Source of the DNA: Lachnospiraceae bacterium
Lineage (GTDB): Bacteria; Bacillota; Clostridia; Lachnospirales; Lachnospiraceae
Assembly (NCBI GenBank): GCA_024680595.1
Contig: JAILCB010000027.1
Span: 1-36,274, forward strand
Direction: 5' to 3'
DNA: 36,274 nt
Below the pieces are notes generated by a model. That model made no database searches. It saw only the letters and a program-made list of their open reading frames with translations, and was not told where the DNA came from. Position numbers and translations under genes: made by a program. Of this stretch, positions 1 through 36,274 are shown in pieces; the first letter of the stretch is position 1; each line of letters begins with the position of its first letter.

Positions 1-609
1 TTCTTCATTTTCCCTGGATTCTTCATCTTCCAGGGCTTCTTCATCTGCCTTGCTTTCATCTGCCTTGGCTATATTCTCATCATAGCCTGTCTGACCAAAA
101 GCATTATCCACTTCCTGCTCCACGTCTTCGGAATATTCATCTTCAATCTCTACTGATTCATCTTCACTCTTTACATCTTCCGTCGTTTTGGCCGAATTTA
201 CCCCATCTTCCTGCACAATAGGTTTATGATTTTGAAAGTAAAATACAGCTGCGGCCACAAGGGCTAATGCTGCGATTATTAGAATTACCCCGCCTTTACC
301 GCCCTTACTCTTATTTATCTCTCCCCGGGCAGTATGTGATGAAGCGCCTATTCCCTGTTTTCCCCCGGCATTTCCGTCTCCTGCCGGTTTTTCTTTTGCA
401 CATACTACACTTTTCTCTCCCGGCACCTTGCTACCTGATATGCCACTGGCTTTCCCCGTATTTTCCTCTAAGGACAATGAATCTGAATGTTTCTGACTAT
501 CCTGTGATTCTGATGTCGCTGCGTCCAAAATCTCCACCTTGCTGCCGCAAGAGTCGCAAAACAAGGCATCATCAGCAAGGCTTGCGCCACAGTTTTCGCA
601 AAATTTCAT
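1..609 (-). CDS. Zinc-ribbon domain membrane protein, 3' part cut off by window edge
   Basis: Reverse-strand reading from ATG at 609: MKFCENCGASLADDALFCDSCGSKVEI..., one CxxC-CxxC zinc ribbon, then a hydrophobic segment (GGVILIIAALALVAAAVFYF) and an acidic tail; open to position 1. Confidence 0.75.
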   Translation of the reverse strand, partial: MKFCENCGASLADDALFCDSCGSKVEILDAATSESQDSQKHSDSLSLEENTGKASGISGSKVPGEKSVVCAKEKPAGDGNAGGKQGIGASSHTARGEINKSKGGKGGVILIIAALALVAAAVFYFQNHKPIVQEDGVNSAKTTEDVKSEDESVEIEDEYSEDVEQEVDNAFGQTGYDENIAKADESKADEEALEDEESRENEE

Positions 610-610
610 A

Positions 611-1648
611 CTATGCCTCCTCAATACTCTTTCCACACTCTGGACAAAAGTTCTTTCCGAAGATCAGGTCAGCCCCACAATTCGGGCAGTTCTTTATGAG
701 TTTTTTCTTTTTAACCTCAGCTCCGCACCTTGAACAAAACGTATTTCCCTTGGTAATCTTCTCTCCACAAGCCGGGCAGGTATCCGGGGTTATCATTATA
801 ACCACTTCTTTACCGCATCCCGGACAGAATTTTGAGGTAGAACTGACCATACTTCCACAGGCTTCACACTTTACCTGTTTAAGAGACGAAATATATTCGG
901 CAACCGTCACCCCACTTTTGCCTACTTTAGAGACACGCCCTTTTATATTTTCTGCAAGAGATGGACCTTCGTCTTCCATTTTGTGTCCACATTTTGAACA
1001 AAACTTTTTCCCAAAGGCTACCGTATTGCCACAGCTCGGGCAGGTCCTCCCATTCTGCCCGGCCTTATCTGCATTCCGAAGTTCTGCAGCATTCTTCTTA
1101 AGTTCTGCAATGCCATTTGTCATCTTACCTGTGACATCCGATATCACAGATTTAACTCCCTCTTCCCTTATAGTACTGCCTGTCACCCCATATTCCCTCA
1201 TAACAGACACGACTATGATTCCTACAAAAATCAATATTTCCAGCCAGAAAAATATTTCAAACCTCGTCTCCCCTTTGACATGACCATAGCCGCCGTAATC
1301 TATATTGCTAGATCCAACTATTCCGGCCATTTTTAACGCTGTAACTATAATTCCCAACAAACTAGCCAGCGATCCACCTATGTAAAAAAAAGGTTTCTTC
1401 ACAGACTCGTGCTCAATCAATTCACCAATTATGGCGACAACCGGAAAAGCCATGGTTATATAACCAAGAACGCTTAGCATTAGGAATTGAAACCCAAGGT
1501 TTGTCATGGAAGCAGAACTCTCAGCATAATCCATATAACTTGACGATACAACATAAGTGCTCCATTTAAAGAACAGCAGCACCGTCGCCACAAAGCACAT
1601 GATGATCCTGGGGTCCTTTAATTTAGTTTTGATGTTGGAAGTATCCAT
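611..1648 (-). CDS. Membrane protein with four C-terminal zinc ribbons
   Basis: N-terminal TM helices, then CPSCG..CSKCG, CEACG..CPGCG, CPACG..CSRCG, CPNCG..CPECG. Start placed at MDTSNIKTK because of an upstream AGGAGAAA-type RBS. Confidence 0.85.
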   Translation of the reverse strand: MDTSNIKTKLKDPRIIMCFVATVLLFFKWSTYVVSSSYMDYAESSASMTNLGFQFLMLSVLGYITMAFPVVAIIGELIEHESVKKPFFYIGGSLASLLGIIVTALKMAGIVGSSNIDYGGYGHVKGETRFEIFFWLEILIFVGIIVVSVMREYGVTGSTIREEGVKSVISDVTGKMTNGIAELKKNAAELRNADKAGQNGRTCPSCGNTVAFGKKFCSKCGHKMEDEGPSLAENIKGRVSKVGKSGVTVAEYISSLKQVKCEACGSMVSSTSKFCPGCGKEVVIMITPDTCPACGEKITKGNTFCSRCGAEVKKKKLIKNCPNCGADLIFGKNFCPECGKSIEEA

Positions 1649-1906
1649 AGTTTTTCTCCTCTCTTTCAGGGCGAGCTGTAGCTTCCCTGTACAGCTCATC
1701 TTCGCTAAGCTGATCTAGGCTATGCAGCTCATTTATTGTTAACTAAACTTAGAATACCTCTCTTATCTGACACTCTATGTCGGAGTAAAAAATATTTCCC
1801 TCCTTGAAATCTTTTGTTTTACTATGTCATAATATGTCCTGCCTACCCTGTATGATTAAGCAGAAAACAGTATTTTTCAGATAGCTTTTTAAGGAGGGGA
1901 CTTACC

Positions 1907-2893
1907 ATGAACAGAAATATCGCAGATAAACACATAAAGACCGATCGCATAATGGAGCTCTTTTTCAGAGCCTTAAAAGGCGAAGCCCTCTCTGTTCAAA
2001 AACTATCCTTTGAATATAATGTCTCAACCAGAAGTATCACCCGTGACATAAATTCCCTTAAGGCTTTTCTTGCCGAACATTCTGATAACTTTGGATACAC
2101 TGAGCTGGAGTATTCCAGCACCAACCATTGCTACAGCCTTAGAATGGACAGCTTTCTCTCCAACAGGGAACTGCTGGCGATAACAAAGGTGCTCATTGGA
2201 AGTCGGGCCTTCAACAGCTCTGACCTTCTTGAACTGATCAGGAAACTAAAGATGAACACAACTGCCTCAGACAGGACAAAACTTGAAAAGCTTATCCACA
2301 AGGAAGTGTATCATTATGATGAGATCCACTCTGACTGCCAGAGTGTTATTGATAATCTTTGGAAACTGACGGAATGTATAGAAGCGAAAAACACGATAAC
2401 GATTTCTTATTATAAGATGAACCGAGATATGGTAAAACGCAAGCTTATGCCAGTATCTGTGCTGTTCAGCGAATACTATTTCTACCTAATCGGATATAAC
2501 TGTGAATCAGAAACTCCCAATACGCCGATATATTACCGAGTGGACAGAATATCTGAAATCACAGTCCACAGAGAAAACTACAAGCTCACCAAGGAGCAGA
2601 ATGTAGACGAGGGAATGCTGCGCAAAAAAAGCCAGTTCATGTGGCCGGGGCCTTCCCGCCGGATCCGCTTTGAGTTTACCGGCCCTTCCGTTCAGGCAGT
2701 TCTCGACAGAATCCCCACTGCCAGGGTTATTGAATACCAGGAGGGTAAATCCATAATCGAAGCCGAAGTATTTGGCACCGGGATTAAGATGTTTCTCTTA
2801 AGCCAGGGCTCCTGGGTAAAGGTTCTCTCTCCTGATGAGTTTGTAGAAGAGCTAAAGCTGGAGCTGGAGAAAATGAGGGGAATGTACGATTAA
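1907..2893 (+). CDS. WYL-domain transcriptional regulator (N-terminal HTH)
   Basis: HTH-like N-terminus (ALSVQKLSFEYNVSTRSITRDINSLKAFL) and WYL-like core (ISYYKMNRDMVKRKLMPVSVLFSEYYFYLIGYN); RBS aaggagggg upstream. Confidence 0.85.
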   Translation: MNRNIADKHIKTDRIMELFFRALKGEALSVQKLSFEYNVSTRSITRDINSLKAFLAEHSDNFGYTELEYSSTNHCYSLRMDSFLSNRELLAITKVLIGSRAFNSSDLLELIRKLKMNTTASDRTKLEKLIHKEVYHYDEIHSDCQSVIDNLWKLTECIEAKNTITISYYKMNRDMVKRKLMPVSVLFSEYYFYLIGYNCESETPNTPIYYRVDRISEITVHRENYKLTKEQNVDEGMLRKKSQFMWPGPSRRIRFEFTGPSVQAVLDRIPTARVIEYQEGKSIIEAEVFGTGIKMFLLSQGSWVKVLSPDEFVEELKLELEKMRGMYD

Positions 2894-2978
2894 ACTCTAA
2901 CTGAAAACGCCGGATTTACCCAAAAAGTCTCTCCTCCCATGTAGGTAAAATACCAAAAACACCCTCTTCCTTTTTTTA

Positions 2979-3038
2979 TTGACATAGATCCCTCTTTTTG
3001 TTAAACTACTCTGAAATTGAATCGGGGCTTGCTATAAT
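2979..3038 (+). promoter_or_regulatory. Candidate guaB promoters
   Basis: TTGACA(2979)-17 nt-TAAACT(3002); also an extended -10 TGCTATAAT with TATAAT at 3033-3038. Confidence 0.5.
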
Positions 3039-3090
3039 CCCACTCAATTAAAGCCTAACTGCCCTAATTTCATATCTTTCCTATTATTAA

Positions 3091-4673
<1,583 letters not shown>

Positions 4674-4674
<1 letters not shown>

Positions 4675-5477
4675 TGGGATTGCTTTTAAAACGGGAATTA
4701 AAATCAATTTTCCGCAAAAAATCTACTTGGTTCTTTCTTCTGTCCATCGTTCTCGTGACCGTTGTCGCAAATCTGTCCATGATAATTTTCCGCAAATGGA
4801 TTTACGGCACTAGGGACGGAACTTTTTCCTACAATCTGATTATCTTCGCAGAGGGTTTTTTCTGGATTCCCTATTATTGCAGTATCTTCATTTCAGATAT
4901 AGCTTTTGGAAAGAAGTACCCCCTCCCCTCCGATTATTGGGGGCAGGGGGATGACAGAAGTACAGGAGGGAATGGGGAGCCCGACTCCCCCACGGCTACT
5001 CAGATTTATTTCAGTAAGCTATTGACGGCCTTTATTCTGCTCCTTATATTTGCGGTTTTTGCCGCAGGCGCTTTTCTACTCCTAACGCCGCTCATGCAGA
5101 TTCATGACGGCACCATCGACAGCTATGTAATCGATGATTTTCTGGAGTCAGTAAAAAATGCCCTACCTCTGTTTCTAGCGGGGATTTCCATGGCCAATAT
5201 GTTCCTATTCGGAACAAAGCAAAAGAAAAAGGCCTATTTGTTATTTGCAGTATTCGTAATTCTCCTGCCCAGGCTAATCATGTTTCTGGCAACGGACAGA
5301 ATTCGGATTCTTCCCTGCGTTTTTGCGTCTAAGTACCTAATCACGCCTCAATTCCAGGCCCTGCAGTTTTTCGCAACCCGGGATGTTCCAAAGGCCTATG
5401 TGACAGGACTGATTTATGTCCTCTTCTCCTCTGCCATCGGTCTGTCTCTTTACCGCAGGCAATGCAAGGAAACGTAA
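4674..5477 (+). CDS. Multi-pass membrane protein, ABC-2 permease-like
   Basis: Starts MGLLLKRELKSIFRKKSTWFFLLSIVLV, several hydrophobic helices; overlaps the guaB stop codon (TAATG). Confidence 0.6.
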
Positions 5478-5654
5478 ACGGCTTAGATAGCGGGCGGATT
5501 CATCGCATGTAATTTATGTAAACCGCTTTCTGATATGGCAGAATAGTTGGACAACTAAGCATCAGCCCAGATTTACCGTATGTGATTTATGTAAACCATG
5601 TATTTAGAATGTGCTACATTTTTTGATTATATAGATGAAAGATGATTTGTTGTT

Positions 5655-6155
5655 GTGAAGGATAATACTCTTCAGAAAAAATGTTTGGCGGCCTTGCCGG
5701 CCGTCATTCTTATGTGCGGGATTTTTTTCTTTTCCTCCAGGGAAGCAATAGAGTCCTCCCAAAGCAGTATGACAGTTTCTATGTACCTGGTAGAAGCTGC
5801 AGACCAAATTGGCGGATGGAGTCTGACTCCCGAGCAGGCCCGGCATCTGGCGGCCCTCATAGAGGGTCCTATCCGGAAATGTGCACATGTGATTGAATAC
5901 ACATTGCTCTCCTGCGCGGTCTACATCATGTTCATCCCCTGGTTTAGGGATGGAATTAAAAGATATTTTGCCACCCTCCTAGTCAGCATCCTATATGCCG
6001 CCAGCGATGAAATCCACCAGCTCTTTGTAAATGGCCGGTCCGGCAGCTTCCGGGATGTCTGTGTAGACGCTGTCGGCGTAACGGCAGGTGCCATGTTTAT
6101 GCTGGTTCTACAACACCTAAAAGAAAGAAAAAGGCACAGAACAGACTGCGGTTGA
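5655..6155 (+). CDS. VanZ-like family protein
   Basis: GTG start; KCAHVIEYTLLSCAVY...ASDEIHQLFVNGRSGSFRDVCVDAVGVTAG matches the VanZ signature (EhhQ..v.gR..s..Dv..N..G). Confidence 0.85.
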   Translation: MKDNTLQKKCLAALPAVILMCGIFFFSSREAIESSQSSMTVSMYLVEAADQIGGWSLTPEQARHLAALIEGPIRKCAHVIEYTLLSCAVYIMFIPWFRDGIKRYFATLLVSILYAASDEIHQLFVNGRSGSFRDVCVDAVGVTAGAMFMLVLQHLKERKRHRTDCG

Positions 6156-6352
6156 CACTCATTGGTTGTAATTAAACATAATTTTACTAATGCAGAAAAG
6201 GCACAGTGAAACGGACTGCGGTTGAAACGGCTTGATTTCTTTGCATTTTAGGCGTATGATGACCGCGGTTTTTATTTTTGTAATAATTGACTCTAAGTTT
6301 ATAGAATATGAGGTTATTTATGATGTTTGAGCCTTTAGGAAGGAGAATACGA

Positions 6353-7222
6353 ATGCAGCTGGGGAGAAATGAGCCCTGTTGGTGTGGAAGCGGAAAGAAA
6401 TACAAGAACTGCCATTTGGCCTTTGACCAGAAGATTGGTTCCATAAAGGATCAGGGGCATGTGGTCCCGTCTCATGTAATGATCAAGACAGAGGAGCAGA
6501 TTGCCGGAATTCGGGAAAGCGGAAAGATTAATACGGCCATTCTGGACTATGTGGCTAGCAAGATTAGACCCGGCATATCCACCCAGGAAATTGACAACTG
6601 GGTAGCGGCCAAGACCAAGGAGTATGGGGCAATTGCGGCCCCTCTGAATTATGAGGGCTTCCCAAAAAGTGTCTGTACCTCTATTAATGACCAGGTCTGT
6701 CACGGAATTCCCTCCCCCTATGACATTCTGAAAAGCGGCGATATTATTAATGTAGACTGCACCACCATTTATAACGGCTATTATGCAGATGCCTCCCGCA
6801 TGTTCCTGATTGGTAATGTGGATCCCAAGGCCAAACAGCTGGTAGAGGATGTTTACGAGGCCGTGCAGATAGGCCTGCGCGAAGTAAAGCCCTGGCGTTT
6901 CCTTGGCGATATGGGTTCTGCCATTAATGAATTCTGTAAATCAAAGGGCTATTCAGTTGTGGTAGAAATCGGCGGTCACGGCTGTGGCATCGATTTTCAC
7001 GAAGAACCCTGGGTCAGCTATACCTCCAAGCCCGGAACCGAAATGCTTATGGTTCCCGGCATGTCTTTTACCATTGAGCCCATGGTTAATATGGGCCGGC
7101 ATGACATTTATACAGATGCCGACAATAACTGGACGGTATATACCGAGGACGGCTCCTTATCCGCCCAATGGGAAATCCACGTAGTTGTCACGGAGGACGG
7201 AGCGGAGGTACTCTCCTACTAA
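6353..7222 (+). CDS. map: Methionine aminopeptidase type I with N-terminal SEC-C zinc motif
   Basis: SEC-C motif GRNEPCWCGSGKKYKNCH at the N-terminus, then MAP residues (CHGIPS, INVDCT..Y.GYYADASRMF, GHGCGIDFHEEPWVSY, FTIEPM). RBS aaggag upstream of 6353. Confidence 0.95.
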   Translation: MQLGRNEPCWCGSGKKYKNCHLAFDQKIGSIKDQGHVVPSHVMIKTEEQIAGIRESGKINTAILDYVASKIRPGISTQEIDNWVAAKTKEYGAIAAPLNYEGFPKSVCTSINDQVCHGIPSPYDILKSGDIINVDCTTIYNGYYADASRMFLIGNVDPKAKQLVEDVYEAVQIGLREVKPWRFLGDMGSAINEFCKSKGYSVVVEIGGHGCGIDFHEEPWVSYTSKPGTEMLMVPGMSFTIEPMVNMGRHDIYTDADNNWTVYTEDGSLSAQWEIHVVVTEDGAEVLSY

Positions 7223-7244
7223 TAATCTAGAAAGGCGTAAATTC

Positions 7245-8252
7245 ATGAGTATTGTTATTCCTCAGAACTATGAGAACAAAATGGACGTAATCGAAACCCA
7301 GCTGGCTATAAAGTCCGTGAAGGACTATTTCGAGCGGGCTCTGGCAGAGGAGCTGAATCTGACCCGTGTATCGGCCCCCCTTTTCGTCCTGCCCGAATCA
7401 GGCTTAAACGACTATCTAAACGGCACAGAACGCCCTGTCAGCTTCGGTATCCGGGAGCAGGATGATAAAAGGGCTGAAATCGTCCAATCTCTTGCAAAAT
7501 GGAAACGTTTTGCCCTAAAGAAATACGGATTCAGTTCCGGAACCGGTCTCTATACCGATATGACAGCCATCCGCCGGGATGAGGATACGGATAATCTCCA
7601 CTCCATCTATGTGGACCAATGGGACTGGGAGCGGATTATTGAGAAGAATGAGCGGAATTATAACACCCTGGTGGAAATGGTGAATCTGGTCTATGCGGCT
7701 CTTCAAAGGACAGAGCTTTTTCTGGCCATGAGATATGATTTTCTGGAACCTGTTCTGCCCCATGATATCACCTTTGTGAGCTCACAGGAGCTGGAGGATC
7801 TCTATCCCGACAAGACTCCAAAGGAGCGTGAATATGAGTTCTGCAAGCTTCATGGCTCAATCTTTGTATCCCAAATAGGTGATGTCCTGAAGAGTGGGGA
7901 AAAGCATGACGGCCGGTCTCCTGACTACGATGACTGGACCCTGAACGGAGATATTATCGTATATTACCCTGTCCTGGACTGTGCTCTGGAGCTGTCCTCC
8001 ATGGGAATCCGAGTGGACGAGAAGGCCCTGGCTGAACAGCTAAAGAAGGCCGGCTGTGAGGAGAGACGGGAACTGGAATTCCAGAAGATGCTCCTTGCGG
8101 GAGAGCTTCCCTATACCGTGGGAGGCGGAATCGGCCAGTCCAGAATCTGCCTCTATTTCCTGCATAAAGCCCACATCGGCGAGGTTCAGTCCTCCATCTG
8201 GCTGGACGAGGACCGGCAGACCGCCGCGGACCACGGCATTTCCTTACTGTAA
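7245..8252 (+). CDS. asnA: Aspartate--ammonia ligase (AsnA type)
   Basis: MSIVIPQNYENKMDVIETQLAIKSVKDYFERALAEELNLTRVSAPLFVLPESGLNDYLNG..., C-terminus YTVGGGIGQSRICLYFLHKAHIGEVQSSIW. Confidence 0.96.
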   Translation: MSIVIPQNYENKMDVIETQLAIKSVKDYFERALAEELNLTRVSAPLFVLPESGLNDYLNGTERPVSFGIREQDDKRAEIVQSLAKWKRFALKKYGFSSGTGLYTDMTAIRRDEDTDNLHSIYVDQWDWERIIEKNERNYNTLVEMVNLVYAALQRTELFLAMRYDFLEPVLPHDITFVSSQELEDLYPDKTPKEREYEFCKLHGSIFVSQIGDVLKSGEKHDGRSPDYDDWTLNGDIIVYYPVLDCALELSSMGIRVDEKALAEQLKKAGCEERRELEFQKMLLAGELPYTVGGGIGQSRICLYFLHKAHIGEVQSSIWLDEDRQTAADHGISLL

Positions 8253-8400
8253 GGCATTTGCAGGACCAGCCTTACGGAATACCGCAGGTCATAGCATTCA
8301 CTGACTGTAAGGCATTGCAGGACCTTTCTTTTCGGTCACTGCAGATTACGGCATTCGCTGACTGAAAGGAAATTGCAGGACTAGACTTCACAAGAAATTT
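8236..8400 (+). repeat. Tandem duplicates (about 57-58 bp period, 3 copies) starting in the asnA 3' end
   Basis: GGCATTTCCTTACTGTAAGGCATTTGCAGGA / AGCATTCACTGACTGTAAGGCATTGCAGGA / GGCATTCGCTGACTGAAAGGAAATTGCAGGA; the first copy holds the asnA stop codon (8250-8252). Confidence 0.8.
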
Positions 8401-8466
8401 TCAGATCATAAAAGGGACCCTTGCCATTAGTGGGTGCAACTTAAGGATTTCATTATCCCGGAAATT

Positions 8467-8506
8467 ACGGCATAGTCGTGAAATGCGGCTATGCCGTTTT
8501 CTTTTT
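8467..8506 (+). terminator. Rho-independent terminator downstream of asnA
   Basis: ACGGCATAG-13 nt-CTATGCCGT followed by TTTCTTTTT. Confidence 0.75.
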
Positions 8507-8677
8507 CTGCTCAGGCGTCGGCGGTGTAAGCTCACCGAAGCAATTCCAAACGATGCGGATGTGCTGAAAAATGTCGTAAGTCTCCTGATAGATGATCGCC
8601 TCATAGGAGTTGTTTTGCAAGGTGAATACTTTGCACCCCTTTTGGCCGTCCGATTCCTTGATAGATGGGAACCTTGT

Positions 8678-8932
8678 TCAACCCAGCTTATCACTGAGGG
8701 CAAATGCCTGAGCCATTTTATTCTGTGCTTCCCGATTCAAACCACAAGTGGCAGCGATGTATCTCCATTGGCTCTTTATAGTCGTGAATATTTTTTGTGC
8801 TCCACTCTCAGCTTCTTCCCACGTCAGTCCAAAGAAAGAAGCTACCTCAAAAGCTAAATCCAGATCAATTCCGGAATCATCCATGGGCATCAATACAGAC
8901 CAGGCCGGCTGCTTAACCGGAAATCCTTTCAC
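8678..8932 (-). pseudogene. Remnant resembling a HipA-family toxin C-terminus
   Basis: DLDLAFEVASFFGLTWEEAESGAQKIFTTIKSQWRYIAATCGLNREAQNKMAQAF resembles the HipA C-terminal helical end; no catalytic kinase region nearby. Confidence 0.4.
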
Positions 8933-8936
8933 TGCA

Positions 8937-9560
8937 TTATACGCTCCCGGGAAAAATCGGCTTCTCCGGCCTTACGCTGTGCACGTTTTTCATGTCCTTC
9001 ATTTGAAGCAGGATAAGAACCGTGCCAGCCAGCCCCAGTGCACAGGCTATGAGCTTCTGCCTCATATCCTGCAGAATGTCAAATCCCATCAAGGAAGCAA
9101 TTAAATAGACAAATCCATTGGCAAATCCGTGAAATAGGATGGGAGCCAAAATCGAATCACACTTCCAATAAACATAGCATAATAGCAGGCCGGATAGAAA
9201 AGCATATACAAATTGCAGGGCATTACCGTGATAAATCCCAAAAACCAGGGATGACCCGACTCCGGCCGCCACCGCACTGACATATATCCTTAATCTGCCA
9301 AAGAGGAGAAAGCGAAACAAAAATTCCTCTATTATGGGTATGCCGATACCGTATATTAGAATGCCTATTAAAAGCGGATAGCGAAACATTACCGGACGTA
9401 TTTCTGCCTGATAGCGGGGAAACCACTGGGCAAGGGGCAGAATTTCCAGAAGGGAATTCAGGAAAAGAGCATAGAATAAACCCAGGGGGCCGGACATGAT
9501 GATGCCCCTGTGCCTATAGAGCCAGCTTTTCTTTAGATTCTTCTTTCTATCCTCAATCAT
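8937..9560 (-). CDS. CPBP family intramembrane glutamic endopeptidase (Abi/CAAX)
   Basis: EEFLFRFLLFGRLR, FGIYHGNALQFVYAFLSGLLLCYVYWKCDSILAPILFHGFANG. Confidence 0.9.
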   Translation of the reverse strand: MIEDRKKNLKKSWLYRHRGIIMSGPLGLFYALFLNSLLEILPLAQWFPRYQAEIRPVMFRYPLLIGILIYGIGIPIIEEFLFRFLLFGRLRIYVSAVAAGVGSSLVFGIYHGNALQFVYAFLSGLLLCYVYWKCDSILAPILFHGFANGFVYLIASLMGFDILQDMRQKLIACALGLAGTVLILLQMKDMKNVHSVRPEKPIFPGSV

Positions 9561-9594
9561 AATAAACTGTATTCATCCTTATCTTTAATCAACC

Positions 9595-9960
9595 ATAATG
9601 CCTGACCCATAAAAGCACATGAAGCATCAACAAAACGGCAGGCTTCTAACTGATCCCTGACGGAACTAATGGATCATGAAAACTTGAAGCATCAATAAAA
9701 CGACAGGCTTCTAACTGATCCCTGACGGAACTGATGGATCATGAAAACGAGAAGCATCAACAAAACGGCAGGCTTCTAAGCACGGCTTTGATAGATCTAA
9801 TGGCCCACAAAAGAATAATTAGCATCAGCAAAATCACAGGCTTCTACCGCGGCTTTGATAGATCTAATGGCCCACAAAAGAATAATTAGCATCAGCAAAA
9901 TCACAGGCTTCTACCGCGGCCTTGATGAATCTAATGGCCCCTGAAAGTAGATTTAGCATC
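9595..9960. repeat. Tandem array, about 65-68 bp period, 5 units plus partial ends
   Basis: GCATCARCAAAAYSRCAGGCTTCTA core recurs at 9624, 9689, 9754, 9822, 9889, with a degenerate start at 9956. Confidence 0.9.
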
Positions 9961-10004
9961 CATATGCCTCTATGGTTTACATAATGATTCCATTCCTATC
10001 TGAA

Positions 10005-13000
10005 TTATAATTCGATTGTTTTTGCCAGGGCAACAGAATAGATCAATTTCTCCGCCACCTGTTTTCCCGTAAGCTGATTAAGGGCCTGAGCATAATAATC
10101 CAACTGGGTATGATACCTATCCACCAAAGTCCGGGCGTCTTTAACGGCATCCGTTTTGTAGTCCATGACAATGATTCTCCCGTCCTCCTCAAAGAAGGCA
10201 TCGATTATCCCCTGAATAAGCACCATCTCCCCCTCAGGATAGTCCGCTCTTAGCTCAGACGCGGGCCTGCCAATCAGGAAAGGCTGCTCCTGGAAAAGCT
10301 TTCCTTTCTCCTCAGCCCTCTGCATCCTCTGGGCAAGAGGACTCTTAATAAAGGCCAGAATATCCTTGGGCCGAATTCTCTTGGCCATTTCCGGCGAAAC
10401 CCGCTCTTCCTTAACCAAGGTATTCAGGTACTCCTCCACCTCTGCCAATGTATGGAGTTCGCCAAAGGGAAGCCTTTCAAAGGCGGTATGATAGGCAGTT
10501 CCCCTTTCCGCACCGCCCTTAGGCCTGCTTTCAATCTTATCCGCCGCCCTGCCGTCCGAAGCACTGCCAGCTTCATCCACAGGGCCCGTGGGCCTGCCTT
10601 CAATCTTATCCGCCGCCCTGCCGTCCGGAACTCTGCCAGCTTCATCCACAGAGCCCGTGGGCCTGCCCTCCCTCCTATCAGCAGGCTCAATCCCACTATC
10701 TAATTCCTGACTTCCTTCCCCTTGTCCAGTCTTTCTCTCTCCTAACCTGGGAGAAACCTTCTTCTCTCCCTTTATGCCATAAAGAGGTATATCAAATTCA
10801 TCATCCCGCATGGCGGCAATCTTTAATTCAGAAACAGAAACCTTAGCGGGAATATGAAGGGATGACTCATAAGGATAGGCGTAGGAAACTGCCTTATTCA
10901 GTCTATCCAGCACCTCCCCGTCATAGACCTTTTCAGGATCCACAGAAAGGAAATCATCCTGAAAGGAGACAAATTTAATCTCCTCCTCCACTGCTTCATC
11001 CACTGTCTCAAAAAGAGGGACCTGACTTACAGAAATCGACTTCGCTGCTTCCCCATCATTAATAGCCATTAGAACCAAATCCAGATAGGACAGAGCGCCT
11101 GAAATTCCCTTTCCCGAATAGGCCAGGGCCTTTTCCAAATCAGGAACCACTGCAGTCATAATGAGCTTTTCCTCTGCCCTGGTCATAGCCACATAGAGAA
11201 TCCGGATTTCCTCCCCCAGGGTATTCAGCTTTCTCCTGCAGGCAATGGCATCCATAATAGCAGTGGTCTTCTTGACCTTTCTATCAGGCTCCACATAGGA
11301 TAGTCCAATTCCCAATGAAGGATCTGTAACCATGGCAGCGGATGCATCCCTGAAATTAAATCGTTTCTGCAAATTACAGAGAAAAACCACTGGAAACTCC
11401 AGCCCCTTAGATTTATGAATACTCATAATCCGGACGGCGTTTCCTCCTTCCTCCGATCCCGCCTCTCCCAGATCCAATTCCCTCTTCTTTAACTGTTCAA
11501 TATAGCGTATAAAGCGGAAAAGTCCCCTATAGCTAGTCTCCTCATATTCTGCGGCCCGGCTAATCAGGAGTTCCAAATTTCCGGAGGCTGAACCGCCCTT
11601 GGTCGCGGCAAATAGATCATATCCGGTTTCATTTAAGATTCTGCGAATCAGGCTATGTATAGGTGTATAGGGAACCATATCCCGGTAACGCTCTAGCATA
11701 TGTAGAAAGGAGGCTGCTTTCCTCCTCAAAGCCATTAGTTCATCCACTGAAAGGACCGCCCTGACCTTGTCAGGAAAGCCCTTCGGGCCGTCCTCCCCGG
11801 TTCCCACATCAGCCTTATTTGAAGCCTCCGAAAGCACTCCAGCCTCCACTTCAACCTTCCCGGAAACCTCCGAAAGCTCTCCAGTCTCCACTTCATCCTT
11901 ATTTGAAGCCTTTGCCAGGTCTACATCCTCCACTTCAGCCTTATTGGAAGCCTCTGTCGAGTCTCCTTCTTCCACTTCAGCCTTCTTTGAGGCCTCTGCC
12001 GGGTCTACACCTTCCACTTCAGCCTTATTGGAAGCCTCTGCCGGCTCTCCTGCCGCCACTTTCAGAGCCTCATAAAAGCTGCCATCCTCCTTACAGAGGC
12101 GGATTCCCGCCAATTCCGAGTCCGAAAATCCCCCAAAAGGACTTTTCAACACGGCTGTAAGGGCAATATCCTGGACAGGATTATCCAGAATAGAAATGAA
12201 ATTGCAAACCGTCCTAACCTCCTCAGTCTGGAAATAGCCCGTTGCTGATTCCACATAGGCAGGAATCCCGGCCTCCTCCAAGGCCTTTCTATATACCTCA
12301 TCCACACCCGTAATCGTTCGGAGAAGTATGACAAAATCCCCATACTCAGCAGGCCGTCTCTCGCCGCTTCCCCTCTCTTCAATAGGAAAGCTGCCCACCA
12401 TCTTTCCAATCTTCTCCGCAACAGCCCTGGCCTCCAGCTCCAGAGGCTCTATCTCACCCTCGCTATCCTTTTCTAATAGCAGGAGCTCCGTCCCATTCTC
12501 CTCCAAATCCTCCAGATAGGAAGCCCCATAATAAAGCTCCGCCTGCCTGTCGTACTCCACACCTCCCACCGTAGGATGCATGACCCGCCTGAAAACATCA
12601 TTCACGGACTTTATCACACTTTTCCGGGAACGGAAATTCTTGGAAAGCACAATTTTTCTGCTCTTGGGGTCCCGGTCATAGCTTTCATATCGGGAGAGAA
12701 AGATTTCAGGCTCCGCCAGCCGAAAGCTATAAATACTCTGCTTCACATCCCCCACACAAAAGTAATTATTATCCTTTGCAATAGAGGTTAGGATGGCTTC
12801 CTGTATATGGTTGCTGTCCTGATATTCATCCGTCATAATTTCCTGAAAATAATCCCGGTACTCTTCTCCCGCCGATCCTTTCAGAATAGTTGCGGCGAAA
12901 TGCTCTAGATCAGAGAAATCCATAACGTTCTTTTTCTCCTTTAAGGAGGTAAAGATTTGCCGGAATCTCAATGTCAGCCTCACCAATTCCTCAATCAGAG

Positions 13001-14339
13001 GGGCGCAGACCGTGATTTCCGCTATTGCTTCATCCAGATCCCGGCGAAAATACTCCGATAGCTTATTAATCCTATCCTTACAGCCATTCCGGATATTCTT
13101 CACCATTTCCTTGATATCCGGATCCACATCCTTATCCTTCTTGGAGGAAAGCCTCTGAAAGCTCAGATTATTAAGCCTCTCCCGAATCTCGGTATAGGTA
13201 AGGAGGGATTTCTTTCTGCCGCCTGTGGCAGTCTTTCCGGAGCCACCTCCGGCCTCCTTTAATTCAGAAACCGCCTCTCCGGCCTCCTTTAATTCAGAAA
13301 CCGCCTCTCCGGTCTCCTTTGATTCAGAAACCGCCTCTCCATCTTCCTTTATTCCAGAGACAGCTTCCCCGGCCTCCTTTAATTCAGGAGCAGCTTCCAC
13401 ATCTTCCTTTAATTCCAGGACCGCTTCCCCTGCCTCCTTTAATTCAGGAGCAGCTTCCACATCTTCCTTTAATTCCAGGATCGCTTCTCCGGACTCCTTT
13501 AATTCCGTGACCAATCCTCCCTCTGAACTAGTCGGATCCTCATCCTCTCTATTTCCAGACAGAAAAGCAGAAAGCATATCCATATCCGACTCAACAGCAT
13601 CCAGATACATATAGGGTCCGGCGCAATCCTCAGCCAGACTTTGGGCCTTCTGCAAATCATGATAGATTTCCTCTATCTCATGAAGGAATAAGTTGCTAAA
13701 GTAGAGGGCCCAATCCTGCTCGTCCACAGGACTGGTCCGGGCGTTAATATAGGGAACCGGCAGCTCATTAAGCCATTTCTCCGGATCAACCCGACTCTCC
13801 GCATATTGATGGAGATCTAGTATCTGCTGCCTGACATCCAGATCATCCTTTCTAAATGAACAATGCTCCAGAAAAGAAAGAAATTCCTCACTGCCTTCCT
13901 CATAAGCCTCTTCCATGAGCTCATCCGCCGCATCCTCCTTTAAGAGTTCAATCTCCGGCTGATTTCCAATGCGGGAACCGGGATCCAATCCTATCCTATC
14001 AAAATTATCCCGGACCACCCGGCTACAGAAGCTGTCTATGGTGGTAATATGGGCACTATGGACCAGATTCAGCTGTTTTTGCAGCCTTTCATCCAAAGGA
14101 TGGGCCAGGGCCTCCCTTTCCAGTCTCATACGGATCCGCTCCCGCATCTCCGCCGCAGCCGCCTTGGTAAAGGTAACAACAAGAAGCCTGTCAATATCCA
14201 CAGGCATATCGGGGTCCAAAACCCGTCTAAGAATACGCTCCACCAAGACCGCAGTTTTCCCTGAACCCGCTGCGGCAGAAACCAAAATATTCTTTTCCCT
14301 GGTATCGATTACAGCCTGTTGATCCGGCGTAAATTGCAT
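10005..14339 (-). CDS. addA: ATP-dependent helicase/nuclease subunit A, with three in-frame repeat insertions
   Basis: MQFTPDQQAVIDTREKNILVSAAAGSGKTAVLVERIL (Walker A), TDEYQDSN (motif II), MSIHKSKGLEFPVVFLCNL, ILYVAMTRAEEKL, nuclease motif VMDYKTD; start at 14339 after GGAAGGA. Confidence 0.95.
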   Translation of the reverse strand: MQFTPDQQAVIDTREKNILVSAAAGSGKTAVLVERILRRVLDPDMPVDIDRLLVVTFTKAAAAEMRERIRMRLEREALAHPLDERLQKQLNLVHSAHITTIDSFCSRVVRDNFDRIGLDPGSRIGNQPEIELLKEDAADELMEEAYEEGSEEFLSFLEHCSFRKDDLDVRQQILDLHQYAESRVDPEKWLNELPVPYINARTSPVDEQDWALYFSNLFLHEIEEIYHDLQKAQSLAEDCAGPYMYLDAVESDMDMLSAFLSGNREDEDPTSSEGGLVTELKESGEAILELKEDVEAAPELKEAGEAVLELKEDVEAAPELKEAGEAVSGIKEDGEAVSESKETGEAVSELKEAGEAVSELKEAGGGSGKTATGGRKKSLLTYTEIRERLNNLSFQRLSSKKDKDVDPDIKEMVKNIRNGCKDRINKLSEYFRRDLDEAIAEITVCAPLIEELVRLTLRFRQIFTSLKEKKNVMDFSDLEHFAATILKGSAGEEYRDYFQEIMTDEYQDSNHIQEAILTSIAKDNNYFCVGDVKQSIYSFRLAEPEIFLSRYESYDRDPKSRKIVLSKNFRSRKSVIKSVNDVFRRVMHPTVGGVEYDRQAELYYGASYLEDLEENGTELLLLEKDSEGEIEPLELEARAVAEKIGKMVGSFPIEERGSGERRPAEYGDFVILLRTITGVDEVYRKALEEAGIPAYVESATGYFQTEEVRTVCNFISILDNPVQDIALTAVLKSPFGGFSDSELAGIRLCKEDGSFYEALKVAAGEPAEASNKAEVEGVDPAEASKKAEVEEGDSTEASNKAEVEDVDLAKASNKDEVETGELSEVSGKVEVEAGVLSEASNKADVGTGEDGPKGFPDKVRAVLSVDELMALRRKAASFLHMLERYRDMVPYTPIHSLIRRILNETGYDLFAATKGGSASGNLELLISRAAEYEETSYRGLFRFIRYIEQLKKRELDLGEAGSEEGGNAVRIMSIHKSKGLEFPVVFLCNLQKRFNFRDASAAMVTDPSLGIGLSYVEPDRKVKKTTAIMDAIACRRKLNTLGEEIRILYVAMTRAEEKLIMTAVVPDLEKALAYSGKGISGALSYLDLVLMAINDGEAAKSISVSQVPLFETVDEAVEEEIKFVSFQDDFLSVDPEKVYDGEVLDRLNKAVSYAYPYESSLHIPAKVSVSELKIAAMRDDEFDIPLYGIKGEKKVSPRLGERKTGQGEGSQELDSGIEPADRREGRPTGSVDEAGRVPDGRAADKIEGRPTGPVDEAGSASDGRAADKIESRPKGGAERGTAYHTAFERLPFGELHTLAEVEEYLNTLVKEERVSPEMAKRIRPKDILAFIKSPLAQRMQRAEEKGKLFQEQPFLIGRPASELRADYPEGEMVLIQGIIDAFFEEDGRIIVMDYKTDAVKDARTLVDRYHTQLDYYAQALNQLTGKQVAEKLIYSVALAKTIEL
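10522..10690 (-). repeat. Intragenic tandem repeat in addA, 69 bp (23 aa) x about 2.4
   Basis: GGCCTGCCTTCAATCTTATCCGCCGCCCTGCCGTCCG... at 10522, 10591, partial at 10660; encodes GRPTGPVDEAGSASDGRAADKIE. Confidence 0.9.
11806..12057 (-). repeat. Intragenic tandem repeat in addA, 42 bp (14 aa) x 6
   Basis: ACTTCAGCCTTATTGGAAGCCTCTGCCGGGTCT... every 42 bp from 11806; encodes EASNKAEVE-type repeats. Confidence 0.92.
13249..13518 (-). repeat. Intragenic tandem repeat in addA, 30 bp (10 aa) x 9
   Basis: CCGGCCTCCTTTAATTCAGAAACCGCCTCT-like units every 30 bp; encodes ELKEAGEAVS repeats with a 60 bp higher-order dimer at 13369-13488. Confidence 0.95.
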
Positions 14340-14399
14340 GCTAAACCATCCTTCCAAACAGAAAATCTTCTATAAGTATGCAGAAAAACCCACTCCAAA

Positions 14400-14700
14400 C
14401 CGCAAAGGAGCAGGCAGAAATCACTCTCCCAAAACATCAAGGAGCAAGCAGAAAACGCCCCCAAAATCATCAAGGAGCAAGCAGAAAGTCCCTTCCCCAA
14501 AGCATCAAGGAAAAATCCAAAAGCAGCCTCCCCAAAAGCATCAAGGAATAATCCCAAAGCAGTCTCCCCGAAAGCATCAAGGAAAATACCAAAGCAGCTT
14601 CCTCAAAGCATCAAGGAAAAATACCAAAGCAGCCTCCCCAAAGCATCAAAGAAAAATACCAAAAGCAGTCTCCTGAGAGCATCAAGGATCAACCCCAAAG
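14400..14700 (-). repeat. Tandem array in the addB-addA intergenic region, 33-36 bp period, about 9 copies, entering the addB 3' end
   Basis: CATCAA core at 14435, 14468, 14503, 14539, 14575, 14609, 14644, 14680; the last holds the addB stop codon (14682-14684). Confidence 0.92.
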
Positions 14701-17700
14701 CCCCCACTTCCTTCCTCTTCTTCCGAAAATACCCCGGGGTCCTCTATCTTCTTCAGGCGTCTGACCAGGTAGCCCGGAACCCTGGGATCAAAGGAACAGC
14801 AATCCCTGAAATCACAATAATCACAGGATAGCCTTTTGTCATACAGAACAGGAACAGGATCAATCTCCCCCTCACTTATCCTGGCCCGAAAATCCGCGGC
14901 CCTCCTTCTAACCGTTGCCAGAATGGCGGCAAAATCCTCTTCGCTGGCAACCGAGGATGTACTGTAAAAGCTACCATCCTTCTTGAAGGCAACCGGAATA
15001 ATGTCCGACTTCTGATCCATTTCCCTGTCAAAAAGAGAAAGCACCTCCGGATCCGAATTCACAAGCCCGCGCAGCTTCAGCTTTCCTTTCACCTTCTTAT
15101 GAATCTCCGAATCCGTCCCCTCCGTCAAATCTGCAGCATTAATAACCGGATCGTCAATATGATAGTAGAATATGCCCGCAGGCTTGACCTCCATAGAGGG
15201 ATGGGCCACACGCTCTATCTCCATAGCCCCATTCAGATACACGGCCAGCTGCAGGTCCAGGCCGTAATAAAGCCTAGTCAGATCAAAATCCTTATCCCCC
15301 GACTTATAATCAATGACTGAGAGATATATCACATTTCCCTTTTCCGCCGTATCAATGCGGTCAATCCGCCCAATAAAACCCTCTGACCGGAACTGCTTCT
15401 CAAAAGCCTCGGCCCGGAAATCCCCCGACTTCTCCTGTTCTCCAAGCACCTTAACTGTAGTTTTTAATATACGGGAAATCCGGTTCACAAAGTACCGGTT
15501 CCTCTGGGAGCTTAGCAAAACCACATTCTCATTCTCCCGGAGAAAACGATCCAGGACTTGCTCCGTCAGCTTTCCGACCTCTTCATCATCCAAGTCCTCA
15601 AAGGTCTGTCCCCTTGCTGCCAAAATCTCCCCGCAGAGATTGAGAACCCCATGCAGTACATTTCCCAGATCCCGCCTCTCAAAGCCAAACTCCTCCCGCT
15701 CCATTAGCCTCAGGCCATACCTCAAATAATGCTCATAGGCGCAGGAGGCAAAGCGCTCCAGCCGGGTTGGGGATGCAATGGTCCCACTCCCGTATAGCTC
15801 CTTAGCGACCGCTTTGGAAATAGGATCCGACCGATAATGACGAAAAGCCGCCTCTGTCATCATTCTGACCTGATCCCGGTAGTCCGCCGATGCAGAAAAG
15901 AAGCGGAAAAGTTCCTTGTCTCCATCTTCCGGGGCCTGCTTGCAGGCCAAAGACCGACTTAGAGAAATAAGGGCATCCCTGTCCGTCCTCAAATCCGACC
16001 GGTATTCCCCCTCCTGAATGGTCTCTATGGCAAGCTTGGGAAATAGCCCCCTCAAAACACTTACAAAATAGGATATTCGAATGACCTTCCCTTCCCTATC
16101 ATTACGGGAAAAAGTACAGCACAGCAGATCCTTCGGCTTCGTAATGGAAAGATAAAAGTAGAGCTTTTCCTCCCCAATCTTTTCCCTGGCCGTGGGAGAG
16201 AGATTGACATTTCTAGCCTTCAGGAACTCCCTATCCAAATCCGACAGAAGTCCTGAGCCTGCATTTTCCTTGGGAATCAGGGATTCATTTAAGCCTAGGA
16301 AGAATAGGGCCCGGATAGCGGAAAAACGGCTCCTGGTCATATCCCCTGCCGTCACACTGTCCGCCCCCGGAGGAATGGTGCCAATCCGCATCTCATCAAA
16401 GCCCGCATTCAAGGTATCCAGAAACTCCCTTAAGGCCATTTTCTCTCCGGGAATCAGATTCTCTATCCTCGTAAAGAGACCGTCCACCTTCTCCAGAATC
16501 TGGCCATATTCATCCGATAATCTGTCCTCTCCCTGCAGCAGGAATCTGTCCGAGAGAGTGGCAATCTTCTCATCCACCTGCAGATTCGCCAGAAAATCCC
16601 TCAAAGCCTCCACATATTTCCTGGCAGTGAGCTTTTTGGAAGGGGTCAGTTTATCCAGAGGGCCAAAAGCCTCCAGAATCCGCTCCCGCAGGCTGTTTAT
16701 ATGTTCCAGATCCTCCTCCTTCATCCCCTTCACATGAAGAGAAAAGCGATCCCTATACTTCTTCCGGCCCCGAATCCTTAGCGCTCTGACATAGTTCTCG
16801 AAAACGTCAATGTCCTCAGGCGAAAGGTCCATGAGTCCGGTCCGCAGGAAATGAAAAACCGATTCATAACTGAAATTATCAATAATTATCTCCAGGGCGG
16901 AACGAATGAATTCCACCAGAGGATTCATATAAACCCGGTTGGTTTCATCCACAAAGCAAGGAATTTGAAGACGGTCCGCCTCTTCTTTGAGAATTCTGCC
17001 ATAACGGCCCACATCGCTCATTACAATACCAATATCCTTGTATCGGTACCCCTCTTCCCTCACAAGGCGGACAATCTCCTCGCAGACAAACCCCACCTCC
17101 TCTGTGGGATTCTTCAGGCTGCAAAGACGGATATGGGAGCTGTCCCCCTCCCACCGCTTACCCTTTTGCCGGAAAATATTATTCTCCAGAAAGTCCAAAT
17201 CCTCCCTTTGGGCATATCTCCGGACCGGATTATCATATAGGTGGTCCGTCTTCACCTCCCAACCGGCCTCTGATGCCAAAGACCGTAAATGGGCTATCGT
17301 CTCGATGGAGAGTGCAAAGAAATCCCCATTTCTGCCGTCGTAAGGGAGAGTCACCCGAATTGAATCCGTAATATTAAACAGGCTCCTTATGAAGCGGTAC
17401 TGAATAGGCGTAAAACCCGTGAAATTATCAAAAATCACACAGGCCCCCCTGAGGAAAGGGGCCTCTTGACATACCCTTTCCGCCCGTTCCAAAAGCTCTT
17501 CCTTAGTAATATAGTCTGAGCCCATCTTCTCCCGAAAAGCCCGATAAAGAACCCCGATATCGTGAAGCTTGGAGCTCAGATACCTCTTAGCCTCCCCCTG
17601 GCAGACCTCTTCCGTCTCCACCGGATCCACTTCATATTGGATAAGCTCCGAAATAATAGACTTAACTTCACTTATAATCCCCTGCCTCCGGATACAGCCT

Positions 17701-18032
17701 TTGAGGACAGTCAGTTCCTCCAGATGCTCAGAGGCCACCTGGCGCAAAATCAGATTCTTCCCGGTATCATCCAGGATTTCTGCCATATCCCCTCCCGCAC
17801 TGTCAAAAATCCTATGGGCAAAACGGGCAAAAGAAAGGACATCAATATTCATGATGCCCTTTCTGGGATGACGCTCAATAATGAATTTTGTCGTTGCATG
17901 GGAAAACTGCTCCGGCACTACCACAATGAAATTCCGTTCCGGCATTTCTATGGAATCCCGAATCATATCCTGAAAAACCTTTTCTGTCTTTCCACTGCCG
18001 GATGGCCCCAAAACCAGCTTTAATTCAGGCAT
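14682..18032 (-). CDS. addB: ATP-dependent helicase/deoxyribonuclease subunit B
   Basis: MPELKLVLGPSGSGKTEKVFQDM, AddB-like architecture, C-terminal nuclease VIDYKSGD and FeS cysteines CDYCDFRDCC; start after GGAGAAG. Confidence 0.95.
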   Translation of the reverse strand: MPELKLVLGPSGSGKTEKVFQDMIRDSIEMPERNFIVVVPEQFSHATTKFIIERHPRKGIMNIDVLSFARFAHRIFDSAGGDMAEILDDTGKNLILRQVASEHLEELTVLKGCIRRQGIISEVKSIISELIQYEVDPVETEEVCQGEAKRYLSSKLHDIGVLYRAFREKMGSDYITKEELLERAERVCQEAPFLRGACVIFDNFTGFTPIQYRFIRSLFNITDSIRVTLPYDGRNGDFFALSIETIAHLRSLASEAGWEVKTDHLYDNPVRRYAQREDLDFLENNIFRQKGKRWEGDSSHIRLCSLKNPTEEVGFVCEEIVRLVREEGYRYKDIGIVMSDVGRYGRILKEEADRLQIPCFVDETNRVYMNPLVEFIRSALEIIIDNFSYESVFHFLRTGLMDLSPEDIDVFENYVRALRIRGRKKYRDRFSLHVKGMKEEDLEHINSLRERILEAFGPLDKLTPSKKLTARKYVEALRDFLANLQVDEKIATLSDRFLLQGEDRLSDEYGQILEKVDGLFTRIENLIPGEKMALREFLDTLNAGFDEMRIGTIPPGADSVTAGDMTRSRFSAIRALFFLGLNESLIPKENAGSGLLSDLDREFLKARNVNLSPTAREKIGEEKLYFYLSITKPKDLLCCTFSRNDREGKVIRISYFVSVLRGLFPKLAIETIQEGEYRSDLRTDRDALISLSRSLACKQAPEDGDKELFRFFSASADYRDQVRMMTEAAFRHYRSDPISKAVAKELYGSGTIASPTRLERFASCAYEHYLRYGLRLMEREEFGFERRDLGNVLHGVLNLCGEILAARGQTFEDLDDEEVGKLTEQVLDRFLRENENVVLLSSQRNRYFVNRISRILKTTVKVLGEQEKSGDFRAEAFEKQFRSEGFIGRIDRIDTAEKGNVIYLSVIDYKSGDKDFDLTRLYYGLDLQLAVYLNGAMEIERVAHPSMEVKPAGIFYYHIDDPVINAADLTEGTDSEIHKKVKGKLKLRGLVNSDPEVLSLFDREMDQKSDIIPVAFKKDGSFYSTSSVASEEDFAAILATVRRRAADFRARISEGEIDPVPVLYDKRLSCDYCDFRDCCSFDPRVPGYLVRRLKKIEDPGVFSEEEEGSGGFGVDP

Positions 18033-18591
18033 GACTTCTCCTTCCGGATACCCCATAGCGATTCCGGACTATCCTCTCGTCCTGCGTCGGAGCGAAGAGA
18101 AAATTTCCTATGCGCCACAGAATATATCCTGCCGCAAATCCCAGGCCATTCAGCACAATGTCATCCAAATCAAAGGTCCCCATAGCCGTATAATGCTGGG
18201 TACATTCTATAAGGAAGCTCACGGCAAAGCCTGTCGAAAGCCCAAAAAAGGCCATTCGAAATAGTTTAATTCCATGGGGAAGCAGAAATCCCAGCGGCAT
18301 GAGCAAGATAAAGTTCTCAATATAATGAACCGCCAGGGGCGCGCTGATATTGGACCCCGTCGTGAAAAAGGTCAGGTCCACATCCCCATACTGACCGACT
18401 TCTCTAGACAAGAGTGTCACAGAAGCCACCAGATACAAGTAACTAATTAGTATAGAATAATAAAAGCAGCGTCCTACATTCTTCCTGAAAATCCCGAAAA
18501 AGATGGGAAAGGAGGCAATACCAAGCGCCAGTGCCTCCGCCCCGTAGGTTGAAACAAAACTCCAAATATCTCCGCTTACATGATGTAGCAT
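18025..18591 (-). CDS. VanZ-like family protein
   Basis: ENFILLMPLGFLLP...FLIECTQHYTAMGTFDLDDIVLNGLGFAAGY matches the VanZ pattern; overlaps the addB start. Confidence 0.85.
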   Translation of the reverse strand: MLHHVSGDIWSFVSTYGAEALALGIASFPIFFGIFRKNVGRCFYYSILISYLYLVASVTLLSREVGQYGDVDLTFFTTGSNISAPLAVHYIENFILLMPLGFLLPHGIKLFRMAFFGLSTGFAVSFLIECTQHYTAMGTFDLDDIVLNGLGFAAGYILWRIGNFLFAPTQDERIVRNRYGVSGRRSHA

Positions 18592-18660
18592 ATAGTTCTA
18601 AAATGCCTCCATTTCCTATATAGAAGGCTGCCTGTCGCCCCGCCTTCTCAATATCCCAAA

Positions 18661-18910
18661 CACAGCCTGCTTCAAATCCGTGCCCCACACAGCTTATCTT
18701 TTCAAGACCGTAAAGTATGACTGCATTACAGCCTGTTCCAAATCTACCCTACACAGCTTTTCTTTTCATAGCCGCAAAGTCAGACAGCATTACAGCCTGT
18801 TCCAAATCTACCCTACACAGCTTCTCTTTTCATAGCCGCAAAGTACGACTGCATTACAGCTTGCCCCAAATCCATGCCCTTCAATCAGCCTTCCTATCAG
18901 GGCCGCAAGG
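18661..18910 (-). repeat. Tandem array, about 64-67 bp period, about 3.7 copies, entering the nadE 3' end
   Basis: TTTTCATAGCCGCAAAGT-type core; GCCGCA position at 18707 (variant), 18771, 18835 and 18902 (inside nadE). Confidence 0.9.
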
Positions 18911-20816
18911 CATCCACTTCCCGAATCCACAGCTCCATAGACGCATCAGACGGCATATGCAAATCGCCCCGGGGCGAAACCCCCACCGTCCCGACCTTAG
19001 GGCCGTCCGCCAGGCAGGATCTCTTGAACTGCTGGGTAAAAAACCTGCGATAGAAAGTCCGCAGCCATTTCAGCACCGTCTCCCCAGAATAGGAATCTCC
19101 AAAGGCCAATCTGGCAAGTCTGTAGATTTTACCGGGTCGGAAGCCAAAACGCAAGACATAATACAGGAAGAAATCGTGTAATTCATAGGGTCCCACCAAA
19201 TCCTCCGTCTGCTGTGAAATCTGCCCTTCCTTAGGCGGCAGCAGCTCCGGACTCACGGGGGTATCCAGAATATCCAAAAGGGTAGCCTTTAATTCTTCAT
19301 TACCACAGGTCTGGGCATAATGACGGACCAGATGACGGACCAGGGTCTTTGGCACACCGCCATTCACGCCATACATGGACATATGATCCCCATTATAGGT
19401 AGCCCATCCCAGGGCCAGCTCAGACAAGTCCCCGGTTCCTACCACCAGGCCGCCATTCTGATTAGCCAAATCCATGAGAACCTGGGTCCGCTCCCGGGCC
19501 TGGCTATTCTCATAGGTCACATCATGCTTATTCTCATCCTGGCCAATATCCCGGAAATGTCTGCGCACAGACTCCCGAATATCGATCTCCTTGAAATCCG
19601 CCCCCAGAACCCGGATCAGATTAACCGCATTCTGATAGGTCCTGTCCGTGGTGCCAAAGCAAGGCATGGTAACAGCTGTTATGCCTTTCCTGTCATAACC
19701 CAGACTGTCAAAGGCACGAACCGTCACGAGCAGGGCCAGGGTAGAGTCCAGGCCTCCCGAAATACCCACGCAGGCATATTTGGTGCGAATATGCTGAAGT
19801 CTCTTCTTTAAGCCCTGAGCCTGAATAGAAAGCACCTCCTCACAACGCAGGAAAAGCTTATCCTCATCGCCGGGAATAAAGGGAGAAGGGTCAGGAATCC
19901 GGGTCAGAACCGTTTCCGTCTCGCTTAGATGGAAGGGAATCCTCAAATAATCGTCCTCCTCCATATCTGAAAAGCTGCTATTTCTCCGTCTGTCCCCCCG
20001 AATACGCTCTACATCAATATCTCCATATGTAATACCATTCTTGAAAAGGGTTGCCTGAGCCAGAATGCTGCCATTCTCAGAAATAAGGCTATCCCCCGCA
20101 AATACCAGATCCGTAGTAGACTCTCCCTCTCCCGCTGCCGCATAGGCATAGGCACAGACCAGTCTCGATGACAGGGAGGAAATCAATATCCTTCTGAATT
20201 CCGCCTTTCCTGCACCCGCAACCCCCGCTGCCAGATTAACGATGAGGTGGGCTCCCGCCTTCACATGGCCCAGAGATGGCGGCAGAAGGGCAAAAGCATC
20301 CTCCCCGATTTCCGCACAGACACGGAAGGGGCAGGGAAGCGAATCATTCTCCAGGAGAATATGGGTTCCAAAGGGAATGTCCACGCCAAAGAATTCCGCG
20401 TCCTCAGCCGTATCCGGCCCCTGGGCAAAATATCGGCCGTCAGAGAATTCCCCGAAATTCAGAATGGTTTTCTTTGGAATCAGGCAAAGCAGCAGGCCCC
20501 TGTGAACCACTGCCGCCACATTATAGATTTTGCCATTCTTCTCGAAAGGCAGACCCACAAAAATCAGGGCATCAAAATCTGCCGAAAACTCTACAATATT
20601 CTTTAACTGCTGCCTGCATTCCAAGAGCAGGCTCTCCTGCAGAAACAGGTCTCCACAGGTATAACCGGACAGAGAAAGCTCCGGAAATACGATAATTCTG
20701 GCGCCCTTTGCCGAGGCTTCAGCAATAAGGGTCTCAATTCGCTCCACATTAAATAGGGGATCCGCCACCCGAACATCGGGGGTGACTGCCGCCACCTTGA
20801 TAAATCCGTCTCTCAT
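18897..20816 (-). CDS. nadE: Glutamine-dependent NAD+ synthetase
   Basis: Nitrilase-like N-terminus (IIVFPELSLSGYTCGDLF) and NAD synthase domain (GISGGLDSTLALLV, VVGTGDLSELALGWATYNGDHMSMYGVN). Confidence 0.96.
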   Translation of the reverse strand: MRDGFIKVAAVTPDVRVADPLFNVERIETLIAEASAKGARIIVFPELSLSGYTCGDLFLQESLLLECRQQLKNIVEFSADFDALIFVGLPFEKNGKIYNVAAVVHRGLLLCLIPKKTILNFGEFSDGRYFAQGPDTAEDAEFFGVDIPFGTHILLENDSLPCPFRVCAEIGEDAFALLPPSLGHVKAGAHLIVNLAAGVAGAGKAEFRRILISSLSSRLVCAYAYAAAGEGESTTDLVFAGDSLISENGSILAQATLFKNGITYGDIDVERIRGDRRRNSSFSDMEEDDYLRIPFHLSETETVLTRIPDPSPFIPGDEDKLFLRCEEVLSIQAQGLKKRLQHIRTKYACVGISGGLDSTLALLVTVRAFDSLGYDRKGITAVTMPCFGTTDRTYQNAVNLIRVLGADFKEIDIRESVRRHFRDIGQDENKHDVTYENSQARERTQVLMDLANQNGGLVVGTGDLSELALGWATYNGDHMSMYGVNGGVPKTLVRHLVRHYAQTCGNEELKATLLDILDTPVSPELLPPKEGQISQQTEDLVGPYELHDFFLYYVLRFGFRPGKIYRLARLAFGDSYSGETVLKWLRTFYRRFFTQQFKRSCLADGPKVGTVGVSPRGDLHMPSDASMELWIREVDALRP

Positions 20817-20874
20817 GAAATGTCCCTTCTCTTCAGTCTTTCACTGTATCACTTATAAACTAAAACGACTGCCG

Positions 20875-20949
20875 CCCTGCGCGGCTTCCAGCAGAGGTTT
20901 GCTTACTCTGCGTTCACATCTCTGTTGCCCTGCGCGGCTTCCAGCAGAG
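20875..20949 (-). repeat. Duplication of the hslO 3' coding end downstream of its stop
   Basis: 22 bp perfect repeat CCCTGCGCGGCTTCCAGCAGAG at 20875-20896 and 20928-20949. Confidence 0.9.
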
Positions 20950-21805
20950 ACTGCACCCGATCTACAGGAAAAGTATAGGCTTTCCCACAGAACTGGCACT
21001 TGACCTCCACGTCCTTGCCTTCCTCCACCATACTCTTCAGTTCCTTTTCCCCTACACTCAGGAGAATACTCTCAACCCGCTCCTCACTGCAGTCACAGTG
21101 AAAGCCCACAGCCATACCGGGACTGATAATAGGGTCAAGTCCTTCCATCAATAATTCAATCAGATCCTCCGGGCTCTTGCCCATTTTCAGATAGTCCGTG
21201 ACCGAGGAAATGGACTTCAGATTCCTCTCCACTGTGGAAATTGTCTCCTCTGAGGCCCCGGGCATGAGCTGCAGAATAAAGCCCCCCGCCTCTCTCACGG
21301 TATTCTCCCTATTCATCAAAACGCCCAGACCCACCGCTGACGGCACCTGCTCACTGGTTGCGAAATAATAGGTGAGATCCTCCGCAATTTCTCCGGACAC
21401 CAAATCAATCTGCCCTGTATAAGGCTCCTTCAGACCCTGATCCTTAATAACGCGAAGTGTGCCCTTACCAACAGCCCCCGACACATCCAACTTGTGATCC
21501 GTATCCCTGGCGGGCAGAAGCACCACGGGCTCTATGGCAAAGCCCTTTACATTCCCCTGGGCATCCGCAGTCACTGTGAGGCCCTCCACAGGCCCCTCAC
21601 ACCGAATCTGAAGCGTCAGCTTGTCATCTCCCTGAAGCATGGCGCCCATCATAAGTCCCGCCGTCAATAGCCTGCCCAGAGCCGCCGTCACCACCGGGCT
21701 AGTATTATGAAAGAAACGGGCCTTCTCCACCGTATCCCGGGTAGTAGCCGCAAACATGCGGACCTCCCCATTGCCGGAAAGTGCCCGTACCAAATAGTCT
21801 CCCAT
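20903..21805 (-). CDS. hslO: Hsp33 redox chaperone
   Basis: MGDYLVRALSGNGEVRMFAATTRDTVEKAR..., C-terminal zinc site FHCDCSEERVE...VKCQFCGKAYTF. Confidence 0.95.
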   Translation of the reverse strand: MGDYLVRALSGNGEVRMFAATTRDTVEKARFFHNTSPVVTAALGRLLTAGLMMGAMLQGDDKLTLQIRCEGPVEGLTVTADAQGNVKGFAIEPVVLLPARDTDHKLDVSGAVGKGTLRVIKDQGLKEPYTGQIDLVSGEIAEDLTYYFATSEQVPSAVGLGVLMNRENTVREAGGFILQLMPGASEETISTVERNLKSISSVTDYLKMGKSPEDLIELLMEGLDPIISPGMAVGFHCDCSEERVESILLSVGEKELKSMVEEGKDVEVKCQFCGKAYTFPVDRVQSLLEAAQGNRDVNAE

Positions 21806-21963
21806 GAAATAACTGCCTCCATTCAAAGCCGTTCTACAAAAACAATCTATAGCCAAAAAATTTTTTTATTATAATAATTTCCCGGCTTCCAAAAACTCAA
21901 TATATTCCCAAAAATTAAGCACAAAGCCCATTATATAGAATTCTTTTCTGTAATGCAATGCAC

Positions 21964-21992
21964 TTGACAATTCTTTTCTTTTTGTATAAAAT
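21964..21992 (+). promoter_or_regulatory. Sigma-70-type promoter upstream of tRNA-Arg
   Basis: TTGACA (21964-21969), 17 nt spacer, TAAAAT (21987-21992). Confidence 0.7.
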
Positions 21993-22101
21993 ACATTTCG
22001 TTGTCTGCAAGAGCAGTCCTAATTTTCACAAAAGACTCTTACAAGGCGTATCGGACATATCCTTTTCCGCCAGCCTATGATTGCAGAGGACACAGTCTCA
22101 T

Positions 22102-22175
22102 ACGTGCGTAGCTCAGCTGGATAGAGCGTCTGGCTACGGACCAGAAGGTCGCGGGTTCGAATCCTGTCGCACGTG
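22102..22175 (+). tRNA. tRNA-Arg (anticodon ACG), CCA not encoded
   Basis: Acceptor ACGTGCG/CGCACGT, D arm GCTC..GAGC, anticodon arm TCTGG-CTACGGA-CCAGA, T loop GGTTCGAATCC. Confidence 0.96.
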
Positions 22176-22184
22176 GGATTAGAG

Positions 22185-22228
22185 AAACGGCGTAAACTTG
22201 GGATAATCCCTTGTTTACGCCGTTTTTT
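22185..22228 (+). terminator. Rho-independent terminator after the tRNA, possibly shared with the convergent tetR
   Basis: AAACGGCGTAAAC-15 nt-GTTTACGCCGTTTTTT. Confidence 0.9.
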
Positions 22229-22229
22229 A

Positions 22230-22913
22230 TTAATCATCCAATGAAACACTGCCCTTTTCCAGGGCATTCATTATTTTCTCCCTTTTCTCATCCGAAAAGC
22301 CAACAGCCCTAACCGTCAGCTTAATGATATTTGTCACCAATTGCCTGACCCTTTCCTCGCTCTTCTCCTCTCCCAGCAAATAATTATACATTATTTCACT
22401 AATACCGCCTGCCAGAAAACGGGCCATACTCCAGGCTTCACATTGGGGAAAATCCTCCATATGGGAAAAACTCTCAATCCAAAACTCAGCCACCCTCTGG
22501 GTAATCTTGTCCCTCGTATTCAGAATAAAGGAATAGTTCATCCCCGAGCCATCAATATAGCTACAATTATTACTTGTCAGATATTTGATGAGATAATCCT
22601 TCATAAAGATATTATTATATAGTATCCATTCCTCCAAAGTCCTATATTTTATAGAAAATTGATTTTTTAAGCCTTCAATGTACTCGTCTGCAATAGTTTC
22701 AATACAGGCATGATACAAATCATCCTTGGACTCAAAATAGTAATAAAAAACGCTGGGCGAGGCCGATTTATCCGCCACTGCGGTGAGTACATTTCTTACC
22801 GATATCCCCTCGTAACCCTTTTCCTTGAAAAGTTCCATTGCTACCCTAATAAATACTTCCCTACGAATATTAGGATCCTTTCTTTTTCTCAAGCAAAAAC
22901 TCCTTCCAGACAA
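22230..22913 (-). CDS. TetR/AcrR family transcriptional regulator
   Basis: RREVFIRVAMELFKEKGYEGISVRNVLTAVADKSASPSVFYYYFESKDDLYHACI. Confidence 0.92.
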   Translation of the reverse strand: MSGRSFCLRKRKDPNIRREVFIRVAMELFKEKGYEGISVRNVLTAVADKSASPSVFYYYFESKDDLYHACIETIADEYIEGLKNQFSIKYRTLEEWILYNNIFMKDYLIKYLTSNNCSYIDGSGMNYSFILNTRDKITQRVAEFWIESFSHMEDFPQCEAWSMARFLAGGISEIMYNYLLGEEKSEERVRQLVTNIIKLTVRAVGFSDEKREKIMNALEKGSVSLDD

Positions 22914-22933
22914 AAAAACAAGTAAGACGTTTG

Positions 22934-24886
22934 CTATTGTACCACATTATTACCTGTCTCTGCACTAGAAGATGCAGAATCTGTCCCATCGACAGATTCT
23001 TTCTCCAAATCCCCTTTATTTCCACTGATTTCAGAGAGTATTCTCTTCACGCCCGCTGCCGATAGGAGTAGGAAAAAGGGTGTTCCTATGAAAATATATC
23101 TGGCCTTGGCCTCGAAGAGGAGCTCGAAAAGGTGAAGGCCTATCAGGCTCAAGGCCAGGACAGCAAGGGTTTCCGGACCCCTCAATTCTCCATTCCTTCC
23201 CCTGCTCTCTGAGCCGCCAAAAGGGGCTGAGGGTGATAGAGGACGAGAGCCCCTTAATTCTCCATTCCCTCCCTCTCTCTCTGAGCCGCCAGAAGGGGCT
23301 GATAGAGGGCGAGAGCCCCTCAATCCCCCATTCCCTCCCCTGCTCTCTGAGCCGCCAGAAGGGACTGCAGGTGATAGAGGGTCAGATCCCCTCAATTCTC
23401 CATTCCTTCCCCTGTTCCTTGGTCCAAAAACACTGAAAAGGGACAGGAAGAGAACCATGAGCCAAACGATTTGCTGCATACTGGAAAACTTGCCATAATG
23501 CCGTCCCTCAGTGTGAATCCACTCCATCACATAGGGCCTCAGGGCGTTCTCTCTGACAGGAGGAAAATCTCCCAGGCTTGTGCCCGCAAAGAAATTCCCG
23601 TCAATTCCCCAGGCGAAGGTTCCGTCGGCAAAGTTTACAAGGGTCTTCTTTGTTAAATGGGACAAAAGTCCCTTAATTCCCATAGACCGCAGCCTTTCCC
23701 CGGCCAGGTCCATGTCAAACCGTGTGCGCTCCTCCGGATCCCCTATGGAATTGGTAAGGTTGGTATCCTCATTAGAATAGACCCCGTTGGTCTCCTGATT
23801 TAATCCCATCATGAAATAATGGGCCATTCCGAAGGGTTTATTGGGGTCTAGATCCATATGAAGGGAGGGAATCAGGATGAAGGAAATTATAAGCTTAGTC
23901 ACCAAAAGAGCCGCCAGAAAGGATAGGGCTCCTTTGGGAAAGCGGCGGCTCTCGGCAGTACCCACTACCTCAGCTTGCTTCTCCGGCATCCTTTTAATCG
24001 ATAGGGTCCCTTTGGGCAAGCGCCGGCTCTCAGCCCTTGTCTCATCCCTTCTGCCCGCAAGCGCTTTGAAGGCCGTCAATAAGAGGACAGCAATCACCGC
24101 TATGACGGTCTGTGGCTTCAGGGCATAGCCAATTGCCGTAAGTATGCCCATAAGAGCCCAAATTATGATAGGATTCTTTCCCTCCCTCAGCTGGAAAAGC
24201 CTTAGGACTGCCAGCGGAAAAATAAGCCCCACCGAATCGGAGTAGGTGATTAGAAGCCAGGGGGAAAGCCCGATAAAACCCGCAAAAACAAGCCAGGTCA
24301 GATAGGCCCCCAAATAGGAATCCAAAAGGGTCCGGGCGATTCGGAAAATCAGAATCCCACAGGCAGAATATAGGATACACTGAAAAATCCCCAGAACCAG
24401 CACCGATTCCGTACCAAATAAGGAAGCTGCTTTCATTACCGCCAGATAAATCCAGACCAGCAGCAGATTATTGGGATGGGCAGAGAAATAATCCACCGAG
24501 ACCGCCTCATAATCCCCCCGAAGAATATGGAAAACACCGCCCAAAACTCCTGCGGGATCCCAGTCCGAATAAAAAAATCCGCTAATTACAAAGAGACATT
24601 GAATTGCAAAAAGAAGCAGAACGACTAGGGGAAAAAGTATTTTTGTCCGCTTCTCCAGAAATCCTTCTAAGGCTTTTCGGAAACGGTATAGAGGAATTGC
24701 AAAAACAGCCGTTATCAAAACTCCTATCAGGAACAACTTGGGATTCGAAAGTAAAAATTCCTTTTTCAGATAATAATCTGTGCCCCCGGCAAAAAAGAGT
24801 ACCAGAAAGAAGGTCCAGCCAAAGAGCAGAAAGTAAAGGATATTTATGAACTTCAAGAAATAATCATATATACGAACTCTTCTCAT
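22934..24886 (-). CDS. Polytopic membrane protein, probably GT-C glycosyltransferase-like, with in-frame repeat insertions
   Basis: Many hydrophobic helices (ILYFLLFGWTFFLVLFFAG, ...LLVWIYLAVMKAAS...); periplasmic-loop-like segments; C-terminal NGELRGSRPLSPSAPFGGSESRG repeats. Confidence 0.6.
   Translation of the reverse strand: MRRVRIYDYFLKFINILYFLLFGWTFFLVLFFAGGTDYYLKKEFLLSNPKLFLIGVLITAVFAIPLYRFRKALEGFLEKRTKILFPLVVLLLFAIQCLFVISGFFYSDWDPAGVLGGVFHILRGDYEAVSVDYFSAHPNNLLLVWIYLAVMKAASLFGTESVLVLGIFQCILYSACGILIFRIARTLLDSYLGAYLTWLVFAGFIGLSPWLLITYSDSVGLIFPLAVLRLFQLREGKNPIIIWALMGILTAIGYALKPQTVIAVIAVLLLTAFKALAGRRDETRAESRRLPKGTLSIKRMPEKQAEVVGTAESRRFPKGALSFLAALLVTKLIISFILIPSLHMDLDPNKPFGMAHYFMMGLNQETNGVYSNEDTNLTNSIGDPEERTRFDMDLAGERLRSMGIKGLLSHLTKKTLVNFADGTFAWGIDGNFFAGTSLGDFPPVRENALRPYVMEWIHTEGRHYGKFSSMQQIVWLMVLFLSLFSVFGPRNRGRNGELRGSDPLSPAVPSGGSESRGGNGGLRGSRPLSAPSGGSEREGGNGELRGSRPLSPSAPFGGSESRGRNGELRGPETLAVLALSLIGLHLFELLFEAKARYIFIGTPFFLLLSAAGVKRILSEISGNKGDLEKESVDGTDSASSSAETGNNVVQ
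23178..23431 (-). repeat. Intragenic tandem repeat, 72/66/72 bp, about 3.5 copies
   Basis: CCCCTCAATTCTCCATTCC..CTCTCTGAGCCGCCAGAAGGGGCTG starting at 23178, 23250, 23316, 23388. Confidence 0.92.
23922..24035 (-). repeat. Intragenic direct repeat, 78 bp apart
   Basis: GATAGGGCTCCTTTGGGAAAGCGGCGGCTCTCGGC (23922) and GATAGGGTCCCTTTGGGCAAGCGCCGGCTCTCAGC (24000); encode AESRRFPKGALS and AESRRLPKGTLS. Confidence 0.85.
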
Positions 24887-26307
24887 ATGGCAGAATCAAT
24901 TACCCCTCCCCCAAAAACCTGGAATTCATCAATAGCTAATTCCCGCTCATCTCCATTTCTGCAGGAATCCCCCACATTTCCGGCAAAGCCGTAGTCTGTA
25001 TTATCAGAAAGTCCCTGCTCCCTCTCAAGGGAATCCTTGCCGGGATTATGGCCTGCCCCCCTGCCTGCCTCATATAATCCCGCCACTTCATCTTCTCCGG
25101 GTCCTCCATTTCCCTGGGCAGATCCCGTCTCAGGACTATGGCCGGCCCCTCCTTCTCCCTGAACAGCACCACCCGTCTTGGACTCCCCTTCTCCCCGGAC
25201 AGAATCGCCCTCAGACCTTGCCTCATAGAAAACAAGGGCCTGTCCCGGCGTCACTGCACGGACGGGCTTCTCAAACTCCACCCTAATACAGTCCTTGCCA
25301 CATCTTGTGGCCCGGCACCACTCACCCTTATGCCGATAGCGAATCTTGGCAAACAGACGCCGGCTGGATCCCGGCTCCAGGTCCTCTACCGACATAAAGT
25401 TTAGCCCTGAGCAGATAAGCCCCCGGGAAAACACATCCTCACCCTCACCAACCACCACTTCATTGGTGTCCGGCCGAATCTCCGTGACATAGACGTGTCT
25501 GCCCATAGGCAGGCCCAGGCCCCGCCTCTGCCCTATGGTGTAATGAATAATTCCCTTATGCCGGCCCAGAATCGTCCCATCCTTAGTCACGAAATTTCCG
25601 GCCGGGGGACATGCCCGGCAGCCGGCACATCTCATAACCTCCCTTTCAATGAAGGCCCCGTAATCATGATCCGGAATAAAGCAAATCTCCTGACTATCAG
25701 GCTTATTGGCCACAGGGAGATTAGCCTCCGCCGCAATAGCCCTAACCTCATCCTTATCATATTGGCCTAAGGGCATAAGAGTCCGGGATAATTGTTCCTG
25801 AGTCAGGTCGTAGAGGGCATAGGTCTGATCCTTTATCGCCCCCTTTGACATTCCCAGGGAAAACCTTCCATTTCTCAACTTTATTATTCTGGCATAATGG
25901 CCTGTGGCAATATAGTCTGCCCCCAGTTCCCCCGCTTTTTTCAACAGGGCCTCCCATTTCACATAGCGGTTGCAGACCACGCAGGGATTGGGCGTACGTC
26001 CATGCAGGTATTCCGAGAGAAACCTGTCCACCACACAGGTCCGGAAAATCTCCCCAAAATCCAGTACATAATGGGGAATCCCCAGCTTCTCCGCCACCCT
26101 TTTCGCGTCCTCCGCGGCGGAAAAATCTATATTCCTTTCCCCCGCTACTCCTGACTCAGAAAGCTCCCCAGAGACCTTATCCTCCCGCCAAAGCTGCAGA
26201 GTAACCCCAATAACCTCATATCCCATCCTCTGCAGCAAAAGGGCCGCCACAGAAGAATCCACGCCGCCGGACATACCTACAAGTACTTTTCCCTTTGAAT
26301 TCGCCAT
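24883..26307 (-). CDS. mnmA: tRNA-specific 2-thiouridylase, with an atypical insertion before its last strand
   Basis: VLVGMSGGVDSSVAALLLQRMGYEVIGVTLQLW, GRTPNPCVVCNRYVKW, SQEICFIPD, IGQRRGLGLPMGR; start MANSKGK with AGAAGGA RBS. Confidence 0.95.
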   Translation of the reverse strand: MANSKGKVLVGMSGGVDSSVAALLLQRMGYEVIGVTLQLWREDKVSGELSESGVAGERNIDFSAAEDAKRVAEKLGIPHYVLDFGEIFRTCVVDRFLSEYLHGRTPNPCVVCNRYVKWEALLKKAGELGADYIATGHYARIIKLRNGRFSLGMSKGAIKDQTYALYDLTQEQLSRTLMPLGQYDKDEVRAIAAEANLPVANKPDSQEICFIPDHDYGAFIEREVMRCAGCRACPPAGNFVTKDGTILGRHKGIIHYTIGQRRGLGLPMGRHVYVTEIRPDTNEVVVGEGEDVFSRGLICSGLNFMSVEDLEPGSSRRLFAKIRYRHKGEWCRATRCGKDCIRVEFEKPVRAVTPGQALVFYEARSEGDSVRGEGESKTGGAVQGEGGAGHSPETGSAQGNGGPGEDEVAGLYEAGRGAGHNPGKDSLEREQGLSDNTDYGFAGNVGDSCRNGDERELAIDEFQVFGGGVIDSAI

Positions 26308-26395
26308 ACTATCCTTCTTCTTGTCATAATTAAGTGCCATCAGCACAGGCAAAAGTAAAAAATCATATCAAAATCAGTAAGAATACAAAATACGG

Positions 26396-26431
26396 GATTT
26401 CCGAATGCGCATCTTGCCGCATTCGGAAAGT
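26396..26431. repeat. Palindromic repeat family P2, copy 1
   Basis: TTTCCGAATGCG (26398-26409), 8 nt loop, CGCATTCGGAAA (26418-26429). Confidence 0.85.
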
Positions 26432-26501
26432 CATAGAATCGGGAATTTCAACAGAAATTCCTAATTCGTACGCGACCAGCCCTCGAGTAGCGAGTGGCGT
26501 G

Positions 26502-26556
26502 TCCCGCGCTATGCGCGGGATTTCCGAATGTGGCTCCTTGTCGCATTCGGAAAGTC
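26502..26556. repeat. Hairpin TCCCGCGC-TAT-GCGCGGGA followed by P2 copy 2
   Basis: TCCCGCGC 26502-26509 / GCGCGGGA 26513-26520; TTTCCGAATGTG 26521-26532 / CGCATTCGGAAA 26542-26553. Confidence 0.85.
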
Positions 26557-26661
26557 ATAATAATGCTGAAATAATACACTATCTCAGAAGTAAATACCAT
26601 AGCCCATCTACGCTTAATAATAGGGCAAAGAAAGTTTTTCCCTCCACCCCCATTATTACAA

Positions 26662-26690
26662 TTGTTTTTCCAATTTTTCCGTGATATTAT
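26662..26690 (+). promoter_or_regulatory. Candidate promoter of the DAHP synthase gene
   Basis: TTGTTT-17 nt-TATTAT, then RBS gaaaggaag before 26767. Confidence 0.45.
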
Positions 26691-26766
26691 ATTTTTTTTG
26701 GGAGAATCCCCATAACGCATAATCAAATACTATGACTTATCAGACATTTCAACAGAAAGGAAGCCT

Positions 26767-27798
26767 ATGGCAATCAATTTCGTAAAAAAACTACCCACAC
26801 CTGATGAAATCAAGAAGCTTCTGCCCCTAAGTCCCGAAATGCAGGAGGCAAAGCTTGAGAGAGACAAGGAAATCTCTGACGTATTAACAGGAAAAACCAA
26901 TAAATTTCTTGTCATCATAGGCCCCTGCTCTGCAGATAGCGAAGAGCCCGTCATCGAATACATTAACCGCTTAGCCCGGGTAAACGAAAAGGTCAAGGAC
27001 AAGCTGATTCTCATCCCCCGTATCTATACCAATAAGCCCAGAACCACAGGCGAGGGCTACAAAGGCATGGTCCACCAGCCGGATCCTGAGGGAGACACCG
27101 ACTTTGAGAAGGGCCTTCTGGCCATGCGGCATATGCACACCAGGGCCATTCGGGAAACGGGCCTCACCGCTGCAGACGAAATGCTCTACCCCGATAACTG
27201 GGGCTATGTCAGTGACATCCTCTCCTATGTAGCCATCGGTGCCCGGTCCGTAGAAGATCAGCAGCACCGAATCGTGGCCTCCGGCTTCGGCCTGCCTACA
27301 GGAATGAAGAATCCCACCAGCGGAGACCTGTCTGTCATGCTGAACTCCATAGTGGCAGCCCAGGACGCCCACATCTTCACCTACCGGGGTTACGAGGTTA
27401 ATACAGACGGAAATCCCCTGGCCCATGCCATACTCCGGGGTTCCGTCAATAAGCATGGAAATTCCATTCCTAATTACCATTACGAAGATCTGCAGCTGCT
27501 CTTTGAGAAATACAGTGAGCGGAATCTAAAGAATCCCGCCTGCATCATAGACGCCAACCATTCCAATTCCGGCAAGCAGTTCAAGGAGCAAATCCGCATC
27601 GTCAAGGAAATCCTCCACTCCCGGAAACACAATAAGGATATTCATAATATGGTTAAGGGTGTTATGATAGAAAGCTATCTGGAGGAAGGAAACCAAAAGA
27701 TCTGCGATCATATGATTTACGGAAAATCCATTACCGACCCCTGTCTGGGATGGGAAGATACAGAACGCCTCCTCTACCAAATGGCAGAAGAGGAATAA
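26767..27798 (+). CDS. aroF: 3-deoxy-7-phosphoheptulonate synthase (class I)
   Basis: FLVIIGPCSADSEEPVIEYINRLARV, RIYTNKPRTTGEGYKGMVHQPDP, GARSVEDQQHR, GMKNPTSGD, IIDANHSNSGKQ. Confidence 0.94.
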   Translation: MAINFVKKLPTPDEIKKLLPLSPEMQEAKLERDKEISDVLTGKTNKFLVIIGPCSADSEEPVIEYINRLARVNEKVKDKLILIPRIYTNKPRTTGEGYKGMVHQPDPEGDTDFEKGLLAMRHMHTRAIRETGLTAADEMLYPDNWGYVSDILSYVAIGARSVEDQQHRIVASGFGLPTGMKNPTSGDLSVMLNSIVAAQDAHIFTYRGYEVNTDGNPLAHAILRGSVNKHGNSIPNYHYEDLQLLFEKYSERNLKNPACIIDANHSNSGKQFKEQIRIVKEILHSRKHNKDIHNMVKGVMIESYLEEGNQKICDHMIYGKSITDPCLGWEDTERLLYQMAEEE

Positions 27799-27820
27799 AA
27801 AATAATTCCGGTACAGCCCT

Positions 27821-27865
27821 CCCGTCTTTCCATGGCGCATGGCGCATGGGGAGACGGGCTTTTTT
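27821..27865 (+). terminator. Rho-independent terminator after the DAHP synthase gene
   Basis: CCCGTCT (27821-27827) .. AGACGGG (27852-27858) then CTTTTTT; internal ATGGCGC duplication. Confidence 0.8.
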
Positions 27866-27904
27866 CCGCACCGGAATCATCTCGCATATTCTATTGGCAC
27901 AGGG

Positions 27905-28795
27905 TCAATGCCTGGGATGGGCCTTTTGATATACCTCCTTCAGGCGATTCCTGTTCAGATTGGCATACATCTGGGTCGTGGAAATATCCGAGTGGCCCAG
28001 CATTTCCTGCACCGACTTCAAATCCGCCCCATTCTCCACCAGATGGAGGGCAAAACTATGGCGGAGCGTATGGGGGGTAATCTCCCCGTCAATCCCGGCC
28101 TTTTTCGCATAATACTTAATCAGCTTCCAAAAGCCCTGTCTGGACATCTGTACTCCCGAGCAATTCACGAAAAGAGCCGTCTCTCCCTTATTCTCAATCA
28201 TTACCTCCCTGGAATTAGCCAGATAATTCATCAAAGCCCATCTGGCCTCACTCCCAAAGGGAATAATCCGATCCTTACTGGCATCGTGGCATTCCACATA
28301 TCCCATGGACAGATTCAAGTCCGTGGTCTTCAGGGAAATCAGTTCCGTCACCCTCATCCCCGTGGCATATAGGAGCTCCAGCATAGCCTTATCCCTTAAT
28401 TCCTTAGGCGTATCCCCATTAGGCTGCTCCAGCAGCCTGGTAATATCCGAGGTGGAGAGAACAGAGGGAGCCTTCTTCACAATCTTGGGGGCTTTCAGAT
28501 TTTCCGCCGGATTCTTGGCAATTCTCCCCTCTTTCTCATAATAATGATAGAATGCTTTCATAGAAGCTATACTTCTAGAAACGGTAGCCGCTGTGAAATT
28601 CTTTTTCTCCAAATCCAAAACGTATGAGACTAGATTTGTTTCCGTCACATCCTGTATGCGTTTTACCCCTGCGGCATTTAAATATGTCAGCATTTTTTTC
28701 AAATCCCGCCTGTAGGACATCACGGTATTCTCAGAAGATTTTTTTACATTATGTAAATAATTTATGAACTCCACCAACTGCTCTTCCATCGCCAA
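27905..28795 (-). CDS. xerD: Site-specific tyrosine recombinase XerD-like
   Basis: LLYATGMRVTELISLKTTDLNL, HTLRHSFALHLVENGADLKSVQEMLGHSDISTTQMYANL; complete R-H-R-H-Y catalytic set. Confidence 0.93.
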   Translation of the reverse strand: MAMEEQLVEFINYLHNVKKSSENTVMSYRRDLKKMLTYLNAAGVKRIQDVTETNLVSYVLDLEKKNFTAATVSRSIASMKAFYHYYEKEGRIAKNPAENLKAPKIVKKAPSVLSTSDITRLLEQPNGDTPKELRDKAMLELLYATGMRVTELISLKTTDLNLSMGYVECHDASKDRIIPFGSEARWALMNYLANSREVMIENKGETALFVNCSGVQMSRQGFWKLIKYYAKKAGIDGEITPHTLRHSFALHLVENGADLKSVQEMLGHSDISTTQMYANLNRNRLKEVYQKAHPRH

Positions 28796-28924
28796 AACCC
28801 CTTAATTTTCCTAGTGGGGTATTAACACATAACTCCCACTTGAGACATTATATCCACCTATATTTGGAAATGCAACCCCATTTTTTTGGCCAAATTCGCA
28901 GTTTTCTCCCACTTTTTCAAAAAA

Positions 28925-28973
28925 ATCACAACATATCGTGATCGGTTACCCAAACAAATCAATATGTTGTGAT
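28925..28973. promoter_or_regulatory. Perfect 12 bp inverted repeat upstream of xerD
   Basis: ATCACAACATAT (28925-28936) and ATATGTTGTGAT (28962-28973), 25 nt apart. Confidence 0.6.
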
Positions 28974-29086
28974 CAAAAAAAATTATTAAATTTTTTCGGT
29001 GTTATGTTAATCAGTTATGGAATCCCAGCTACCATCTTATGGAAACCGAATAGGTTCATTATGCAAACCTAAGGGCCTATATCCCT

Positions 29087-29209
29087 ATTCTCAAGTCTTG
29101 TGAAAAGCATTATAGGCCGGCAGAAACACGAAAGGCCTTACAGGGCCGGCCGGAACCAGTCCTGCACTCCTTTATCTCAAACCTTGTGAAAAGCATTATA
29201 AGCCAGCAG
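29087..29209 (-). repeat. Duplication of the NUDIX gene 3' end downstream of its stop, 86 bp offset
   Basis: 18 bp perfect CTTGTGAAAAGCATTATA at 29097-29114 and 29183-29200 inside a longer imperfect match. Confidence 0.9.
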
Positions 29210-29716
29210 GGAGGCAATGGTCTTGGAGTCCCTTATTTCCCCCTTTTGAATCATTTGCAAGAGACTGGAAAGGGAATAGGTCTCCACATCCACAAACTCA
29301 TCCTCATCCAAATGCTGCTTTGTCTTCACCAGGTTTTCCGCCACATAAACCTCAATCTTCTCCGTACAATAGGCAATAGCAGTATCTATGGTAATGAGAT
29401 GGGACAGCTTGCCAGGTTTATATCCAATCTCCTCCTCCAGCTCTCTGGCCGCCGCCCTTTCATAGGTTTCATTAAGGCCATTTCTGGAGCCTGCGGGAAT
29501 CTCAGTAGTCACCCGCTCCACCGAGGCACGATATTGGTGTACCATAATAATAGAGCCGTCGTCCATAACAGGAACAATCGCCGCCCCTCCCTTGTGAAGC
29601 ATCATATCATAGCGGACAATTTTCCCATCCGGCCGACGCAGGGTGTCCTCACAATAGTCCAGAATACTGGTCCTACGCACCAGTGTCCGCTTTAAGCGCT
29701 CAAATTTCTGTATCAT
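29177..29716 (-). CDS. NUDIX hydrolase, ADP-ribose pyrophosphatase-like
   Basis: NUDIX box GSRNGLNETYERAAARELEEEIGY; start MIQKFERLKR after GGAGGAGG. Confidence 0.92.
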   Translation of the reverse strand: MIQKFERLKRTLVRRTSILDYCEDTLRRPDGKIVRYDMMLHKGGAAIVPVMDDGSIIMVHQYRASVERVTTEIPAGSRNGLNETYERAAARELEEEIGYKPGKLSHLITIDTAIAYCTEKIEVYVAENLVKTKQHLDEDEFVDVETYSLSSLLQMIQKGEIRDSKTIASLLAYNAFHKV

Positions 29717-29795
29717 ATCTCTGCCTCCTCCCGCCATCCGGCGACAAATCCTAACCTACAACTATACAACACATCCCGAAAACACACCCGAAACC

Positions 29796-29880
29796 CCCGC
29801 CTACCGTGTGGGACAAGCTTCCGCTTGACCGCCAGGGTCAAATGCCGTTTCGCAAATCCCGCCTACCGCGTGGGACATGC
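29796..29880. repeat. Direct repeat, 23 bp units 62 bp apart
   Basis: CCCGCCTACCGTGTGGGACAAGC (29796) and CCCGCCTACCGCGTGGGACATGC (29858). Confidence 0.85.
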
Positions 29881-30024
29881 CCTTCGCTCCGCGGAAGCCG
29901 GCCGCGCAGGTATTCCAAAGGCGACTCCGCAGCCCCTGATTCATTAAAGAATGAATTTCCGAGTGCGACTCCATAGCCCCTGAATTGAATCAAGAGGGAA
30001 GATGCAAATCGTACCCTCGTCCGC

Positions 30025-30068
30025 GAGCCGCCGGTCGGCTTTAGCCGACAAATTCATCTCGGCGGCTC
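30025..30068. repeat. Compound palindrome family P1, copy a
   Basis: GAGCCGCC..GTCGGCT-TT-AGCCGAC..GGCGGCTC nested stems. Confidence 0.92.
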
Positions 30069-30081
30069 TGCGATAAAGAAT

Positions 30082-30120
30082 GACTTTCCGAATGCGGTAA
30101 AAAACCGAATCCGGAAAGTC
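30082..30120. repeat. Palindromic repeat family P2, copy 3
   Basis: GACTTTCCGAATGCGG (30082-30097) / CCGAATCCGGAAAGTC (30105-30120). Confidence 0.85.
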
Positions 30121-30146
30121 ACACATCAAATCTAACCAAATATTAA

Positions 30147-31346
30147 TTATTTCAAACCATTCAGGAATTTCTCGATTCTATCCATCCCCTTCTCAATCTG
30201 CTCCAGGGAAATGGCATAGGACAGCCTAATATGATTAGGGTAACCAAAGTCCGGACAGGGCACGACAGCCACATCAAAGTCATTCAAGAGAATAGTGGCC
30301 AGGTTCCCGGTAGTTCCCACTTCCTGGCCCTTATAGGAGCGCTTCAGGGCTTCCGTACAGTCACAGAAGAGATAGAAGGCCCCCTGGGGCTCTGCCGCGT
30401 CTACATAGGGCATAGCGCATATCCTCTTGTAGATATACTTTCTCCTCTCATCAAAGGCCTGCCTCATCTTCTCCACAGAATCCTGAGGCCCGTTCAGAGC
30501 CTCCAGGGCAGCCTTCTGGGCAATGGAATTCACATTGGATGTAGAGTGGGACTGGACAGCCCCCATCAGGGAGGCGATCTCCTTAGAAGAGCCGGTATAG
30601 CCGACCCTCCAGCCCGTCATAGAATAGCCCTTGGAAAGACCGGAGCAGGTTATAGTTCTGTCATAGATCTCCTGACCCAGGGAAGCAATACTGGTATAAG
30701 GCTCCCCGGTGTAGAGCAAATTCTCATACATTTCATCCGAAATACAGTAAATATCATTCTTTACAATGACCTCGGCAAATTTCTCCAGGTCCTCCCTACC
30801 ATAAATCACTCCGGTGGGATTACTGGGATTGCAGAGGACAAAAGCCTTAGTCTTCTTGGTAATGGCACTCTGAAGCTGGTCAGGAGTAATCCTATAGCCA
30901 TTCTCCTTTGCGCCATAGATATGAACAGGAACTCCTCCCTGCAGCTTTACCATTTCCGGATAGGAAAGCCAGTAGGGTGCGGGAATAATCACCTCATCCC
31001 CGGGATTCAGGAGCGCACTGAAAACATTGGTAAGAGAGTGCTTACCGCCATTACTAATCACTATCTGATCCGGTGCGTAATCCAGCTTATTGAAATTCTT
31101 GAACTTGCGGGAAACCGCTTCCTTCAGTTCCTTGGTACCGGATGCCGGTGTATACTTGGTGAATCCCTCTCGGATTGCCTGCACCGCCGCATCGCAGATA
31201 TTCTCAGGGGTGTTGAAATCCGGCTCACCTGCCCCGAATCCGACTATATCCCTTCCCTCTGCCTTCAGCTCCTTAGCCCTAGCTGATATTACCAGCGTAG
31301 ACGAAGGCTTAACGTGTTTCGCCTTTTCAGATAGTGTTAATGACAT
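30147..31346 (-). CDS. Pyridoxal-phosphate aminotransferase, class I (aspartate-type)
   Basis: MSLTLSEKAKHVKPSSTLVISARAKELKAEGRDIVGFGAGEPDFNTP, LCNPSNPTG, CSGLSKGYSMTGWRVGY. Confidence 0.95.
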   Translation of the reverse strand: MSLTLSEKAKHVKPSSTLVISARAKELKAEGRDIVGFGAGEPDFNTPENICDAAVQAIREGFTKYTPASGTKELKEAVSRKFKNFNKLDYAPDQIVISNGGKHSLTNVFSALLNPGDEVIIPAPYWLSYPEMVKLQGGVPVHIYGAKENGYRITPDQLQSAITKKTKAFVLCNPSNPTGVIYGREDLEKFAEVIVKNDIYCISDEMYENLLYTGEPYTSIASLGQEIYDRTITCSGLSKGYSMTGWRVGYTGSSKEIASLMGAVQSHSTSNVNSIAQKAALEALNGPQDSVEKMRQAFDERRKYIYKRICAMPYVDAAEPQGAFYLFCDCTEALKRSYKGQEVGTTGNLATILLNDFDVAVVPCPDFGYPNHIRLSYAISLEQIEKGMDRIEKFLNGLK

Positions 31347-31455
31347 AATACCTCCTTTTACCAACCGCCTGCCGTAATAGAAAAAATAATGATATACCCG
31401 CCAAAATCCCCACAATAAAAAAGACCCGGACGGGCAGATACTGTGCCATTATAAC

Positions 31456-31500
31456 ACAAAAAAGCCGCTTAAGCGAATATAAATCCACTCAGGCGGCATT
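31456..31500 (-). terminator. Rho-independent terminator after the lipoprotein gene
   Basis: On the minus strand: GCCGCCTGAG..CTTAAGCGGC followed by TTTTTT. Confidence 0.7.
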
Positions 31501-31596
31501 TTTATTAAATATAACTAATGTTTTTTCTGAAAACTCCTAAATCCTAGGGCTTTTAGCCAAAAACACAGACCAAAGCCAATATAATTCCCGACTAAG

Positions 31597-32196
31597 TTAT
31601 TCCTCGGAGAAGTCTACATCTGTCACGGCACCATCCTCCATGGTGATGCTCAGGTCAAAACGGACAGAGGAATCTGCATTGTAGACATCATAGGTGATAT
31701 AGCTTTCATCCGCTTCACAGGGCTTGGAGAAGTCATAATTTGTGACTCCATATCTCGCAAAGAAAAGGGCAATCTGGGGATAGCAGGCGGCAATCTGCTT
31801 CTTCTGGTCATCCGTCACGCTATAAGCCTCACCGAACTCATCCTCAAAGCTTTCCTGGGCGTACTCCTTATCCCCGTCATTGGAGGAAACCAAATATGCC
31901 AGTCTGGAGGCATCCAGGTCACCTGCCTTATCAGAGATATCACCTACATCGCCATTTACTTCCAGATCAGGGCTTGTCAGATCCATGTAGGTGACGCCTT
32001 CCTTCTCCAAAACGCCGTCCACAAAGCCATAAGCATCCGGATCCGATTCCACAACCGTGGCTCCACCTTCCGAACCGGCCGCTGCAGCGGATGCGGAAGC
32101 ACCTGCTTTACCTGAATTACCGCAGGCTGTCATACCCACAACCAGTCCTGCAGAGAGCGCCAATACCAAAATTCTTTTAACCAATTGATTTTTCAT
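31597..32196 (-). CDS. Hypothetical lipoprotein
   Basis: MKNQLVKRILVLALSAGLVVGMTACGNSG: signal peptide plus a lipobox-like cysteine. Confidence 0.75.
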   Translation of the reverse strand: MKNQLVKRILVLALSAGLVVGMTACGNSGKAGASASAAAAGSEGGATVVESDPDAYGFVDGVLEKEGVTYMDLTSPDLEVNGDVGDISDKAGDLDASRLAYLVSSNDGDKEYAQESFEDEFGEAYSVTDDQKKQIAACYPQIALFFARYGVTNYDFSKPCEADESYITYDVYNADSSVRFDLSITMEDGAVTDVDFSEE

Positions 32197-32336
32197 AGTC
32201 TTCCTCCTCAAATTATCTCTATTCAATAGCCACAAACTCTTTGGCTGCGACCTGCAACAGAGTCTAACACGGAGAATAACCATTTTCCATAGAATACATA
32301 AAATCTTAAATAAATCTCATATATTTCCTTCTATTT

Positions 32337-33161
32337 TCAGGCGCTGCGAAGCTGATCCTTCTTTTGCAGGGCCTCCTTTGTAGGCAGGGTTAAATCCTTC
32401 TTCTTCAATTCCCTCACTCTTTTCCGGAAACGGATAAGACCCCAGACCTTATTATAGAAATAATAGCCATTGACCAGCACACGGTTCAAGGGACCCAGCT
32501 TATCCTTGGTCGTATGGCGATAGGGTACTCCCCCATAGCTCAGCTCCCCGCCGGAACGGATATATTCAATGAGATCGGACTCCCTCTTTATAGAATCCGG
32601 AACCTCCGTCCAGGCCCGGCCAACACAGTCAATTTTGTGGGAATCCGACCCGCCGGTACCGGGCTTGTGGTAAACCCTTGCAAGACAGGCCGCCTCCTTA
32701 TTGCTCTGAGCCGTTTCACAGGAATTAAAGGCCTCAATAAAGTCGAACTTCAGCATAGTCGAGACCCTTCGGCCCTTCAGGCTATTGGCATAGCTCAGAT
32801 ATTTCTCCCCGCAGGGATGGGCGGGTCCCAGGATTCCCCCGTACTTATGGACGATCTGAATCAGTCTGTCGATTCCCATCCCCCTCATTTCCAGGATACG
32901 GAGCTTAATATTCTCAGGCATAATGACCAGAATATGACCCGCATTAATAGTATCATATTCAATTCCCTTAAATACGCGGAAATTGGGAAATTCCTTTCCC
33001 ATAACATCCCGCTGATAGGCCCTATAGCCGTCATAGGAATCATGATCGGTGACTACCATTCCGCCAAAGCCCAGCTCCGACAACCGGGCTATATAATCCC
33101 GAATGGGAATTGAGCCGTCGGTAGATCCCTCTTTTGTGTGACAGTGCATGTCAATTTTCAT
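32337..33161 (-). CDS. PHP-domain phosphoesterase
   Basis: MKIDMHCHTKEGSTDGSI, VVTDHDSYDGY, GPAHPCG, GTGGSDSHK. Confidence 0.88.
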   Translation of the reverse strand: MKIDMHCHTKEGSTDGSIPIRDYIARLSELGFGGMVVTDHDSYDGYRAYQRDVMGKEFPNFRVFKGIEYDTINAGHILVIMPENIKLRILEMRGMGIDRLIQIVHKYGGILGPAHPCGEKYLSYANSLKGRRVSTMLKFDFIEAFNSCETAQSNKEAACLARVYHKPGTGGSDSHKIDCVGRAWTEVPDSIKRESDLIEYIRSGGELSYGGVPYRHTTKDKLGPLNRVLVNGYYFYNKVWGLIRFRKRVRELKKKDLTLPTKEALQKKDQLRSA

Positions 33162-33216
33162 AAATAAAAACCTCAATTATCTAATTACTAATCCGATAAC
33201 GATATGCAGCAGAGGT

Positions 33217-33948
33217 CTAACCGATGACCTCTTTCAATTTTCTAATTAATTCATTCTGCTTTACAGGCTTCAAAAGAAAACCGCTGGGATGGAGGGAGAC
33301 GCAGTTCATGACCATCTCCCGTTCGGAATTTCCGGTCAGGAAAACAACAGGAATCCTACTGTCCTTTTCCAGCTGCCGGATTTTGCTAAGTGTCGCAGGA
33401 CCGTCCATTTCCGGCATAAAGCAGTCCAAAAGGATACAGTCCGGATGGGTTTTCTCCAGGAACTTCAGAGCCTTTTCCCCCGAATTCACACAGGTTACCT
33501 TGAAAAACTGGTCCAGATATCCCTTGACCACTTTGAGGGCCACAGGATCATCATCCACAATGAGAACATGCTTTAATGGCGTCGATTCCTCAAATATCTT
33601 ATTAATGACCTTTTTTAATCCATCCATTCCGGTATAGGCAGGAAGAATATAGTCTGGTCCGGGCTTCACATTGGCCTTGAAAACCCCCCGGTCCTCCTCA
33701 TCCGACAGAAGAATTAGGGGAAGACTCCGGAAGCGCAAATTCTCTCTCAAGTCAATTAAGGGAAACAATATCTGTCGCCGGGCCCCTTCTAGATAAACTA
33801 CAATACACTCCGGCACAAATGCCCCCACACCGTCCAGCAGGCTATTACTGGCAAGCACCAGATATTGGCCCTGTAGGACATTACTGTATTCATTCCTCAT
33901 CTCATCCAGTTTTTTTATACTCGATGAAATAAATAGCACTTTCTGCAT
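33217..33948 (-). CDS. Response regulator with degenerate N-terminal and intact C-terminal receiver domains
   Basis: HVLIVDDDPVALKVVKGYLDQF...PDCILLDCFMPEMDGPATL...VVFLTGN...GFLLKPVKQNEL; RBS GGAGG at 33948. Confidence 0.85.
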   Translation of the reverse strand: MQKVLFISSSIKKLDEMRNEYSNVLQGQYLVLASNSLLDGVGAFVPECIVVYLEGARRQILFPLIDLRENLRFRSLPLILLSDEEDRGVFKANVKPGPDYILPAYTGMDGLKKVINKIFEESTPLKHVLIVDDDPVALKVVKGYLDQFFKVTCVNSGEKALKFLEKTHPDCILLDCFMPEMDGPATLSKIRQLEKDSRIPVVFLTGNSEREMVMNCVSLHPSGFLLKPVKQNELIRKLKEVIG

Positions 33949-34080
33949 GGGATTCCTCCATCCTGGAACTAGCGGCCAAAATACCGTCATTTCACTTCGG
34001 GCAGGGCCGCCGCCATCAGGGAACTACAATATACCGATAATGCCAACAGCCCGAAAACGCTCCTCACCAGTCGCCATCCG

Positions 34081-34396
34081 CCACGGCTGTCTCTAAGCGG
34101 CAGATGCCCCAATTAGCCACAGGTGACTGGTCCACGGCTGTCTCTAGCAACAGCTGTCCCAGCCGGCCGCAGATGACTAGGCCACAGCTGTCTCTAGCAA
34201 CAGCTGCCCCAGCCGGCCGCAGATGACTAGGCCACGGCTGTCTCTAGCAACAGCTGCCCCAGCCGGCCGCAGGTGACTGGTCCACGGCTATCTCTAGCGG
34301 CAGCTGCCCCAGCCGGCCGCAGATGACTAGGCCACGGCAGTCTCTAGCGACAGCTGCCCCAGCCGGCCGCAGATGACTGGTCCACGGCTGTCTCTA
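34081..34396 (-). repeat. 50 bp tandem array, about 6.3 copies, entering the vanW-type gene stop codon
   Basis: CCACGGCTGTCTCTAGCAACAGCTGCCCCAGCCGGCCGCAGATGACTAGG units starting at 34081, 34132, 34182, 34232, 34282, 34332, 34382. Confidence 0.96.
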
Positions 34397-35950
34397 GGCC
34401 GCAGGTGCCGCGGGCGTCTCTGGTGTGGCGGGTGCCGCAGGCGTCTCCGGCGTAGGTGCAGGTGCCGGACTTGCCTGATTGGGATCCACTGCATTCGGAT
34501 CCACAGCATTGGGATCCACCGCATTGGGATCGGTGGGCACCGGGGTCTCCGGCGTGGGGAACTGGGTATTCCTATGAATCTGGGCAGAATGTCCCTTATA
34601 CCTGGTCTGGTGAAGATAGGTTCTGTCGATTACCTGCCCATCCTTCTCCGTAACAATATAGGTTTTCCAAACACTGCCGTTAGATCCCGCCTTCACCTGG
34701 ACCTCCGTGCCAAAAGGCACTGCCGGATCCTCTGTATAGATAGGGGCCGGCGGATCACTTTCCCCGGTCTTCTCAGACTCCATATAGCGCTTCTCACCCT
34801 CTTCCAGCAAAGGGATTCCAAAGAGCTCCACATGCATGGTCCGGTCGTGGAAGGAGGTCTTTATCCCCACACAGGCCGGGCTGGTATTGGTAAAGATAAA
34901 GTCAGGCTTGGGATAACTCACCGTGGCATCCTGGCCCGGAGTCACATAGGAGGGCTCAAAAGTGTGACCCAGCCTGTTATCCGTACGGAGACCCGCTGAA
35001 ATAACCGCATTATAGAGGGTACTGGACACCTGGCACACGCCTCCGCCATATTCCTGAACCGTCTGGCCGTCCGCATAGGCTCCGGCCTCCTGATAGCCCT
35101 TCTCCGGCGTCCGTTTTCCCAGCACAGTATTAAAGGAAAACTGCTCACCGGGCTCCAGAATGATACCATTCACACTCTGGCTTGCCAGCTTTACATTGGT
35201 ATTTCGTTTCTGATTGGCTGTAGTATGGGTAGTATAGGAGCTCATGGTCTTGAAATCCGCCGCATTAATGGAAGGGGACACGGCAATGATAGAGACAGGA
35301 ATTTCCCTGTCATAGTCTTCTGCCGTGAGAGCCGCATTCAAATCGGACTCCAGCTTGTCCCGGTCCACTTCCTTTCCATCCTTGCCCTCGGAAACTACGA
35401 ACTCTCCCGTTGAGGAATCGTAGCCGGTAATCCGGCTGTTCTCCATATGGGTGCCCCATTTCTCGGACAACTCTTCCACCACCTCTGAAACCCGTGCGGA
35501 ATAACCCTGCAGAGAGAAATCCTTCACCACAGAAACCTCATTCCCATCTCCAAAGGAAAAAACCCGATTCATAAAAGACCTGGATTCAAATTCTTCCCTG
35601 GCCTTATCGGCTTCCGCATAGGCTTCGTCCACTACAGAGCTAATCTCCGGTCCAATCAGGTTCTCCATGGTGAAACGGTCCGTTCCATGGGTAATCACAA
35701 GATTCCAGGGGTGCTTCTTATTCAGATAGACCAAAGCCTCTTCCCGGCTCATCTCACTGACATCCTCGCCGTCAACCTGGATCTGAAGCTCCAGCTCTTC
35801 TCTGGAAACAGCAATTCCCCGGACCAGGAAAAATATTCCTACGCCCAAAAGAAGGATTCCCAGCACCACTATTGCCTGTCTGATTCTTTTAATACGTCTT
35901 CTCCGACGCCGGCCAACACTCCGTCTCGGCGACGTCCTATAATTTGTCAT
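34394..35950 (-). CDS. VanW family protein with C-terminal G5-like domain and Pro/Ala-rich tail
   Basis: N-terminal TM; YGGGVCQVSSTLYNAVISAGL...GHTFEPSYVTPGQDATVSYPKPDFIFTN (VanW); EVQVKAGSNGSVWKTYIVTEKDGQVIDRTYLHQTRYK (G5-like). Confidence 0.9.
   Translation of the reverse strand: MTNYRTSPRRSVGRRRRRRIKRIRQAIVVLGILLLGVGIFFLVRGIAVSREELELQIQVDGEDVSEMSREEALVYLNKKHPWNLVITHGTDRFTMENLIGPEISSVVDEAYAEADKAREEFESRSFMNRVFSFGDGNEVSVVKDFSLQGYSARVSEVVEELSEKWGTHMENSRITGYDSSTGEFVVSEGKDGKEVDRDKLESDLNAALTAEDYDREIPVSIIAVSPSINAADFKTMSSYTTHTTANQKRNTNVKLASQSVNGIILEPGEQFSFNTVLGKRTPEKGYQEAGAYADGQTVQEYGGGVCQVSSTLYNAVISAGLRTDNRLGHTFEPSYVTPGQDATVSYPKPDFIFTNTSPACVGIKTSFHDRTMHVELFGIPLLEEGEKRYMESEKTGESDPPAPIYTEDPAVPFGTEVQVKAGSNGSVWKTYIVTEKDGQVIDRTYLHQTRYKGHSAQIHRNTQFPTPETPVPTDPNAVDPNAVDPNAVDPNQASPAPAPTPETPAAPATPETPAAPAA
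34482..34531 (-). repeat. Intragenic 15 bp tandem repeat (DPNAV) in the vanW-type gene
   Basis: GGATCCACNGCATTS every 15 bp at 34482, 34497, 34512, partial at 34527. Confidence 0.9.
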
Positions 35951-36140
35951 TCTCAGACTCCCTGTAATAATTTTTTATTCTTTAGTATAAACCGAAAACT
36001 CCGGAAACTCAAGATTTTTGAATCAGCTTCTAAATCGACCTTCGGTATTGGGGCACGCCCTATGTTTTACCGGGGTGCAGCGACGAGACTCTGGCTTCTA
36101 GCCTCCAATCGAGAGGAGGAAAAATCCCCTACTCGCCCGC

Positions 36141-36185
36141 GAGCCGCCGGTCGGCTTTAGCCGACATATTTCATCTCGGCGGCTC
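36141..36185. repeat. Compound palindrome family P1, copy b
   Basis: GAGCCGCCGGTCGGCTTTAGCCGACATATTTCATCTCGGCGGCTC. Confidence 0.93.
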
Positions 36186-36229
36186 TGCCAATCGAGAGGG
36201 AAGATGCAAATCGCACCCTACTCGCCCGC

Positions 36230-36274
36230 GAGCCGCCGGTCGGCTTTAGCCGACATATTTCATCTCGGCGGCTC
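36230..36274. repeat. Compound palindrome family P1, copy c
   Basis: Same 45 bp sequence as copy b, 89 bp downstream, ending at the window edge. Confidence 0.93.

Follow-up and report, generated by a model that had tools for sequence, protein, structure and literature searches.

Bacterial minisatellites, or variable-number tandem repeat (VNTR) loci, consist of imperfect head-to-tail copies of a unit of tens of bases that occupy one locus and are absent from the orthologous site of relatives; the VNTR class is also marked by copy numbers that differ between strains. Mycobacterial MIRUs are tandem units at the stop-start junction of a two-gene operon, such as senX3-regX3, in which each unit carries a stop/start overlap (PMC12548453); the arrays at this locus are attributed to Supply et al. 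1997, as cited in PMC4213456. Intergenic tandem repeats are also found in freshwater Planctomycetota, where they are tied to structural variation and ascribed to replication slippage (PMC9426551).

The array described here lies between addB and addA in a 36,274-bp stretch of DNA from a Lachnospiraceae genome, all of which was analysed and which is referred to as the window. It is probably a minisatellite, a known kind of repeat at a newly seen locus: its head-to-tail units of 33 to 36 bp fall within the roughly 10 to 100 bp of that class. Unlike an ordinary VNTR, it is one of unusually many such loci in its genome, and the comparison covers one genome of the species. Its location recalls the MIRUs, since addB and addA are co-directional (minus strand) and the units sit at the stop-start junction. 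However, MIRU units measure 77/53 bp and are dispersed at many loci, whereas the addB-addA array occupies one place in its genome and, among 48 genomes of the genus, is absent from all 47 relatives, in which the sole match was 24 bp long (E = 9e-4). The coupling geometry differs as well, with an overlap of -4 nt in MIRUs and of -1 nt here, where no clean ORF ends on the downstream start. The Planctomycetota case resembles ours in having intergenic arrays but concerns another phylum, and in the genome studied here arrays are equally common inside genes.

Anatomy of the addB-addA array

The addB gene (14682..18056, minus strand) encodes 1,124 aa, and its only strong NCBIfam match is TIGR02773 (addB_Gpos; E = 3e-238), at 794 bits, which is below the equivalog cut-off of 904 bits; addB homologues are present in 40 of 41 genomes. 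The addA gene (10005..14339, minus strand; 1,444 aa) matches TIGR02785 (addA_Gpos) with 961 bits, over its cut-off. The gap between the addB stop and the addA start (ATG, 14337-14339) is 342 nt, of which the array makes up about 81%. The 3' end of addB reads ...GGC TTT GGG GTT GAT CCT TGA, and this stop (14682..14684) overlaps an ATG by one base (TGATG, 14680-14684) inside the array.

Overlapping TRF rows span 14405..14701 on the minus strand, with a top score of 313 and periods of 36 bp (5.9 copies, score 270), 33 bp (3.2 copies) and 106 bp (1.9 copies, 88% identity). The last is a higher-order block of three units, which indicates block duplication. The array holds eight full units (14409-14687), preceded by a partial unit 0 in the last codons of addB (14688..14701) and followed towards addA by a decayed ninth unit that has lost TGATG (14373..14408). 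The full units are unit 1 (36 bp, 14652..14687), which holds the addB stop codon, and units 2 (35 bp, 14617..14651), 3 (34 bp, 14583..14616), 4 (36 bp, 14547..14582), 5 (36 bp, 14511..14546), 6 (35 bp, 14476..14510), 7 (33 bp, 14443..14475) and 8 (34 bp, 14409..14442). The lengths are mixed modulo 3, and the TGAs of the units therefore lie in different frames. Two sub-types were distinguished, with GG(T/G)ATTTTT-like ends in units 1 to 5 and TTTCTGCTTGCT from unit 6 to unit 8. An earlier note made from the letters of this stretch had described an array of about nine units of 33 to 36 bp that includes the addB stop and fills most of a gap of roughly 340 bp, all of which holds. Its statement that most copies retain TGA was too cautious: although 22 of 37 columns vary in the unit alignment, the six consecutive columns of TTGATG, the most conserved block, are invariant in all eight units. 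The entire 33- to 36-bp period is repeated without spacers, and a CRISPR array, in which unrelated spacers of regular length part identical repeats, was rejected on this ground. A 112-aa open frame runs antisense over the whole array (14338-14676, plus strand); the plus strand is T-poor there and has few stops, and the frame is probably due to chance.

The junction in relatives and the initiation of addA

The addB-addA junction could be read in 27 relatives of the genus. The two genes overlap in 14, often by -4, -14 or -17 nt, are 0 to 30 nt apart in 10 and are 74 to 162 nt apart in the other 3. The view that the array sets the spacing of addB and addA is borne out, and the relatives, whose genes mostly overlap or have gaps of at most 30 nt, show this spacing to be new. 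The host, a rumen bacterium, belongs to an uncultured genus, and a search of GTDB contigs retrieved relatives, named Lachnospiraceae and in several cases sampled from the rumen, and no further genome of the same species. The nearest relatives lack the array and, with AddB identities of only 53 to 58%, date its birth only loosely. In two of the three junctions of 74 to 162 nt, those of L070 and L072 from two other species of the genus, another repeated sequence with a dispersed look is present as GTCATTCTGAGCGAAGCGAAGAATC and as the reverse complement of this, and L006, L052 and L055 contain tandem copies of the related motifs CTCAGAATGACA/TGTCATCCTGAGCG.

Translational coupling usually takes the form of a start that overlaps a stop (PMC12548453). 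Coupled pairs have stop-start distances within about -8 to +10 nt, and in reporter work termination-reinitiation was nearly abolished already at gaps of about 20 nt (PMC10666635). Most relatives fall within the former range and the 342 nt found here falls outside it, so that by this published distance standard most relatives would be coupled and the array-bearing species would not. Given the limit of about 20 nt, one unit would be enough to break coupling and further units would add nothing. A Shine-Dalgarno region for addA (GGAAGGATGG, 14346..14355, minus strand) has an AAGGA core that precedes the ATG by 9 nt, and addA would be translated from this site of its own on the same mRNA as addB. 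A crude scan of the gap found neither a promoter-like nor a terminator-like site; an independent addA promoter beyond the array, which would have counted against the earlier note, was thus not seen. One promoter-like match lies inside addB (14842-14814).

The array lies upstream of the addA start on a likely common mRNA, and its length might tune addA expression, as in a contingency locus, by way of distance or of the structure or stability of the mRNA. The coding-strand RNA of the array folds somewhat better than controls (-85.2 versus -70.2, sd 7.8, for column-permuted arrays, of which 4 in 200 reach so low a value; z = -2.1 relative to dinucleotide shuffles), and the opposite strand is unremarkable. 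However, the predicted accessibility of the addA SD-to-ATG region stays between 0.41 and 0.58 at all unit numbers from 0 to 8, with or without a ribosome at the addB stop, and the scan showed no terminator-like or promoter-like site in the gap. We consider such tuning unlikely.

A stop-restart relay, in which the TGATG of each unit re-initiates the ribosome and coupling to addA survives the 342 nt, has been proposed for mycobacterial MIRUs and is slightly less probable still. The stop of addB is itself a TGATG, all eight unit boundaries carry one and TTGATG is the best conserved block. In addition, a chain can be drawn from the addB stop that begins with an ORF of 23 codons, takes a short TTG/ATG step and goes on with an ORF of 35 codons, the stop of every member overlapping the next start. 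However, the chain closes with an ORF of 53 codons that starts at 14470, crosses the addA ATG out of frame and stops 28 nt inside addA, whereas MIRUs end at -4 nt (PMC12548453). The unit lengths are mixed modulo 3, the ORF of unit 3 stops after two codons, and no unit ATG has a good Shine-Dalgarno sequence at normal spacing. Copying of one unit that happened to hold the stop explains much of what is seen. The suggestion that array length might tune translational coupling is not supported, in view of the limit of about 20 nt, the overrun of the addA start and the flat predicted accessibility of its Shine-Dalgarno site.

Array load of the host genome and the origin of the array

Arrays were counted with one TRF filter (period of at least 15, score of at least 80) in the host genome, sampled as stretches of about 734 kb in total (loci L032-L051, L108-L127 and L148-L187 and the window), and in DNA of the genus. 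Outside the window, the host genome contains 129 arrays in 698 kb (1.85 per 10 kb, 3.6% of bases), and the genus DNA contains 17 in 875 kb (0.19 per 10 kb, 0.22% of bases). The array density of the host is thus about 10 times that of the genus, and about 600 arrays are estimated genome-wide by extrapolation to 3.2 Mb. These arrays have unrelated units and lie both within and between genes. The 64 intergenic gaps with arrays comprise 50 co-directional, 8 convergent and 6 divergent ones, and the other gaps 312, 44 and 60; with the same orientation mix in both, the addB-addA junction is not special. The period is divisible by 3 in 53 of 57 arrays inside ORFs, a figure that is partly built in since an out-of-frame array would disrupt the very ORF by which it is classed, and the periods of intergenic arrays spread 17/24/18 over the three classes modulo 3. 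Selection that acts on reading frame alone would be expected to give this pattern.

We consider it likely that the array is a minisatellite that was born in place in a duplication-prone genome and removed the ancestral addB-addA overlap, with addA initiating at its own Shine-Dalgarno site. The sequence around the addB stop would have been duplicated in tandem repeatedly, as single units and as three-unit blocks, in a genome that appears to make or keep such arrays at about 10 times the rate of its genus. Growth of the array would have pushed the two genes apart, and the ancestral stop-start coupling was most likely lost; the array may be tolerated because addA is able to initiate by itself. 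Purifying selection would hold the edges, namely the conserved C-terminus of AddB and the ribosome-binding site of addA, while the interior is probably close to neutral and the copy number probably variable. The invariance of TTGATG counts against pure neutrality, which does not predict such conservation; together with the fold signal it forms two loose ends, both chosen post hoc, that make a modest case against neutrality. The array appears to be a by-product of duplication throughout the genome, not a dedicated switch. The interpretation in the earlier note is supported for spacing and not for coupling, and it had missed that the array is one of very many.

That the array belongs to a dispersed repeat family or is a mobile element, and inserted at the junction, is very improbable. 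Other species of the genus do carry dispersed elements here, as L070 and L072 do with GTCATTCTGAGCGAAGCGAAGAATC. However, the array is present only in its own genome and there, in a search that covers a draft of 85% of the genome, at a single place, which argues that no dispersed element brought it; the units of the other arrays are unrelated and, in a search of Rfam over the window that returned only a tRNA, the array had no match. An assembly artefact, which might be feared in a draft of 318 contigs with 85% completeness and 4% contamination, is equally improbable, as most alignment columns vary among the units, arrays inside ORFs stay in frame and related genomes that are also draft assemblies lack such a load.

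The genome-wide load matters more than the single array. Loss of recJ or mutS was rejected as its cause, both genes being present and intact in the host genome. It is conceivable, and we put it forward only tentatively, that replication or repair is heritably altered in this lineage, so that tandem duplications of 15 to 140 bp arise or persist about 10 times as often as in the genus, and that the altered AddAB operon is possibly part of the cause. Among the papers searched, none joins tandem repeats, Lachnospiraceae and minisatellite. If the tenfold load is confirmed across the whole genome and in further strains, such an accumulation of unrelated minisatellites in a single lineage would be new, as would its cause. 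Several hundred minisatellites with unrelated units, which lie between genes and also in the linkers of core proteins, would make a natural case for studying the limits to tandem duplication in bacteria, and the addB-addA array would be a natural test of whether balanced synthesis of the two-subunit AddAB depends on stop-start coupling.

The question of duplication limits becomes concrete at addAB, a recombination-repair operon with five arrays in and around it within about 9 kb. Three in-frame arrays lie inside addA, with periods of 30 bp (13247-13505), 42 bp (11804-12061) and 69 bp (10515-10667) as detected by TRF, and an intergenic array with a period of 65 to 67 bp adjoins the end of addA (9620-9940). 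AddA has 1,444 aa, compared with 1,156 to 1,204 aa in relatives, and the excess of about 270 aa is mainly due to insertions at three places, each coinciding with one of these in-frame arrays. The window contains nine arrays in total, which account for 5.8% of its bases. Among them are intergenic arrays upstream of addB (64-bp period, 18662-18872) and near 34 kb (50-bp period, 34080-34397), and an array of 3.4 copies of 72 bp (23178-23414) inside a 650-aa ORF (22934-24886, minus strand).
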